Shown here piece by piece: positions 1 through 64,000 of a DNA stretch of 64,000 nt. Source of the stretch: Hymenobacter perfusus (lineage in GTDB: Bacteria; Bacteroidota; Bacteroidia; Cytophagales; Hymenobacteraceae); contig NZ_RWIU01000004.1 in the NCBI RefSeq assembly GCF_003944765.1, positions 124,001 to 188,000 of the forward strand, written 5' to 3'. Each line of letters begins with the position of its first letter. Position 1 is the stretch's first letter. The notes beneath the pieces were generated by a model. The model searched no databases and had not been told where the DNA came from. It saw only the letters and a program-made list of their open reading frames with translations. A program made the position numbers and the translations under genes.

Positions 1-3000
1 GGTGCCGGCGCGCAGGGGGTCGGGATGCAGGCGCAACCGGTGCGTCACGTCGAGGCCACTCATTCCCGGCATCTGAATGTCCATCAGCACCACATCGTAG
101 AGGCGTGCCTCCAATTGGTCGAGGGCTTCGTTGCCATCGGACGCAACGTGGGTTTCTACCTCCCAGTTTTCCAGAATCATGAGTGCCAGCTGCTGGTTCA
201 CGGGGTGGTCTTCTACCAACAGTACCCGTTTGCCGCGCAATACCGCGTAATTGAGCGGGGCCAGTGGGGTGCCTTCGGGGAAAGTGAGCCGGCCTTTGGG
301 CAGCGTGAGCGTGAAGAAAAAGGTAGAGCCCTGCCCCTCCGTGCTTTCCACCCACATCCGCCCGCCCAACTGCTGCACCAGGCTGCGGCTGATGGTAAGT
401 CCCAGGCCGGTACCCCCAAAGCGGCGGGAAATATCGGCGTAGGCCTGCGAAAAGCTCTCGAAAATGGCCTCCTGTTTATCGAGCGAGATGCCAATGCCGG
501 TGTCCCGGACCTGAAACTCCAGGGCCAGCGTATCGGGGGTTTCTTCCAGCAGGCGGCCGCCCAGTTCCACCACTCCTTGGGCAGTAAATTTAATGGCGTT
601 GCTGAGCAGGTTCAGCAGAATCTGGTTGAGCCGGCCCGCGTCGCCGATAACTACGGGGTGGGCCAGCAGCAGCGGAACCACCCGGAACTCAATGCCTTTC
701 TCTTGCGCCCGGTACGCCAGGCTCTGTACCGCTTCCTTAATAGACTGGCATATGTCGAAGGGAATCTGTTCGATTTCCAGCTTGCCGGATTCTATTTTGG
801 CCACGTCCAGCACATCGTTGATGACGGTGAGCAGGTGGCGGCCCGAGTTGCGCAGAATTCGCAGGTATTCCTGCTGCGAAGTATCCAGGGAGGTTTTTGC
901 CAGCAGCCCGGCCATGCCCAGCACCCCGTTAATGGGCGTGCGGATTTCGTGGCTCATGTTGGCCAGAAAGTTCTCTTTGGCGCGGGCAATTGTTTCGGCT
1001 TCTTCCTTGGCCCGTACCAGCTCCTGCTCCGCCTGAATGCGCTCCGTAATTTCCTGGCCGTACGCAATTACATAGGGCAGTTCACCGGGCTCCTCCACGC
1101 GGTAGTTGTTGTACATCAGGTGGTGCGGCCGGCCGTCGGGGCCGCGCAGGGTCATCAGTCCGGTTAGCTCCTGCTGCTCCAGGGCCTGGGCCAGGTATTG
1201 GTTCAGCTTGGGGTGCAGATCGGGGGTGAGCACCTGGTGCAGCGTCCGGCCCACCAGCATTTCGGGCACTACGCCCACAATCTGGGCCGCTGCCGGGTTC
1301 ACAGAGAGAATTACGCCTTGCAGGTCGTGGGTGCAGATGAGGGCCTGCGAATAATGCATCAGGTCGCGGTACTGCTTGGCGTTGCGCTCCAGCGTCTGTC
1401 GGGCCTGCTTCATTTCCGTGATATCATTGCTGACGCCCAGAATGTTGAGAATGCCATCGGCACGGGGCAGGGGCCGTACCACTGTCTGGAACCAGCGGAC
1501 GGTACCGGTCAGCTGGGTGAAGGAGCTCTCATAGGTGAGTTCCCGGCCCGTTTTAATGACATGCTGAATGGTGGCGAAGTGGTCACGGTTTTCGGTAGCT
1601 ACCGGGTCGTCGGGGGTAATCGTATCGGGTGGAGCGGAGCGGTGCCGACCAGTGCCCATAAGGTCAGCAAAGGCTCGGTTATGGAAGATGACGTTGCCCT
1701 CTGTATTCGCCACCCAGATGATGCTGGACGTAGTATCCACTACCTGCTGTACGAAATCCTGCTGCTCCTGCAGGCGGGCTTCACTAGTGCGCAAGCGCTG
1801 CTCGGCGGCGTGGCGCTCCGTAATATCCACCCCGTACCCGATAACCATCCGCAGCTCATTGTGGGTGCCAAATACTGCCTGCATGTGGCGCAGCGCCAAG
1901 CGGGGTGAGCCATCCGGCATCGGAATCCGCTCTTCCCAAGCCAGCACGTTGCGCTGTTGTACGGCCTGCTCGAAAAGGGCGCGGCGGCGATGCGCTTGAT
2001 CGTCGGAGCGGCCCCGGTAAGCGGCGTACTCAAAATCATCGTGCCCGATAATCCACTGGCGCATCTCATGATTGCGGATGGCAGCGGGGTTCACAAACCG
2101 GTAGCGGTGTTCGGCATCGAAAACGGCCACATCGGCGGGTAAGTGGTTGAGTACCGTTTCGTAAAACGCCTGCTGCTCAACCAGCTTCGTTTCCGCATCC
2201 TTCAGCGAGGTGATATCCGTGAAATACAGGTTCACATACTGGTCATCCACGAAGGGAGCAATGGCCAGCTGGAAGCAGCGGCCCTTAAAGCCGATTTCGC
2301 GCTGCACCAGCTGGGCGTCAGCTGCCAGGGCCTCAATGGCTGCCTGGTACAATTGCCGGGCCAGCTCGGGCTCGTCGTGCGGGTCCTGGTACTCCCGGCG
2401 CAGCTCCTCGGCGGCCGGGTTACTGTACAGCAGGCGGCCGTCGGCGTGGAGGCGTAAAACCGGATTGGGGTTCTGCCCCGGAATGCGCGAAAGGGAATGC
2501 AGGTACTGCTCGGCGCGCCGGGCCTGAGTCACGTCGCGGAAGGACAGCAGGTAGCCGGAAGCTACTAGTTCGTCCTGCCCGCTCAGCGGAATAAAGTCCA
2601 GCTCCAGCACTGTGCTATCGGCCAGTTCCAGGTCTTCGCCCAGCACACGCTGATCCACCAGCCGCATCGTTTCCAGCCGCTGGCGGGTAGCCTCCGGCCG
2701 GGCCGACTGGGCAATGAGGGCGTCGAGAATGGGCTGCACGGGTTGCTCCGGGCCGCCTAGTGTAGGCAGTTCCTCCAGCCCCAGCAAGTCGCAGAACTCC
2801 TGGTTGAGCAGGGCAATCATCCCGTTCTGGTGCGCCACCAGCACGCCCACCCGTAGGTTCTGGGTAAGGCGCGTGATGCTGTCTGTGAGGCGGCTGACGG
2901 TGCGCTGGGTAGACGACAAGTGGCGGCGGAGCGTCTGGATCTGCTGCTCGGCGGCCAGTCGGCTCTGGCGTTCCTGGGCCAGTTGCGCGGTCAGGGCTTC

Positions 3001-3033
3001 CAGCGTGGCGGGGGAATTGGGAGATAGGGACAT
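1..3033 (-). CDS. Multi-PAS hybrid sensor histidine kinase/response regulator (3' end off window)
   Basis: Partial gene, 1011 codons open from the ATG at 3031-3033 to base 1, so the C-terminus lies outside. A coiled coil (about residues 8-55) leads into about five PAS-like domains (roughly 60-165, 175-280, 285-410, 415-535, 540-660), several with the NPAA motif typical of PAS folds. The HisKA phosphoacceptor is His695 in SHEIRTP. An ATPase domain follows (N box LLNLLSNAIKF, DTGIGI, GTGLGL), then a receiver domain with Asp985 in LMDIQMPG. No membrane segment is visible, so it should be a cytoplasmic sensor, perhaps of redox, light or ligand signals through PAS. More receiver or Hpt domains may follow beyond the edge. 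The input signal and partner are unknown. Confidence 0.93.
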   Translation of the reverse strand, partial: MSLSPNSPATLEALTAQLAQERQSRLAAEQQIQTLRRHLSSTQRTVSRLTDSITRLTQNLRVGVLVAHQNGMIALLNQEFCDLLGLEELPTLGGPEQPVQPILDALIAQSARPEATRQRLETMRLVDQRVLGEDLELADSTVLELDFIPLSGQDELVASGYLLSFRDVTQARRAEQYLHSLSRIPGQNPNPVLRLHADGRLLYSNPAAEELRREYQDPHDEPELARQLYQAAIEALAADAQLVQREIGFKGRCFQLAIAPFVDDQYVNLYFTDITSLKDAETKLVEQQAFYETVLNHLPADVAVFDAEHRYRFVNPAAIRNHEMRQWIIGHDDFEYAAYRGRSDDQAHRRRALFEQAVQQRNVLAWEERIPMPDGSPRLALRHMQAVFGTHNELRMVIGYGVDITERHAAEQRLRTSEARLQEQQDFVQQVVDTTSSIIWVANTEGNVIFHNRAFADLMGTGRHRSAPPDTITPDDPVATENRDHFATIQHVIKTGRELTYESSFTQLTGTVRWFQTVVRPLPRADGILNILGVSNDITEMKQARQTLERNAKQYRDLMHYSQALICTHDLQGVILSVNPAAAQIVGVVPEMLVGRTLHQVLTPDLHPKLNQYLAQALEQQELTGLMTLRGPDGRPHHLMYNNYRVEEPGELPYVIAYGQEITERIQAEQELVRAKEEAETIARAKENFLANMSHEIRTPINGVLGMAGLLAKTSLDTSQQEYLRILRNSGRHLLTVINDVLDVAKIESGKLEIEQIPFDICQSIKEAVQSLAYRAQEKGIEFRVVPLLLAHPVVIGDAGRLNQILLNLLSNAIKFTAQGVVELGGRLLEETPDTLALEFQVRDTGIGISLDKQEAIFESFSQAYADISRRFGGTGLGLTISRSLVQQLGGRMWVESTEGQGSTFFFTLTLPKGRLTFPEGTPLAPLNYAVLRGKRVLLVEDHPVNQQLALMILENWEVETHVASDGNEALDQLEARLYDVVLMDIQMPGMSGLDVTHRLRLHPDPLRAGT

Positions 3034-3142
3034 AGCAAACGGCGGAATCAGCAAACGGTAGCAACAGCCTGGCTGGCCGGCAGTAGGGCTACCGGCGCAG
3101 TGCGGGGAAGATACCAGAAGAAAGATACGCAACCGAATCGGG

Positions 3143-3772
3143 CTAGCCCAACGCTAAGCCGGCCCCGAAGCCCAGCACTAGGCCGGTCCCCAGCCCCAAC
3201 CCGGCCCAGACCTGCGCGGGGGTGTGGGCATTGAGGGCCAGTCGGGCACTGCCCACGGCTCCGGCCAGCAGCGTGATACCCACCAGCCACCCCAGCGCGG
3301 GCAGTCCGGCCTCTCCACCAAGGTACAGCAGGGCCAGCAGCCCGAAGGCCCCGCCCATGCCCACGCCGTGGGCCGAAATCTTCCAGCGCAGCGTTATCAG
3401 AAACGTGAGCAACACGGCCAGGCTCATGCCGCTCATCATCTGAAACAGCAGCGCATCGAACAGGCTGGGCCGGTGCAGCAGCCAGGCAGCCACCCCAAAA
3501 CTGGCCGCCGCCAGCAGCAGCGGCCATGCCCGCTGCCGTCTTTCCCGCAGCTCCAGAGAACTCACCAAGCCCAGCCCCAGCATAATTGCCGTGCCGATGG
3601 ACGGCAGCCCGAACGTGAAGCCCCACGCTACTGCCAGTACCAGCCACCGGTCGGGCATAGCAGGTTGCTGCACCACGCCGGGTAGCTGGTAGCAGACGAT
3701 GTAAAACAAGTAAGACGGCACCAACAGCGGATGAAATACCGCTGAGAGTACCGTCGCCAGAATTCGGGACAC
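3143..3772 (-). CDS. PAP2-like integral membrane protein
   Basis: About 209 residues, nearly all hydrophobic, with six or so membrane helices. The middle motif ISAHGVGMGG and the later SARLALNAHTPAQVWAG resemble the second and third phosphatase motifs of the PAP2 superfamily, in the reduced form common in Bacteroidota. Family knowledge suggests a lipid-phosphate phosphatase, but the first KxxxxxxRP motif is not evident, so activity is uncertain. No ATG lies near the 5' end. A GTG at 3770-3772 gives the natural beginning MSRILATVLS. A GTG at 3812-3814 would add 14 residues but sits right beside a promoter-like TACCTTCG, so I prefer the shorter form. It follows a 69-residue membrane protein on the same strand. 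Confidence 0.75.
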   Translation of the reverse strand: MSRILATVLSAVFHPLLVPSYLFYIVCYQLPGVVQQPAMPDRWLVLAVAWGFTFGLPSIGTAIMLGLGLVSSLELRERRQRAWPLLLAAASFGVAAWLLHRPSLFDALLFQMMSGMSLAVLLTFLITLRWKISAHGVGMGGAFGLLALLYLGGEAGLPALGWLVGITLLAGAVGSARLALNAHTPAQVWAGLGLGTGLVLGFGAGLALG

Positions 3773-3838
3773 GGAGCCGGGTGAAAGGGGGCGAAACCTA
3801 ACGAAGGTAAGCACCAGCGCTGGTTTCCGGTCAGTTGA

Positions 3839-4048
3839 TCAGGCTGCCCGTCGCCCGGTCACGGCCAGCTGGTGGCTGCTCACGTCCTGGTTTCGTACGG
3901 TTGCGCTGGCTCCGCTGACCCGCCGGGCGCTGCTTTCCAGCAGCTGGCGGGTGGGCCGGGTAGCGGCACCTACCACCGTGGGACCCAGCAGAACAGCCAA
4001 GAGCAACGTGGGCAGCAAAACAGCGAGAAACGTACGAACCAGGGACAT
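3839..4048 (-). CDS. Small membrane or secreted protein, unknown
   Basis: About 69 residues from the ATG at 4046-4048. One hydrophobic segment near the start (SLVRTFLAVLLPTLLLAVLL) is followed by a polar, Arg/Ser-rich tail of about 45 residues. A 15-residue longer form is possible from an ATG at 4093. No family recognised. It could be a small inner-membrane protein or a secreted peptide. It lies between the PAP2-like gene and rpoN on the same strand, but a hairpin downstream of rpoN suggests separate transcription from rpoN. Moderately confident it is real, because the hydrophobic start and basic tail look protein-like. Confidence 0.45.
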   Translation of the reverse strand: MSLVRTFLAVLLPTLLLAVLLGPTVVGAATRPTRQLLESSARRVSGASATVRNQDVSSHQLAVTGRRAA

Positions 4049-4146
4049 GAGCGGCGGCAATAGAGGCGTGTGAAAGAGGCGTTGTGCGGTCATCTACGCC
4101 GGTTTCCGCCGGCCCGGATCAGGCCCGGGGCACGTTATTGGACGAA

Positions 4147-4196
4147 CGAAGCCCCTCACCCGGCCAACAGCAGCGGCGGCGGGGCGAGGGGCTTCG
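4147..4196 (-). terminator. Hairpin downstream of rpoN
   Basis: An 11-bp perfect stem, 4147-4157 with 4186-4196, sits 27 bases past the rpoN stop codon. The loop is long (28 bases) and the T-run on the minus strand is weak (TTCGTCC), so it may be a poor terminator or an RNA-stabilising hairpin. Confidence 0.45.
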
Positions 4197-4222
4197 GGGG
4201 CAAGGGCGGCGGCCGGAGCGGC

Positions 4223-5806
4223 TTACAGCTCCTTGCGCAGGCGGGCTACCGGAATATTCAGCTGCTCGCGGTACTTGGCTACGGTGCGGCGGGCAATGTT
4301 GTAGCCCCGGGCGTTCAGCATTTTTTCCAGCTTGTCGTCGCTGAGCGGGCGGTTTTTCTGCTCGCCTTCGATGATTTCCTTCAAAATGTGCTTCACCTCC
4401 CGGGAGCTGGCATCTTCGCCCGAGTCGGTGGCAATGCCTTCGGAGAAGAAGTACTTGAGCGGGTAGATGCCGAATTCCGTCTGGACGGCCTTGGAGTTGG
4501 CTACCCGGCTCACGGTGCTGATGTCCATCCCGATTTCCTGAGCAATGTCCTTCAGAATCATGGGCCGCAGCTTGCTCTCGTCGCCCTCGGCGAAGAACTC
4601 GCGCTGGTAGCGCACAATGGAGTCCATGGTGCGCAGCAGCGTGTTCTGGCGCTGCCGGATGGCATCAATAAACCACTTGGCCGAGTCAAGCTTCTGCTTC
4701 ACGAAGGTCACGGCCTCCTTCATCTTTTTGTCCTTCTTCGACGCCTTGTCGTAGGCCTGGAACATCTCGGTGTAGGCCGGCGACACGCGCAGATCGGGGG
4801 CGTTGCGCGTGTTGAGCGTGAGGTTGAACTGGCCGTTGTCGTGGGTCAGCAGGAAGTCGGGAATGATGTACTGCACCTTACCCATACCCACCGGGCCGGT
4901 GCCGCCGGGCTTGGGATTGAGCTTGAGGATAAGGGCAATGGCGTCCTTGAGCTCATCGTCTTCCAAGTCCAGCTTCTGCTGAATGCGGGGGTAGTGCTTC
5001 TTGGTAAACTCGTCGAAGGTATCGTTGAGAATCTGCTCGGCGTGCTCGGTGGCCTCGTCCTGGGGGCGGCGCTCCAGCTGTAGCAACAGGCATTCCTGCA
5101 GGTCGCGGGCGCCAATCCCGGCTGGGTCGAAGGTCTGGATAACGTGCAGCACGCTTTCGATTTCGGGTACCGTTACTTCCAGATTCTGGGCAAATGCCAG
5201 GTCGTTGGCAATGGCCGACAGGTCGCGGCGGATGTAGCCGTCGCCATCGATGGAGCCGATGAGCTGGCGGCCAATGGCTTCCTGCTTCTCATCGAGGTTG
5301 GCAAAGCCCAGCTGGTCGAGCAGGTTGTCCATGAGCGAGCCGCTGGTATCGGCAAGGGGCATTTCCCGGTCGTCCTCGTCCTCGCCGGGGCCGTCGCCCT
5401 GCATTTTGTAGCCCGCTATTTCGTCGTCGTGCAGGTAGTCGCTCAGGTCCAGGTCGTCGGCCGATTCCGACTCGGGCGCTTCCGTGGGCTCGTCCTTGAT
5501 GGGAATTTCCAGCTCCGGCTGCTCCTCGGCCTGACCGCTGTCGAAATCCTCCTCCAGCGTGTTATCGGGGTTATCGAATTCGGAATCCGGGTCGTCGAAA
5601 TCATCCGTTTCGGCTTCTTCCTCGCGGTCCTGGTCCTCAAACTCGTCCTCCTGGTCCTCGCCTTCCTCCAGGGCCGGGTTCACCTCCAGCTCTTCCTTGA
5701 TGCGGGCTTCCAGCTCTGCGGTAGGAATCTGCAGCAGCTTAATAAATTGAATCTGTTGGGGGCTCAGCTTCTGCGAGAGAAGCTGCTTCATGTCCAGTCG
5801 TTGCAT
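4223..5806 (-). CDS. rpoN: RNA polymerase sigma-54 factor RpoN
   Basis: 527 residues, start ATG at 5804-5806. Sigma-54 directs RNA polymerase to -24/-12 promoters and needs an AAA+ enhancer-binding activator. The N-terminus has the Gln/Leu-rich activator-interacting region I (QLLSQKLSPQQIQFIKLLQ). Residues about 48-150 form a very acidic region II. The core-binding and DNA-binding domains follow, and the RpoN box ARRTVAKYRE sits at residues 505-514 near the C-terminus. No sigma-54 activator gene is seen in this window. It is divergent from asnS, and a TATATTTG promoter box lies about 50 bases upstream. Confidence 0.97.
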   Translation of the reverse strand: MQRLDMKQLLSQKLSPQQIQFIKLLQIPTAELEARIKEELEVNPALEEGEDQEDEFEDQDREEEAETDDFDDPDSEFDNPDNTLEEDFDSGQAEEQPELEIPIKDEPTEAPESESADDLDLSDYLHDDEIAGYKMQGDGPGEDEDDREMPLADTSGSLMDNLLDQLGFANLDEKQEAIGRQLIGSIDGDGYIRRDLSAIANDLAFAQNLEVTVPEIESVLHVIQTFDPAGIGARDLQECLLLQLERRPQDEATEHAEQILNDTFDEFTKKHYPRIQQKLDLEDDELKDAIALILKLNPKPGGTGPVGMGKVQYIIPDFLLTHDNGQFNLTLNTRNAPDLRVSPAYTEMFQAYDKASKKDKKMKEAVTFVKQKLDSAKWFIDAIRQRQNTLLRTMDSIVRYQREFFAEGDESKLRPMILKDIAQEIGMDISTVSRVANSKAVQTEFGIYPLKYFFSEGIATDSGEDASSREVKHILKEIIEGEQKNRPLSDDKLEKMLNARGYNIARRTVAKYREQLNIPVARLRKEL

Positions 5807-5855
5807 ACTCTGAAAACGCGTACGCCCCGCCGGTGGTAAAACGGGGTGGTTAGGC

Positions 5856-5863
5856 CAAATATA
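5856..5863 (-). promoter_or_regulatory. Bacteroidota -7 box TATATTTG for rpoN
   Basis: On the minus strand this reads TATATTTG, a perfect match to TAnnTTTG, the -7 element used by Bacteroidota sigma-A (SigAb). It predicts a start near 5848-5851 and a leader of about 45 bases before the rpoN ATG. No clear -33 TTG is visible. Confidence 0.5.
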
Positions 5864-5927
5864 GCCCTTTCTGTACTTGAGTTTGGGGGAAAATGTTGGG
5901 GTTTCCCGGTCATTCTAGGTGAAGTGC

Positions 5928-5989
5928 AGGACCTTCTCTCATCAGCACGGCTACCGTAACAGTGACTTGCGCTGACGTGAGAAGGTCCT
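5928..5989. repeat. Imperfect inverted repeat in the rpoN-asnS divergent region
   Basis: The arms at 5928-5946 and 5971-5989 pair in 17 of 19 positions (core AGGACCTTCTC/GAGAAGGTCCT) around a 24-base loop. It lies between the promoter boxes of rpoN and asnS. Its arms share the GAGAAGGTCC or GAGGACC flavour with the repeat at 50183-50315. It may be a dispersed palindromic element rather than an operator. Confidence 0.6.
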
Positions 5990-6050
5990 TCGCTTCGCGT
6001 ACGATGGATGCAGGATGATAAGCGGTACAGAATCCGCCTGTCAAAACTTC

Positions 6051-6058
6051 TACCTTTG
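6051..6058 (+). promoter_or_regulatory. Bacteroidota -7 box TACCTTTG for asnS
   Basis: TACCTTTG matches TAnnTTTG exactly and lies 35 bases before the asnS ATG, giving a leader of about 30 bases. No matching -33 TTG at the usual spacing. Confidence 0.6.
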
Positions 6059-6093
6059 CAGCTCTTACATTCCTTTAGCAGAACCGATTTCCC

Positions 6094-7497
6094 ATGTCCG
6101 ACCTCCGAAGAACCAGCGTGCAGGATTTGCTCCGCAGCACCGAGCTGGACCGCGAAGTGCTGGTAAAAGGCTGGGTACGCACCCGCCGCGGCAACAAGTA
6201 CGTGCAGTTTATTGCCGTGAACGACGGCTCCGGCTTTAATTCCATTCAGGTAGTAGCCAACGCCGAGCAGTTTCCGGAGGAGAAGCTGAAGGCCGACGGC
6301 GTGGACAACGGCGCCGCCGTAGCCGTGCGCGGCAAGCTGGTTGCTTCGCAGGGCAAGGGCCAGTCGGTAGAAATCCAGGCCACGGAAATCACCGTGTACG
6401 GCACCGCCGACCAGGACGCGTACCCGCTCCAGAAGAAGGGCCACACGCTGGAATTCCTGCGCGGCATTGCCCATTTGCGCCCCCGCACCAACACGTTTGG
6501 GGCGGTGCTGCGCATCCGGCACGCCATGTCGTTTGCGGTGCATAAGTACTTCAACGACCACGGTTACTTCTACATCCACACGCCCATCATCACCGGCTCC
6601 GATGCCGAGGGTGCCGGCCAGATGTTCCGCGTCACCACGCTTTCCGACACCAAGCCGCCCCTGGACGAGGCCGGCGCGGTAGATTACAGCCAGGATTTCT
6701 TCGGCAAAGCCACCAACCTCACCGTATCGGGTCAGCTCGAGGGCGAGGTGGCGGCCATGGCGCTGGGCAAGGTGTACACCTTCGGCCCCACCTTCCGGGC
6801 CGAGAACAGCAACACGGCCCGCCATTTGGCCGAGTTCTGGATGATTGAGCCCGAAGTGGCGTTCCACGACTTACAGGACAACATGGACCTGGCCGAGGAT
6901 TTCCTCCGCAGCCTAGTGCGCTACGCCCTGGAGCACTGCCCCGACGACCTGCAGTTCCTCAACGACCAGTACGATAAGGAGCTGCTGAGCCGCTTGCAGT
7001 TTGTAGTGGACAATGATTTCCAGCGCCTCACCTACACCGAGGCCGTGGAAATCCTGAAAACCGCCAAGCAGAAGTTCGAATTCCCCGTGGATTGGGGTAC
7101 CGACCTGCAGTCGGAGCACGAGCGGTATTTGGTGGAGAAGCACTTCAAGAAGCCGGTTATCCTCACCAACTACCCTAAGGATATCAAGGCCTTCTACATG
7201 AAGCTGGACGAGGATGGCCGCACCGTGCGTGCCATGGACGTGCTGTTCCCCGGCATCGGCGAAATCATTGGCGGCTCCCAGCGCGAGGACGATTTGCAGA
7301 AGCTCACGCAGCGCATGCAGGAAATGCACGTCCCCGAGGAAGACCTCTGGTGGTACCTCGATACCCGCCGCTTCGGCTCGGCCCCGCACGCCGGCTTCGG
7401 CCTGGGCTTCGAGCGTCTCATCCTGTTTATCACCGGCATGGCCAACATCCGCGACGTGATTCCCTTCCCCCGCTTCCCGAAGTCGGCGGAGTTTTAG
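6094..7497 (+). CDS. asnS: Asparagine--tRNA ligase
   Basis: 467 residues, the same length as the E. coli enzyme. It charges tRNA-Asn with asparagine using ATP, in the cytoplasm. An N-terminal OB-fold anticodon-binding domain spans residues about 18-105 ([14 protein letters not shown]). The class IIb catalytic core has motif 2 around [16 protein letters not shown] (about residues 227-242) and motif 3 around [15 protein letters not shown] (about 437-451), with the C-terminal RDVIPFPR characteristic of AsnRS. The start ATG at 6094 is supported by the promoter box 35 bases upstream. Divergent from rpoN. Confidence 0.98.
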
Positions 7498-7550
7498 GCT
7501 CACGGCTTTCCGTGGATTAATTTCGGATTCGTCGGATTTCGTGGACGTTT

Positions 7551-7584
7551 CAACGGCCGCCTCACGCAAGTGGGGCGGCCGTTT
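7551..7584 (+). terminator. Terminator of asnS
   Basis: CAACGGCCGCC (7551-7561) pairs with GGCGGCCGTT (7574-7583) and is followed by a short T-rich stretch (TTTCGTTGT), about 55 bases after the asnS stop. Confidence 0.7.
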
Positions 7585-7596
7585 CGTTGTACTGTA

Positions 7597-8088
7597 TTAT
7601 CTATTTGCCTTTCGGGAGTGTCTGAGTAAGAAAAGTATACTATTGGTGTGGTGGTTGCTATTGCCGTTTGTTATAGAGGCTTTTGTCCGTCCATCGAAAG
7701 TGCTCATTTCTGTTTTGCTGGCACCCCAATCAGAGAGTTGAGGCATGGCAAGAGACTCATCCGAATAAGCGGGAAGGTTGATAAAAGCTTGTTTGACTAA
7801 GTAATACAGACTGTCAGATAACTGGGCCGATAGAGTACCAGAAGACTTCTGGATGTATGAGCTAAATCTTTTTTTGCCTTGCGCTGACCATTTATAGTTG
7901 TTTGCTACTCCACGTTTTGCTTGTACGGTAACAAGCGTAGCAAAAGAGTCGGGAATGGGTGTCAGACGGTCCCCAAACCATCTGACTTGCTCTGATAATT
8001 GTAGGTCGTACAGATACTTTCGGTTTTGTTGTGGTTCGGTGCAGGCCACAAGCAAAACGGCTGTTATCAGGATCAACAGGTGCTTCAT
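7597..8088 (-). CDS. Small lipoprotein, unknown function
   Basis: About 163 residues from the ATG at 8086-8088. The first 16 residues are a lipoprotein signal ending in the lipobox LLVAC, so the mature protein should be anchored by Cys16 to a membrane, likely facing the periplasm. The rest has no recognised domain. It is AT-richer than its neighbours, visible in the runs of A and T between 7600 and 7900, which could mean recent acquisition. The last 20 residues (NSNHHTNSILFLLRHSRKAN) look atypical. No partner is suggested by context. Confidence 0.7.
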   Translation of the reverse strand: MKHLLILITAVLLVACTEPQQNRKYLYDLQLSEQVRWFGDRLTPIPDSFATLVTVQAKRGVANNYKWSAQGKKRFSSYIQKSSGTLSAQLSDSLYYLVKQAFINLPAYSDESLAMPQLSDWGASKTEMSTFDGRTKASITNGNSNHHTNSILFLLRHSRKANR

Positions 8089-8144
8089 GCGTAGCAAGAT
8101 AGCCGGCTGGTGAGGTTGAGCATTCTGTTGAGGAATACATTTTC

Positions 8145-8396
8145 TCAGCAGTAATTCCGTAGCTCCCTATCATCCACGGCCAGCAGATTATCCAGGCGCA
8201 GCTCGAAGCCGTCGGCGAGGCGCAGGTACTCCACTTTGTCCTGGATGAAAAGGTCCTGGATGATGCCGTGATAGGTGCTGGGCGGGGTGTCGGGCTCGGT
8301 GCGGTAGGTGAGGGTGCAGGGCTGGCCGGTGGTGGCGCGGGCCTCCAGCTCGTCGTAAAACGAGCAGCTGATGGGTTGGTAGGGTGCGGTTGCCAT
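8145..8396 (-). CDS. Rho-binding antiterminator (Rof/YaeO) family protein, copy A
   Basis: 83 residues from the ATG at 8394-8396. The N-terminus YQPISCSFYDELEA closely follows the E. coli Rof pattern YQPINCDDYDNLEL, and the C-terminal half has EYLRLADGFELRLDNLLAV, matching the Rof region around ELRLDKI. Rof in E. coli binds Rho and inhibits Rho-dependent termination. The small Sm-like barrel fold is expected here. In Bacteroidota such genes are usually annotated from this family, but function is unproven. A second, diverged copy lies 53 bases upstream on the same strand, so the two are probably co-transcribed. Confidence 0.85.
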   Translation of the reverse strand: MATAPYQPISCSFYDELEARATTGQPCTLTYRTEPDTPPSTYHGIIQDLFIQDKVEYLRLADGFELRLDNLLAVDDRELRNYC

Positions 8397-8449
8397 GAGT
8401 GGGGAAGGAAAACGTACCCTCCGGCATACGGCAAAGTCCGGCCCCGGGG

Positions 8450-8689
8450 TTAGGCTGCCAGCCGGTGCCCGTTCACGGCCACCAGCCAGTCGAGGCGCAG
8501 CTCGCAGCCGCCCGCCAGCCGCAGATAATCGACCTGCCCGCGCCGCAGTACGTCCAGCAGAATCCCGCGTACCGCAAACTCGGCCGAGGTGCCCGGCGCA
8601 CGGTACACCAGCAGGCACGCCCGTTGCTCCCGCAGCAGCGCGTGCAGCAGAATCGGGAGGCTGGTGCCAGCCGGAGAGGGGGAAGGCAT
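8450..8689 (-). CDS. Rof-like protein, diverged copy B
   Basis: 79 residues from the ATG at 8687-8689. It lacks the YQPISC start but keeps the core DYLRLAGGCELRLDWLVAVNG, parallel to EYLRLADGFELRLDNLLAVDD in copy A. The N-terminus is Pro/Ser-rich and diverged. Likely the same barrel fold, with a changed partner surface. First gene of a probable two-gene unit with copy A. Divergent from the Rieske/FAD oxidoreductase gene, with 125 bases between start codons. Confidence 0.75.
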   Translation of the reverse strand: MPSPSPAGTSLPILLHALLREQRACLLVYRAPGTSAEFAVRGILLDVLRRGQVDYLRLAGGCELRLDWLVAVNGHRLAA

Positions 8690-8814
8690 GGGATGGGAAA
8701 TGTTTTGAACAGTAAGCCGATACGGGCCGGTAGCCGGAATTACGGCAGGACAACACAACCCGGTTTTCCTCCGGCTCGTTGGCAGGGCAGGCCCTTACTA
8801 GTATTCCGCTGCCC

Positions 8815-10434
8815 ATGCCCGAATTTGACTTTGCCCCCGCCGATGCGCTTCAGGAAGGCGAAATGCGCACGTTCACGGCCACCTCGGGGGCGGCCGTGTT
8901 GCTGCTGCGCCGCCAGGGCCAGTACCTGGCGCTGGCACCCAACTGTCCGCACTACGGCGCCCCGCTGGAAAAGGGCCGGATTGTGGGCGACCAGCTGATC
9001 TGTCCCTGGCACCACGCCTGCTTCCGCGTTACGGATGGTCACCTCTGCCAGCCGCCGGCCCTCGATAATCTGCCCAGCTACCCCGTGCGCGTGGCCGATG
9101 GCCGCGTATGGGTGCAGCTGCCCGCCCGCCCTGCCGCTGCCACCGACTCGCCCGATACCACGCCCACCGCTTTGGTGCAAGGCGCGGAACCCGCCCCCAA
9201 CGCCGCCGCCCCCGATGCCCGCACCTTCGCCATAGTAGGCGGCGGGGCCGCCGGCCAGTTTGCGGCCCAGACGCTGCGCACCGAGGGTTTCGGCGGCCGC
9301 ATTGTGCTGGTAACGGCCGAGGCCGCCGCGCCCTACGACCGTACCAAACTCAGCAAAGCCTACCTCGCCGGCAAAGCCGATAATAAGGCCCTGCCGCTGC
9401 GCAAAGAGGATTTCTACGAACAGCACCGCATTGAAGTGCTGGCCGATACCCGCGCTACCGGCCTGAGCCTGCGCACCCGCCAGCTCAAGCTCAGTGGCCG
9501 CGGCCCGCTCCACTACGATGCGCTGCTGCTGGCTCCCGGCTGCACCCCCAACACCCTGCCCAAGCTCCCCGGCCACGACCTGGCCGGTGTGCTGCCCCTG
9601 CGCTCCGCCCAGGATGCCGAACAGCTCCGGCAGGCCGTTGCCAAAGCTCAGCGAGTGGTCATCATCGGGAGTAGTTTTATCGGGATGGAGGCGGCGGCCA
9701 GTCTGGTAGGAGAGGAGCGGCAGGTGACGGTAGTAGCCCAGGAGGCCGAGCCGTTTGCCCGTATTCTGGGGCCGAAGATTGGGCGAATGTTCCGCAATCT
9801 GCACCGCCGCCACGGCGTGCGGTTCCGGGCCGAGGCCGAAGTGGTGAGCCTGGAAGGCGAAAACGGCCACGTAACTGCCGTGCGCCTGGCCTCGGGCCAG
9901 CGCCTGCCCGCCGATGTGGTGCTACTGGCCGTGGGGGTGCGCCCCGCCACCGAGTTTCTGGCCGAAACCTTCGACCTGGAGAAGGACGGCGGCCTGCGCG
10001 TGGATGCCCACCTCTGCGCCGCCGAGCACGTATACGCCGCCGGTGACGTGGCCCTGTTTCCGCTGCCCGGTGGTTTGGGACAACACCGGATTGAGCACTG
10101 GCGGGTGGCCCAGCAGCACGGCGCCGTTGCGGCCCGCAATATGCTGGGTCAGCAAGTGGCCTTCCGGGAAATACCGTTCTTCTGGACCCAGCAATTCGGA
10201 AAAAGCCTGCGCTACGCCGGCCACGCCACCGTCTGGGATGAAATCATCTTCCACGGCGACGTGCGCCGCCACAAGTTCCTGGCCCTCTACGCCTACCAGA
10301 ACAAGCTGGTAGCCGCCGCCGCCATGCAGCACGACGACGACATGATCTGCATTGAGGAGCTGCTGCGCACCGGCCGCATGCCCACGCCCACCGCCGCCCG
10401 CCGCAAGCTCAACTGGAGCAAACTGCTGGCCTGA
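8815..10434 (+). CDS. Rieske/FAD-dependent NAD(P)H oxidoreductase (AIFL-like)
   Basis: 539 residues from the ATG at 8815. An N-terminal Rieske [2Fe-2S] domain has ligands Cys44, His46, Cys63 and His66 (CPH and CPWHH). After a Pro/Ala-rich linker comes a pyridine nucleotide-disulfide oxidoreductase fold with FAD-binding IVGGGAAGQFAA, a NAD(P)H-binding site around VVIIGSSFIGMEAAA, and YAAGDVALFP for the FAD phosphate. The layout is that of AIFL-type proteins, which are predicted ferredoxin-like reductases; the electron partner is unknown. A TTG 36 bases upstream could extend it by 12 residues, but the ATG gives a cleaner Rieske start. Confidence 0.92.
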   Translation: MPEFDFAPADALQEGEMRTFTATSGAAVLLLRRQGQYLALAPNCPHYGAPLEKGRIVGDQLICPWHHACFRVTDGHLCQPPALDNLPSYPVRVADGRVWVQLPARPAAATDSPDTTPTALVQGAEPAPNAAAPDARTFAIVGGGAAGQFAAQTLRTEGFGGRIVLVTAEAAAPYDRTKLSKAYLAGKADNKALPLRKEDFYEQHRIEVLADTRATGLSLRTRQLKLSGRGPLHYDALLLAPGCTPNTLPKLPGHDLAGVLPLRSAQDAEQLRQAVAKAQRVVIIGSSFIGMEAAASLVGEERQVTVVAQEAEPFARILGPKIGRMFRNLHRRHGVRFRAEAEVVSLEGENGHVTAVRLASGQRLPADVVLLAVGVRPATEFLAETFDLEKDGGLRVDAHLCAAEHVYAAGDVALFPLPGGLGQHRIEHWRVAQQHGAVAARNMLGQQVAFREIPFFWTQQFGKSLRYAGHATVWDEIIFHGDVRRHKFLALYAYQNKLVAAAAMQHDDDMICIEELLRTGRMPTPTAARRKLNWSKLLA

Positions 10435-10482
10435 TTAGAGAAGTACAAAGAAACCAACTAATGTAGAACCTCACTCCGAATA

Positions 10483-10522
10483 GAACGTCATTCCGAGCTT
10501 GCCGAGGAATCTCGCGTGCTGA
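10483..10522 (+). repeat. Dispersed repeat family A, copy 1
   Basis: A 40-base element beginning GAACGTCATTCCGAGC and ending GAATCTCGCGTGCTGA. The same sequence, inverted, is found at 61545-61582, and a degenerate copy at 61481-61522. It lies in the 216-base gap after the oxidoreductase gene and has no coding potential. Likely a REP-like intergenic repeat. Confidence 0.75.
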
Positions 10523-10596
10523 CGTTGTAGTGGTAATCTAATCAAGGCGGGAGAAGTTTTTTGGTTCGCTCAGATGATGTTCTGGCGGTGCCCCCA

Positions 10597-10635
10597 AACG
10601 CAAACGCCCATCCAACCTGGATGGGCGTTTGCGTT
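10597..10635 (-). terminator. Terminator of the 10651 gene
   Basis: A perfect 18-bp stem (10597-10614 with 10618-10635) with a 3-base loop, 16 bases past the stop of the minus-strand gene. It is bidirectional in shape; the oxidoreductase gene on the plus strand ends 160 bases away. Confidence 0.8.
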
Positions 10636-10650
10636 CAGAAAGAAACCTGG

Positions 10651-11136
10651 CTAGTGCTTGCCCTTGCCGTGGCCTTTGCCCGGACCGTGGCCTTTGTCTT
10701 TCCCTTTTCCTTCTACTACGTACACCGGCTGGCCGGCCGGTACGGCGTACACCACCCGGGCCTTTTTGGCCTGGCCGGGAGGCATGCCGTGGGGGTGGCC
10801 TGCTTTCGGATACTTTACCTTATGCTCCCGAATCAGTACCCAGGGCTGAGCGCCCACATAGGTGATAGGCACGGGGTGAAAACTGGTAGGGTTATAACCG
10901 CTCAACGAGACTACCCGGGTCCAGCGGCCGTCGCGCTGCACGATGTACTGCTGGTCGCGCAGGTCGTAGTAGCCGCCGTACTCGGGCACGTAGTAGTACT
11001 GTGTGCCGGCCGGTGCGGCGGGCCCCCAGGAAGGCGGGTTAACGTTGATGGTCACTTGGGCCTTGGCCGACTGAACGACTCCGGCCAGCGACAACGTCAG
11101 TAGGCCGGACAGGGCTATTTTAGGCAGAAGATCCAT
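10651..11136 (-). CDS. Secreted YxWGP-type protein with Lys/Gly/His-rich tail
   Basis: 161 residues, start ATG at 11134-11136. A signal peptide (about residues 1-26, ending AKAQ) is followed by a core shared with the next gene upstream: NPPSWGPAAPAGTQYYYVPE, GYYDL, FHPVPITYVG, QPWVLIREH. The tail (about 140-161) is a run of GKGK and GHG units, strongly basic. Exported to the periplasm or outer surface. This family of aromatic-rich small proteins is common in Bacteroidota without known function. Separated from its paralogue (11336-12073) by about 200 bases with a terminator, so transcribed independently. Confidence 0.8.
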   Translation of the reverse strand: MDLLPKIALSGLLTLSLAGVVQSAKAQVTINVNPPSWGPAAPAGTQYYYVPEYGGYYDLRDQQYIVQRDGRWTRVVSLSGYNPTSFHPVPITYVGAQPWVLIREHKVKYPKAGHPHGMPPGQAKKARVVYAVPAGQPVYVVEGKGKDKGHGPGKGHGKGKH

Positions 11137-11290
11137 GAAGACGAAGCGTAAAGTGAACGGGTGAGAGAAAATGTAGCTGTATGAATGATTTGCAAGAACG
11201 GGGCCAGTTCAGTCACGCTATTGAACAACCGCTGAGGGTAAGGCCCTTAACGCAACAGCAGAGGTTTGGTTAAGCGCACTACTGAAGCCA

Positions 11291-11327
11291 CAAAAACGCT
11301 TTCAACCAGCGGCCAAAAGCGTTTTTA
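11291..11327 (-). terminator. Terminator of the 11336 gene
   Basis: AAAAACGCTTT (11292-11302) pairs with AAAGCGTTTTT (11316-11326). On the minus strand it ends in TTTTT, 9 bases after the gene stop. Confidence 0.8.
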
Positions 11328-11335
11328 GGTGGTGT

Positions 11336-12073
11336 TTACAGTACGCGGCCGCGTCTGCCACCACCGTAGCCGCCGGGGGCCTGGGGTGGGTTGGTAGGAG
11401 CCGGCTGATCGGGTCGGGGCGAGTAGCCGCCCCGCTCGTCGCGCCCGCTTTGGTTGTTGCCCTGGTTGTTGTCGGTGCGGCCGTAGCGATTATCACCCCG
11501 GTCGTTTCTGTCGTCCCGATCATAGCGCCCGTCGCGGCCGTCCCGGTCGTTGCGTTCATTCCGGTCGTTGTAGTCGTTGCGGTTGTCTCGGTAGCCGTTC
11601 TGAGCGTAGCCGCTCTGGCCGTAGGGGCGGTTGCCGTAGTAAGCGGGGCCATAGCCGCCGCGCGGGGCCACCACATAGCCGCGGCCGGGCCAGCTGCTAC
11701 CGTAGTAGCGGCCGGGGCGCACGCCCCACCGGTCGCAGTACTGGCGGTGGTCGCGCAGGTAGCCCCAGGGCTGCCGGCCCACGTACTGGATAGGTACCGG
11801 ATGGAAGAAGCGCGGGTCGTAGGTGGCGTACACCCGGGGCAAAACCGGCGAGCTGACCCATGCCCCGTAGGCCGGATCAAAGAACAGGTACGACCGGCTA
11901 TACAGATCATAGTATCCGTCGATTTCCGGCACGTAGTAATACTGCACGTTCGGCGGCACGGCCGGGCCCCAGTAAGGCGCGTTGATATTCACCCGGACCT
12001 GCGCCTGGGCACTGCCGCCGGAGAGCAGCAATCCGAGAGCCAGCACAAAACCCGATTTCAGGAGAGTTTTCAT
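11336..12073 (-). CDS. Secreted YxWGP-type protein with Asn/Asp/Arg repeat tail
   Basis: About 245 residues from the ATG at 12071-12073. The signal peptide ends around SAQAQ. The core INAPYWGPAVPPNVQYYYVP, GYYDLYSRSY, FHPVPIQYVGRQPWGYLRDH is paralogous to the 161-residue neighbour downstream. From about residue 120 the sequence turns into Gly/Tyr-rich and then a stretch of NDR/RDD/RDG units (about 155-205), ending Pro/Gly-rich. The tail is intrinsically disordered and highly charged. Function unknown; perhaps a cell-surface or envelope stress protein. The two paralogues have the same fold core but unrelated tails. Confidence 0.8.
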   Translation of the reverse strand: MKTLLKSGFVLALGLLLSGGSAQAQVRVNINAPYWGPAVPPNVQYYYVPEIDGYYDLYSRSYLFFDPAYGAWVSSPVLPRVYATYDPRFFHPVPIQYVGRQPWGYLRDHRQYCDRWGVRPGRYYGSSWPGRGYVVAPRGGYGPAYYGNRPYGQSGYAQNGYRDNRNDYNDRNERNDRDGRDGRYDRDDRNDRGDNRYGRTDNNQGNNQSGRDERGGYSPRPDQPAPTNPPQAPGGYGGGRRGRVL

Positions 12074-12316
12074 GGATGCAAAAAGCAAGGAAGCGTTCCG
12101 GCACCCCTAGGCAAAAGCCGCACCATATTTTACGGAACAGTATGCGCCGTCAGTTCCGTAGCACACGAAGCCTTTTTCGTGCTGCCGGGACATTTCGGGC
12201 GGCTGCGTTGTTACAGACCGTCTGCCCCCGCTGTACCGGGTGGCGCCCCCGAGCCGGCCGCGCTAAAACTGCTGGCAAATAAACTATTGGGGGTAGCCTA
12301 CCGGGCGCGTTTTGCG

Positions 12317-12324
12317 TACTTTTG
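12317..12324 (+). promoter_or_regulatory. Bacteroidota -7 box TACTTTTG for uvrA
   Basis: TACTTTTG, an exact TAnnTTTG match, lies 24 bases before the uvrA ATG, which supports the ATG at 12349 rather than an upstream start. The predicted leader is under 25 bases. Confidence 0.6.
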
Positions 12325-12348
12325 CAGACTTATCCGCTTCGCTGCTGC

Positions 12349-15498
<3,150 letters not shown>

Positions 15499-15608
15499 AT
15501 AAGCGTATTGCAGTTTTATGCGTAAAAAAATGCTTTGATTTCAGTAAATACTTGTCTGGAGTCAAGGTATTGTATAGTTTGAGCCTTTCTTTTCCAATTC
15601 CCACGGTT

Positions 15609-15818
15609 ATGAAAGTCCTCGTTTTTCCCGCCCTGCTGGCTGTTGCCATAATCACTACGCCACCCAAACCCTTTGCTGCCGAATCAGGCAAAGCTGTAAC
15701 TGCCCGCACTACCGCGCAGCTTGCCCAGCCAGCTGCACTCACAAACCAGCCGCCTCAGGATACTAAGCTGTTGGATAGCACGCCCACTTCGGAGTCTGAC
15801 TACACGGCCCGCCGATAA
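15609..15818 (+). CDS. Small secreted protein, unknown
   Basis: 69 residues from the ATG at 15609. A hydrophobic signal-like start (KVLVFPALLAVAIITTPP) is followed by a polar, Thr/Ala/Ser-rich tail. No Cys, so not a lipoprotein. No family recognised. It stands alone, 110 bases after uvrA and just before a strong hairpin terminator. Probably exported, with a short disordered mature part. Confidence 0.55.
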   Translation: MKVLVFPALLAVAIITTPPKPFAAESGKAVTARTTAQLAQPAALTNQPPQDTKLLDSTPTSESDYTARR

Positions 15819-15839
15819 GCACGCCTAACGCAGTATACG

Positions 15840-15880
15840 CACAACGCCCCGCCGGATGCAGTATCCGGCGGGGCGTTGTG
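15840..15880. terminator. Bidirectional terminator hairpin
   Basis: An 18-bp perfect stem with a 5-base loop between the convergent genes ending at 15818 (+) and 15897 (-). Its apex CCGGAT-GCAGT-ATCCGG reappears almost unchanged in the giant hairpin at 18413-18489. Confidence 0.85.
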
Positions 15881-15896
15881 CGTCTGGCAAAGGGCC

Positions 15897-16136
15897 TTAT
15901 TTGCCCATGCTGGTCGAATCTGCGGCCATAGCCGAATCCGCGTCGGCCGTGATGGTAGGGCCGGCGTTGTTATCGATAACCACGGCATCGGCCTGCACGC
16001 CTCCGTCGGCGGCGGCGGCATCCATGTCACTTACGGCTTCACCGGCAGTACCGTCGGTACGTTTTTCGGCGCCATTGCAACCAGCCAGCAACAAGCCGGC
16101 ACTCAGGGTCAGGAAAGGAAGAAAGCGGAATTTCAT
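15897..16136 (-). CDS. Small lipoprotein, Ala/Asp-rich
   Basis: 79 residues from the ATG at 16134-16136. The signal peptide with lipobox LLLAGC ends at Cys19. The mature part is acidic and low-complexity (repeated Ala, Asp, Thr), probably disordered. It follows the DUF4142 lipoprotein gene on the same strand after 43 bases, so the two may be co-transcribed. No known function. Confidence 0.7.
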   Translation of the reverse strand: MKFRFLPFLTLSAGLLLAGCNGAEKRTDGTAGEAVSDMDAAAADGGVQADAVVIDNNAGPTITADADSAMAADSTSMGK

Positions 16137-16179
16137 GCGTGAAAAAAAGTAGGATGAAAGAATAGAGGGGAGGCGGGCG

Positions 16180-16758
16180 TTATGGATTGAGCTTATCATG
16201 GAGGGCATCAGTGGCCTGGTTAAGGGCCTTGAGCGTGGTCAGTTGGCGGGTTGCCAGTGCGCGGATATCAGCGTCGTAGGCATCGTCCATCATGTCGTCG
16301 GTAGTATCCTCGTCAGTATCCAGCACCTTGGCGGTCAGCTCGGCGTATTTCTGGTCGAAGGCTGCTCCGTTGAGAGCCGTCAGCTCGCCCACCTGTTGGG
16401 CCTGCGTTTCGCCGAGGCCAGTAGGTAGCGTCAGGGTTTTCTGCTGGGCCAGGGTTTTGAGGTCGGCCAGCAGCGGGGTGGTTTGGGCAATAACGCTCTG
16501 GGCCAGGTAGCGGGCATCGGCCGAGGCGGCCTTGCGCTGAGCAATCTGACTGATTTCCAGCAGCTCCATCTTCCGACTCACGGTTTCCACCACAAAATCC
16601 GCGTCCTGAATCTGCCGCTTCGTAACGGCCGCTTCGCCGATGCGCTTCTCATTTTGAAATTTGGCCTCGAAAAGCGGGTCTTTGCTGCTCTCAGCCCCTG
16701 AGCAGGCGGCCAGCCACGGCAGAAATAAAAGGGCATACAGGCGGCAGGAAACCAGCAT
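16180..16758 (-). CDS. DUF4142-like lipoprotein
   Basis: 192 residues. A lipoprotein signal (LLFLPWLAAC) ends at Cys19. The body is helical: FVVETVSRKMELLEISQIAQ, followed by helices resembling the ferritin-like four-helix DUF4142 family, which is abundant in Bacteroidota and Proteobacteria as periplasmic proteins of unknown role. An acidic stretch DTDEDTTDDMMDD sits late in the protein. It is the first gene of a probable pair with the 79-residue lipoprotein. The divergent region upstream holds an inverted repeat at 16817-16856. Confidence 0.75.
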   Translation of the reverse strand: MLVSCRLYALLFLPWLAACSGAESSKDPLFEAKFQNEKRIGEAAVTKRQIQDADFVVETVSRKMELLEISQIAQRKAASADARYLAQSVIAQTTPLLADLKTLAQQKTLTLPTGLGETQAQQVGELTALNGAAFDQKYAELTAKVLDTDEDTTDDMMDDAYDADIRALATRQLTTLKALNQATDALHDKLNP

Positions 16759-16816
16759 TAGGTCAGAGGATTGGGTGAAGGCAGAGGCTGCACCGGCTAT
16801 ACGCTTCTGGGTAGCC

Positions 16817-16856
16817 GGGGTTCGGAACGAATTTTTTAAAAAAAGTTCCGAACCCC
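16817..16856. repeat. 12-bp perfect inverted repeat around a T6/A7 core
   Basis: GGGGTTCGGAAC (16817-16828) and GTTCCGAACCCC (16845-16856) flank GAATTTTTTAAAAAAA. It lies 58 bases upstream of the DUF4142 lipoprotein (-) and 98 bases upstream of the plus-strand lipoprotein at 16954. Position and symmetry fit an operator or attenuator. Confidence 0.65.
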
Positions 16857-16953
16857 ATTAAACTCCACGGTATACGGGGCCTCCAACCCACCGAAAGCGC
16901 GCTTCACAACCTGTATAACTTCTTCTGGTCTTCACTTCTCTACTCTCTTCTTC

Positions 16954-17811
16954 ATGAAACGCTCCGCATTTCGTACCCTGAGCCTTGCCGCGCTGGCTTC
17001 CTCCACTTTACTGCTGGCGGCCTGTGACAAAACCAACGACCCCCAGGCCACTGCCGATGCTGCCACCTCGGCGGAAGATCAGAGTCTGGCCGAAGATGAA
17101 AACGCCACGGTAGCTGACCTGGTAGAGGCCGCTTCCCCCGCTGATGCGGCCGTAGCCGGCAGCCCCGCTGCCGAGCCTGCCGACCTGGGCCGGGTGGCCG
17201 GCAACTGCCTTACCCGTACCTATGATGCCTCCACCCGCACTCTTACCCTCGATTTCGGAACTACCAACTGCGTGGGGCCGAACGGCGTAGCCCGGCGCGG
17301 TAAAATCGTGGCTGTATTCAGCGGTTCGTACCGCCAGGCCGGCGCTACGGTGGTCGTTACGCTGCAGAACTATTACCGCAACGACAACCTGCATACCGGT
17401 ATCCGCACCATTACCAACCTTGGCCAGGGCTCCTGGAGCCTCGATGTGCAGAATGCCAGCGTGACCACCACGGCCGGTACCCACACCTGGGCCTCCCAGC
17501 GCACGTACACCCGCACCGCCGGCTTCGGTACCCGCACCATTGCCGACGATGAGTACACGGTGAACGGCCAGACCACCGGCACCAACCGCAAAGGCGTGAG
17601 CTACACGGCCACCGTGCAGCAGCCACTTATCAAACGGTTTCAGCTTGGCTGTGCCCGTACGTTCGTGGCCGGTACGGTTAAGATTTTGACTTCTAGGGAG
17701 AAAGAGCTACTGCTCAACTACGACCCCACCGGTACCCAAGCCTGCGACAATATTGCCAGCATCACCGTGAATGGCGTGACGCGTACTATTCGGGTCGGCG
17801 GCCGGTTGTAG
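16954..17811 (+). CDS. Lipoprotein with beta-rich domain, unknown
   Basis: 285 residues. A lipoprotein signal ends at LLLAAC (Cys24). An Ala/Asp/Glu-rich linker runs to about residue 80, then a repetitive beta-strand domain with alternating polar and aromatic residues (TRTYDASTRTLTLDFGTTNC, and later TWASQRTYTRTAGF). Three or four Cys may form disulfides. This pattern occurs in many uncharacterised Bacteroidota lipoproteins. Followed by a strong terminator, so monocistronic. Probably envelope-located; function unknown. Confidence 0.75.
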   Translation: MKRSAFRTLSLAALASSTLLLAACDKTNDPQATADAATSAEDQSLAEDENATVADLVEAASPADAAVAGSPAAEPADLGRVAGNCLTRTYDASTRTLTLDFGTTNCVGPNGVARRGKIVAVFSGSYRQAGATVVVTLQNYYRNDNLHTGIRTITNLGQGSWSLDVQNASVTTTAGTHTWASQRTYTRTAGFGTRTIADDEYTVNGQTTGTNRKGVSYTATVQQPLIKRFQLGCARTFVAGTVKILTSREKELLLNYDPTGTQACDNIASITVNGVTRTIRVGGRL

Positions 17812-17831
17812 AAGCGGGGTTATTTTCTCAC

Positions 17832-17883
17832 AAAAAAGGCGTACCGGAAAATCAGTCAACTGATCTTCCGGTACGCCTTTTTT
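17832..17883 (+). terminator. Strong terminator after the 16954 lipoprotein
   Basis: An 18-bp perfect stem (17832-17849 with 17866-17883) with A-run and T-run flanks, enclosing a smaller ATCAGT-CA-ACTGAT palindrome. It is 20 bases past the stop codon. Confidence 0.85.
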
Positions 17884-17994
17884 GTGTCTGTCTGGGAATA
17901 ATGTCACAAATAAGACCGAACCGGCCTTGTCAACGGCTCCAAATACTCCGCTATTGCTGCTATCCTTTCCATCCTAGCAGTTCAAGTTTATTTC

Positions 17995-18414
17995 ATGAAA
18001 AGTACTGGTTTCGCCCGATTTGCGTTGGTTCTGGGCTCCGTTGCGCTGGGCAGCTGCTCCATAGTGCCGGAAGCCGCCACGCCCTCTTCCTCCACTCAGT
18101 CAGCCAATAACGTTGCTCCTATCTGTCCCGATGGCGACTGTCCTCCCGGGGGCGGTGGTGGCACCGGAGGTGGTTACACTCCTACCTGCGTGGCTCCCAC
18201 CAGCACTATCCGGGCGCGTATCGTCCGGGAAGCTCGGCTGTACGCCTACGGCCGGAGCTGGGAACCACTCAATGTCATTGTAGGTACGCAGGGCTGCGAC
18301 GGTATCTATCCATTCAGCGTAGAATTCAGAACGCAAAACGGCGTCGAAAGCTGGGTAGGTGGCCGCTATAACGTAAACACCGGAGAAATCGACGTGGATT
18401 ACATTGATCTGTAG
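17995..18414 (+). CDS. Small lipoprotein with Gly-rich linker
   Basis: 139 residues. Signal peptide with lipobox LGSC (Cys21). A Pro/Gly stretch (CPPGGGGGTGGG) at about 48-60 links the anchor to a compact 75-residue domain with RARIVREARLYAYG and YPFSVEFR. Four to five Cys may pair. No family recognised. The stop codon lies inside the start of the large hairpin at 18413. Confidence 0.7.
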   Translation: MKSTGFARFALVLGSVALGSCSIVPEAATPSSSTQSANNVAPICPDGDCPPGGGGGTGGGYTPTCVAPTSTIRARIVREARLYAYGRSWEPLNVIVGTQGCDGIYPFSVEFRTQNGVESWVGGRYNVNTGEIDVDYIDL

Positions 18415-18489
18415 CACGACAGCACTCTACTCAAAATGGCCCCGGATGCGCAGTATCCGGGGCCATTTTGAGTAGAGTGCTGTCGTGCT
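18413..18489. terminator. Very long perfect hairpin between convergent genes
   Basis: 35-bp arms (18413-18447 and 18455-18489) are perfectly complementary around a 7-base loop. It begins at the stop codon of the lipoprotein (+), 33 bases from the end of ispD (-). AAAATGGCC within the stem gives a T-run for either direction. Much longer than an ordinary terminator. Confidence 0.85.
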
Positions 18490-18521
18490 CGTGAGCCAGC
18501 ATTCCTATTGTTACTCAGATG

Positions 18522-19223
18522 CTACAGGTTGGAATATCGGAGCAACAGGGTTTCGGCCAGAAGCATATCTTCGGGAGTTGTTATTTTGAGGTTACGGTAG
18601 TCGCCTTCTACCAGATGGATCGGGTGCAGATCCTCTACCACGCTGGCATCATCGGTAAATGTGGTCAGTTCCGGTAACTGATAAGCCCGGCGCAGCAGAC
18701 TTATATCAAAGCATTGGGGCGTTTGTACCAGCCGTAGGCGGTTGCGGTTCAAGGCATAGGAGCCCTGCTGGTTAAGGCCCCGCACGGAGTCTTTGGGAAC
18801 TACGGCGGCTACGGCCGCGCCGTGGTTATAGGCTGCCTGATACGTGGCTTCAATGACAGCCTGTGGCGTAAGCGGCCGGACGCCGTCGTGCACTGCTACT
18901 ACGCCGTTGGTTTGCGCCGCTAAGTGCGCCAGCCCGTTCCGCACCGAGGCCCAGCGTGTGGCTCCGCCCTCCACCACGGTATGCGGTACCACAATGCCAT
19001 ACTGCTCGCACAGGCGCTGCCAAGTAGTCAGTTGATCAAAAGGAAGCACCAGCACCAGTTCTTGCACGTTGAGACCCGGTTCGGCAAAACGCCGCAGTGT
19101 ATGCGCCAGCACCGGCTCCCCAGCCAGCTCCAGAAACTGCTTGGGCCGGTCGGCGCCCATGCGGGTGCCGGTGCCGCCGGCTACGATGATGGCAAAGCGG
19201 GGACAAGTAGTGGAAGATGACAC
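18522..19223 (-). CDS. ispD: 2-C-methyl-D-erythritol 4-phosphate cytidylyltransferase
   Basis: About 233 residues from a GTG at 19221-19223 (248 from an ATG at 19266-19268). IspD joins CTP to MEP in the non-mevalonate isoprenoid pathway, feeding among others the carotenoid route whose cyclase crtY lies 4 kb away. Motifs: nucleotide-binding FAIIVAGGTGTRMGADRPKQ, AVHDGVRPL, LVQTPQCF, TDDASVVE, and NLKITTPEDM. The ATG form would place its first codon inside a TATGTTTG promoter box and in the tail of the queA terminator, so I favour the GTG, which gives the natural start STTCPRFAIIV. Downstream of queA on the same strand. Confidence 0.93.
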   Translation of the reverse strand: MSSSTTCPRFAIIVAGGTGTRMGADRPKQFLELAGEPVLAHTLRRFAEPGLNVQELVLVLPFDQLTTWQRLCEQYGIVVPHTVVEGGATRWASVRNGLAHLAAQTNGVVAVHDGVRPLTPQAVIEATYQAAYNHGAAVAAVVPKDSVRGLNQQGSYALNRNRLRLVQTPQCFDISLLRRAYQLPELTTFTDDASVVEDLHPIHLVEGDYRNLKITTPEDMLLAETLLLRYSNL

Positions 19224-19261
19224 GCGGTAAGGGTGAGAGGGTGAAAAGTCGTACGGATCAG

Positions 19262-19269
19262 CAAACATA
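19262..19269 (-). promoter_or_regulatory. Bacteroidota -7 box TATGTTTG for ispD
   Basis: On the minus strand TATGTTTG matches TAnnTTTG exactly. It overlaps the first possible ATG of ispD and comes directly after the queA terminator. It predicts transcription starting around 19255-19258 and translation from the GTG at 19223. Confidence 0.45.
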
Positions 19270-19302
19270 AAAGCCCGGCCGTTTATCGAACGGCCGGGCT
19301 TT
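19270..19302 (-). terminator. Terminator of queA
   Basis: A 14-bp perfect stem (19270-19283 with 19289-19302) with loop TATCG. On the minus strand it ends CTTTTATG, 40 bases after the queA stop. Confidence 0.8.
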
Positions 19303-19341
19303 CAACAAGCAACAGTCAACACAATGGCTGGCCGTTCTACC

Positions 19342-20391
19342 TTACAGAATCAGCATGGCGTCGCCGTAGCTGAAGAACTTGTACTTCTCTTTAATAGCGG
19401 TCTGGTAGGCCTCAATCAGCAGCTCGTGCCCGGCAAAAGCAGAGGCCATCATCATCAGCGTGCTTTCCGGCGTGTGGAAGTTAGTGAGCAGCGCGTTGGC
19501 GATTTTAAATTCGTAGGGCGGAAAAATGAACCGGTCAGTCCAGCCTTCATTCGCCTTCAGGCGGGCATGGGCCGATACCGATGATTCCATTGCCCGCATC
19601 GAGGTAGTACCGATAGCGCACACGCGCTTCTTCGTATCCAGTGCTTTATTCACGATGGTGGCCGTAGCGGCCGGCACCACGAAATTCTCCGAGTCCATCT
19701 TGTGCTTGGTCAGGTCTTCCACGTCTACCGTCCGGAAAGTGCCCAGGCCAACGTGCAGGGTTACGGGAGTAACCTCAATGCCCTTGATTTCCAGGCGCTT
19801 CATTACCTCGCGGGTGAAGTGCAGGCCCGCCGAAGGCGCGGCCACGGCACCCGTATTCTTGGCATAGATCGTCTGGTAACGCTCTTTGTCGGCAGCTTCC
19901 GTTTCGCGGGTAATGAATTCCTTCGGAATCGGGGTTTCGCCCAGGTCGTGCAGAGCCTTATAGAATTCCTCATCCGAGCCGTCGAACAGGAACTTGATGG
20001 TGCGGCCGCGTGAAGTGGTGTTATCAATTACTTCCGCCACCATATCCGACTCGCCGAAATACAGTTTGTTACCCACCCGGATTTTACGGGCCGGATCTAC
20101 CAGCACGTCCCAAAGGTGAATTTCCTTGTTCAGCTCACGTAGCAGGAATACTTCAATCTGGGCACCGGTTTTCTCCTTGTTGCCATACAGGCGCGCCGGA
20201 AATACCTTGGTATCGTTCACCACGAATACGTCGCCGTCGGCGAAGTACTCCAGAATATCCTTGAAAACCCGGTGCTCGATTTTGCCACTGTCGCGGTGCA
20301 ACACCATCAGGCGCGATTCGTCGCGGTTTTTGGCGGGATGCTGTGCCAACAGGTTTTCAGGCAGGTCAAATTTGAACTCAGAAAGCTTCAT
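19342..20391 (-). CDS. queA: S-adenosylmethionine:tRNA ribosyltransferase-isomerase
   Basis: 349 residues, the usual length. QueA transfers and isomerises the ribosyl group of S-adenosylmethionine onto 7-aminomethyl-7-deazaguanine in tRNA, the penultimate step of queuosine synthesis. Conserved stretches: [20 protein letters not shown] at the start, [68 protein letters not shown] and [13 protein letters not shown] at the C-terminus. Start ATG at 20389-20391. Monocistronic, with its own terminator. Confidence 0.98.
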
Positions 20392-20533
20392 GGGCCAGAC
20401 AGGGCAATAGGTGGGGAACCTAAGGGAAAAAATTGAGCCGCGAAATTACACAGAATAGTCGGAAGAATGGTTACTTTTCGCCCGAAATCTGCTTATTGCC
20501 CTTCCCACGTCTTTTGCTGAACCCAACTTCCGC

Positions 20534-21796
20534 ATGAAAGCCCTGCGCCTCACCCTGGAAAGTTTCCGCTTCGCGTGGCAGGCCCTCAAGGCCAACCTAC
20601 TGCGCACCATCCTGTCGTTGCTGGGTGTTACGGTAGGCATTTTTGCCATCATTGCCGTCTTCACAGTCGTTGATTCGCTGGAAAAGAACATCCGTGACAG
20701 CATGAACTTCGTGGGAGACAAGGTGATTTACGTGCAGAAATGGCCCTGGGCTTTCGGCGGCGACTACCCCTGGTGGAAGTATTTCAACCGGCCGGTGCCC
20801 ACAGTCCGTGAGTTCCGGGAAATGCAGCGTACCCTGAACCCCGCCAGCCACAATGGAATAGCCATTTTCGCGGCTACCGGCGGTAATACGCTCAAGGCGG
20901 GCTCCAACTCCCTGAGCGACTGCGCCATTCAGGGCGTAAGCTATGACTACCGGCGCGTATCGGAAGTACCCATTGCGGAGGGGCGCTACTTCACGGAGCA
21001 GGAAATGAAGTCGGCCCGCAACGTGGCTATCATCGGGGCTACCATTGCGCAGAACCTGTACCCGGGCCGTTCGGCGCTGGGGCAGGAATTCAAGGCCAAG
21101 GGCCAGCGTTATACCGTTATCGGGGTGATGACGCGCGAGGGTAAAAAGCTGTTGGATACGCCCAGCAACGACACCAACTGCTACTTGCCATTTACTGCCT
21201 TCGCCAAGATCTTCCAGCTCAGTACCAACGGCATGGGCGGGGCCACGCCAACCATTGCCGTGAAGGGCCGCGACGATGACCCCGGCCTGCTCAATCTGGA
21301 GGCGGAAATTCAGGGGACGGTGCGTGTTATTCGGGGCCTGAAGCCGCGGGAGGAAGATAATTTTGCCCTGAACCGCCCGGAGTTGCTAGCCAATGCCATT
21401 ACCCAGCTGTTTTCCATCATCGGTATAGCTGGGGCTGTTATTGGCTCGTTTGCCATGCTGGTGGGCGGCTTCGGCATTGCCAACATCATGTTCGTGTCGG
21501 TGAAGGAACGTACCAACATCATCGGCATTCAAAAATCTCTGGGGGCGAAAAACTACTTCATCTTGTTCCAGTTCCTGTTCGAGGCCGTGTTTCTGTGTCT
21601 GTTGGGCGGGGCCTCGGGCATTCTGCTGGTGTATTTGATTACCCTGATTCCGCAGGACGGGCTGGCCCTGTTCATGAGCGGAGCGCGCATTTCACTGGGC
21701 CTGGTGGTGTCGGTGGTGATTGGGGTGCTAGCCGGTATCATTCCGGCCATCCTGGCCGCCAACCTCGACCCGGTTATTGCCATCCGGGCGAAGTAA
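20534..21796 (+). CDS. ABC transporter permease, MacB/FtsX family
   Basis: 420 residues. An N-terminal membrane helix (LLRTILSLLGVTVGIFAIIA) is followed by a periplasmic MacB-core domain (about 60-270) and three C-terminal helices with the FtsX signature (NIMFVSVKERTNIIGIQKSLG, then GVLAGIIPAILAANLDPVIAIR). These permeases work with a separate ATPase as mechanotransmission complexes for efflux or lipoprotein/peptide handling. No MacB-type ATPase lies next to it; the ATPase at 24367 is of the FecE type and not an obvious partner. A TACTTTTC sequence about 55 bases upstream resembles a -7 box. Confidence 0.92.
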   Translation: MKALRLTLESFRFAWQALKANLLRTILSLLGVTVGIFAIIAVFTVVDSLEKNIRDSMNFVGDKVIYVQKWPWAFGGDYPWWKYFNRPVPTVREFREMQRTLNPASHNGIAIFAATGGNTLKAGSNSLSDCAIQGVSYDYRRVSEVPIAEGRYFTEQEMKSARNVAIIGATIAQNLYPGRSALGQEFKAKGQRYTVIGVMTREGKKLLDTPSNDTNCYLPFTAFAKIFQLSTNGMGGATPTIAVKGRDDDPGLLNLEAEIQGTVRVIRGLKPREEDNFALNRPELLANAITQLFSIIGIAGAVIGSFAMLVGGFGIANIMFVSVKERTNIIGIQKSLGAKNYFILFQFLFEAVFLCLLGGASGILLVYLITLIPQDGLALFMSGARISLGLVVSVVIGVLAGIIPAILAANLDPVIAIRAK

Positions 21797-21817
21797 GTCG
21801 GAAATCATAGATTAGTT

Positions 21818-21855
21818 ATGCTTCGACTGCGCCTCCGGCTTTGCTCAGCATGACG
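21818..21855 (+). repeat. Dispersed repeat family B, copy 1
   Basis: A 38-base element reading ATGCTTCGACTGCGCC...TTGCTCAGCATGACG, ending in AGCAT that can pair with its ATGCT start. Related copies lie in opposite orientations at 29003-29120. Intergenic, REP-like. Confidence 0.75.
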
Positions 21856-21900
21856 AGCATGCAACTTATGGCTTGCAGTTCCTCAAAAAAGTAGCGTAAT

Positions 21901-21917
21901 GTTAACAAATTGTTAAC
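21901..21917. promoter_or_regulatory. 17-base palindrome GTTAACAAATTGTTAAC
   Basis: Seven-base arms GTTAACA/TGTTAAC around AAT, 155 bases upstream of the LOG-protein gene. AT-rich in a GC-rich background, so it is either part of a promoter or an operator for an unknown regulator. Confidence 0.4.
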
Positions 21918-22072
21918 TTGCCGGTCGCTACCTTGGGTCGCCCTTCTTCCGTGGGGCGGCTTTCTTTTTGCCTTTTCTTATTTGTGTACCCCGGGTGCGA
22001 ACCATTCCCACCGTGGCCGCCGGCCTATGCGCCGGCTGGCCCGCTCGTGCCCGATTTTCCCTTGTAGCTCCT

Positions 22073-22936
22073 ATGACGAAGCTCAAAAAAACCAGTAAAA
22101 CCAAACTCTCTGACGAAGCGCTCAACGCGGGTAGCGGCCAGACGATTGTACAGCCCGATATCAACGATAACAAGGTTAAGACCATCAGTGATATCCGCGA
22201 GCAGACCCACGGCGAACGGACCGTGCAGGTAGACGACGAGCAGCGCATCCGCAAGGCCTTCGTGGACAAGGACTGGAACGAAATCAAGATTGCCGACAGC
22301 TGGCAGATCTTTAAGGTGATGGCCGAGTTCGTGGAGGGCTTCGAGAAGATGTCCAAAATCGGCCCCTGCGTATCGATTTTCGGCTCGGCCCGCACCAAGC
22401 CCGACAACCCGTACTACCAGATGGCCGAGGAAATTGCGGCTAAGCTGGTGCGCCACGGCTACGGCGTTATCACGGGCGGCGGCCCCGGCATCATGGAGGC
22501 CGGCAACAAGGGCGCGCACTCGGAAGGCGGCAAATCGGTGGGCCTGAACATTGAGCTGCCCTTCGAGCAGTTCAACAACATCTACATCGACCCCGACAAA
22601 ATCATCAACTTCGACTACTTCTTCGTGCGGAAGGTGATGTTCGTGAAGTACGCGCAGGGCTTCATCGGCATGCCCGGCGGCTTTGGCACGCTGGACGAGC
22701 TGTTCGAGGCCATTACTTTGATTCAGACCAAGAAAATCGGCCGTTTCCCCATCGTGTTGGTAGGCACCAAGTACTGGCAGGGCATGTTCGACTGGATTCA
22801 GCAGGTGATGCTGGAGGACGAGCACAACATCTCGCCCGAGGATATGGACCTGGTGCAGCTGGTAGACGACGCCGAGTCGGCCGTAAAAATTATTGACGAT
22901 TTCTACAACAAGTACCTATTGTCGCCAAACTTCTAA
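22073..22936 (+). CDS. LOG family (TIGR00730-type) Rossmann-fold protein
   Basis: 287 residues from the ATG at 22073. LOG enzymes hydrolyse nucleotide 5-monophosphates to base plus ribose 5-phosphate. Cytokinin activation is the known role in plants and some bacteria; other LOG proteins have different or unknown substrates. Motifs: CVSIFGSARTKPDNP, YGVITGGGPGIMEAGNKGA and the catalytic MPGGFGTLDELFEA. An extra N-terminal segment of about 90 residues (Lys/Thr-rich, then helical) precedes the Rossmann domain, as in the larger bacterial members. Ends in a terminator. Confidence 0.93.
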   Translation: MTKLKKTSKTKLSDEALNAGSGQTIVQPDINDNKVKTISDIREQTHGERTVQVDDEQRIRKAFVDKDWNEIKIADSWQIFKVMAEFVEGFEKMSKIGPCVSIFGSARTKPDNPYYQMAEEIAAKLVRHGYGVITGGGPGIMEAGNKGAHSEGGKSVGLNIELPFEQFNNIYIDPDKIINFDYFFVRKVMFVKYAQGFIGMPGGFGTLDELFEAITLIQTKKIGRFPIVLVGTKYWQGMFDWIQQVMLEDEHNISPEDMDLVQLVDDAESAVKIIDDFYNKYLLSPNF

Positions 22937-23040
22937 GACCACTGATTTTACGGATTTTTCGACGGATTTCGCGGCTGGCTCCGGAGGCCGTGCGGAATTT
23001 GAGCGAGTCGGTTGATCCGTCTTCCGACCTGGAATTTGAG

Positions 23041-23084
23041 ACACGAAAAGAGGCTGCTTCTGCGGAGGCAGCCTTTTTTCGTGT
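23041..23084 (+). terminator. Terminator between the LOG gene and crtY
   Basis: The 17-base arms 23041-23057 and 23068-23084 pair with one mismatch and contain a T6 run. It lies about 105 bases after the LOG gene and 40 bases before crtY. Confidence 0.75.
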
Positions 23085-23124
23085 TCTTTTGTTTTCTGCT
23101 TGTCCCGTCCACTAATCTGCCGCC

Positions 23125-24312
23125 GTGAGTTCTGCCCCTGTTACCATTCCGGAGTACGATTACCTGATTGTGGGCGGCGGAGCGGCGGGCCTGAGTCTGG
23201 CCTACCACATTAGCCAGGAACCCCGGCTGGCCGACAAGCGCGTGCTGCTGTTGGAGCCCGAGGCCAAAGACCAGAACGACCGGACCTGGTCGTTCTGGGC
23301 CGATGAGCCGCTGCTGTTCGACGGCATTGTGGCGCACGAGTGGACGCAGCTGGCCTTTCGCAGCCTCGGTTTCGAGCGAGTGATACCCCTGACGCGGCAC
23401 CGCTACAAGATGATTCGGGGGCTGGATTTCTACCGGTTCGTGCGCGCCGCCCTGGCCGATAATCCGCAGTTTACCTGGGTTCAGGCGAAGGTGAAGACGC
23501 TGGACAATGTTTATCATAAAGCCCGGGCGCGCACCACTGCGGGCGAGTTTCGTGCTCAATACGCCTTCGACAGCCGGCCGCCCGACTTGGTGAAGCTAAA
23601 GCAGCCGCAACACTACCGCTACCTGCTGCAACACTTCGTGGGTTGGGAAATCGAAACCAGCCACGATGTCTTCGATCCGGCCACGGTGGAGTTTATGGAC
23701 TTCCGGGGCGAGCAGCACCAGGAGGCGCGGTTCATCTATGTGCTGCCCTTCAGCAAGCGCCGGGCGCTGGTGGAGTACACGCTGTTTTCGGCCGATACGC
23801 TGCCCCAGGCCGAGTACGAAGCCGCTATGCGTACCTACCTGGAGGAGCTGGGCGTCACAGATTTTCGGATTGAGGCGGTGGAAATCGGGGCCATTCCGAT
23901 GACGGATCATCCGCTGCCGACCACGGCCGGGCAGCACGTTTTCAACCTGGGCACCCGGGCCGGGCGGGCCAAGCCCAGCACCGGCTACGCCTTTAAGCGG
24001 ATTCAGGCGCACTCGGCGCGGCTGGTGGCCGGCCTAGCCGCCACCGGCCACCCGCCCCGCCCCGCCACCGCCGACCAATGGCAGTTCCGCCTGTTCGATA
24101 CGCTCCTGCTCGACATTATGCAGCGCCAAGGGGAGCAGACCAGCCGCATCTTCACCGAGCTGTTCCGGCGTAACCCCGTGGAGCGTATTTTCGACTTCCT
24201 CGACGAGCGTACGTCCTGGGTCGGGAACTTCCAGATCATGAATTCCGTGACGCCCTGGCCCTTCCTGCGTTCCATCTGGCACGTCCTGCGCCGCCGACCG
24301 GGGAAAAGGTGA
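23125..24312 (+). CDS. crtY: Lycopene beta-cyclase, CrtY type
   Basis: 395 residues starting at a GTG (23125). CrtY closes both ends of lycopene to make beta-carotene, a step to the red carotenoids typical of these bacteria. Motifs: FAD/NAD-binding YDYLIVGGGAAGLSLAYHIS near the start, DQNDRTWSFW, FDSRPPD, FMDFRG, YVLPFSKRRALVEYTLFS, IPMTD and GTRAGRAKPSTGYAF. All are characteristic of the CrtY/CrtL flavoprotein cyclase family. Membrane-associated. No other crt gene is adjacent. Convergent with an ABC ATPase gene. Confidence 0.95.
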   Translation: MSSAPVTIPEYDYLIVGGGAAGLSLAYHISQEPRLADKRVLLLEPEAKDQNDRTWSFWADEPLLFDGIVAHEWTQLAFRSLGFERVIPLTRHRYKMIRGLDFYRFVRAALADNPQFTWVQAKVKTLDNVYHKARARTTAGEFRAQYAFDSRPPDLVKLKQPQHYRYLLQHFVGWEIETSHDVFDPATVEFMDFRGEQHQEARFIYVLPFSKRRALVEYTLFSADTLPQAEYEAAMRTYLEELGVTDFRIEAVEIGAIPMTDHPLPTTAGQHVFNLGTRAGRAKPSTGYAFKRIQAHSARLVAGLAATGHPPRPATADQWQFRLFDTLLLDIMQRQGEQTSRIFTELFRRNPVERIFDFLDERTSWVGNFQIMNSVTPWPFLRSIWHVLRRRPGKR

Positions 24313-24376
24313 AATGGTGAGTTGACGTTCAATCCGCGCAAATGGCGCAAGTAGAACGTCAACTCATCATTTCACC
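24308..24376. terminator. Convergent terminator containing both stop codons
   Basis: The 23-base arms 24308-24330 and 24354-24376 pair with one mismatch. The stop codons of crtY (+) and the ABC ATPase (-) lie inside the arms, so one hairpin serves both genes. Confidence 0.75.
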
Positions 24377-25107
24377 GCCAAGCTTTCCTCGCTTTCCAGA
24401 AAGGCACGCTCGGCCTGCACGGTGGCGGGGGAGAGGGGGAGTAAGGTGGGCATGGGGCGAGAGAGGTTGAGCAGGTAGCCGGGCAACTCCGCAAGGTTGT
24501 CAAGGTCGTGGGTAATGCAGAGGATGGTTTTGCGCTGCTCCTGCACCCAGCTGTGCAGCAGACTGAACACGCGGCGGCGGTAGTACACATCCAGCTGTTG
24601 GGTGGGCTCGTCGAGGAGGTAAAGAGTGGCGTCCTGAAGGCTGAGCTGGGCCAGCCACACCAACTGCTGCTCGCCGCCGGAAAGCAGGGTGAAATCCTGG
24701 TGAGCCAGGTGGGCAGCGCCCACGCGCGCCAGGGCCGCATCGGCCAGGGCGTAATCGGCGGCAGAATAGGCCCCCAGGAAGCGGTGGTGCCGGAAGCGGC
24801 CCATCACCACCAGTTCCCGCACCGGTAGGGAAAATTCCACGCTGGCGCGCTGGGGTAAGTGCGCCAAAAGGCCGTCAGCGGCCGGCCGCCGGATGGTGCG
24901 CAGATCCTGGCCCTGCATCGTGATGTGGCCCTGATACGGGAGTTGGCCGGTAAAAGCCCGGAATAAGGTGGTTTTGCCGCAGCCATTGTGCCCCACAATG
25001 GCCACCAATGCCGGCTCCGGCACCTTAAAACACAAATTGCGGAGCAGGACGCGCTGTCCATACCCCGCAATCAGGTTGTCTATTTTAAGAACTGAGACCG
25101 TAGACAT
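24367..25107 (-). CDS. ABC transporter ATP-binding protein, FecE/BtuD type
   Basis: 246 residues. Complete ATPase motifs: Walker A GHNGCGKTT, Q-loop LPQRASV, signature LLSGGEQQLVWLAQ, Walker B TLYLLDEPTQQLD, switch ITHD. The sequence around LVVMGRFRH and YALADAALARVG is that of iron-siderophore/cobalamin/heme importers. It stands alone: no permease or binding-protein gene is nearby, so it must work with subunits encoded elsewhere. Convergent with crtY. Confidence 0.88.
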   Translation of the reverse strand: MSTVSVLKIDNLIAGYGQRVLLRNLCFKVPEPALVAIVGHNGCGKTTLFRAFTGQLPYQGHITMQGQDLRTIRRPAADGLLAHLPQRASVEFSLPVRELVVMGRFRHHRFLGAYSAADYALADAALARVGAAHLAHQDFTLLSGGEQQLVWLAQLSLQDATLYLLDEPTQQLDVYYRRRVFSLLHSWVQEQRKTILCITHDLDNLAELPGYLLNLSRPMPTLLPLSPATVQAERAFLESEESLAVK

Positions 25108-25192
25108 GAGAACTGAGATGAAGTGCCAGAGGCAGGCTGCCAGAACATAGTCTCACTTCTTGCTTCTCATAATCTCACTTCTAAGCTGCTAG
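25105..25192. repeat. Degenerate repeat built of AGAAGTGAGA and ATGAGAACTGAG words
   Basis: Just upstream of the ABC ATPase ATG, the words ATGAGAACTGAG, GAAGTG and their inverses (CTCACTTCT twice, CTTCTCAT) recur. The same vocabulary appears at 41391-41480 between the sigma factor and protease genes. Likely a low-copy intergenic repeat; no function assigned. Confidence 0.45.
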
Positions 25193-25410
25193 TACTCGTC
25201 TTCGTTGAACATGAAGTCTTCTTTGGTCGGGTAGTCCGGCCAAACTTCTTCGATATTCTCGTACGGCTGACCGTCGTCTTCCAGAGCCTGCAGGTTTTCT
25301 ACTACTTCCATCGGGGCCCCCGAGCGGATAGAGTAATCAATGAGTTCATCCTTGGTGGCAGGCCAGGGAGCATCTTCCAGGTACGAAGCAAGTTCCAGAG
25401 TCCAGTACAT
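25189..25410 (-). CDS. DUF2795 family protein
   Basis: 73 residues, ATG at 25408-25410. The sequence MYWTLELASYLEDAPWPAT...DELIDYSIRSGAP matches the DUF2795 domain, a small winged-helix-like acidic protein conserved in Cytophagales and actinobacteria. The C-terminus is acidic (EDFMFNEDEY). Function is unknown. Lies between the ABC ATPase and the DUF349 gene, all on the same strand, with gaps of 81 and 143 bases. Confidence 0.85.
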   Translation of the reverse strand: MYWTLELASYLEDAPWPATKDELIDYSIRSGAPMEVVENLQALEDDGQPYENIEEVWPDYPTKEDFMFNEDEY

Positions 25411-25553
25411 AGTCGTGTGTGCTGCTAAAAAAGGTGGTCAAAAGGTAAAACGCCGTTAGCAAAAACCCGGCCGTTGGTAAAGGCATGACACGATTACCGA
25501 CTGGCGGTTGCGTGACTCGCTGACGCCAACGTAAAATACAACGCAGGGTTGAG

Positions 25554-26867
25554 CTAGCCAACCGCCTGCTGCTGGAACATGGCAATCAGGTCGTTTTTAG
25601 TGCGTATTTTCCGGTCGAAGGCCCGGATTTTCCCCTGGAGCATGGTTCGGAAGGCCTCATTGCCGGGCGAGTCGTTGAGCTTGTCCAGGTTTTCGTTGAG
25701 TACTTCCTGCTCCTGCTGGTCGTATTTGATGAATTCGCGCAGGGCCTGAATACGCAGGGTGGCCTGTTCCTGAGGCGTATTCTGCTCAGGTCCGGGCTGC
25801 CGTTTGCGCATGTAGTGCTCCAGGGCACTCATCTCAAATACTTTGTCGCAGGCCAGAATAAACTGCTCCCATACTCTGTCTGACTCCTCGCCGCGCACGG
25901 GACCCACCTTTTTCCAGGCGGCCTGTAGCTCCTTGGCCCGTGCTACGGCCGACGACATAGGCTGCTTCAGCAACGCCTGGGCCTCGGCCACCAGCGCGCG
26001 TTTGCGGGTCAGGTTGTCCTCGCCCGGATTGCCGCTGCTGGCTGCGGGCAGCTCTTGCCGCTTGCTCTCGATGTGGACTTTCAACCGCTCGAAGAAGTGA
26101 TTGTGGGCTGCCCGGAAGCGCGTCCAGAGGTCGTTGGCCTGCTTGCGCGGTAGGGAGCCGTCGATTTCCTTCCAGGCCTGCTGGAGCTGCTTGAGCTTGC
26201 GGGTAGTTTCCTCGAACTCGTTGGAATTCTGCAGGGCTTCCGATTTGTGAATGAGGTCCTTGTACTGGTCGTACACCCGGTTGGTCATGGCCTTCTTCTC
26301 GGCCAGAAACTCTTTTTTACGGGCAAAAAAGGCATCTACAGCAACCTGGAAGCGGTTCTCCAGCTCATCGACAAGGTGCTTCTCCACGGGGCCGGTCTTG
26401 ATCCAGCCCTGGCGCAGATCCTTCAGCTTCTCGGTGCCGCCCTGCCAGTCGATGGTATCGTGCAGGTCTTCGGCCTCCTGAATCAGGCCGATTTTGGTGG
26501 CCAGGTTTTTCTCCCGGTTGCGGTTGATGGTGACTTTGATGGACTCCTCGGCTTCTGTCAGGCGGCGGTACAGGTCCTCGAAGTCGCCGAGGGCATCGTA
26601 GCTGCCCACCTGCTCCTTGAGGTGCAGGGCCTTCATCAGGAAGGAACCCTTGTTTTCCGATTCCTCAATCTTCTGGAGCAGCTCTTCCACCTTGGTGCGG
26701 AAGAGGGTGAAGCGCTGGGCAAAGTACACCAGCGAAGCATCGGCGGATTCTTTGACCTGGCCCACCTGACGGGCGGGCAGGTCGAGGAGCGGGCGAAGCC
26801 ACACCTGGTCGCCCTCGATGTAGCCATAACGGCGGGCTTCGGCCAGCAAGTGGTCTTGTGAGTCCAT
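25554..26867 (-). CDS. DUF349 domain protein
   Basis: 437 residues of almost pure helix with repeated DUF349 units: e.g. LKQLQQAWKEIDGSLPRKQ and AKELQAAWKKVGPVRGEESD, each containing the W-K-x-[IV]-G core. About four to five units between residues 60 and 370, then a coiled coil tail. DUF349 proteins are common in Bacteroidota and gammaproteobacteria without a firmly established role. Cytoplasmic. Divergent from ettA across 371 bases. Confidence 0.9.
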   Translation of the reverse strand: MDSQDHLLAEARRYGYIEGDQVWLRPLLDLPARQVGQVKESADASLVYFAQRFTLFRTKVEELLQKIEESENKGSFLMKALHLKEQVGSYDALGDFEDLYRRLTEAEESIKVTINRNREKNLATKIGLIQEAEDLHDTIDWQGGTEKLKDLRQGWIKTGPVEKHLVDELENRFQVAVDAFFARKKEFLAEKKAMTNRVYDQYKDLIHKSEALQNSNEFEETTRKLKQLQQAWKEIDGSLPRKQANDLWTRFRAAHNHFFERLKVHIESKRQELPAASSGNPGEDNLTRKRALVAEAQALLKQPMSSAVARAKELQAAWKKVGPVRGEESDRVWEQFILACDKVFEMSALEHYMRKRQPGPEQNTPQEQATLRIQALREFIKYDQQEQEVLNENLDKLNDSPGNEAFRTMLQGKIRAFDRKIRTKNDLIAMFQQQAVG

Positions 26868-27238
26868 AATCAGATAGCGGGGGGAGCGAATAGGTGGAAC
26901 AGGTCGGAGGTTCAGGCCGGAAAGATGTACAAGTTTACGCGTTGTCGGGTAATTCTTCGGCCCGGTTGGGGCGTCGGAATGTTTGAGCGGGCTGCCTACC
27001 TTTGGCCCGACGGCCGGAGGCGGCCGGTTCAGGAGAAACCCAGCCTCGTTTGACGGGGCCGTTTTCTGCTACGAACCGGTTGCCTGGGCGGTTATCAAAG
27101 AGGAGCCTGAAACGCCTTCCTTGGTTGCCTGACCCGCTTGGCTCGGTCCTGTACTCCAGAACATTCCGCAAAATAGAAACCTGCGGGCAACCGGCAAGCT
27201 TCTCTCTTCCGCATCCGAACCCTGACTAACTCTTTCCG
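26868..27238. other. 371-base gap between the DUF349 gene and ettA
   Basis: Only short ORFs without family resemblance, starting at TTG or GTG. The one clear signal is a TACCTTTG box at 26997. I see no RNA gene or repeat. It should hold the divergent promoters of both neighbours and a long (about 230-base) ettA leader. Confidence 0.5.
26997..27004 (+). promoter_or_regulatory. Bacteroidota -7 box TACCTTTG, likely for ettA
   Basis: Exact TAnnTTTG match, 235 bases upstream of the ettA ATG. If used, the transcript has a leader long enough for a regulatory structure. Confidence 0.4.
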
Positions 27239-28906
<1,668 letters not shown>

Positions 28907-28929
28907 GCGGCCTTTTCCTGCTCCATAGC

Positions 28930-28966
28930 AACGTCCTCTTCTGGTTTCGGCCGGGAGAGGACGTTT
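28930..28966 (+). terminator. Terminator of ettA
   Basis: AACGTCCTCT (28930-28939) pairs with AGAGGACGTT (28956-28965) and is followed by TTGGGTTTT. Confidence 0.8.
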
Positions 28967-29002
28967 GGGTTTTGGGGAAGGGGGTGTTCAGGGGAAATAT
29001 GA

Positions 29003-29120
29003 GACCGTTATGCTGAGCGAAGCGGAGCGTAGTCGAAGCATCTCTACCGCAGTGCTAATCAAAGAAGTTAGCTAGAGGTAGAGGTGATTCGACTGCGGCT
29101 ACGCCCTCAGCATGACGGTC
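29003..29120. repeat. Dispersed repeat family B, inverted pair
   Basis: Two copies of the TGCTTCGACT...CTCAGCATGACGG element face each other (29003-29046 and 29079-29120), with an AT-richer spacer, so the transcript can fold into a roughly 40-bp imperfect hairpin. It lies between ettA and the convergent antiporter gene. Same family as 21818-21855. Confidence 0.75.
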
Positions 29121-29135
29121 ACTACTACACGCCAC

Positions 29136-30758
29136 TTAGTGCGGCATGTGGCTGATTTTGGCCTCGTCGAGGTCGAGCTGGGCTTCTTGGTGGCGGAGCA
29201 TTTCTTCCTCGAATACGTCCTCGCGGCGCAGCACGAACAGCTCCTCGCGCTGCACCTGCAACACCTCCAGCAGCACCTGGTGGTAGCGTTGCAGCGCCTG
29301 CCGCTTGGAGTCGTCGTAGTCGAGAGCTTCCAGCAGATTGCCAGTGCGTTGGGCCTCGGCCTGCATGCGGTGCTGGAGGGCGTTAATCATTTCGTTGTTC
29401 CGGATGTCCTCGGGGTAGTGGCGGGCCAGGTGGGCCAAGGCCACGTGGCGCAGGCGCAGCCGGATGCCCGCTTCCTGGGCGTCGGTGGGCATGCGCTCCT
29501 CCAGCTGGGCCACGCCCGTGAAGCGGATAACGGCCGGCAGCGTGAGGCCCTGGAATACCAGCGTCACCAGAATCACCACGAAGGTGATGAACAGAATGAG
29601 GTTGCGTTGCGGGAAGGCGTCGCCGTTGGTGAGCAGCAGCGGCACCGACAAAGCCGAGGCCAGCGACACCACCCCGCGCATCCCGGCCCAGCCGATAATC
29701 ACCGGCCCCTGCCACCCGGGGCTGGTTTCCCGGGTGCGGATGCTGCGGAACAGCCAGCGCGGCACAAACGCCGCCGGAAACATCCACAGCAGCCGGATCA
29801 GGATAACCAGCACGCTAATGACGAGGCCATAGGTAATGGCCTGCTGCAAAGAGTAGTTGCCCAGGCCCTGCACCGCCACCGGCAGCTCCAGCCCAATCAG
29901 AATAAACACCAGCCCGTTGAGAGCGAAGCCCACGCTGTTCCATACACCGGTGGCCTGCAGGCGGGTATCGGCATCGAATACCCGGTGGGAGTGGTAGGAG
30001 AGCATCAGGCCCCCGCTCACCACCGCCAGCACCCCCGAAAAATGGAACTCCTCGGCCAGCAGGTACATCACGTAGGGAGCCAGAAAGGTGAGTACCGTGT
30101 TGATGCTGGGCGTGGTGGGCAGGTACTTATGAATCAGGTAGAAACCGTAGCCCACCGCCAGCCCGATGCCCAGGCCCATACCACTGACCAGCAGAAAGCT
30201 GGTCGTGGCCTCGTGCCAGGAAAACGTGCCCGATACCACCGCCGCCAGCGCAAACCGGAACACAATCAGGCTACTGGCATCGTTGATCAGGCTTTCGCCC
30301 TCCAGAATGCTGGTTACGCGGCGCGGCACCTGTACGCCCTTGAGCACGGAAGTAGCCGCCACGGCATCGGGCGGGGAGATGATGCCGCCCAGCAGAAACC
30401 CCAGCGGCAGGGTGAAACCCGGAATCATGGCCCGGCTCACGTAGGCCACCAGCGTAGCCGTGAAAAACACCAGCCCGAAGGCCAGCAGCGTAATGGGCCG
30501 CTTCCAGCGCCAGAAGTCCTGCCAGGAGGTGTCCCAGGCCGCCTGGTAGAGCAAAGGCGGCAGGAAAATCAGGAAGATGAGGTTCGGGTCGATGACGATG
30601 GGCGGCAGCCCCGGCACCAGGCTGAGCGCCAGCCCGGCCAGCACCAGAAAAATAGGGTAGGAGATGCGCAGCTTCTGGCTCAGCATCACCAGTAGCAGCA
30701 TGGCAAACAGCAGCCCCAGCACCAGTAGAATCGTTCCGTGTAAATCAGTGTGGGGCAT
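29136..30758 (-). CDS. Na+/H+ antiporter, CPA1 (NhaP) family
   Basis: 540 residues with 12-13 membrane helices followed by a cytoplasmic tail from about residue 430. The ion-site motifs are present: SPPDAVAATSVLKGV and the Asn-Asp pair in LEGESLINDASSLIVF, and GWAGMRGVVSLASALSVPL in the later conserved helix. CPA1 exchangers expel Na+ (or K+) for H+ and set cytoplasmic pH. The tail is helical and charged, with a possible coiled coil. Convergent with ettA, and followed upstream by a separate secreted protein gene. Confidence 0.94.
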   Translation of the reverse strand: MPHTDLHGTILLVLGLLFAMLLLVMLSQKLRISYPIFLVLAGLALSLVPGLPPIVIDPNLIFLIFLPPLLYQAAWDTSWQDFWRWKRPITLLAFGLVFFTATLVAYVSRAMIPGFTLPLGFLLGGIISPPDAVAATSVLKGVQVPRRVTSILEGESLINDASSLIVFRFALAAVVSGTFSWHEATTSFLLVSGMGLGIGLAVGYGFYLIHKYLPTTPSINTVLTFLAPYVMYLLAEEFHFSGVLAVVSGGLMLSYHSHRVFDADTRLQATGVWNSVGFALNGLVFILIGLELPVAVQGLGNYSLQQAITYGLVISVLVILIRLLWMFPAAFVPRWLFRSIRTRETSPGWQGPVIIGWAGMRGVVSLASALSVPLLLTNGDAFPQRNLILFITFVVILVTLVFQGLTLPAVIRFTGVAQLEERMPTDAQEAGIRLRLRHVALAHLARHYPEDIRNNEMINALQHRMQAEAQRTGNLLEALDYDDSKRQALQRYHQVLLEVLQVQREELFVLRREDVFEEEMLRHQEAQLDLDEAKISHMPH

Positions 30759-30866
30759 GGGCAGAAGCGGTTAGGTTGGCGGCAGGCCAAGAAGGGCCCG
30801 GGGCCGGAAGGTAGCCGCTGCCGGGCAGAAACGCTACCGGCGGCGCGGTGCGCGGCAGCGGGCCGA

Positions 30867-31538
30867 TTACGGCTCGGGGGCGTAGTCAGTCAGGCGGCGC
30901 AGGGCCACGGGCGTTCGGCGTCCCTTGCGGTGCAGCAGCACTTGGCAGGTTTCGGAAATTTTGCGGATTTCGTACTCGCCCGTCACGAAGTTAGTATCCT
31001 GGTAGTCGCCGCCCGGTGAGCCGTCAAGACTCTCACAGTCGCCGCTGGTACGGGTCAGAAACATCGATTCGCCAATCAGAAAGAAGTCGCCTTGCTGGTA
31101 GCGGAACCTGCTCACAACGCTCCAACGCCAGCTGCTGCCGCCGTAGTGGTTCACGGTCAGTACGCCTCTACGAATGCTCAGGCCAGCGAACGGGTCACCG
31201 TACTGGCCGCCGCCGTTTTTGGGAATCATAGCCCGGTTGGCCTGCGCAGCCAGTTGGTAGCCCTGCGCTGTGCCAAACAGTATCAGCAGCACCCGGCCAG
31301 GCATAGTTTCGTCGTCGTAGTTGTCTATATTTTCGGCCTTTGGACTGAGCACCAGTGCCACATCGAGCTGGCCGTCGTGGTTCAGGTCGCCGGTAGCGCG
31401 GCCACCCGGCAGCGTGTCGTAGCGTGCCGGCACGAAGGCAGCCAGAGTGCGGCCCACAGCAGATATTTTAGGAGCCGGGTGGGTTTGGGCTACGGCGACA
31501 AATGGCAATAGCAACAGGGCGAGGATAACAGCTTTCAT
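30867..31538 (-). CDS. Secreted protein with FG-GAP/VCBS-like calcium motif
   Basis: 223 residues. A signal peptide (ILALLLLPFVAVAQ) is followed by ATGDLNHDGQLDVALVL, the classical D-x-N-x-D-G-x-x-D Ca-binding loop of FG-GAP/VCBS repeats, but in a single copy. The rest is beta-rich, with two Cys (SGDCES and SETCQV) that may pair. Exported; function unknown. Upstream of the antiporter gene (108 bases) on the same strand. Confidence 0.75.
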   Translation of the reverse strand: MKAVILALLLLPFVAVAQTHPAPKISAVGRTLAAFVPARYDTLPGGRATGDLNHDGQLDVALVLSPKAENIDNYDDETMPGRVLLILFGTAQGYQLAAQANRAMIPKNGGGQYGDPFAGLSIRRGVLTVNHYGGSSWRWSVVSRFRYQQGDFFLIGESMFLTRTSGDCESLDGSPGGDYQDTNFVTGEYEIRKISETCQVLLHRKGRRTPVALRRLTDYAPEP

Positions 31539-31605
31539 CCAGGGTGAAAGTACGGCTTACAACTGCCCGGCACTACTGCAAGCGGTTATCTACCTTGTGC
31601 CCCAC

Positions 31606-32553
31606 ATGACTATCCTACTGGCGCACTATCTAGCCCGTTTCCGCAAGCTTCGCACCAGCCGCCTGGCCGGGGAGGAGGCCCCGTACAAGCCGGCCCTGCT
31701 GCTGGCTGTGCTCGAAGGCATTGAAGATGGGCTGATCCTCGACAACCAAATCAGCATCACTCCCGAGCTTTTGGCGGCCTTCCAGAGCAACTGCCGCGAC
31801 CTGAGTACATCGGGGCGGTTTCGGGCCAATAACTTTGTCTTGCCCTACTACCATCTCACAGGCGAAGGTTTCTGGCACCTGCACACCTATTCCGGCCAGC
31901 CATTGCTGCTCACCACCTCCGGCTCGCCGCGCAGCCTGGGCCACCTGCGAGCCGCCGTGGCCTGTGCCGCCCTTGATGCGCCGCTGTGGGAGTTGCTACA
32001 GGAGGCCGCCACGCGCCAGCTGTTCCGGGAGGCGCTGCTGGACCGGTACTTTCCGCAGATGCGCTTCCGCTACCGCCCGCATGCTGGCCCTGAAACGCTG
32101 CAGACCTTGGGCCGGCAAATGTTGGAGGAGCCCGCCGCTATTTACCAAACTCATCTCAACCTTGCCGATGAGGTGGAAACGGCCGTGCGCAGCGCTATTT
32201 TCAAGCGCGAAGTGCTGCGGGCCTACAACTACACCTGCGCCATTTCGGGTCTGCAGCTTATCAGCACCGGTACCAGCGCCGTGGCCCCGCTGCTCGACGC
32301 CTGCCACATTGTGCCCTGGGCCCTCTCCCACGACGATACCATCGGCAACGGCCTAGCCCTCACGCCCACCCTGCACCGTGCCTTTGACCGCCATCTGCTC
32401 CGCATCGACCAAGACTACCGTGTGCGGGTAGCCAGTTCCTTCCGCGAGCTGCGCGGCCCCGAGCACGGCTTGCTGCAGTTTGAAGGCGAGAAGCTGCGGC
32501 TGCCCGAGCAGCCGGCGTGGTGGCCCCGACGGGAGGCGTTGGCGGGGATATGA
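31606..32553 (+). CDS. HNH endonuclease (HNH_2 type)
   Basis: 315 residues from the ATG at 31606. The C-terminal third is an HNH_2-like nuclease: CAISGLQL, then LLDACHIVPW (His234 region), NGLALTPTLHRAFDRHLLRI. The N-terminal 180 residues form a helical domain of the kind that precedes HNH in modification-dependent or phage-defence nucleases (PYKPALLLAVLEGIEDGLIL). Substrate unknown. A remnant of a type I restriction specificity subunit lies directly after it, so the locus probably once held, or replaced, a restriction system. Confidence 0.88.
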   Translation: MTILLAHYLARFRKLRTSRLAGEEAPYKPALLLAVLEGIEDGLILDNQISITPELLAAFQSNCRDLSTSGRFRANNFVLPYYHLTGEGFWHLHTYSGQPLLLTTSGSPRSLGHLRAAVACAALDAPLWELLQEAATRQLFREALLDRYFPQMRFRYRPHAGPETLQTLGRQMLEEPAAIYQTHLNLADEVETAVRSAIFKREVLRAYNYTCAISGLQLISTGTSAVAPLLDACHIVPWALSHDDTIGNGLALTPTLHRAFDRHLLRIDQDYRVRVASSFRELRGPEHGLLQFEGEKLRLPEQPAWWPRREALAGI

Positions 32554-32559
32554 GAGTAA

Positions 32560-32841
32560 ACCTATTGGTTACTGAGGTTTCTGGCCGAGCAGCAGCGCAT
32601 CGTGGCGCAGCTACTGGGGCAGTGCGACGCCCTGGAGCAGCGCATCCAGGAAAGCCGCCGCCTGGCCGGGCAGCTGCTGCAAACCGCCCTGCGCGAGGCC
32701 TTGGCCGGACCGGGTGGGGCGGCAGTGGCTTCGGCCGCGCCGGAGCCCGCCGCCGAGGTGGCTCCGCGCGGGGGCCGCCCCCCCAAGCCCGTGTTCCAGC
32801 GCGGCCAGCAAATCAGCTTCGACGGCCTGCTGTTCGAGTAA
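32560..32841 (+). pseudogene. Remnant of a type I restriction specificity subunit (HsdS C-terminus)
   Basis: Open frame of about 93 codons with no credible start of its own. It opens (from 32560) with FLAEQQRIVAQLLGQCDALE and QRIQESRRLAGQLLQTALRE, the conserved C-terminal helix of HsdS proteins (usually PLAEQQRIVA...LL..AL.EAL). The two target recognition domains and the partner hsdM/hsdR genes are absent. The tail after residue 45 is Pro/Ala/Gly-rich with a C-terminal FDGLLFE. An in-frame TAA precedes it, at 32557. If expressed from a GTG at 32602 it would make 79 residues. Confidence 0.7.
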
Positions 32842-32868
32842 GCTCCTGCTACTACTTTTCCATAACAG

Positions 32869-32907
32869 AACAGCCCCGCCCGCACTGCTGCGGACGGGGC
32901 CGTTTTT
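32869..32907 (+). terminator. Terminator after the HsdS remnant
   Basis: Arms 32869-32884 and 32889-32904 pair in 14 of 16 positions with a 4-base loop and TTTTT after. It sits 28 bases past the remnant stop codon. Confidence 0.75.
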
Positions 32908-32947
32908 CTGCGGGGAGCATCCCGGTCACACGGAGAGTTTAGGGTAT

Positions 32948-33796
32948 CTATTGCTTAGTAACGGGTGGGGTGGCGGCAGTGGTGCGCGAAAAGATAGTGA
33001 AGCCCAAGCCCATCGATAGCCAGGGTTTGCCCTGATACGCCCACTCGTTCCGGTCGCGCCGCCCCAGCCAGTCCCAGCCGGTAAACAGGCCCACCTGCGC
33101 CCCGTTGAAATCAAATACCCCCCCCAGGCCCAGGCCCAGCGCCCCCTTATCGGTGGCCTGCCGGATGCGCCCGTTTGTGTTGGCGCTATCCAGGTTCACG
33201 ATGTTCACGTTGAAGGAACCCAGCAGATGCACGAAATGGTCGCGCCGCCGGCTGATGCGCCAGCGCGGCCCCATCGAAAACCCCAGCGAAAAGTCCCGGC
33301 TGAAATCAAATTCATTGAAGCGCATCTTCACCGGAATAATCACGGTGCCGGTACTTACCTCAGGGGGCCCCCAGCGGGCATACACCCGGTATACTTTCTT
33401 CTCCAGGTCGTCTTTGGATACGGTGAAGAACAAGGGCTCCGTCACGGGCGGTACCGTCACCTGCCCCTTCGCATTCTTAACGGCCGGGGTAATCTCCTTC
33501 TCTGCAAATTCCGTGGTCAGGACGGGGTTGTTACTCCAGATGGGAAACGTGATGATGTAGGCCGTAGCGGTGGCATCGACAATCGTGAACTCATAGTGTG
33601 CGCGGGCTGTTTTTGCGGGAGTACCCGTGGGAGTGCCGTCCAGGTTACATGGCGTGACTGTGGTGGGTACAGTGAAGGCATAAGTGTTGCCAATGGCCAC
33701 GCTGACGGACGTGGTGGTTTGCGCCCGCCCCGCCTGCGGCAGTAGCGAGGCCATGCCCATGCAAACGGACAGCAGCAAAAGGTACGCGTGTTTCAT
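32948..33796 (-). CDS. Secreted beta-rich protein, unknown
   Basis: 282 residues. A signal peptide (LLLLSVCMGMASLLPQAGRA) precedes a two-part mature protein: a beta-sandwich-like region (about 30-130) and a later part with Gly-aromatic alternation (FSLGFSMGPRWRISRR, LGLGLGGVFDFNGAQVGLF) ending in LSMGLGFTIF, which looks like part of an outer-membrane barrel. So it may be an outer-membrane protein with a surface domain. No family named. Convergent with the HNH locus. Confidence 0.7.
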   Translation of the reverse strand: MKHAYLLLLSVCMGMASLLPQAGRAQTTTSVSVAIGNTYAFTVPTTVTPCNLDGTPTGTPAKTARAHYEFTIVDATATAYIITFPIWSNNPVLTTEFAEKEITPAVKNAKGQVTVPPVTEPLFFTVSKDDLEKKVYRVYARWGPPEVSTGTVIIPVKMRFNEFDFSRDFSLGFSMGPRWRISRRRDHFVHLLGSFNVNIVNLDSANTNGRIRQATDKGALGLGLGGVFDFNGAQVGLFTGWDWLGRRDRNEWAYQGKPWLSMGLGFTIFSRTTAATPPVTKQ

Positions 33797-33968
33797 GGGG
33801 TATGGGAGTTAGGTGGTAGTAGAAAAAAGAGCCCCGGGCCGCGCAACGCCGGGCAATAGCCGGGCTGGGTTTGCTGGCTCAAGATTCCACTGTGCCCGCG
33901 CATATCCCTCCGTGTCAGCACTGAATCTTTGGTCCCGGTAACGCCTAAGGCACGCGGCGCGCAGCTTT

Positions 33969-34050
33969 CGTAGCGAATTGAAAATTTTTCCGGCAGTCCG
34001 CTACACGATTTGTAGCGAACCGACTATTTTCACCGCAATCCGATACAAGC
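33969..34050 (+). promoter_or_regulatory. Operator-like inverted and direct repeats before the XRE regulator
   Basis: CGCTACA (33999-34005) and TGTAGCG (34011-34017) form a palindrome with a 5-base centre. A half site GTAGCGAATT lies at 33970, and CAGTCCGCTACAC at 33994 is echoed by CAATCCGATACAA at 34037. Several half sites just upstream of an HTH gene suggest autoregulation. Confidence 0.45.
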
Positions 34051-34058
34051 TTACCCGT

Positions 34059-34709
34059 ATGGCCCGCCCACTTACCCACTCCCTGCCCTCCGATACGCTG
34101 GAAGCCGCCGTGCGCGCTCACTTCGGGTTAAGCCAGGAGGAGCTGGCCCGCTACCTCGGCGTTACGCGGGGGCTGGTGGCCCACCTGGAAGCCGCCCGCC
34201 GCCCCCCTACGGCGGCTCTTACGCGGCGGCTCGGGTACCTGGCGGCGCTGCTGCCGCCGCCCACCGGCCACGGCTCGGCCGCGCCCCGCTTTGGGGTGCC
34301 GGAGCCTTTGCCGCCCCTGGCCCTGCCCGCGCTGCCCGACCTGGGCAGCGCGCTGGCCGCCGCGCCGCTGCGCCGCCGGCTGTTGCAGGTGCGGGCCCAG
34401 GCCGCCCGCCTGCGGCTGGAGCTGCACCAGGCCGGCAAGGGCAGCGTGCTCCAGCAACGGCGGGAATGGGGGCTGGCCCTGCTCCGGGCCGCCTTGCCGC
34501 CGGCCGGGGTAACTGCCGCCGCCGAGCAGGCCCACCTCAGCCGCTGGCTCACGGTGCTGGCCGCCGATATTGGCGGCCGCGCCGCCACCCCCGCCCAGCT
34601 TGCCGTGCAGGCGTTGGCCCGGTTGCGCGTGGCAGCGCTCGAAGCCGAAGCCGCGGCTCTCGCGCCGCTGCTGGCCCGCCAGGTGCCGCCCGCGCCGGCC
34701 GGGGAGTAG
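34059..34709 (+). CDS. XRE-family HTH regulator with Ala/Leu-rich helical C-terminus
   Basis: 216 residues from the ATG at 34059. The HTH is at about residues 15-55 (AHFGLSQEELARYLGVTRGLVAHLEAARRPP), of the Cro/C1 type. The rest is extremely Ala/Leu/Pro/Arg-rich (many GCC/CTG codons), partly helical with likely coiled coil (RRLLQVRAQAARLRLELHQA). The C-terminal domain matches no family I know. Operator-like repeats lie just upstream, so it probably represses itself. Target genes are unknown. Confidence 0.8.
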   Translation: MARPLTHSLPSDTLEAAVRAHFGLSQEELARYLGVTRGLVAHLEAARRPPTAALTRRLGYLAALLPPPTGHGSAAPRFGVPEPLPPLALPALPDLGSALAAAPLRRRLLQVRAQAARLRLELHQAGKGSVLQQRREWGLALLRAALPPAGVTAAAEQAHLSRWLTVLAADIGGRAATPAQLAVQALARLRVAALEAEAAALAPLLARQVPPAPAGE

Positions 34710-34887
34710 CCGTGCCGGCGACGAACGGCGGGGATTGTCAAAATAGGACATTGGCGGTGCTTGTTTGCTCAAAATGGTTCAGCAGGCGTGAAGAAGAAGG
34801 TTGATTTAGTGCCGCTTTATAATAATACTTGCATAAGCTCCACGGTTGGAGCCCTTCTTTTATCATCTTTTCCCCCTTCTTATTCTT

Positions 34888-35304
34888 ATGGCATTTCCCG
34901 TAGAGCTGCTCACCACCCAGGCCCAGTGCAACGACGTACTAAGCGACCTGCAAACGGAGCTGAAAGATTTCACCGTTCGGCAAACCAACTATGACTACCG
35001 CGACGAAAAAGCCACCGACCGGGCCGCCGACCTCAACCAGGAAGCCCTGACCCTGGACCGCGACATTGCCGACCTCAACCGCGAGCTGGCCGCCATGGCC
35101 GCCGACAGCAAGCGCCGTCCGCGCGCCGAAGCCGACCTGCGCGCCTACGTGAAGCGTCGCGGCGACCTGGGCGCCCGCACCAGCCAGAACCCCGTCACGG
35201 CTTTCCGCCTCGCCGTGGATGCCCGCCAGGTGGCCGTGCAGGTACCCGAGCTGCAACAGGCCATGGCCGAAGTCACGGCCCACCGCGTCACCCTGGCAGC
35301 CTAA
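34888..35304 (+). CDS. Helical/coiled-coil protein, unknown
   Basis: 138 residues from the ATG at 34888. Sequence is helical and charged throughout (NDVLSDLQTELKDFTVRQ, LTLDRDIADLNRELAAMA, LRAYVKRRGDLGARTSQN), with heptad-like Leu/Ala spacing. No signal peptide and no known domain. A cytoplasmic structural or regulatory protein is possible. It is followed by a hairpin shared with the convergent LuxR gene. Confidence 0.6.
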   Translation: MAFPVELLTTQAQCNDVLSDLQTELKDFTVRQTNYDYRDEKATDRAADLNQEALTLDRDIADLNRELAAMAADSKRRPRAEADLRAYVKRRGDLGARTSQNPVTAFRLAVDARQVAVQVPELQQAMAEVTAHRVTLAA

Positions 35305-35338
35305 GCGGGCGTCTCTACCCCATTTACCAGTTACTTTA

Positions 35339-35373
35339 AACCGCCCGCTCCGGTACTGCCGGGGCGGGCGGTT
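35339..35373. terminator. Hairpin between convergent genes
   Basis: AACCGCCCGC (35339-35348) pairs with GCGGGCGGTT (35364-35373). T-tracts are short on either side. Confidence 0.6.
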
Positions 35374-35406
35374 GCGTGTAGGTGTCCTGGCAAAGAATAT
35401 AGGGTT

Positions 35407-36033
35407 TTACACGCCCACCCAGCCTTCCCGCACGGCCTGCACTACCAGCCCCACCAGCGTGCGGGCGCCGGTTTTCTGGAGTAGGGCGCGGCGGTGGCTT
35501 TCCACGGTGCGCACGCTCAGGCACAGTTGGTCAGCTATTTCCTGGTTGCAATAATCCTGGACCACCAGGCGCAGCACTTCCAGCTCGCGGCGGCTGAAAG
35601 CCGTGGCCGGGCCACCCGTTGCCGGCCGGCCGGCTGCCTCCGGGCGGGTGGCCCCCGCCAGATAGGGGCGGAGCACTGCCGCCACTGCCGCCGGCACTAC
35701 GTGGCGGGGCAGCCAGGCCAGCCACGGCCCCGCCTGGGCCAGGTACCGCCGCAAAGCCGGGGTCGGGCGCGGCCCCGTGAACAGCAGCAGCGGCTGGCTG
35801 CTCCGGATGGCCCGAAGCTGGCTCAGGTACAAATCGGGCAGGCCATCCAGCAGTTCCGCATCCAGAATAACCACGGCGAAAGGCTTCCGGTACAGCAACT
35901 GCGGCACGCAGCGACTGTCCGTGGCCAGCGTAATGCCGATGCCCGGCCACGCCCCGCGCAGCATCCCTTCCAACCCTTGCCGATATAACGTGGGCGGTGC
36001 TACCAGCAGCACCTCATGCGACGGGACATACAT
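35407..36033 (-). CDS. LuxR-type regulator with degenerate receiver domain
   Basis: 208 residues from the ATG at 36031-36033. The start is fixed by the sequence AGGAGG six bases upstream, a rare Shine-Dalgarno site here. The C-terminus is a clear LuxR/FixJ HTH: FSRRELEVLRLVVQDYCNQE, IADQLCLSVRTVESHRRALL. The N-terminus has the receiver fold (VLLVAPPTLYRQGLEGML) but the usual DD of the acidic pocket reads AP, the phospho-site region is VVILDAELLDGLP, and the Lys in the last motif is replaced (WLPRHV). It is likely a phosphorylation-independent or partner-regulated receiver. An AT-rich region upstream (about 36140-36200) may be its promoter. Confidence 0.88.
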   Translation of the reverse strand: MYVPSHEVLLVAPPTLYRQGLEGMLRGAWPGIGITLATDSRCVPQLLYRKPFAVVILDAELLDGLPDLYLSQLRAIRSSQPLLLFTGPRPTPALRRYLAQAGPWLAWLPRHVVPAAVAAVLRPYLAGATRPEAAGRPATGGPATAFSRRELEVLRLVVQDYCNQEIADQLCLSVRTVESHRRALLQKTGARTLVGLVVQAVREGWVGV

Positions 36034-36129
36034 AGCCTCCTGACGTAAAATGAATACGACACACTGCACTGATCAGAACGAGCAATAGGAGGAGGGACGG
36101 GAGCCGTATCAATTGGCCCCGGGGTAGCA

Positions 36130-36200
36130 CTAGCACGGAGAGAAAGTAAATATGGTGAATTATTTATATATGTAATATAAACTTTTTGATTTACTGTGGA
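36130..36200. promoter_or_regulatory. AT-rich island upstream of the LuxR gene
   Basis: About 60 bases dominated by A and T (for example TATTTATATATGTAATATAA) in a GC-rich window, in the gap between the LuxR start and the SMP-30 gene. Likely a promoter region for the LuxR gene; no exact TAnnTTTG was found. Confidence 0.35.
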
Positions 36201-36262
36201 GATACGGTAGCGTCAATGGCAGCGGTACGTCGGGGCGGCCTTTTCAGCCGTTGACAAGGCCG

Positions 36263-36309
36263 AAAAAGCCCGGCCGTGGTTTCGGAGAGAAACTACAGCC
36301 GGGCTTTTT
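36263..36309 (-). terminator. Terminator of the SMP-30 gene
   Basis: AAAAAGCCCGGC (36264-36275) pairs with GCCGGGCTTTTT (36298-36309), with extra pairing GTGGTTTC/GAAACTAC inside. Ends in a T-run on the minus strand. Confidence 0.8.
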
Positions 36310-36330
36310 TGGGGTCTGGTGAGGAGCCGG

Positions 36331-37263
36331 CTACCGCCCGCCGCGCACCCGCATGGGCAGCACGTACACGGCCTCGGAGGCGGTAATGAACAGCACGTCG
36401 CGCTTTTTGCCCCCGAAGCACACGTTGGCGGTCCACTTTTCGGGAATGGCAATCTGCTCGATTTTCCGGCCGGCGGGGTTGTACACAGTCACGCCGTTGC
36501 CGGTGAGGTACACGTTGCCTTGGCTGTCGATGGTCATGCCGTCGGAGCCCTGCTCCACGAACAGCTGCCGGTTCAGCAGTCGGCCGTCGAGGGCAATGTC
36601 GTAGCGGTAGGTTTTGTTGGCCCCGATGTCGGCCACGTACAGCCGCTTGCCGTCGGGCGTACCGATGATGCCGTTGGGCTGCTGCAGCTTATCGTCGGCC
36701 ACCACGGGCTGGGCCGCGCCGGCGGGCAGGTGGTACACGTGCTGCCCGCCCAGGGCCGCATCGGGCTGCTGGCGCGTCCAGTAGGGCCGCTGGTAGTAAG
36801 GGTCGGTGAAGTAGAGGCCGCCGGGTTTGGGCTGCACCCACAGGTCGTTGGGGCCGTTGAAGGTGCGGCCCTGCACGTCTTTCAGCAGCACGGTGACTTT
36901 ACCATCGGGCGCAATGGACCAGAGCTGGTTGTGCTCGTCGGCGCAAGCCAGCAGGTTGCCTTTCCGGTCAAAGTACAGGCCATTGGAGCGGCCGGCCGGC
37001 TCTAGAAAAACCGACAGCTGCCCATCGGTGCTGTACTTCCAGATCTTGTTATTGGGCTGGTCGGTGAAGAACACGTTGCCGGCCTTGTCCACGGCGGGGC
37101 CTTCGGTAAAGCTGAACTGGCGCGATACCAGCCGGGGCGTGGCGCCGGGGGCAATGATAGTACTCGCGGCCGGAGCCTGGGCCGCTACGGGCAAGGAAGA
37201 AAAGCAGGAAAGTAGGGTAAGGCTCAGGGCCCCGGCCCGCAGCAAAGAACTGGATATCGTCAT
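36331..37263 (-). CDS. SMP-30/gluconolactonase-like secreted protein
   Basis: 310 residues from the ATG at 37261-37263. A signal peptide (LSLTLLSCFSSLPVAAQA) leads to a six-bladed propeller with the SMP-30/gluconolactonase signature: FTEGPAVDKAGNVFFTD (metal-ligand Glu), NGLYFDRKGNLLACA, FNGPNDLWVQPKPGGLYFTD, PNGIIGTPDGKRLYVAD, GSDGMTIDSQGNVYLT. Such enzymes hydrolyse sugar lactones with a divalent cation; the secreted form acts in the periplasm. Substrate not known. Divergent from the trehalase, hinting at a sugar-utilisation locus. Confidence 0.92.
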   Translation of the reverse strand: MTISSSLLRAGALSLTLLSCFSSLPVAAQAPAASTIIAPGATPRLVSRQFSFTEGPAVDKAGNVFFTDQPNNKIWKYSTDGQLSVFLEPAGRSNGLYFDRKGNLLACADEHNQLWSIAPDGKVTVLLKDVQGRTFNGPNDLWVQPKPGGLYFTDPYYQRPYWTRQQPDAALGGQHVYHLPAGAAQPVVADDKLQQPNGIIGTPDGKRLYVADIGANKTYRYDIALDGRLLNRQLFVEQGSDGMTIDSQGNVYLTGNGVTVYNPAGRKIEQIAIPEKWTANVCFGGKKRDVLFITASEAVYVLPMRVRGGR

Positions 37264-37405
37264 TGGAAAGCAGAAAAAAGTACGGCCACCGTGGCCCGCG
37301 AATATACCCAGGACGGAACGGCGCCGTAGTAGCTGCACGTTCCTTCCCCGCATTTCTCTAAATTCCGACGCAGCTCGTGCGGTTGCGTTTTCTCTGTTGG
37401 CCCAT

Positions 37406-38989
37406 ATGCTGAAAAACCTGCTTCCGCTGTGCCTGTGTCTGAGCGTGGCCAATGGGCTGGCGGCGCAAACCGCGTCTCCGGCTTCGCCCCGCCAGCTGTT
37501 TCCCGGCCTGTTTGAGGCGGTGCAGCTCCAGCGCGTATTTCCCGACAACAAGACGTTCGTGGATGCCGAGCCGCGCGACCAACCGGCCGTGATTCTGGCC
37601 GCCTACGAGCAGATGCACCGGCAGCCGGGCTTTAATCTGAAGCAGTTTGTGGAGGCCTATTTCCGCCTGCCGGCTGCCAATGGCCCTACCTACCGCACCC
37701 ACGTGCAGGCCGGCCTGCGCCACCACCTCGATACCCTCTGGACGGTATTGCAGCGGCCGGGCCAGGATTCGGTGGGCAAGTACGCTTCGTTGCTGCCCCT
37801 GCCCCACGCCTACGTGGTGCCCGGCGGCCGTTTCCGGGAGGTGTACTACTGGGATTCGTACTTCACGATGCTGGGGCTGCGGGCCAGCAACCGCCCCGAG
37901 CTGATTCGGGGGATGGTAGACAACTTTGCATACCTGATCAGCCGCTACGGCTTCGTTCCCAACGGTAACCGCACGTATTACCTCACCCGCTCCCAGCCGC
38001 CGTTTTTCGGTCGTATGGTGGAGCTGCTGGCCCAAACCCAAGGTGGCGACGCAGTGCGGCTGCGCTACCACGCGGCCGTGCTGCGCGAGTACCAGTTCTG
38101 GATGGCCGCCGCCGACTCCGTAGCCCCTGGCCTGGCCCGCCGCAGCGTGGTGCGTATGCCCGATGGTACCGCGCTGAACCGCTACTGGGACCAGAGCACC
38201 GAGCCCCGCGAAGAATCATACCAGGAGGACGTGGCCGCCGCCGGCCGCACCCAACGCGCCGCCCCGGAGTTTTACCGCGACGTACGGGCCGCCGCCGCGT
38301 CGGGCTGGGACTTTAGTAGCCGTTGGTTTCTGCCGGGCCAGGGGCTGGAGTCCATCCGTACTACCCAGCTGGTTCCTGTCGATCTGAACTGCCTGCTGTA
38401 TGAGGTAGAAATGCAACTGGCCTATACCAGTCGCCTGCGCGGCGAAAAAACTGCCGCCGCCACGTTTGAAAAGCAAGCCGCCGCTCGTCGCAAAGCCCTG
38501 TTGCAGTACTGCTGGGACAGCAAAGCCAACTGGTTTGTAGACTACGACTGGACGCGCCGGGAGCCCGCCCCGGTGCGTACCCTGGCCGGTGTGTACCCGC
38601 TAACGGTGGGTATTGCCAGTGCCACCCAGGCCCGGCAGGTAGCCGAGGGGCTGCAGCGGGAGTTTTTGCGGCCGGGAGGCCTGGTAACTACGCTGGCCAC
38701 CACCGGGCAGCAGTGGGACGCGCCCAACGCCTGGGCCCCGCTGCAGTGGATGGCCGTGGAAGGCCTCAAAAAATACGGTCAGCAGGAACTGGCGCAAACC
38801 ATCGTCACCCGTTGGGTAACCCTGAATGAGCAGGTGTTCCAGCAAACGGGCAAGCTGATGGAAAAATATAACGTGCAGAACCCCAGCGCGCTGGGCGGCG
38901 GTGGGGAATACCCGCTCCAGGATGGCTTCGGCTGGACTAACGGCGTGCTGCTCGACTTCCTGAACTCAGCCGCCAAACCGAAGCCGTGA
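37406..38989 (+). CDS. treA: Periplasmic trehalase, GH37
   Basis: 527 residues from the ATG at 37406. A signal peptide (LPLCLCLSVANGLAAQ) is followed by the GH37 (alpha/alpha)6 domain. Both family signatures are present: PGGRFREVYYWDSYF (about residues 140-154) and QWDAPNAWAPLQ (about 435-446), plus the catalytic-base region GGGGEYPLQDGFGWTNGV near the end. Trehalase splits trehalose to two glucose. Divergent from the SMP-30 protein. No trehalose transporter is adjacent. Confidence 0.95.
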   Translation: MLKNLLPLCLCLSVANGLAAQTASPASPRQLFPGLFEAVQLQRVFPDNKTFVDAEPRDQPAVILAAYEQMHRQPGFNLKQFVEAYFRLPAANGPTYRTHVQAGLRHHLDTLWTVLQRPGQDSVGKYASLLPLPHAYVVPGGRFREVYYWDSYFTMLGLRASNRPELIRGMVDNFAYLISRYGFVPNGNRTYYLTRSQPPFFGRMVELLAQTQGGDAVRLRYHAAVLREYQFWMAAADSVAPGLARRSVVRMPDGTALNRYWDQSTEPREESYQEDVAAAGRTQRAAPEFYRDVRAAAASGWDFSSRWFLPGQGLESIRTTQLVPVDLNCLLYEVEMQLAYTSRLRGEKTAAATFEKQAAARRKALLQYCWDSKANWFVDYDWTRREPAPVRTLAGVYPLTVGIASATQARQVAEGLQREFLRPGGLVTTLATTGQQWDAPNAWAPLQWMAVEGLKKYGQQELAQTIVTRWVTLNEQVFQQTGKLMEKYNVQNPSALGGGGEYPLQDGFGWTNGVLLDFLNSAAKPKP

Positions 38990-39073
38990 GAATATGCTGG
39001 GCGGTACAATAAAATGGCGCATAGCTTCCGGAATACCTTCAGGAGAAGATAAGCCGGAAGCCATATGCCGTTG

Positions 39074-39268
39074 CTAACGGAATAGCTCGTTACGACGAAT
39101 GGCTTTGGCGTAGGAGGTTTCTGTGGGACGCTTCCCGAAGAGCTTCGGCCCTTTCTTCTTTTTGGCCGCGCTGATTGTTTTGGCGGGGTCGGGGCTGGCT
39201 ATGGCCATATCGGGGGCTAGTAAACCAGCTGTACCCGCCAGTAGCAGAAAAGTAGCTAAAGATTTCAT
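39074..39268 (-). CDS. Small secreted basic protein
   Basis: 64 residues from the ATG at 39266-39268. A signal peptide (SLATFLLLAGTAGLLA) is followed by a mature part of about 40 residues that is strongly basic: AKKKKGPKLFGKRPTETSYA, KAIRRNELFR. It follows the 68-residue protein at 39303-39509 on the same strand, after 34 bases; both have a signal plus short basic tail. Too short for family assignment. May be an exported cationic peptide or a nucleic-acid or surface-binding protein. Confidence 0.6.
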   Translation of the reverse strand: MKSLATFLLLAGTAGLLAPDMAIASPDPAKTISAAKKKKGPKLFGKRPTETSYAKAIRRNELFR

Positions 39269-39302
39269 GGGTAGGAATACATGAAGTGGTGGAACAAAGC
39301 GG

Positions 39303-39509
39303 TTACCGCCGATGCGCACGCAGCCGACGGTAGGCCGGCCGGCGCTTTTTGCGCTTGAGCCAGTTGGTGGAGACCCCTTCGGTAGCAGAGGATACCGTGG
39401 TAATGCCAGTAGCTGCGGTCTGCGCAACATCGGGGCTGCTGATTTCAGCCGCAACATCGGTTACGACGAATAAGGACACGAACAGGAGGGAGAGGAAAGA
39501 TGCTCTCAT
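39303..39509 (-). CDS. Small secreted basic protein, second of a pair
   Basis: 68 residues from the ATG at 39507-39509. Signal peptide (ASFLSLLFVSLFVVTDVAA), a Ser/Thr/Ala segment, then a highly basic end (NWLKRKKRRPAYRRLRAHRR). Its promoter region is the AT-rich island at 39527-39592. Shares architecture with the downstream 64-residue gene, so probably one transcript. Function unknown. Confidence 0.6.
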   Translation of the reverse strand: MRASFLSLLFVSLFVVTDVAAEISSPDVAQTAATGITTVSSATEGVSTNWLKRKKRRPAYRRLRAHRR

Positions 39510-39526
39510 AGAAACAGAGATGGTTT

Positions 39527-39592
39527 TGGCTGCGAGTATGCAAGTATAAGTTAAAATTATTATTGTTAAAATTATAAAGATAAATAATGCAC
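39527..39592 (-). promoter_or_regulatory. AT-rich promoter region with 10-bp direct repeat
   Basis: TTAAAATTAT occurs at 39551-39560 and 39566-39575 (period 15). On the minus strand TATACTTG near 39540-39547 differs in one base from TAnnTTTG. Likely the promoter of the two small basic proteins. Confidence 0.45.
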
Positions 39593-39597
39593 AAAAA

Positions 39598-39623
39598 AAC
39601 CTCTCCTTAATACAGGAGAGGTT
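39598..39623 (-). terminator. Terminator of the 39652 gene
   Basis: AACCTCTCCT (39598-39607) pairs with AGGAGAGGTT (39614-39623). On the minus strand it continues with a T-run (TTTTTTT). Confidence 0.85.
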
Positions 39624-39651
39624 CTTGGAAACGACGTCTAAGTAAGGCCGC

Positions 39652-39906
39652 TTATTGCTCGTCGGTGGCGGCTTCGGCGGCTTTGGCAGCGGCAAACACC
39701 GCAATACCGGCTACCACAGCAATACCCACGATAAGCTGAGTAGTAGTGAAACGCCGCGAGGCTTTGCGCAGCAGTGCGCTGCCGTTTTTCAACAGATCAT
39801 CCAACTGATCCTGCTCGCCCTTAAAAACTTTGTAGGCACTTTGCAGGGTGTTGATAATGTCTTCAGGAACGATTTTTTCGACTTCTTGGGAGAGTTGGCT
39901 GCTCAT
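39652..39906 (-). CDS. Small single-pass membrane protein
   Basis: 84 residues from the ATG at 39904-39906. A helical charged half (LSQEVEKIVPEDIINTLQSA, LDDLLKNGSALLRKAS) precedes one membrane segment (LIVGIAVVAGIAVFAAAKAA) and a short acidic end. Resembles small tail-anchored-like or YtxH-style proteins. Function unknown. Followed by a clear terminator. Confidence 0.65.
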   Translation of the reverse strand: MSSQLSQEVEKIVPEDIINTLQSAYKVFKGEQDQLDDLLKNGSALLRKASRRFTTTQLIVGIAVVAGIAVFAAAKAAEAATDEQ

Positions 39907-40131
39907 AACGGAAAGGCAGGGGGAGTGAGAAAACTGGATAACCGGCCGCCGGTTGCGGTACCGCAGGAACTGTACGGAAGCTGTCCGATTTTTGATACAG
40001 ACTAAATGCCTGGTCGGCAAAAGAGCTGGTAAATCTTGCGGTGTTAAGAGGTAATAGCCGCCAGCGGCAGCGGAGCCAGAGCGCCCTTTGACACTATGTG
40101 CGGCGGCTATACCAGTAGGACGCAATGCACG

Positions 40132-40167
40132 AAAAAAAAGCCCCGCCGAAATCCGGCGGGGCTTTTT
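40132..40167 (-). terminator. Terminator of the protease gene
   Basis: AAAAAGCCCCGCCG pairs with CGGCGGGGCTTTTT (40154-40167), loop of 5 bases, with A8 and T5 tracts. 23 bases past the stop of the 40190 gene. Confidence 0.85.
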
Positions 40168-40189
40168 AGTTCTGGCAGGTACAAAACAG

Positions 40190-41380
40190 CTATTCGTATA
40201 CCTTCACTACGAACACGTAATCCTGGAGCTTGCGGATCTGCTGGGGGCGGGAGGTCCCGGCCAACTGATTGGTGCGCGACATATTGTAAGGTTTGCCCGC
40301 GCCCGCCGTGCCCAGCGAATCCACCAGCCGCATGAGGTACGACGACTTTGTAGCAAACGCGGCGCTCTGCACATCCATCTGCCGGCCGCTGATGATGCCG
40401 ATAAGGTTACCCCGGTCGTCCAGCAGCGGGCCGCCGGAGTTGCCGGGGTTCACCGGAATGCTGATCTGGTAGAAGCCCGTGTCGCCCTCAAAACCCGAGC
40501 GGGCGCTCAAAGAGCCATCGTTGAACACCAGGTCCTCGCGCGGGTAGCCCAGCGTGTACACCCGCTCGCCCAGCTCCGACTGGCCCCGTTTAAACGAGTA
40601 GGGCAGCTTGCCGAAGCCTTTGAACGATTTATCCTTGATCTGCAGAATGGCCAGGTCGTGGGCTACGTCGGTGAACACCGGCTCGGCCCGGAACCGTTGC
40701 CGGTCACGGCTCTCAATCAGCAGCGAATCGGCTCCCTGAATGACGTGGTAGCTCGTTACCAGGTAGCCGTCGGCGGTGAGGGCGAAACCGGTGCCGCTGA
40801 ACTTGCCGGGGTTGATTTTTTCCGTCGGCGGGGTGTCCATCTGGTTGAGGGCGCGGTTCATGTTGCGCTGGGTCCGTTTGATGCGCTCTACCTCCCGGCG
40901 CAGCACCGTGTAGCCGTACAACGAAGGCTTCTGGGCGGTGCGGTACATTTCCAGGCCCAACAGCGTGGTGAATACGGCCAGCACCGCCACGGAAGCGGCT
41001 ACCATCATGGTGGCGCGGTGGCCGTGCCAAAAGGCACGTAGCTTCTCCTCGGTGCGCGAAATGCGCAGCAGCGGCCGGGGGGCGCGGCCGTTGGCAAACT
41101 GCTCGTGGCGCTCATCTTCCTCCGCTACTTTGGCCAGCGGGGTAAGGCGCACGGCTTGTTCGGCATCCATATCGGCGTGGATGGCGTGGAGCTTGCGGCG
41201 CAGGGCCAGCCGGCGGCCGTAAGCCGTAAGCGTGCCCGTCACCTCCTCAAACTCCTGTAGTCGGCGCGCCAGCTCCGGGTCGGCGGCGAGGCGATGCTCC
41301 AGCGTGGTGCGCTCCTCCCCGGCCAGCCCGCCGGAGCGGTAAGCGTCGAATAAGGCGTAATAGTCGGCTTCGGTTTTCAT
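40190..41380 (-). CDS. Membrane-anchored trypsin-like serine protease with anti-sigma-like N-terminus
   Basis: 396 residues, ATG at 41378-41380. Residues 1-95 look like the cytoplasmic helical part of anti-sigma/RseA-type proteins (TEADYYALFDAYRSGGLAGEE, LEHRLAADPELARRLQEFEE). One membrane helix spans about 124-144. Outside it is a trypsin/DegP-like domain with the triad His212 (TSYHVIQG), Asp242 (VAHDLAIL) and Ser315 (NPGNSGGPLL). No PDZ is seen. Directly downstream of an ECF sigma factor gene (96 bases), so the N-terminus probably binds that sigma factor while the protease senses or processes envelope proteins. That link is inferred. Confidence 0.9.
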   Translation of the reverse strand: MKTEADYYALFDAYRSGGLAGEERTTLEHRLAADPELARRLQEFEEVTGTLTAYGRRLALRRKLHAIHADMDAEQAVRLTPLAKVAEEDERHEQFANGRAPRPLLRISRTEEKLRAFWHGHRATMMVAASVAVLAVFTTLLGLEMYRTAQKPSLYGYTVLRREVERIKRTQRNMNRALNQMDTPPTEKINPGKFSGTGFALTADGYLVTSYHVIQGADSLLIESRDRQRFRAEPVFTDVAHDLAILQIKDKSFKGFGKLPYSFKRGQSELGERVYTLGYPREDLVFNDGSLSARSGFEGDTGFYQISIPVNPGNSGGPLLDDRGNLIGIISGRQMDVQSAAFATKSSYLMRLVDSLGTAGAGKPYNMSRTNQLAGTSRPQQIRKLQDYVFVVKVYE

Positions 41381-41390
41381 TTCTTATCTA

Positions 41391-41480
41391 GAAGTGAGAA
41401 CTGAGGCATGAGAACCGAAACTTCGGGCTGACAGCAGCACGCAACGTCTCAGTTCACATTTCTCCTCATCTCATGTCTAT
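41391..41480. repeat. Degenerate repeat with inverted GTGAGAACTGAG words
   Basis: GAAGTGAGAACTGAGG (41391-41406) faces CTCAGTTCACATTTCTC (41448-41464), leaving a 41-base spacer, between the protease and sigma genes. The word set matches the element at 25105-25192. Confidence 0.45.
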
Positions 41481-42058
41481 ATCTGTTCCTGATACTGGTT
41501 GAAAAAGAGCTTCTTCAACCGTACCAGACACTTGTATTTTTGGTTCTTGGCGTTGTCGGCGTTGGTGTAGCCAAACTCGGCGGTAAGCTGCTGCATGGAT
41601 TTATCGAGCAGATAAAATCCCTCTAAAAGCGAGCGGCAGGGCTCCCCGATGCGGTCCAGGGCCTGGGCCATGGTGCCCAGCTGCCGGTCCCGCTCCTCGG
41701 CCAACTCCAAATCGGCTTCGGCGCCGGTTTCGAGGTAGGGCTCGTGGTCATCGAGGTGGCCGCCGAAGCGGGTTTTCTCGGTGAGCCGTTTGAGCCACAG
41801 GCGGCGGCACACGGCGTAGAGGTAGGTTTTGATTTGGCAGCTGAGTTCCAGGGAACCGTCGCGGACCTTTTCATAAAATACCATCACGCCCTCCTGGTAC
41901 ACGTCCTTGGCTTCGTCCTCCGTCCCGCTGTTCTGCAGGATGTAGTGCGAAATCATGGGGAAGTGCAGCCGGTAGAGCTGCGCCAGCGCCCGGTCGTCGT
42001 CGCGGCGGATGGCCGCCACAAACTCCTCGTCGGTGTAGGAAGGTTGTCCCTTACCCAT
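41477..42058 (-). CDS. ECF RNA polymerase sigma factor
   Basis: 193 residues, ATG at 42056-42058. Region 2 is at about 13-90 (LYRLHFPMISHYILQN, DEAKDVYQEGVMVFYEKVRD) and region 4 at about 125-190 (GEPCRSLLEGFYLLDKSMQQL, followed by FGYTNADNAKNQKYKCLVRL). It directs RNA polymerase to its own promoters, typically for envelope or stress functions. The next gene is a membrane protein with an anti-sigma-like N-terminus and a periplasmic protease, which suggests regulated sequestering. Its target promoter sequence is not known from this window. Confidence 0.93.
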   Translation of the reverse strand: MGKGQPSYTDEEFVAAIRRDDDRALAQLYRLHFPMISHYILQNSGTEDEAKDVYQEGVMVFYEKVRDGSLELSCQIKTYLYAVCRRLWLKRLTEKTRFGGHLDDHEPYLETGAEADLELAEERDRQLGTMAQALDRIGEPCRSLLEGFYLLDKSMQQLTAEFGYTNADNAKNQKYKCLVRLKKLFFNQYQEQI

Positions 42059-42193
42059 TCGCTTTGTGGGTTAATACGTGGTGCCCGATGCGGTAACCCA
42101 ATGAAAAAATATTTTTCCCAAGCGGGTTACCAATTCCCTTTGCCGGTATTAAGGGCGTTTTTCGAACAAAATTTTTCAAACCTACCAATCAAA

Positions 42194-42427
42194 ATGAAGA
42201 ACCTCATCAAGGTATCCGCTCTGGCCGTTGTTTTCGCTGCTACTCTCGTTTCTTGCGGCGAGAAGAAAGTAGAAGAAACCACCACTTCTACCGAAGCCAC
42301 TTCGACGGAAGCTGCTGCTCCTGCTATGGATACCACCGCTGTTGTAGCTGACACCACGGCTGCTGTAGCTCCGGCTGCTACCACCACGGAAGCTACCACC
42401 ACGACCACCACCACGGAGGTTAAGTAA
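42194..42427 (+). CDS. Small Thr/Ala-rich lipoprotein
   Basis: 77 residues from the ATG at 42194. Lipobox LVSC (Cys21), then an extremely Thr/Ala/Glu-rich tail (TTTSTEATSTEAAAPA, TTTTTT), surely disordered. Divergent from the sigma factor, so its promoter is in the same 135-base gap; a candidate target of the sigma factor, by position only. Ends with a strong terminator. Confidence 0.7.
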   Translation: MKNLIKVSALAVVFAATLVSCGEKKVEETTTSTEATSTEAAAPAMDTTAVVADTTAAVAPAATTTEATTTTTTTEVK

Positions 42428-42460
42428 TTACGGGCCGGCTCGGCCGGTACGTTATTGCCA

Positions 42461-42500
42461 TACCCCGGGTTCCGCTGCGCGGCGCCCGGGGTATTTTTTT
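42461..42500 (+). terminator. Terminator of the 42194 lipoprotein
   Basis: TACCCCGGG (42461-42469) pairs with CCCGGGGTA (42485-42493) and ends in T7. Confidence 0.85.
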
Positions 42501-42554
42501 GCCTCAACAAGCAGGCCGGGCCGGGAGTTCAGGAATTGCCTGGTCTGGGCCGGG

Positions 42555-44327
42555 CTACAGCTTTTCCTCCAGCCACAGCAGGCCCGCGCAAACCAGAAAC
42601 AGCAGATAACCCCACCACCGGGGCCAAGCGGTATGCTGCGTCTGCGTGGCCGTTTCCGCCGTCGGGGCCACCTGGGATGTCAGTTGGCTGAGACTTTGCT
42701 GCCACTCTTGGTACGCTGGTCCGCGCCATTGGTCCGGCGCGTACACGTACAGCCACTGCCTGCCGGTACCCAGGCGCGCTTCGTGCCAACCGGGCTGGGC
42801 GGGCCAGTAGGTGCCGGCCGCCCACTCAGGAACGTGCGCATCCTGCCGCAAAGCCACCGGAACGGAGGCGGCAGAACCGGCCTGTAGGCTCAACAAATCG
42901 GTAGAGCCGGTAGTCCGGAGCAGAAGCGGGGCATTGGGATAAGGCCAGCGGGTGAGGGCTTGGATGGCGGCGGCCCCCGGGCGGGGCGGGGCCGCCGCCG
43001 TCAGCAACCGACTCCAGTACGCGTCGTATACCGCCGCCTGGTTTTGCAGCAGCCACGGGAATGTTTCCGGTACGGTAGTCACCACTACCTGGCCCAGCCC
43101 CAGCCGCCGCGCGGCCGCCACGGGTTGTTGTTGGGGGCCGAAGATGAGCGGCTGCAATGTGGCGCGCGCCTGCAAGACAACAGGTAGCAGCGCGGTAGCC
43201 TGGGCCGGGCCATCGGGCCATTGCACGGGTTGGGCCAGGGAAGCTGCCGCGGACGGCCGCGCCAGGAGGCGGAAGGCGTCTCCGCCCGGCAGCTGCCGGG
43301 GCACGGTGCTTCCGTCGGCCAGCAGCACTAGGCCGTTGGTGCCGTTGCGGGTGGCGCGGGCCAGGGCCTGCTGCTCCGACGCCGATAAGGCCGCCAGCGC
43401 GGGAGCATCCGTCAGCACCACGTCGAAGCGGGCCAGCATAGCGGGCGTCAGGCGGTCGAGGCTGGGCGGGTTGGGCAGGTTCAGAAACTCGGTCTGGGTA
43501 AGGCCCCGGCTGACGCCCGTGCGCAGAGCCACGGCGTGCTGGCGGGCGGCCAGCTCGGTTTTCAGAAAGCGAAATTCAAACGAAGGCGCGGCGGCCAGCA
43601 GCAGCAGACGCAGCGGCCGGGTGGGCTGCACCAGCACCGGCACCGGCTCTTGGGCAATGCGGCGGCCCTGACGGCGGGCTTCAAGGGTATACACGGCCCG
43701 GCCTTCAGCTTTTGGCGCGAAGCGCAACCGGAACGTGCCCCGGCCGGCCGGCAGCTGCACCGAGTCGCGGGCGGCCCCGGCCGCGTGCAGACTTACCCAT
43801 ACCGGCCCGGCCCCGGCCGCTTCAAACCGGCCCGAAACCGCCCATGTCTGGCCCAGCTGCGGCTCGGTAGGCCAGGCGGCCTGCTGAAAGCCCGCCGGTC
43901 GGCCATCGGCGTGCGGCCGGATTTGCACACCCGCCAGGGCCGCTACATCGGCGGCGGGCAGGCCCTGGCCCAGCACGTGCAGCTGCCGCAGGCCCGGCAG
44001 AAGCGGCCGGATGGCGGCGGCGTGGCGCACCGTGGGCGTATCAACTATGGTAGCCGCTGCGTAGCGCCACACGGGCACCGCCGCGCCCAGACGCTGCTGC
44101 AGCTGCCGCAGGGTATCGGGCGAGTAGGCGTCGGTGAGCAGAATGGCGGTATCGGTGGCGGGCAGTACGCGGGTGCTGGTGGGCGGAAACGCCGCCAGCC
44201 CCAGCCCTGCCGCCGCGCCCACACCGGCCGCTACGCGCAGCAGCCGGCGCCGCCCATCGGGCCGGCGCAAGGCCAGCACCGTGAGCAGTACCGCCAGTAG
44301 CAGACAGAAAGCAAAAGCGTAGAGCAT
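42555..44327 (-). CDS. Large membrane protein of the MoxR/DUF58/DUF4175 cluster
   Basis: 590 residues. Two N-terminal membrane helices (FAFCLLLAVLLTVLALRR and GVGAAAGLGLAAF), a large extracytoplasmic part rich in Ala/Leu/Pro, and a C-terminal membrane helix (WWGYLLFLVCAGLLWLEE). The segment RPLRLLLLAAAPSFEFRFLK resembles the fold of glutamine-amidotransferase-like domains found in BatA-like membrane proteins; I see no vWA MIDAS. Last gene of the cluster, 133 bases after DUF4175, which hold a nested inverted repeat. Function unknown. Confidence 0.75.
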   Translation of the reverse strand: MLYAFAFCLLLAVLLTVLALRRPDGRRRLLRVAAGVGAAAGLGLAAFPPTSTRVLPATDTAILLTDAYSPDTLRQLQQRLGAAVPVWRYAAATIVDTPTVRHAAAIRPLLPGLRQLHVLGQGLPAADVAALAGVQIRPHADGRPAGFQQAAWPTEPQLGQTWAVSGRFEAAGAGPVWVSLHAAGAARDSVQLPAGRGTFRLRFAPKAEGRAVYTLEARRQGRRIAQEPVPVLVQPTRPLRLLLLAAAPSFEFRFLKTELAARQHAVALRTGVSRGLTQTEFLNLPNPPSLDRLTPAMLARFDVVLTDAPALAALSASEQQALARATRNGTNGLVLLADGSTVPRQLPGGDAFRLLARPSAAASLAQPVQWPDGPAQATALLPVVLQARATLQPLIFGPQQQPVAAARRLGLGQVVVTTVPETFPWLLQNQAAVYDAYWSRLLTAAAPPRPGAAAIQALTRWPYPNAPLLLRTTGSTDLLSLQAGSAASVPVALRQDAHVPEWAAGTYWPAQPGWHEARLGTGRQWLYVYAPDQWRGPAYQEWQQSLSQLTSQVAPTAETATQTQHTAWPRWWGYLLFLVCAGLLWLEEKL

Positions 44328-44341
44328 GGGGCGGGTTGATA

Positions 44342-44451
44342 TTTGGTTGTTTGCTACTGGTTTTTGGCGTTGGTCAGAAATTCAAAAGCCGATGCTTCCG
44401 GTTGCCTTTTGGATGCTATTTCCAGACTCCAAAAACCACCAACCAAACCCC
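44342..44451. repeat. Nested imperfect inverted repeat before the last cluster gene
   Basis: TTTGGTTG (44342-44349) and TGGTTTTTGG (44358-44367) pair with CAACCAAA (44440-44447) and CCAAAAACCA (44429-44438), enclosing a second imperfect hairpin around AAAAGCCGATGCTTCCGG. Between the DUF4175 gene and the last cluster gene; possible processing or attenuation signal. Confidence 0.45.
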
Positions 44452-44460
44452 ACTATCACC

Positions 44461-46743
44461 TCATCGGCTGAGCTCCTGGAAGTAGCGGCGGGCGAGGCCG
44501 GCCGCCGGGCTGGTCGGGCTGACGGGGGCGGGCTGGGCGGGTGGCAGCAGGTTGGTGAGGGCGCGTTCCAGCAGCGAGAAATTCACGGCGGGGGCGGGCT
44601 GCCCGGCCCGCAGGGCGGCGGTGAGGCGGCGCAGGTCGCGCAGGGCGGTGAGGTAGGAGCCGGGCCGCTGCAAGGCCGCCCGGGCCAGTTCCTGGCCGAC
44701 CTGCTCCAGCGCGGCCGTGCTGCCGGCGGCCGGTTTGGTGCCGGTTTGCATCTGGGTAAGTGTCCGGAGGGCGGTGCGGACGGCCGGCTGCCGGGCGGGG
44801 GCGGCTACCTGCTGCTGACGGCGCGGGGCGGCGGCCCCGGTCAGGTCGCCGGTGAGGCGGGTGGTGGCTTCGGGCATAGGCGGGGGCGTGAAGCCGGCTT
44901 TCTTGACGTAGGCGCGGGTTTGCTGCTGCACTTCCTTTAGCAGCCGCAGGGCGCGGTACTCGTAGGGCAGAGCCTCGCGGGGGCGACCGGTGCGCAGGCG
45001 CAGCTCCGATTCCCACATTTCGCTGAGTACGGCCCGCAGTTTGGCCTTCACGGTGGGCTCCAGGAAATCGGCCGTTTCGGAGTCATCGTGGCGGTGCATG
45101 TAGGGTTCCATCAGCTCGGCAGTGCGGGCCTCGTGGGTAGTGGCGGAGGAAGAGGGCAGGTCGTGGCCGTGGTCGTGGCCATCATCGGCGGAATGCTTTT
45201 CGGCGGCGGCGGCCGGCTCGGGTTCGGCGTGGTCCTCGGCCACTACCGAGCCCAGGCCGGGCTCCTCGGCCGGCGCGTCAGCCTCAGATGGTCGGGTAGC
45301 CCCTCCGATGGTTTCGTCGGCTTCCTCGCCCAGAAACTTGCCGTAGCGCATCCGCAGGATTTTCTGGTCGAAGCCAATGCCGTTGCTGCGCTCCAATAGC
45401 GTGGCCGCCGGCAGCCCGCGCTGCTCGGCCAGCAGCTTTTCTGTATCAATGATAATCTGGCGCTGACTGCGGAAGTACGCCGGCGCGGTATTCACCCCGA
45501 ACGATACATCCAGCGCGCTTTCCTGCACGGTGGTGTCTTCCCACTGCACGAGGTAGGTATCGGAGCGGGTGAGGTGCTGCTGATTGTCCCAGGTCTGGAG
45601 GTAGAAGTATACCTCGTCGCCGTAGGTGAGGCCCAGGGCCGGCAGCCGTAGCACGGGCCGCAGGGTGGCCGTGGTGGGCTGGCCGCGCAGCTGGCTGCTC
45701 AGATCGGTTACTACTTCCTTGAACTTCACGGCTTCGCCCTGGCCCTGGGCCACGGTAGCCACCAGCCGCGCCCGGGTCAGGCCGTAGTCATCCCGCAGCT
45801 GAGCGTTGATGACGACCTGGGGCGGCCGGCCGAACTCCACCAGCGTGTAGGCTTTGGGCGAGATGATGCGGATAGTAGGTGCCTGATCGGGCTGCACTTC
45901 AATGGCGTAGTCGTCGGAAACCTGGCCCGCAAACCGCAGCCGGTACAACGCCGAGGCCGTGACGGGCAATTCCAGCACAAACTCGGTGGGCCGGTCCGGT
46001 ACCGGCCGCAGCAGCAGCTTGCGCCCGCCCAGCTCCAGCACCGGCGCGCCCGCCGCGCGGTTCACCGTCACCGTCCAGCGCACCCGGCTGCCCTGAGGGC
46101 AGCGGAACGAGGGGGTGGCCGGGGCGAAGGCCGGCTGCCGGGTGTAGGCCGGCGGCACTACCCGCAGCTGGGTAATCAGAATGCGCGGCGCGGCAGCAGG
46201 CGTACCGGCCGGCTCGTTGAAATGAACTGGTACGGCGGGTTCCGTCAACTGCACCGGCGCGGCAGCCGAAGTGGGCTGCAGCAGCCAGATCAGGCCCGCT
46301 AGCACTAGTAGCGCCAGAGTACCGGCCAGCGGTTTGCGCCAGTTGAGAGGGAGCAGCGGTGCTTCGGCGGCCAACTCAGGCAGGCGCGTGAGCAGGCGTT
46401 GCTGCTGTAGCTGTTCCAGCAGGTTCAGGTCGGCGGTGGGGCGCAGGAGCAGGGCGGTGCTGTCCTCCAGGGTTAGGTGGCGGCGGTTGAGGCGGCGCGC
46501 CACGCTGGGCAGCGGCTCGTGCCAGATGCGCCAGAGCTGCCAGCCGGCCCCAGCCAGTAACAGCCCCAGCAATGCCCACAGCCCCGGCCGCGCGGCCGGC
46601 CAAACGGTGGCCGCCGTCAGCAGCAGGGCCAGGCCACCGGCCAGCAGCAGCACCAGCGCGCCCGTCTGCCGACTGGCCCAGGCCCGGGCCGCCGCCTGCA
46701 CCGGGGCCTGGGGTGATACCGAAGAAGCAACCAGTGGACTCAT
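44461..46743 (-). CDS. DUF4175 family membrane protein
   Basis: 760 residues from the ATG at 46741-46743, which overlaps the stop of the upstream gene (ATGA), so translation is coupled. Two or three membrane helices at the N-terminus (about 20-95 and 145-165) are followed by a large beta-rich region (about 200-420) and a helical C-terminal part, as in DUF4175 proteins. A His/Asp-rich stretch (EKHSADDGHDHGHDLPSS, about residue 520-540) may bind metal. DUF4175 is a standing member of MoxR/DUF58 clusters; its job is unknown. Inner membrane with a periplasmic bulk predicted. Confidence 0.88.
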   Translation of the reverse strand: MSPLVASSVSPQAPVQAAARAWASRQTGALVLLLAGGLALLLTAATVWPAARPGLWALLGLLLAGAGWQLWRIWHEPLPSVARRLNRRHLTLEDSTALLLRPTADLNLLEQLQQQRLLTRLPELAAEAPLLPLNWRKPLAGTLALLVLAGLIWLLQPTSAAAPVQLTEPAVPVHFNEPAGTPAAAPRILITQLRVVPPAYTRQPAFAPATPSFRCPQGSRVRWTVTVNRAAGAPVLELGGRKLLLRPVPDRPTEFVLELPVTASALYRLRFAGQVSDDYAIEVQPDQAPTIRIISPKAYTLVEFGRPPQVVINAQLRDDYGLTRARLVATVAQGQGEAVKFKEVVTDLSSQLRGQPTTATLRPVLRLPALGLTYGDEVYFYLQTWDNQQHLTRSDTYLVQWEDTTVQESALDVSFGVNTAPAYFRSQRQIIIDTEKLLAEQRGLPAATLLERSNGIGFDQKILRMRYGKFLGEEADETIGGATRPSEADAPAEEPGLGSVVAEDHAEPEPAAAAEKHSADDGHDHGHDLPSSSATTHEARTAELMEPYMHRHDDSETADFLEPTVKAKLRAVLSEMWESELRLRTGRPREALPYEYRALRLLKEVQQQTRAYVKKAGFTPPPMPEATTRLTGDLTGAAAPRRQQQVAAPARQPAVRTALRTLTQMQTGTKPAAGSTAALEQVGQELARAALQRPGSYLTALRDLRRLTAALRAGQPAPAVNFSLLERALTNLLPPAQPAPVSPTSPAAGLARRYFQELSR

Positions 46744-48278
46744 GCCTGCGGAGTAGTTAAGGGCGAAATTCCCGGCCGCCGGGCGGCCACCAGCCGTTCC
46801 AGCGCAAACAGCAGCCCGGCTCCCAGCACCAGCCACGCGGCCAGCGGCCGATGCGGCGCGGCGGGTTCAGGCTGGCCGGCTACCGGTGTCGCCACCGGCC
46901 CGCGCAACTGCGCCAGAGCCAGGGTGCGGGAATCGGGAGTTGGTCCCGGCGAAACAGCCGGCAGCAGCAGCGGCAGTAGTAACCCCGGCAGCTCGGGGCT
47001 GTCGGCGAGGCTGCTCCAGGTTGGGTCGAAGCGGGAATGGAAGTAGTAGCGGCCCGGGGCCGGCTGGCTCAACAGCGCCGCGCCGGTGGCCGTGGGCCAG
47101 CGTACAGCGCCGGCCGTGGCCGCGGTGTCCAGCCGTTGGATGGCTACTGGCTGGCCGGAGCTAGCGGGCAAAAATTCGGTGTTGATGCGGGCTGCCTTTG
47201 GGCCGGCTTCCTGCCAAACGTGCGTGCGCCGGGGCAGGCCCGCCGGCAACGGCTCGGTGCGCAGCCAGAACAGCCAGTCGAGCGAATCGGTGGGGGCGGG
47301 TGGGGCGGTGGTTACCGTGAGACGCGGTGCCAGGGGCAAGGCTGGGCCTACCGCTCGCAACGCCGCCGTCAGCACCCGGGCCGAAGCGGCGTGGGCGGCA
47401 TCGTGGCTGAGAAACCAGCGCGGTGCGCGCGTCAGCAGCGGTAGTAGCCGGGACTGACCGTTTTCGGTGAGGCGTAGCTGTTGCGTGGTCAAGTCAAGCC
47501 GCAGCTGCCCGCCCCAGGGGCCGGCTACTACGGCACCGCCAGCGGGCATTCGGCGGCGCACTTTCCGCAGCCGAATGCCTTGTTCGGAGCCCTGAGCCAC
47601 CAATATCACGAGGCTGTCGGGGCGGGGCTGCCAGGCGGCTACGGGCCAGCGGCTGGAATCGGGAGTGGGCAGCGAGAGCCAGTGCACGGCGGCTGGCAGG
47701 GCGGGCCGGGTGCCCGTAAACGAGGCCACGGTAAGCGGGGCGACTACCAGCAGCGGCCGGTTCGGCAGCGAGTCGGCGGCCATTTGTACGGTGGCCCAGA
47801 GGTTGGTGGTCGGGACCGAATCGGCGGCAAACGGAGCGGTGCCCGTGGTGTCGCCTAACCCGAGGCCGGCCCAAGGCAGCGGCGCACTCATGGGCCGGGC
47901 GGCGTGCAGCTGCCGCAGCTCGTAGCCGCGTTGGCGCAAGGAGTCGAGCACCGGCCGGACGGGCTCCAGGGCGGCCACCGTCACGCCGGGAGCCAGCAGC
48001 ACCTGCCCACGCCGGGGCGGTACGGGCAGCTGCTGTAACGGCTCAGCCAATGCAAGCGCAAGCAGCCCGATGATGCCCGCCCGCAGCAGAAACAGCAGCA
48101 GCTGCTGGGGCTTGAGGCTGCGCAGGCGCTGGTTGGCGGCGGCCTCCAACCAGCGCACACTGCCCACCCGCACTACCCGCCCCGGCCGGCGGTTCCAGAG
48201 GTAAATAGCCAGCGGCACCACCAGCCCCAACAGGGCCAGCCAACCGGTGGCAGCATGCGAAAAGAAGAGCGGAAGCAA
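46740..48278 (-). CDS. BatA N-terminal domain membrane protein
   Basis: 512 residues. N-terminus (GWLALLGLVVPLAIYLWNRR then LLLFLLRAGIIGLLALALAE) is the double-transmembrane BatA/aerotolerance-type domain. The middle is an extracytoplasmic domain without a recognisable MIDAS, and a single helix (LAAWLVLGAGLLFALERL) closes the C-terminus. Such proteins sit with MoxR and DUF58 genes. Its stop overlaps the start of the DUF4175 gene by 4 bases. Upstream gene is DUF4468, 126 bases away. Confidence 0.88.
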   Translation of the reverse strand: MLPLFFSHAATGWLALLGLVVPLAIYLWNRRPGRVVRVGSVRWLEAAANQRLRSLKPQQLLLFLLRAGIIGLLALALAEPLQQLPVPPRRGQVLLAPGVTVAALEPVRPVLDSLRQRGYELRQLHAARPMSAPLPWAGLGLGDTTGTAPFAADSVPTTNLWATVQMAADSLPNRPLLVVAPLTVASFTGTRPALPAAVHWLSLPTPDSSRWPVAAWQPRPDSLVILVAQGSEQGIRLRKVRRRMPAGGAVVAGPWGGQLRLDLTTQQLRLTENGQSRLLPLLTRAPRWFLSHDAAHAASARVLTAALRAVGPALPLAPRLTVTTAPPAPTDSLDWLFWLRTEPLPAGLPRRTHVWQEAGPKAARINTEFLPASSGQPVAIQRLDTAATAGAVRWPTATGAALLSQPAPGRYYFHSRFDPTWSSLADSPELPGLLLPLLLPAVSPGPTPDSRTLALAQLRGPVATPVAGQPEPAAPHRPLAAWLVLGAGLLFALERLVAARRPGISPLTTPQA

Positions 48279-48404
48279 AGACGGAGCCTGGTTGGATGAA
48301 CGCGGTGTGCGGCCCCAAGGTGGGGAAGCCTTTCCACAGACACAACTTCCGGCCCCGGCGTTGCGGCAAACGGCTTCCCCGGCAGCGGATTCCTTGCGCC
48401 CCGC

Positions 48405-49091
48405 TTACGGCAGCGGCTGGCTCAGCTCCCGGCCCAGCGCCGCTACCAAGGTGGTCATGGCCTCCTGAATACCCTGGCACTGCTGCACCATGCGCGGTTT
48501 GGGCTCACCCTTGGTCGTATACTGGTCGTAGTCGCGCAAGGCAAATTCCACCGGCTGCCGCCGGTTCTGGGCCGCAGTGGTGCTGATGCGGGAAAATTCA
48601 TCGGCCCGCTGCCACTGTACCAGCCCATCGGCGGTTAGCCCGCCGCCGGCGTCACTGGCGGCAGTGGTAACGGGGTAGTTGGGGTAGCTGATGTCGGTCA
48701 GCTCGTAGTGCAGGCCGTCGGGCTGGGCGCGTAGCCGGAAGCGGAACAGCAGGTTGAAGCGGCGGGCCTCCAGGTTCTTCTGGGCCGGCCCCACGGCCTG
48801 CACCATAGCCTGCCCGATGAGTACGCCCCGGCCGGTATCGGCGAAGCGCACTACCTGATCATACTGCTCAAACTGCCGGGCCAGCCACTCCTGGGCGCGG
48901 CCGTACACCTCTGCCTGGGGCAGTCCGGCGGCCGGCAGCACGCCTCGGTAGGTTATCTGATGGGTCACGGAATCAAGGGGCACTACCGGCAGCGGCCGTT
49001 GGTAGCCGGTCAGCAGCGGGGCCGTTTGGGCGTGGGCGGCGGGCGTAATCAGGCCCAAAGCCAGCAGGCCAGCGAGTAGATAACGGGTCAT
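48405..49091 (-). CDS. DUF4468 domain secreted protein
   Basis: 228 residues from the ATG at 49089-49091. A signal peptide (LLAGLLALGLITPAAHAQ) is followed by a TBP-like domain of the DUF4468 type, common in Bacteroidota: HQITYRGVLPAAGLPQAEVYGRAQEWL, VVRFADTGRGVLIGQAMV, NLLFRFRLRAQPDGLHYEL. DUF4468 has no settled function. Its place inside a MoxR cluster is unusual as far as I know, between DUF58 (70 bases) and BatA-N (126 bases). Confidence 0.82.
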   Translation of the reverse strand: MTRYLLAGLLALGLITPAAHAQTAPLLTGYQRPLPVVPLDSVTHQITYRGVLPAAGLPQAEVYGRAQEWLARQFEQYDQVVRFADTGRGVLIGQAMVQAVGPAQKNLEARRFNLLFRFRLRAQPDGLHYELTDISYPNYPVTTAASDAGGGLTADGLVQWQRADEFSRISTTAAQNRRQPVEFALRDYDQYTTKGEPKPRMVQQCQGIQEAMTTLVAALGRELSQPLP

Positions 49092-49161
49092 AGCGAGCAG
49101 GATAAAGCAGTGTGCGCCGGCTGCTCGCAACTATCGGGCCTGAGGGCCGGAATGTGCCGCC

Positions 49162-50034
49162 TCAGCCCCGGGCGCGGCGGCGCAGGAACTCGCGCAGGGC
49201 CCCGGTGAGCGGCTCGGCGGTGCTGAGCTGGTGGTAGTCGAAGCCGTGGGAGCGGGCGCGCTGGGCCGTGTCGCGGAGCCACTGCTGGAGCTGCTGCTGC
49301 CAGGCGCGGCGCTGCTGGCCGGCATCCAGCTGGAGCTGCTGGCCGGTTTCGAGGTCCTCGAAGGTAATGGCGCCTTTGAAGGTAAACTCCAGCTCGTTGC
49401 GGGCCATCAGGTGCAGCAGCAGCACTTCGCCGGAAGCGGCGCGCAGGCGGGTCAGCAGCCGCTCAATCTCGCCGCTGGCCTCGTACAAATCACTCACGCA
49501 GATGGTCAGGGCGGGTTGCCGCCGGGCCGTAAGCGGGGCCAGAGTGGCCGAATCGGGGAATTGGCCAGCGGCCTCGGTGGTTTCCAGGGCGTGGTAGAGG
49601 CGGCTGAGCTGACGGGCATCGGCGCGAGGCGGCAGGTGGCGCAGGCCGCCGGGGTGCAGCACCGTCAGGGACACCGCGTCGCCCTGCTGGGTGGCCACGT
49701 AGGCCAGGGCCGCGCACAGCAGCCGGCCGTAGTGCAGCTTGCTCAGGCCGTTATCATCCTGGTGGTTCATGCTGGCGGTGGCATCCAGCACGAGGTGGAC
49801 CACCAGGCTGGTATCCACCTCCGACTCGCGCAGGTAGTACCGGTCGGAGCGGGCGGCCAGCCGCCAGTCGAGGCGGCGCAGGTCGTCGCCGGGCTGGTAG
49901 GGGCGGTACTGGCTGAACTCCATGCCCGCCCCCTTGCGCCGACTCAGGTGCGCCCCGTGCAGCAGCCCCTCAGCGGCGCGCCGGGCCGCCAGCGGCAGGT
50001 TCTGCAAGGCGTGAAGGTATTCGGGGGTGAGCAT
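49162..50034 (-). CDS. DUF58 domain protein (vWA-like)
   Basis: 290 residues, start ATG at 50032-50034. The DUF58 signature YQPGDDLRRLDW (about 47-58) and a vWA-like LVLDATASM (about 82-90, Asp and Ser of a MIDAS) are present. DUF58 proteins pair with MoxR ATPases as putative chaperone or metal-insertion partners. Cytoplasmic. Separated from MoxR by 355 bases of repeats, unusual for this normally tight pair. Confidence 0.92.
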   Translation of the reverse strand: MLTPEYLHALQNLPLAARRAAEGLLHGAHLSRRKGAGMEFSQYRPYQPGDDLRRLDWRLAARSDRYYLRESEVDTSLVVHLVLDATASMNHQDDNGLSKLHYGRLLCAALAYVATQQGDAVSLTVLHPGGLRHLPPRADARQLSRLYHALETTEAAGQFPDSATLAPLTARRQPALTICVSDLYEASGEIERLLTRLRAASGEVLLLHLMARNELEFTFKGAITFEDLETGQQLQLDAGQQRRAWQQQLQQWLRDTAQRARSHGFDYHQLSTAEPLTGALREFLRRRARG

Positions 50035-50074
50035 GAGGTAGGGGTTGGGGGTATGCGGGTAAGCGTTTCGTGGC

Positions 50075-50167
50075 GGCAGTAGCGCGAACTTTGTAGTTCG
50101 CGTTTCCGTGCCGATAGCGTGGTTGGAATGGCGCGGGGCCGCGAACTACAAAGTTCGCGCTACTGCC
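50075..50167. repeat. Perfect 28-bp inverted repeat in the DUF58-MoxR gap
   Basis: 50075-50102 and 50140-50167 are perfectly complementary over 28 bases (outer GGCAGTAGCGCGAAC, inner TTTGTAGTTCGCG) with a 37-base spacer. Possible strong transcript hairpin between MoxR and DUF58, or a mobile-repeat footprint. Confidence 0.85.
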
Positions 50168-50182
50168 CAACGGCCCGATCTG

Positions 50183-50372
50183 CGCTTGATGAAGACCTCC
50201 CCGCGAATTGGAAGGTCGCTTTTCGCCTGATGAGGACCTCCCCGCGAGATGGAAGGTCACTTTTCGCTTGAAATGGGGCTTTCCATCTCGCGGGGAGGTC
50301 CTCGTCAGGCGAAAGATGGCGTTACCAACGTCGGTAATGCTTGTCGTCAGGTGAAAGATGCCGTTACCAACG
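50183..50372. repeat. Composite direct/inverted repeat (41-42 base period)
   Basis: Two-and-a-bit tandem units start at 50183, 50224 and 50265 (unit CGCTTGATGAAGACCTCCCC...). The second unit (50221-50253) pairs with 50281-50313 at 32 of 33 bases. The same strand then has direct repeats of GTCAGGCGAAAGATGGCGTT (50304-50330 and 50346-50372, period 42). The total structure fills the MoxR/DUF58 gap. Confidence 0.8.
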
Positions 50373-50389
50373 CCGGGCAGGGGGCCTGA

Positions 50390-51367
50390 CTACAAACGAA
50401 CGGCTTTCAGCAGGGCGGCTACCGCGTCGTCGGGAGTGAGGTTTTCGGCTTCGGCGTTGAAGTTGAGCAACACCCGGTGGCGCAGCACGGCCGGGGCCAG
50501 GGCCTGCACATCCTCCAGGGTGGCGGCGAAGCGGCCGTGCAGCAAGGCCCGGGCCTTGGCGCACAAAATCAAGGCCTGTCCGGCCCGGGGGCCCGCGCCC
50601 CAGCGGCCGTACTCCCGAATAAACGGCACTTCCGACGTAGCCGGCCGCGTAGCCCGCACCAGCCGGTTCACCAGCCCCATCAGCTCCGCGCTGATGCTTA
50701 CCTGCCGCGTGAGCAGCTGCAGCTGCCGCACTTCCTCACCGCCCAGAATGGGCTGCACCTGCTGGCGGCTGGTGCCGGTGGTGCCGCTGAGTACGGCCAG
50801 TTCCTCCTGCTCGGTGGGGTAGCCGATGCGCACGTACAGCAGAAACCGGTCGAGCTGAGCTTCGGGCAGCGGGTAGGTGCCGCTCTGCTCGATGGGGTTC
50901 TGGGTGGCCAGCAGGAAGAACGGCTTGGGCAGCGCGTGCTCCTGGCCGGCGTAGGTTACGTGGCCTTCCTGCATGGCTTCCAGCAGCGCGGCCTGAGTTT
51001 TGGGCGGCGTCCGGTTAATCTCATCGGCCAGTACCAGACTGGCGAAAATGGGGCCGGGGTTGAACTTGAACGAGCGGTGGCCGGTGCCGTGGTCTTCCTC
51101 CAGAATCTCGGTGCCCAGAATATCGGTGGGCATCAGGTCGGGGGTGAACTGGATGCGGCGGAAGGGCAGGTCCATGGCCTGGGCCAGGGTGCGCACCAGC
51201 AGGGTTTTGGCCAGGCCCGGTACGCCTTCCAGCAGGGCGTGGCCCCCGGCCAGCAGGGCCACCAGCACTTCTTCCAGCACCTCGTGCTGGCCCACAATCA
51301 CCTTTCCTATTTCCTGTTTGAGCAGCGGAATTTTGGCCAGTAGGCGGGTTACGTCTTGTTCGGTCAC
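50390..51367 (-). CDS. MoxR family AAA ATPase
   Basis: 325 residues from a GTG at 51365-51367 (the in-frame TTG at 51436 looks unlikely). MoxR ATPases are thought to act as chaperones for DUF58/vWA partners. Motifs: Walker A EGVPGLAKT, pre-sensor FTPDLMPTDILGTEI, Walker B SLVLADEINRTPPKTQ, sensor 1 ATQNPIEQSGTYPLPEAQLDRF. First gene of the minus-strand cluster, followed by the repeat-rich gap and DUF58. Confidence 0.95.
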   Translation of the reverse strand: MTEQDVTRLLAKIPLLKQEIGKVIVGQHEVLEEVLVALLAGGHALLEGVPGLAKTLLVRTLAQAMDLPFRRIQFTPDLMPTDILGTEILEEDHGTGHRSFKFNPGPIFASLVLADEINRTPPKTQAALLEAMQEGHVTYAGQEHALPKPFFLLATQNPIEQSGTYPLPEAQLDRFLLYVRIGYPTEQEELAVLSGTTGTSRQQVQPILGGEEVRQLQLLTRQVSISAELMGLVNRLVRATRPATSEVPFIREYGRWGAGPRAGQALILCAKARALLHGRFAATLEDVQALAPAVLRHRVLLNFNAEAENLTPDDAVAALLKAVRL

Positions 51368-51542
51368 CGGGAGCGGGCGTTGAAAGTCAGGGAAAAGATG
51401 GCGAATACCGCAACAAAGTCCGGTAAAGCCTGCCAAGGCTGCTTATAGGCAGGCTGGGTACATAAATTTTCTTGCGGCGGTAAAGTCTGATTAGCGTGGC
51501 GAGTGGTTTGCGGCCGGTCGGCCTAATCTGCTACTTCGGACC

Positions 51543-52199
51543 ATGATACACAACTCCTCCCGTATTTCCGGCCCCGCCCGCCTGTTAACGGCCCTGCTGC
51601 TCGGTGCCGGCCTCGCCACCTCCGCACAGGCCCAAACCACCCCCGATGCGCCGACTCCTAACAAACCGCCGTACGCCAACGCCCTGCGCCTGGACATTGG
51701 TGGGGCGCTGGCCCGCAACGTGGCTCATAACATCCTGAATTCTTCCCCGGATCTGCTAGTGCCTGTTCTGGTAGGCTACGAGCGGCAACTGGGCCGCCGC
51801 ATCAGCGGCAACGTGGAGGTGCTGGTGAACGGGGGCGAGCCGGACGAGCGGTTATCGGGGGTGGCACTGCAGGGCCGTTATTACCTGTATCAGGGGCGTA
51901 AAACGGGGCTGCTGGGCGTATATGCCGCTCCTACGCTGAGCTTCCGGAGTGCGCGCCAGCAGTTTTACTACAGTTCCACCAGGTATACAAGCAAGCTGGG
52001 CGGGGCTGGCGGATTGCTGGGAGTACAGCTGCCCCTAGGAAACCGGCTGCTGCTGGATGTATCGGGTGGGGTCATGACCTGGAAGCGTCTGGATGAAACT
52101 GAGCTTTCCAGTCTGCCTAGCTACTACCGGTACAAAACCTACTACGAAGAGCAGGGCACCGTATTCGATGGCCGCCTCAGTCTGGGCTACCGGTTTTGA
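51543..52199 (+). CDS. Outer-membrane beta-barrel-like protein, copy 1
   Basis: 218 residues. A signal peptide (LLTALLLGAGLATSAQAQ) precedes an eight-or-so stranded barrel: ALRLDIGGALARNVAHN, LLVPVLVGYERQLG, VALQGRYYLYQG, and the C-terminal FDGRLSLGYRF, ending in aromatic Phe as outer-membrane proteins do. A second copy follows 106 bases downstream. Both sit on the plus strand inside the MoxR cluster, between MoxR and DUF4159. Function unknown. Confidence 0.82.
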   Translation: MIHNSSRISGPARLLTALLLGAGLATSAQAQTTPDAPTPNKPPYANALRLDIGGALARNVAHNILNSSPDLLVPVLVGYERQLGRRISGNVEVLVNGGEPDERLSGVALQGRYYLYQGRKTGLLGVYAAPTLSFRSARQQFYYSSTRYTSKLGGAGGLLGVQLPLGNRLLLDVSGGVMTWKRLDETELSSLPSYYRYKTYYEEQGTVFDGRLSLGYRF

Positions 52200-52305
52200 A
52201 TTGTCAGGGGAAAACACCCTTGCCCTCTTCCAGCAGAAATACCTTTCATACAGCTTGTACACAGTAGTTTATTGAACCATCAGTTTATGCTAAAATCCGA
52301 ATCCT

Positions 52306-52974
52306 ATGCTCACGCCATGCAGAACTAAGCGCCGCAGTCTGCGCAAAAACATGTTTCCGCTGATACTGACCTTCTGGACCGCTACTATCTGCGCCCAGGC
52401 CCAGACCGCTCCCGATACCGCCGCGCCGGCCCGTATCGGCTTCCGCCACGCCCTGCGGCTGGATGTGGGCGGCGTGCTGGCCCGCAATTTGGCCTACAAT
52501 GCCCTGAACAATACGCCGCAGCTCCTGCTGCCCGTGCTGGTGGGTTACGAGCAGCAGCTGGGCCGCCGCACGAGCGGCAGCGTGGAGGTGCTGCTCAACG
52601 GCGGCGAGCCTACCGAACGGGCCTCGGGCTTGGCGGTGCAGGGACGCTACTACCTGTATCAGGGCCGCCAAACGGGCCTGGTGGGTATCTACGCGGCACC
52701 CACACTCAGCTACCGGGCCATAAAACAGGCTACCTATTACAGCCTCGGCACCGAAAAGCGCAAGCTGGGCGGGGCGGGCGTGCTGCTGGGGGCGCAGGTG
52801 CCGCTGGGCGGCCGGGGCCGGCTGCTGCTCGATGTATCAGGCGGCATCATGGCCTGGAAACGGCTCGACCAGGGCCCGCAGAATACCGCGCCGGGGTATT
52901 ATGATAACGAGACGTTCTACGAGCGAAATTCCTCCGTTTTCGATGGCCGTATCAGCCTGGGCTACCGGTTTTAG
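52306..52974 (+). CDS. Outer-membrane beta-barrel-like protein, copy 2
   Basis: 222 residues, tandem paralogue of the previous gene: ALRLDVGGVLARNLAYNALN, LLPVLVGYEQQLGRRTSG, RYYLYQGRQTGLVGIYAAPT, C-terminus FDGRISLGYRF. Signal peptide ends about ICAQAQ. The two share more than half of their residues by eye, and diverge most in the loop around SYRAIKQATYYS. Stop lies 2 bases before the DUF4159 gene (convergent). Confidence 0.82.
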   Translation: MLTPCRTKRRSLRKNMFPLILTFWTATICAQAQTAPDTAAPARIGFRHALRLDVGGVLARNLAYNALNNTPQLLLPVLVGYEQQLGRRTSGSVEVLLNGGEPTERASGLAVQGRYYLYQGRQTGLVGIYAAPTLSYRAIKQATYYSLGTEKRKLGGAGVLLGAQVPLGGRGRLLLDVSGGIMAWKRLDQGPQNTAPGYYDNETFYERNSSVFDGRISLGYRF

Positions 52975-52976
52975 CA

Positions 52977-53600
52977 TCAGGCCGTGAGGGCATACAGGAT
53001 GATGTTCACCCCGAACTTGGTGTTGTCCTCGGCCAGGAAGCGTTTGTTGCGGAAGTCGTAGTCCCACTCGCAGCCGTAGTCTTTGTTGGAGTAGAGCACG
53101 GCCAGCCGACCGTTGATTTCGATGCCCTTCAGGTAGTCATGCACCAGGTCGTCGCCCCAGCCGTTGAGCTCAAAACCGGTGTTGGGCGGGCCATCAGGGA
53201 ACTTGAAGAACTGCGAGTAAATCGGGTGCGACTTGGGCAGCTTCTTCAGCGCCCCGGCCCCGAAGCACACGCGCATCTGCTCCTCAAAGCTGCGCGCGAA
53301 TAGCCCGTCGATATCGTGGTTGCAGTCATCCACGAACACGAAGCCGCCGCCGCGCACGTACTGCTCAAAGTTCTTGCGCTCCGGGGCCGAAAACTGCACC
53401 AGCCGGTGCCCCGAGAGGTAGCAGAACGGGTAGTGAAACAGCTCCACCGAGTCGAGGGCCACCACTTTCTCCTTGGCATTCACGGGCACCTTGGTGTACT
53501 GCACCAGGGAGTGCAGCAGGTTGGCGGGCATCCGCTCATCCACGGCATCCCAGTCGCCGGAGCGGTATTGGAGGCGTACAAAAGTGAACGGAGCGGGCAT
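52977..53600 (-). CDS. DUF4159 domain protein
   Basis: 207 residues, no signal peptide seen at the start (MPAPFTFVRLQYRSGDWDAV). DUF4159 features: FHYPFCYLSGHRLVQFS, YVRGGGFVFVDDCNHDIDG, GVNIILYALT; the family resembles glutamine-amidotransferase-like (BPL/GATase) folds. Usually encoded next to MoxR/DUF58/BatA genes. Here it is cut off from MoxR by two barrel genes on the other strand, so it may have its own promoter. Confidence 0.9.
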   Translation of the reverse strand: MPAPFTFVRLQYRSGDWDAVDERMPANLLHSLVQYTKVPVNAKEKVVALDSVELFHYPFCYLSGHRLVQFSAPERKNFEQYVRGGGFVFVDDCNHDIDGLFARSFEEQMRVCFGAGALKKLPKSHPIYSQFFKFPDGPPNTGFELNGWGDDLVHDYLKGIEINGRLAVLYSNKDYGCEWDYDFRNKRFLAEDNTKFGVNIILYALTA

Positions 53601-53806
53601 AGAGAGCAGGGAAGAGGAGGATAAAGGCGGGGCAATGACACCGGTCCGGTACTAAAGGTGGCACCGGGCAGCCCGGTAGGATGCCAGCCCGCAGCGGATT
53701 GTCCCCGAATGAGGCACGGTTTATGACGCTAAACATACGCCGCCACTGGCAACCACCGTTACCGGAGCTGGCGTATTGTCCGTAACCACATCTTTGTCTG
53801 GAAGCT

Positions 53807-54388
53807 ATGAAACGCACCCTGCTCCTGTTGCCGGCCCTGCTGCTGGCCGCCACCGCCCATGCCCAGTTTGGGGTGAAGGCCGGTATCAACGCCGCCGTGC
53901 TGGACGGTGAAAACCTGGGCTCCACCTCCACCCGGTACAAAACCTACTACCACGCCGGGCTGCTCTACGAGGCCAAAGTGCTGGGGCCGGTATCCATTCA
54001 GCCCGAGTTGCTGTACTCGTTGCAGGGCAGCTCCATCCGCACGGCCATCGGGAATTACGACGCCCGGCTGCACTACCTCAACCTGCCCGTATTGGCCAAA
54101 ATAACGGTGGGGCCGGTGTTTGTGGAGGCTGGCCCGCAGGTGGGCTTTCTGGTTGCGAATGAAGAAGCCAACGTAGTAGGCGGCGGGGGCGGCTACCGTT
54201 TCCGCCGCACCGATTTCACGCTGGCGGCCGGGGGTGGCTTCAAGCTGGGTAACCTGCTGCTCGGGGCCCGCTTCAACGCCGGCCTCAACGACATCGACCG
54301 GACGCCATACCCCACGAATCTCAACGACCCGCGCTTCAAAAACCGCGTGCTACAGGGCTACGTGGCCTATCAGTTCGGTGACGACTGA
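53807..54388 (+). CDS. Porin-family (PorT-like) outer-membrane protein
   Basis: 193 residues. Signal peptide (LLLLPALLLAATAHAQ), then FGVKAGINAAVLDGE, the standard start of PorT-like OMP_b-brl_2 barrels, with GPVSIQPELLYSLQGS, LHYLNLPVLAKITVGPVFVEAGPQVGFL and LLLGARFNAGLNDID. Ends in VAYQFGDD. An eight-stranded outer-membrane barrel is expected; no cargo known. First of two similar genes in a row. Confidence 0.88.
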   Translation: MKRTLLLLPALLLAATAHAQFGVKAGINAAVLDGENLGSTSTRYKTYYHAGLLYEAKVLGPVSIQPELLYSLQGSSIRTAIGNYDARLHYLNLPVLAKITVGPVFVEAGPQVGFLVANEEANVVGGGGGYRFRRTDFTLAAGGGFKLGNLLLGARFNAGLNDIDRTPYPTNLNDPRFKNRVLQGYVAYQFGDD

Positions 54389-54413
54389 CAGCCGCTACCC
54401 GCTGCCGCCCGGT

Positions 54414-54431
54414 ACTTGACTTTTGTCAAGT
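54414..54431. promoter_or_regulatory. Small inverted repeat ACTTGAC-TTTT-GTCAAGT
   Basis: 7-base arms with a TTTT loop, 26 bases past the first barrel gene and 98 bases before the second. A weak attenuator or an operator. Confidence 0.35.
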
Positions 54432-54528
54432 TAGTTGCGGAAAATGCGGTTAAGGCTGCCCGGCAGGCGTTAGGGATGGGAAAGAAAGGAATGTACTTTT
54501 CTGGCGTACTCTTTCTCCATTCTGCTTT

Positions 54529-55128
54529 ATGCGCCAAACGTTACTTGTTATTGGGACCAGTCTGCTGGCCGCTATCTGCTCCACCACCACGCATGCTCAA
54601 GCCCTGAGCGGCACCCGGCTGGGGCTGAAAGGCGGAGTTTCCATCACTACGCTGGATGGCGTACTCAATGCCACGCCTAAAATGCGCGGTGGCATAGTAT
54701 TAGGCCCTGTGTTGCGTCTGAAGCCGAACAAGCAGGGATTTTCTGTGCAACTGGAAGCGTTGCTCAGTGCCCAAGGTGCCAACCTGGATACGGGTACCGA
54801 AACCATTAAGCGAGATACCTATTATTTCAACGTGCCCGTGCTGCTCCGCCAATACATTAGCAGGTTGTTTTACGTAAACGTGGGTCCGCAGCTGGGCTTG
54901 CACTTGGGCGCCGGTCAAGGGCAGTACAAAACCGCCGAGGCGGCCGTTACAGGAGGTTTCGGTTTGGAAACGGCCGATGGATTTATAGTGGATGCTCGTC
55001 TGAACTATGGCCTTTCCGACATCAACGACAACCCAGGCGAGCGGCAGTTGCGCCAGCAGCTAGGTATTGGGGGGCTGCACAACCGAGGCGGGCAGCTGAC
55101 TATTGGCTATCTGTTCGGGAAGAAATAA
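54529..55128 (+). CDS. Porin-family (PorT-like) outer-membrane protein, second
   Basis: 199 residues. Signal peptide (LLVIGTSLLAAICSTTTHAQ), then LGLKGGVSITTLDGV, VLGPVLRLKPNKQGFSVQLEA, YYFNVPVLLRQYISRLFYVNVGPQLGLHL, VDARLNYGLSDIND and the C-terminal QLTIGYLFGKK. Same barrel family as the previous gene, about one quarter to one third identical by eye. Followed by a strong bidirectional terminator. Confidence 0.88.
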   Translation: MRQTLLVIGTSLLAAICSTTTHAQALSGTRLGLKGGVSITTLDGVLNATPKMRGGIVLGPVLRLKPNKQGFSVQLEALLSAQGANLDTGTETIKRDTYYFNVPVLLRQYISRLFYVNVGPQLGLHLGAGQGQYKTAEAAVTGGFGLETADGFIVDARLNYGLSDINDNPGERQLRQQLGIGGLHNRGGQLTIGYLFGKK

Positions 55129-55146
55129 CGGCTCATATTTCCTACA

Positions 55147-55188
55147 TACAAAGGGGCTCCGTTGCGGTTGAAACGGAGCCCCTTTGTA
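55147..55188. terminator. Bidirectional terminator
   Basis: A perfect 17-bp stem (about 55147-55163 with 55172-55188, core AAAGGGGCTCCGTT) between the barrel gene (+) and the pmbA copy (-). Confidence 0.85.
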
Positions 55189-55204
55189 ACTGTTTAAGTC
55201 TTCT

Positions 55205-56530
55205 CTACACCGCGTCGGAAAGACTGGTGAAGGTGAAGTCCCGGATTTTGAGTGGGGGCACCAGATTCCCACCCAGGCGCACGGGCTTGCCGATGGCCTC
55301 GATGTTATTGAGCATAATCACCGGGCTTTCGTTAAAACGGAAGTTCTTGATGGGGAACTTGATCTTGCCATTCTCGATGTAAAACGTCCCGTCGCGGGTG
55401 AGGCCGGTGAACAGCAGCGTCTGCGGGTCTACGTCGCGGATGTACCACAGGCGCGTCACCAGAATGCCTTTGGCGGTGCTCTTGATCAGGTCCTGCACAC
55501 TCTGGGTGCCGCCTTCCATGATGAAGTTGCCGGAAAAGGCGGTGGGCTCGGTCTTGTTTTTCTCGGCCCAGTACCGGGTATAGTAGAGGTTTTTCACCAC
55601 GCCCTTTTCCACCCAGTTCATACGCTTCACCGGCAGCCCGTCGCCATCGAACACGCCCCCGGGCGCCTGTGGGTTCAGCGGGTCGGAATAGATGCTGATG
55701 CGGGAGTCGAATAGCTTCTCGCCCTTACGGTTGCCGCCGCCCTTTTTGCTCAGGAAGGAGCGGCCCTCATCGGCTTCGCGGGCTCCAAATGAGTACACTA
55801 GGTTGTTGAGCAGACCCTCATCCGATACCAGCGCAGCGGGTTCCAGAATTACGGTGTACTTGCCGGGCTCCAGGGCCTTGGCATTGCGCGAACCGGCAGC
55901 TTTATCGGCGGCCAGTTGCGTGAGGTTCTTGGCGCTGAACTTGGCTACGTCGGTGAAATCGGCCACGGCGTAGCCCGAGCCGGTGCCGTCGGGCGTGCGC
56001 ACCGTCACTGAGAAATCGAGGCTGGTACTCTGCTGATAGGCTTCCAGCCCTTTGTTGTTGCGCATGGCCTGGAAGTAAGCGCCGTCTTCGAGGTAGCCGG
56101 CACCGGTGAGCTGCTTAGCGGTACACAGCGCAATACTGTCGCCGGCGGCTTGGGCCCGGAAATCGGGGGTGATGGCGGCAGTGCCGGCCGCGTAACTCAC
56201 GGGCGTGAGGTACTGCTGGGGCCCCAGCAGGGGCATGTACTCGGGGTCTTCGGGGGCGAGGCGGGCAATTTCCTCGGCCCGCTGCACGCAGCGGCGCAGA
56301 GTGGCATCGTCGAACTCGTTGCAGGTGGCCACGCCCGCCCGCTTACCAAACCGCGCCTCTACTACCAACGATACGTTGTCGGTGGCCCCGGCCGTACTCA
56401 CCGAGTTGCGGGCGTAGCGGATGTTGCCGGTGTTGCGGCCGTTCAGGTTGGCCTGGCACTCATCGGCTTTGCTGAAGCCGATGACCTTCTTCAGAATAGC
56501 CTGGGCCTCGTCTTTGGAGAGAATAGCCAT
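55205..56530 (-). CDS. TldE/PmbA-type subunit, copy 1
   Basis: 441 residues from the ATG at 56528-56530 (MAILSKDEAQAILKKVIGF). The family partner of TldD: TldD/TldE form a zinc protease that, in E. coli, trims microcin B17 and degrades CcdA. No HExxxH motif is found, as expected for the non-catalytic subunit. The C-terminus (RDFTFTSLSDAV) is nearly identical to that of copy 2. The start lies 4 bases beyond the stop of the upstream tldD copy. No signal peptide is seen, although the TldD partner has a Tat signal. Confidence 0.9.
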   Translation of the reverse strand: MAILSKDEAQAILKKVIGFSKADECQANLNGRNTGNIRYARNSVSTAGATDNVSLVVEARFGKRAGVATCNEFDDATLRRCVQRAEEIARLAPEDPEYMPLLGPQQYLTPVSYAAGTAAITPDFRAQAAGDSIALCTAKQLTGAGYLEDGAYFQAMRNNKGLEAYQQSTSLDFSVTVRTPDGTGSGYAVADFTDVAKFSAKNLTQLAADKAAGSRNAKALEPGKYTVILEPAALVSDEGLLNNLVYSFGAREADEGRSFLSKKGGGNRKGEKLFDSRISIYSDPLNPQAPGGVFDGDGLPVKRMNWVEKGVVKNLYYTRYWAEKNKTEPTAFSGNFIMEGGTQSVQDLIKSTAKGILVTRLWYIRDVDPQTLLFTGLTRDGTFYIENGKIKFPIKNFRFNESPVIMLNNIEAIGKPVRLGGNLVPPLKIRDFTFTSLSDAV

Positions 56531-56534
56531 AGTC

Positions 56535-58187
56535 TTAACCGATTTTGCGGGCGGTGTTGATGACATTTACCGCGTTGAAGCGGGTGGTGCTGGAGCCGTG
56601 GCTTACGGCCGACGACTGCGAGGGCTGGCCCTTGCCGTCGTTGAAGAAGCCCGCAAACCGGTAGTCCGACTGGTCGCAGACGGCAGCGCACGAGTTCCAG
56701 AACTCCAGGGTGTTGGTCTGGTAGGCCACGTCTTCCAGCATACCCGTAATTTTGCCCTTCTCGATGGCATAGAACACTTGCCCGCCGAACTGGGAGTTGT
56801 AGCGCTGCTGGTCGATGGAGAAGGAGCCGTTGCCGGCAATGTAAATGCCCTTGTCCACTTTGCTCACCATATCGTCCACGCTCATCTTCTCGGTGCCGGG
56901 CTTGAGGCTCACGTTGGGCATGCGCTGGAACTGCACATCCTGCCACGACTGCGAGTAGCAGCAGCCGTCCGATTCCGTCTGGCCCACGATGTGCGCCTGG
57001 TCGCGGATTTTCTCGTAGCCCACCAGCTTGCCTTCGTCAATGAGCTTCCACTCCTTGGTTTTCACGCCCTCGTCGTCGTAGCCCACCGCGCCCAAAGAGC
57101 CGGGCTGGAGCTTATCGGCCACAATGTTCACTTGCTTCGAGCCGTAGGGCAGGTTTTTGGCTTTCCATTCCAGCGTAGCGAAGCTGGTGCCGGCGTAGTT
57201 GGCCTCGTAGCCCAGCACGCGGTCTAGTTCCAGCGGGTGCCCCACCGATTCGTGAATGGTGAGGCCCAGGTGGTGCGGGTCGAGCACCAGATCATACTTG
57301 CCGGGTACCACGCTTTTGGCTGTGAGCTTTTCCTTGGCCTGGCGGGCGGCCAAAGCCGCGTCTTCCAGCATATCGTAGCTGTTGCGGTAGCCGATGACGC
57401 CCGAGCCCTGAGGACCGGCAATTTTGTCCTCGGCCTTAGGCGATAGGTACTCGTAGCCCAGGCCCATAGGGGCACTCAGGGCCTGCCGGCTGCGGAACTT
57501 GCCCGAGCTGCGGTCCACCACCGTTACGCCAAACGTGGGGAAAATGCGGTGAATGTCCTGGTCGATGTAGGAGCCGTCGGTGCTGGCGAAGTACTTCTGC
57601 TCGTTCACCTGAAACAGTACCGAATTCACGAAGCTGGCGCCGTTTTCCATGGCCTTGGCGTTGGCGGCCAGCAGCAGGTCCACTTTGTCCTTGATGGGCA
57701 CCTCAAACGCGTTCTGCTTGATGGGCGCTTTCCACTCCACCTCGCCGTACCCCTTCTGGGGGGCCAGTTTCACCTGTTCCTTCTGCACCTTGGCGTTGGC
57801 CTTGGCAATCTGCACGGCCAGTTGGGCCGCTTTGGCAATACCGGCTTCCGTGACCTGGTTGGTAGCCGCAAAACCCCAGGTACCGTTGGCAATAACGCGC
57901 ACGCCCGCCCCGTAGCTTTCCGAGTTGACGATGTTCTGCACCTGCTTCTCCCGGGTGAATACGCCCTGGTTGAGGTAGCGGCCAATACGCACGTCGGCGT
58001 AGGTAGCACCCGCCGATTTGGCGGCGTTCAGGGCCACATCGGCCATGCGCTTCTTCACGGCTACATCGGGGCCGGGCTCCAGCAGGCGCAGCGGGTCTAC
58101 GGCGTCGCCGGCGAAGCTGGGCAGGGAGGGCAGCCACAGGGAGCCGGCGGCCAGGCCGGTCAGGCCCACAAAATCACGTCTTTTCAT
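56535..58187 (-). CDS. TldD-type zinc metalloprotease with Tat signal, copy 1
   Basis: 550 residues from the ATG at 58185-58187 (a GTG 6 bases upstream is possible). N-terminus KRRDFVGLTGLAAGSLWLPS has the twin-arginine motif and hydrophobic core of a Tat signal. The zinc motif HESVGH is at residues 312-317, inside LGLTIHESVGHPLELDRVLG. It makes the active subunit with the downstream PmbA copy. The stop is 4 bases from the pmbA start, so an operon. Nearly identical architecture in the second copy. Confidence 0.93.
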   Translation of the reverse strand: MKRRDFVGLTGLAAGSLWLPSLPSFAGDAVDPLRLLEPGPDVAVKKRMADVALNAAKSAGATYADVRIGRYLNQGVFTREKQVQNIVNSESYGAGVRVIANGTWGFAATNQVTEAGIAKAAQLAVQIAKANAKVQKEQVKLAPQKGYGEVEWKAPIKQNAFEVPIKDKVDLLLAANAKAMENGASFVNSVLFQVNEQKYFASTDGSYIDQDIHRIFPTFGVTVVDRSSGKFRSRQALSAPMGLGYEYLSPKAEDKIAGPQGSGVIGYRNSYDMLEDAALAARQAKEKLTAKSVVPGKYDLVLDPHHLGLTIHESVGHPLELDRVLGYEANYAGTSFATLEWKAKNLPYGSKQVNIVADKLQPGSLGAVGYDDEGVKTKEWKLIDEGKLVGYEKIRDQAHIVGQTESDGCCYSQSWQDVQFQRMPNVSLKPGTEKMSVDDMVSKVDKGIYIAGNGSFSIDQQRYNSQFGGQVFYAIEKGKITGMLEDVAYQTNTLEFWNSCAAVCDQSDYRFAGFFNDGKGQPSQSSAVSHGSSTTRFNAVNVINTARKIG

Positions 58188-58251
58188 AATCACAGAGGGT
58201 ACAGATGGAGGGATGTCGCAGATTCGTGCTGGTGGCAGGAAAAATCACAGA

Positions 58252-58302
58252 TGGTGCCGATAGCGCCGATACCGCAGATTCGTTCTGGCGCTATTGGCAC
58301 CA
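58252..58302. terminator. Hairpin between the two tldD-pmbA units
   Basis: TGGTGCCGATAGCGCC (58252-58267) pairs with GGCGCTATTGGCACCA (58287-58302), one mismatch. It sits just past the stop of pmbA copy 2 (58310). No clear T-run; it could be a weak terminator. Confidence 0.5.
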
Positions 58303-58309
58303 CCTATGC

Positions 58310-59644
58310 TTACACTGCGTCGGAGAGGCTGGTGAAGGTGAAGTCCCGGATTTTGAGCGGGGGCACCAAGTTACCGTTCACGCGCACGGGTTTGCCAATG
58401 GCTTCCAGGTTGTTGAGCATGATAATCGGTGACTCATTGAAGCGGAAGTTCTTCACCGGGAACTTGATTTTGCCGTTCTCGATGTAGAACGTTCCGTCGC
58501 GGGTGAGGCCGGTGTAGAGCAGCGTCTGCGGGTCTACGGGGCGGATGTACCACAGGCGCGTCACCAGAATGCCCTTAGCTGTGCCTTTGATGAGGTCGGC
58601 GGTGCTTTGGCTGCCGCCTTCCATAATCCAGCCGCCGGGACGGGGTACATCCGGAATGCCAGCTTTCTGGGCCCAGTAGCGGGAGGTGTAGAGGTTCTTC
58701 ACCACACCCTTCTCAATCCAGGTGATTTTCTGCTGCGGACGGCCGTCACCGGAGAACGTGAGGTCAGCAATTTCGGGGTTCAGTGGGTCGGAGTAGATGG
58801 TCACCCGCTCATCGAACAACTTCTCACCCTTGCGGTTACCACCACCCTTTTTGCTCAGGAAGGAGCGGCCTTCGTCGGCGTTGCGGGCATCGAGGGCGCT
58901 CATCAGGGCCTGCATCAGCGAGGCGTCGGAGTTGGCTACCAGCGCGGCAGGTTCCAGAATCACGGTGTATTTGCCAGGCTCCAGGGCCTGGGCGTTGCGC
59001 GAGCCGGATGCCTTATCGGCCGCAATCTGGGTAAGGCGGCGGGCGTCGAACTTGCTGGCGTCGTTGTAGTCGGCGGTGGCGTAGCCTGAGCCGGTACCGT
59101 CAGGCGTGCGCACCGTAATGCTGAACTCCAGGCCCGAGGTCTGCTGGTAGGCTTCGAGTCCTTTGCTGTTGCGCTTGGCCACAAAACCGGCCGCGTCGTT
59201 GAGGAAAGCCGCCGAAGTCAACTTCTTCTCGTCGCAGAGCTTCATGCTGGCTCCTACCTGGGCGGCCCGGTAGTCGGGCGTGATGTCGGCGGTGGCTTTG
59301 GCGAAGCTATTGGCCGAGGTCAGGTATTTCTGGGGGCCCAGCAGGGGCATATACTCGGGGCTTTCGGGGGCGAGGCGGGCAATTTCCTCGGCCCGCTGCA
59401 CGCAGCTGCGCAGCGTCGCGTCGTCGAACTGGTTGCAGGTAGCCACGCCCGAGCGTTTGCCGAAGCGCGACTCCACCGTCAGGCTCACGTTATCCACGCC
59501 GCCGCTGGTGCTGATGGCGTTGCGGGCCGAGCGAACGTTGCCGCCAGTCTGGCCATTAAGGGTGGCCTCGCACTCATCGGCCTTGCTGAAGCTGAGCACC
59601 TTTTGCAGAATGCCCTGCGCTTCGGTTTGGGAAAGAATTGCCAT
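58310..59644 (-). CDS. TldE/PmbA-type subunit, copy 2
   Basis: 444 residues, ATG at 59642-59644 (MAILSQTEAQGILQKVLSF). Very similar to copy 1 along the whole length: LAPESPEYMPLLGPQKYLT, GLEFSITVRTPDGTGSGYAT, EPGKYTVILEPAALVA, DEGRSFLSKKGGGNRKGE, and an identical last 20 or so residues. Lacks HExxxH and a signal peptide. Lies 25 bases downstream of tldD copy 2. The two pmbA copies differ mainly in loops, so a rather recent duplication. Confidence 0.9.
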   Translation of the reverse strand: MAILSQTEAQGILQKVLSFSKADECEATLNGQTGGNVRSARNAISTSGGVDNVSLTVESRFGKRSGVATCNQFDDATLRSCVQRAEEIARLAPESPEYMPLLGPQKYLTSANSFAKATADITPDYRAAQVGASMKLCDEKKLTSAAFLNDAAGFVAKRNSKGLEAYQQTSGLEFSITVRTPDGTGSGYATADYNDASKFDARRLTQIAADKASGSRNAQALEPGKYTVILEPAALVANSDASLMQALMSALDARNADEGRSFLSKKGGGNRKGEKLFDERVTIYSDPLNPEIADLTFSGDGRPQQKITWIEKGVVKNLYTSRYWAQKAGIPDVPRPGGWIMEGGSQSTADLIKGTAKGILVTRLWYIRPVDPQTLLYTGLTRDGTFYIENGKIKFPVKNFRFNESPIIMLNNLEAIGKPVRVNGNLVPPLKIRDFTFTSLSDAV

Positions 59645-59669
59645 GGGAGGTTGATAGGCTGATTTGTTG

Positions 59670-61322
59670 CTAACCGATTTTGCGGGCGGTGTTGATGACG
59701 TTCACGCTGTTGAAGCGGGTGGTGCTGGAGCCGTGGCTCACGGCCGACACCTGGCTAGGCTGGCCCTTGCCGTCGAAGAAGGAGCCGAACAGGCGGTAAT
59801 CAGACTGGTCGCAGACGGCGGCGCAGCTGTTCCAGAACTCCACTGTGTTGGTCTGGTAGGCCACGTCCTCAATCATGCCGGCAATTTTGCCTTTCTCGAT
59901 GGCGTAAAATACCGTACCGCCGAACTGGGAGTTGTAGCGCTGCTGGTCGATGCTAAACGAGCCCCGGCCAGCAATGTAAATGCCCTTGTCGACCTTGCTG
60001 ATCATGTCGTCCACGCTCATTTTCTCGGTGCCGGGCTTGAGGCTGATGTTGGCCATGCGCTGGAACTGCACATCCTGCCACGACTGCGAGTAGCAGCAGC
60101 CATCCGACTTGTTCTGGCCCACGATGTGCGCCTGGTCGCGGATTTTCTGGTAATCCACCAGCTTGCCATCCTTGATGATGTCCCACTGGCCGGTCTGCAC
60201 GCCTTCATCATCGAAGCCCACCGCACCCAAGGAGCCGGGCTGGGTTTTATCGGCAATGATGTTCACCTGCTTCGAGCCGTAGGGCAGGTTTTTAGCTTTC
60301 CATTCCAGCGTGGCGAAGCTGGTGCCGGCGTAGTTGGCCTCGTAGCCCAGCACGCGGTCCAGCTCGGTAGCGTGGCCGATGCTTTCGTGGATGGTCAGGC
60401 CCAGGTGGTTGGGGTCGAGCACCAGATCATACTTGCCGGGTACCACGCTTTTGGCCGTGAGCTTCTCCTTGGCTTGCTTGGCGGCCAGGGTGGCATCTTC
60501 CAGCATGTCGTAGCTGTACTTGTAACCCACCAAGCCGGTGCCGGCGGGGCCGGCAATCTTGTCCTGCGCTTTGGGCTGCATGTACTCGTAGCCCAGGCCC
60601 ATCGGTGAACTGAGCGCCTCCCGGGTACGAAACTTGCCGGAAGCCCGGTCGATGGCCGTGACGGAGAAGTTGGGCCAGATGCGGTGAATGTCCTGGTCGA
60701 TGTAGGAGCCGTCGGTGCTGGCAAAGTACTTCTGCTCGTTGATCTGGAACAGAGCTGAGTTGACGAACGTGGCACCGTTTTCCAAAGCTTTGGCGTTGGC
60801 AGCCAGCAGCAGATCCACCTTGTCTTTTACCGGTACCTCGAAGGCATTTACTTGAATGGGGGTTTTCCAGGAAACTTCCCCAAAACCCTTCTGCGGAGCC
60901 AGTTTCACGGGTTCCTTCTGTACTTTGGCGTTGGCTTTGGCAATCTGCACGGCCAGCTGGGCCGCTTTGGCCATGCCGGCCTCGGTTACCTGGTTGGTGG
61001 AGGCAAAGCCCCAGGTACCGTTGGCAATAACCCGGATGCCGGCCCCGAAACTCTCGCCGCTGGCAATGTTCTGCACCTGCTTTTCGCGGGTGAACACGCT
61101 CTGGTTGAGGTAGCGGCCGATGCGCACATCGGCGTAGGAGGCCCCGGCCGCTTTGGCCGCGTTGAGGGCCGCGTCGGCCAGGCGTTTTTTCACGGCCACA
61201 TCCAGGCCGGGTTCCAGCAGGCGGGCGGGGTCAACCAGCGTCCCGCCGAAGCCGGGTACCGAGGGCAGCCACAGGGCCCCGGCCGCCAGACCGGTGAGGC
61301 CCACGAAGTCGCGTCGTTTCAA
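59670..61322 (-). CDS. TldD-type zinc metalloprotease with Tat signal, copy 2
   Basis: 550 residues. The start codon is TTG (61320-61322): the position equals the ATG of copy 1 and no in-frame ATG lies upstream. The Tat signal KRRDFVGLTGLAAGALWLPS is nearly the same as in copy 1. The zinc motif is HESIGH at residues 312-317. The sequence is very close to copy 1 throughout. Promoter region upstream holds the family A repeats. Confidence 0.93.
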   Translation of the reverse strand: MKRRDFVGLTGLAAGALWLPSVPGFGGTLVDPARLLEPGLDVAVKKRLADAALNAAKAAGASYADVRIGRYLNQSVFTREKQVQNIASGESFGAGIRVIANGTWGFASTNQVTEAGMAKAAQLAVQIAKANAKVQKEPVKLAPQKGFGEVSWKTPIQVNAFEVPVKDKVDLLLAANAKALENGATFVNSALFQINEQKYFASTDGSYIDQDIHRIWPNFSVTAIDRASGKFRTREALSSPMGLGYEYMQPKAQDKIAGPAGTGLVGYKYSYDMLEDATLAAKQAKEKLTAKSVVPGKYDLVLDPNHLGLTIHESIGHATELDRVLGYEANYAGTSFATLEWKAKNLPYGSKQVNIIADKTQPGSLGAVGFDDEGVQTGQWDIIKDGKLVDYQKIRDQAHIVGQNKSDGCCYSQSWQDVQFQRMANISLKPGTEKMSVDDMISKVDKGIYIAGRGSFSIDQQRYNSQFGGTVFYAIEKGKIAGMIEDVAYQTNTVEFWNSCAAVCDQSDYRLFGSFFDGKGQPSQVSAVSHGSSTTRFNSVNVINTARKIG

Positions 61323-61480
61323 AAGCGTATCAGTTTGGGTGAATGGAGAAAGGAAATCGAAGGAAGTTTAGGCAGACGCGCTGCCAATTGCAACCTACGG
61401 ACAAAAAAGCCGTAGTCGGGCTGCATTGCTGTGGGCATAACCCAATAATTATTGCGAAATCCGTAATGCAAGGGGCAGTC

Positions 61481-61582
61481 GAACGTCATGCAGAGGTGTA
61501 GCCAAAGCATCTTGCGTGCTGAAGTTGGAATAGCGTGGCAACGGCAGCACGCGAGATTCCTCGCCGGCTCGGAATGACGTTC
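61481..61582. repeat. Dispersed repeat family A, inverted pair
   Basis: A degenerate copy (61481-61522, GAACGTCATGCAGAGG...CTTGCGTGCTGA) faces a good inverted copy (61545-61582, ending GGAATGACGTTC). Together they can form a long imperfect hairpin. The good copy is the reverse complement of 10483-10520. Lies between tldD copy 2 and mcrC. Confidence 0.75.
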
Positions 61583-61619
61583 TTATTGCTTGACGTTCTT
61601 CCCTAACAGCGTCAGCGCG

Positions 61620-62651
61620 CTACTCTACCAGCGCCAGCAGCTCGGCGGCAATCTGGGGCCAGGGTTGGGCCAGGTCGAGGGTGACGATGCGCACGGGGTG
61701 GCCGCCGAGGGTGTAGCGCACATCCAGCGAGTGGGTGGCGGCCGGGTACAGCAGGATGCCTTCCAGCTGCTGACCGGGCAGCGTGGGCTGGTTCTGCAGG
61801 TAGGCGTAGAGCTGGTAGAGGTGCGGGGCCAGCAGCTTCTGCTGGTTGTAGCGCAGGCGCAGGGCCGCCGCGTAGTACTTGGTATCGAGGATGATTTTGC
61901 GGTCCGGACTTTCTAGGGTAGTATCGGTAATCATGGCGGGCAGCAGCTCCAGGGCGGCGGCCGTTTCGGTACTTGCCTGCCACTGAATCGTTTCACTCAG
62001 CACCCGGAACTGCCGCTGCTCCAGGCGGTAGAAATTGCGCACGAACTGCTCGAACAGCCGGGCCATCAGCCGCTCGTCGCGGCGGAAGTCGCGGAAGCGG
62101 TGGTGCCCATCCGCCTCTGGCGTAGGCAGGGCGCTCAGGTGTAGCAGCTCGCACACGTTCAGCAGGAATCCGCCCAGCCCATTTGGCCGCTGCCGGCGCA
62201 CGAAGCGCAGGGAAGCCGCCGTGAGGGGCAATGGCTCTACGGCGGCCGGAAACCGGCGCAACCCGGCCCGCAGCTCCTGCCGCAACGCCGTCGGCAGGCC
62301 CCGCGTCCGGCTCACTTGGTGCAAAGTGCCCCGCAGCAGGCCCGCCAGCGGGGTATTTGTGTTCAGCTCATCAAACGCGCACACGGCCCGGCCCCGGCGC
62401 AGCAGGTCGCGGCTGAGGGTAGGGGTGAGCAGTACCCGGCCCCGCAACTCGGGCAGCTCGGCAGTATGCTCCGTGTACCCGACCGGCAACCCTTGGCGCA
62501 GCAGCCGACGGGTACCGGTCAGCAACACATGACTCAGCAGCTCCAGCGGCCGGTGAAACGCCTCCGCACTGACAGCCCGCAGCTCCTCCTGCTCCGGCAG
62601 CCGGTTCCAGGCGTAGCACAACAGGTAGTACAGGTTCTGGATAGGAATCAC
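61620..62651 (-). CDS. mcrC: McrC-type nuclease subunit of a modification-dependent restriction system
   Basis: 343 residues. The N-terminus MIPIQNLYYLLCYAWNRLPE is the hallmark of McrC proteins. The C-terminal half has a PD-(D/E)xK nuclease core around TDTTLESPDRKIILDTKYY (Asp and D-T-K). McrBC cuts DNA carrying modified cytosine when it meets the preferred motif, and so blocks modified phages or foreign DNA. Start ATG at 62649-62651, 99 bases downstream of mcrB on the same strand. Confidence 0.93.
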   Translation of the reverse strand: MIPIQNLYYLLCYAWNRLPEQEELRAVSAEAFHRPLELLSHVLLTGTRRLLRQGLPVGYTEHTAELPELRGRVLLTPTLSRDLLRRGRAVCAFDELNTNTPLAGLLRGTLHQVSRTRGLPTALRQELRAGLRRFPAAVEPLPLTAASLRFVRRQRPNGLGGFLLNVCELLHLSALPTPEADGHHRFRDFRRDERLMARLFEQFVRNFYRLEQRQFRVLSETIQWQASTETAAALELLPAMITDTTLESPDRKIILDTKYYAAALRLRYNQQKLLAPHLYQLYAYLQNQPTLPGQQLEGILLYPAATHSLDVRYTLGGHPVRIVTLDLAQPWPQIAAELLALVE

Positions 62652-62750
62652 GCGGGTGGCTGGGCGGATGGCTGAATTGACGGATTATTATATGGGTGAA
62701 CGGCTTGATTCGCCACATGCTCAGGTATGACACGCTAACAATCCAGCAAT

Positions 62751-64000
62751 CTACCCATCCAACAATCCACTCAGCAGTTTCTTCTGCTGCTGCGCGGCTT
62801 TGGCGGGTTGGTCGAGCCAATAATCGGTAAGGAGCGGGGCAATTTCCTGCTCCAGAATCAGGCGCAGCCAGTTGGCCGCCTCGACGGGGCTGGCCGGGGG
62901 CTGGCAGAAGTAGCTGTGGCCGATGCAGAAATCGGGTCCTAAATCGGGGTCGTCGGCAATGGTCTGGTTGAGTTGGTGGAGGCGGGTGGTGAGTTGCTGG
63001 ATTATAGCGGAAGGCACGTGCCGCGCCGCCAGAAACTGGCGTAGCGGTTCGTCAAACCCAGGCGCCAATCTCACGAAAGCAAAGCGGCGGCGCAACGCGT
63101 AATCCAGCGGGGCGAGGCTGCGGTCGGCTAGGTTCATGGTCCCGATGACGTACACGTTTTCGGGCACGAAGAAAGGCGGGCTGCCAGCGGGAGAGTAGGG
63201 CAGCCGTACGGCGTGGGCCGGGCCGCGCTTATCGGCTTCCAGCAGCAGCAGCAATTCCCCAAAAATGCGGGCGACGTGGCCCCGGTTCAGCTCATCAATC
63301 AGCAGAAAATACGGCCGCTTGGGGTCCTGTCCTGCCCGCTGGCAAAAGTTCACCAGAATGCCATCCTGCAGCCTAAACTGCCCGTGCGCATCCGGCCGAA
63401 AACCCTGCACGAAATCCTCGTAGCTGTAGCTGGGGTGAAACTGCACCAGCTCCACGCGGGCCGCATCGGTAGCGCCCAGCTCCAGCCAGGCCAGTCGCCG
63501 AGCCAGAAACGTTTTGCCGGTGCCGGGCGGCCCCTGCAGGATCAGGTTGCGGCGGCGGCGCAGGGCTGCCAGAGCCGCCTGCAGATCTGCTTCGGATATA
63601 AACAGCTCCGCTAGTGCCATTTCCCGGGTATAGGGCGTGACAGGTGGCCGCGCGTAGGCGGGTTGTGGTTCGTGCGCTTCCGCTGCTTCCGGCGTTGCCC
63701 TTTCTTTGATTGGGCGAGCTACTTCCCGCGCTGTACCGGTGTACAGTTCCTGCATCTGCTCCTGCGCGGCCACGTCCCCGTCCAGCAGAGGCGAGTTTTC
63801 CAGGGTAGGGCGTTTTGTTGCAATAGTGAAGCTGAGGTTTTCCAGAATGCGGTTGGTAGGTGTTCCGGCCGGTAAGGGCCACCGCGCCTCCGGTTGCCCC
63901 AACGCCAGCCGATACGCCAGCTGGGCCACGGCACGCGGGGCATACCGCTTGCTTCGGTACACCAAATCGTACACCGTACTCAGGGGCATGCGCGAACCCT
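62751..64000 (-). CDS. mcrB: McrB-type AAA+ GTPase (5' end off window)
   Basis: Residue numbers are from the first visible ATG (63987-63989). Reading continues open to the edge (…GSRMPLSTVYDLVY), and STVYDLVYRSKRYAPRAVAQL resembles the ScoMcrA/EVE-like head domains that usually start further upstream, so the true start is probably outside. The AAA+ motor has Walker A GPPGTGKT (153-160), Walker B YFLLIDELNRGH (227-238) and the McrB-specific MNLADRS (285-291). It moves DNA by GTP hydrolysis to activate the McrC nuclease. The N-terminal part should read the modified base. Confidence 0.9.
   Translation of the reverse strand, partial: GSRMPLSTVYDLVYRSKRYAPRAVAQLAYRLALGQPEARWPLPAGTPTNRILENLSFTIATKRPTLENSPLLDGDVAAQEQMQELYTGTAREVARPIKERATPEAAEAHEPQPAYARPPVTPYTREMALAELFISEADLQAALAALRRRRNLILQGPPGTGKTFLARRLAWLELGATDAARVELVQFHPSYSYEDFVQGFRPDAHGQFRLQDGILVNFCQRAGQDPKRPYFLLIDELNRGHVARIFGELLLLLEADKRGPAHAVRLPYSPAGSPPFFVPENVYVIGTMNLADRSLAPLDYALRRRFAFVRLAPGFDEPLRQFLAARHVPSAIIQQLTTRLHQLNQTIADDPDLGPDFCIGHSYFCQPPASPVEAANWLRLILEQEIAPLLTDYWLDQPAKAAQQQKKLLSGLLDG

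Follow-up and report, generated by a model that had tools for sequence, protein, structure and literature searches.

Unrelated palindromic repeats fill the moxR-DUF58 junction across Hymenobacter, with a GTAG-class REPIN and a palindromic array in one spacer

The intergenic spacer between moxR and the DUF58 gene of the Hymenobacter genome studied here (G000, 5.1 Mb) is made up of two distinct palindromic repeats stacked right after the moxR stop codon, a GTAG-class REPIN and an array with a period of 41/42 nt, and in most related species the same slot holds palindromic elements of unrelated sequence. The slot tolerates or favours such elements, and they are swapped fast. The REPIN itself is a member of an already known kind; what is noteworthy is the repeated filling of one operon junction by unrelated mobile hairpins.

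The locus lies in a 64,000-nt stretch of Hymenobacter perfusus DNA (contig NZ_RWIU01000004.1, positions 124,001 to 188,000), referred to here as the window, whose coordinates are used throughout. Both genes are on the minus strand: the upstream gene, encoding a MoxR family AAA+ ATPase (Pfam PF07726), spans 50390-51436, with a start that may instead be 51367 and a stop at 50390, and the downstream gene, encoding the DUF58 protein (Pfam PF01882), spans 49162-50034 and starts at 50034. This leaves a spacer of 355 nt at 50035-50389, transcribed in the minus direction, exactly where the first-pass annotation had placed it. That annotation had named RNA folding of the spacer as a check, and when computed the fold reached -188 kcal/mol compared with a shuffled mean of -112 (z -14.4); by this score and by shuffle controls on the sequence, the repeats it had described between the two genes are real and far above chance. 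A tie that it had drawn to a repeat between rpoN and asnS through the words AGGACC and GGTCC proved weightless and was dropped because such words are common in the window (GGTCC occurs 39 times and GGACC 34 times). No repeats were found to link the spacer with the gap at 17812-18521, in which the inverted repeats are ordinary and direct repeats are missing. A perfect inverted repeat of 35 bp around a 7-nt loop lies at 18413-18489 of the window, in a gap called convergent, and is unrelated to the moxR-DUF58 finding. Rfam gave no matches in the window at the gathering score, and sub-threshold microRNA matches were put down to chance hairpins.

The 93-nt element at 50075-50167, to which no strand is assigned, has 28-bp perfect terminal inverted repeats around a 37-nt middle. 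Its arms (50075-50102 and 50140-50167) are complementary at 28/28 positions, as the first reading had claimed, whereas in 200 shuffled versions of the spacer no perfect inverted repeat was longer than 10. The arms contain two GTAGCGCGAACTTTGTAGTTCGCG units inverted relative to each other, both of them hairpins: REP unit 1 (50079-50102, plus strand) can be read directly in the sequence as GTAG followed by CGCGAACT-TTGT-AGTTCGCG, and REP unit 2 (50140-50163, minus strand) is its inverted copy. What had been overlooked is that this repeat is dispersed. The family occupies at least 20 full-length places in its own genome, the moxR-DUF58 one included, plus 8 partial ones, with both two-arm and one-arm copies, and GTAG CGCGAACT TTGT AGTTCGCG is present with few mismatches in 17 two-arm copies. 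The middle varies in sequence among the copies, the distance from GTAG to CTAC runs from 81 to 103 nt, and of the 18 copies examined in context every one is intergenic, 15 lying in same-strand gaps. Matches to the REPIN occur in 72 of 120 Hymenobacter genomes, its own included.

This anatomy matches the published description of REPINs (PMC3116915). The inverted doublet of GTAG-tagged palindromes is common to the window element and to known REPIN/GTAG REP-RAYT systems (PMC3116915, PMC3733652, PMC2817692), as are the loose middle, the intergenic position, the singlets and, in relatives, a cognate RAYT flanked by the same repeats. The differences are the Bacteroidota host and an own genome without a cognate RAYT; a 2013 survey found GTAG REPs in Proteobacteria, Cyanobacteria, Chloroflexi and PVC, and in Bacteroidetes CGTC REPs only (PMC3733652).

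RAYT genes with the same REPIN on both sides are found in at least nine congeners (G001, G003, G087, G016, G037, G078, G113, G114 and G052). The loci L193, L198, L199, L200, L206 and L212 encode Y1 proteins of 196-199 aa, with the motifs NHVH, KGYTA and NNPVKA, between two REPIN copies, and three further RAYT loci (L270, L271 and L272) have the same REPIN flanks. All three proteins tested exceeded the cut-off of NF047646 (REP-associated tyrosine transposase), L206 and L200 being flanked by the REPIN type of the window and L191 by a variant REP. Variant REPs at other RAYT loci (among them GTAGCGCGGACTTTGTAGTCCGCG, GTAGCGCGGACTTTCAGTCCGCG and GTAGCGCGAAGTTTCCACTTCGTG) have stems altered on both sides, so that the changes are compensated, which fits RAYT-REP co-evolution (PMC2817692). 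By motifs alone, the Hymenobacter RAYTs can be assigned to TnpA-REP subclass 2.4/RAYT group 4, as their NHVH and Y-x-x-N-N-P motifs agree with the 2.4 signature, and this subclass has been reported from Bacteroidetes (PMC6006769). The best-scoring Y1 transposases of the genus, which are IS200-like, were also considered as the mover of the REPIN and were rejected, since these top 30 PF01797 loci are not REP-flanked. Two RAYT genes with internal stops (G043:C1:1955301-1955888 and G039:C11:571299-571895) are probably pseudogenes.

Searching the own genome with PF01797 gave no matches, and a profile search returned one diverged RAYT-like paralogue only (L257, C7:1209569-1210129), which is without the conserved GYT tyrosine and without REPs nearby; the REPINs of this genome therefore look orphaned, a cognate RAYT being undetectable there. 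RAYT-less REPINs are known in E. coli, and a RAYT in the same genome is thus not a required feature (PMC8049555). Many congeners have similar weak matches, which points to a domesticated paralogue. Some genomes have many candidate REPIN copies yet no close cognate RAYT (G064, G084 and G045, compared with G078), so that copy number shows no obvious dependence on the presence of a RAYT.

The element at 50075-50167 is thus a REPIN of a mobile, dispersed family, and the earlier suggestion of a scar left by a mobile repeat is well supported for the 28-bp repeat, both by the dispersed family and by the RAYT genes that relatives carry between the same repeats. A 93-nt element with 28-bp inverted ends might also be taken for a classical MITE, a DDE transposase element with terminal inverted repeats, but a search for target-site duplications at the 17 two-arm copies found none beyond a 4-nt match at one of them, every arm is a GTAG hairpin on its own, one-arm copies are present, and the same repeats are carried by Y1-type RAYT genes. 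We disfavour the DDE-MITE interpretation, which we consider extremely improbable.

Between the REPIN and moxR lies the array, at 50176-50376. It begins with two direct 41-nt units (50176-50216 and 50217-50257, plus strand, 83% identical) that have the imperfectly palindromic core GACCTCCCCGCGAGATGGAAGGTC. An inverted copy of the second unit (50270-50314, minus strand) forms a 45-bp hairpin with 50221-50265 at 89% complementarity; within it the arms 50221-50254 and 50281-50314 are complementary at 33/34 positions, close to the 32 of 33 reported initially. Two more direct units (50302-50376, plus strand) follow, containing TTACCAACGTTGGTAA-like palindromes, one of which (50322-50337) pairs at 7/8 positions; here a 33-nt pair (50302-50334 and 50344-50376) lies 42 nt apart with 91% identity, and the 41-42-base period previously noticed was measured as direct repeats at both distances. 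The mobile-scar interpretation found no comparable support in the array, which is unique in its genome: a genome-wide search matched only the array itself, a single locus, and a single match, no more than the control level, was obtained with the linker pattern GGCATCTTT...AAA, so the array does not recur there.

Similar arrays are nonetheless found in three species (G005, G066 and G099), with TTACCA(A/T)CG(A/T)TGGTAA-like palindromes every 41-42 nt in a search that allowed 34-50, and in one of them (L036) the spacing is kept across a switch of core sequence. Approximately 42 nt corresponds to four turns of B-DNA. These phased 16-nt palindromes (G066:C22:884717-884892, G099:C1:988-1128, G099:C282, which is L036, and G005:C1:113489-113588) are mostly intergenic and have variable linkers. 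The period of the window array fits this class, and a single core, that at 50322-50337, is a near-perfect palindrome; judged by these features, the window array likely belongs with the phased palindrome arrays of Hymenobacter.

The moxR-DUF58 spacer measures at least 45 nt in 54 other Hymenobacter loci, compared with a gap of mostly 8-39 nt in outgroups with a recognised moxR (Pedobacter, Fulvivirga and others), the exceptions being one Segetibacter locus (135 nt) and Solirubrum (59 nt). Gap classes were defined with a home-made gene caller, and control gaps were taken from the same genomes. Long inverted repeats were intergenic in 101 of 108 cases. Strict long inverted repeats occurred in 36/50 moxR-DUF58 gaps and 18/28 convergent gaps, in 46/135 of the other tandem gaps and in none of the 46 divergent ones, counts that are not phylogenetically independent since the species share ancestry. 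An RNA z below -4 was obtained for 80% of the moxR-DUF58 gaps (50 other Hymenobacter loci), 34% of other tandem gaps, 82% of convergent gaps and none of the divergent gaps; six of the 50 moxR-DUF58 loci had no meaningful structure. Of the gaps that follow DUF58 in this operon, which are similar in length, 29% were structured (Fisher p 3.7e-7).

By eye the occupants of the slot are unrelated: they include GTAG REPINs, CGTCATGCTGAGC repeats, CACGCAGTGTCTCG types, TTGTCAGTTG types and others. The very abundant CGTCATGCTGAGC family is present in 50 of 61 genomes, with up to 319 motif matches in one and 12 in the own genome, and CGTCATGCTGAGC... elements hold the same slot in several species. These resemble the CGTC-tagged palindromic repeats (PMC3733652), a placement made from tag and palindrome alone, and differ from the window REPIN in sequence and tag; no dedicated transposase is known for CGTC-tagged repeats (PMC3733652). 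The same counts stand for the repeats under the form CGTCATGCTGAGCGNAGNCGAAGCATCTC, and no mover of these came to light. Either insertions land preferentially in the slot, or a hairpin is useful there whatever its sequence.

Comparison with relatives, another check proposed by the first-pass annotation, showed that the nearest relative lacks this exact sequence, an outcome that was half of what that annotation held to count against its reading. In this relative (G110, DUF58 at 93% nucleotide identity) the flanking coding sequences align closely and the spacer is an unrelated one of 113 nt with a z of -2.3; the spacer likely changes by replacement, not point mutation. Although the exact sequence is absent there, other hairpin repeats usually occupy the same slot in relatives. 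In 11 other species the gap is filled by one orthologous REPIN; in most of them moxR takes its TAG stop codon from the GTAG of this element, whose CTAC end stops 2-4 nt short of the DUF58 ATG. Loci with a stop-supplying GTAG and a REPIN making up approximately the whole gap are L060, L065, L068-L070, L076, L079, L080, L082, L090 and L111 (near 3905-4003). Among the 11 species identity is 88% for the arms, 66% for DUF58 fourfold sites and 42% for the REPIN middle, the arms exceeding the fourfold sites in 55/55 pairs. Three arm pairs have changed on both sides in the alignment, a modest signal that exceeds most shuffles, and the arms of two orthologous copies (L068 and L111) have decayed. The conservation of the arms could reflect constraint, or homogenisation or conversion through recopying from other REPINs, as both give the same pattern.

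Strong hairpins without U-tracts inside E. coli operons stabilise upstream genes by blocking 3'-5' exonucleases, so that the upstream mRNA is kept (PMC5927463). With this precedent, and given that the slot is structured in most loci to the same degree as transcript 3' ends, the earlier proposal that the repeats adjust DUF58 relative to MoxR is plausible by analogy. The explanation that we favour, and consider probable, is that mobile repeats have settled in a 3' slot, either permissive or favoured, where their RNA hairpins would favour MoxR over DUF58. The REPIN would be non-autonomous, copied by a RAYT in an ancestor or gained by exchange with relatives, and the 41/42-nt array would be related in design to the phased palindrome arrays of a few other Hymenobacter. 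If the two genes are co-transcribed, the repeats should form two large hairpins without U-tracts in the moxR-DUF58 mRNA, and these would probably act as a 3' barrier guarding the moxR mRNA and lowering DUF58 output, as do the REP hairpins of E. coli malE-malF, with MoxR expected to exceed DUF58. A strong hairpin without a U-tract between operon genes is shared with malE-malF (PMC5927463); unlike there, the Hymenobacter hairpin is swapped for unrelated families between species, and it is known here from sequence. That the junction is under selection for a strong hairpin, whatever its sequence, with unrelated mobile palindromes (GTAG REPINs, CGTC repeats and others) recruited as interchangeable RNA parts that would set MoxR above DUF58, we put forward more tentatively, as a possibility with the balance against it.

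The main rival is that the slot is a neutral safe harbour, a promoterless gap from which palindromes are not purged, where they do nothing useful and come and go by drift and recombination. We regard it as nearly as good as the protective-hairpin reading, and as a serious possibility that falls somewhat short of even chances. None of the 46 promoter-containing divergent gaps is occupied, and promoter absence alone could explain occupancy because convergent gaps are as full, and as structured, as the moxR-DUF58 gap; the different and weakly structured spacer of the sister G110 and the decayed arms of L068 and L111 also fit neutrality. Against it, the gap that follows DUF58 is far less often structured at similar length, the arms are more conserved than fourfold sites, and neutrality predicts occasional loss, yet no Hymenobacter in the set has the short gap of 8-29 nt found in most outgroups.

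Two further accounts would give the hairpins a different role. Were they intrinsic terminators marking a transcript boundary, they would end moxR transcription and DUF58 would have its own promoter. The structure profile is indeed that of convergent, 3'-end gaps, but U-rich tails are mostly missing (a mean of 3.7 T in the 12 nt after the hairpin, with at least 6 T in 9/38), and in the window spacer a search for a U-tract after the hairpins found none, GCCACGAAACGC and AGCGACCTTCCA being what follows them; we consider termination decidedly unlikely. Translational coupling, in which terminating ribosomes would open the REPIN hairpin and allow DUF58 initiation, is suggested by the clade whose REPIN runs from stop to start. 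The window REPIN, however, ends 40 nt before the ATG and has the array between it and moxR, so that coupling too seems unlikely, if a little less so.

The protective-hairpin reading and its neutral rival could be set against each other in this genus. A GTAG REPIN-RAYT system is documented here in Hymenobacter, for which no earlier report was found in the literature searched. With a single operon junction occupied in dozens of species by mobile hairpins of different kinds, the genus offers a natural replicate series, and comparing MoxR/DUF58 mRNA between species with and without hairpins would provide a direct test of whether REPs are junk or regulators of mRNA.
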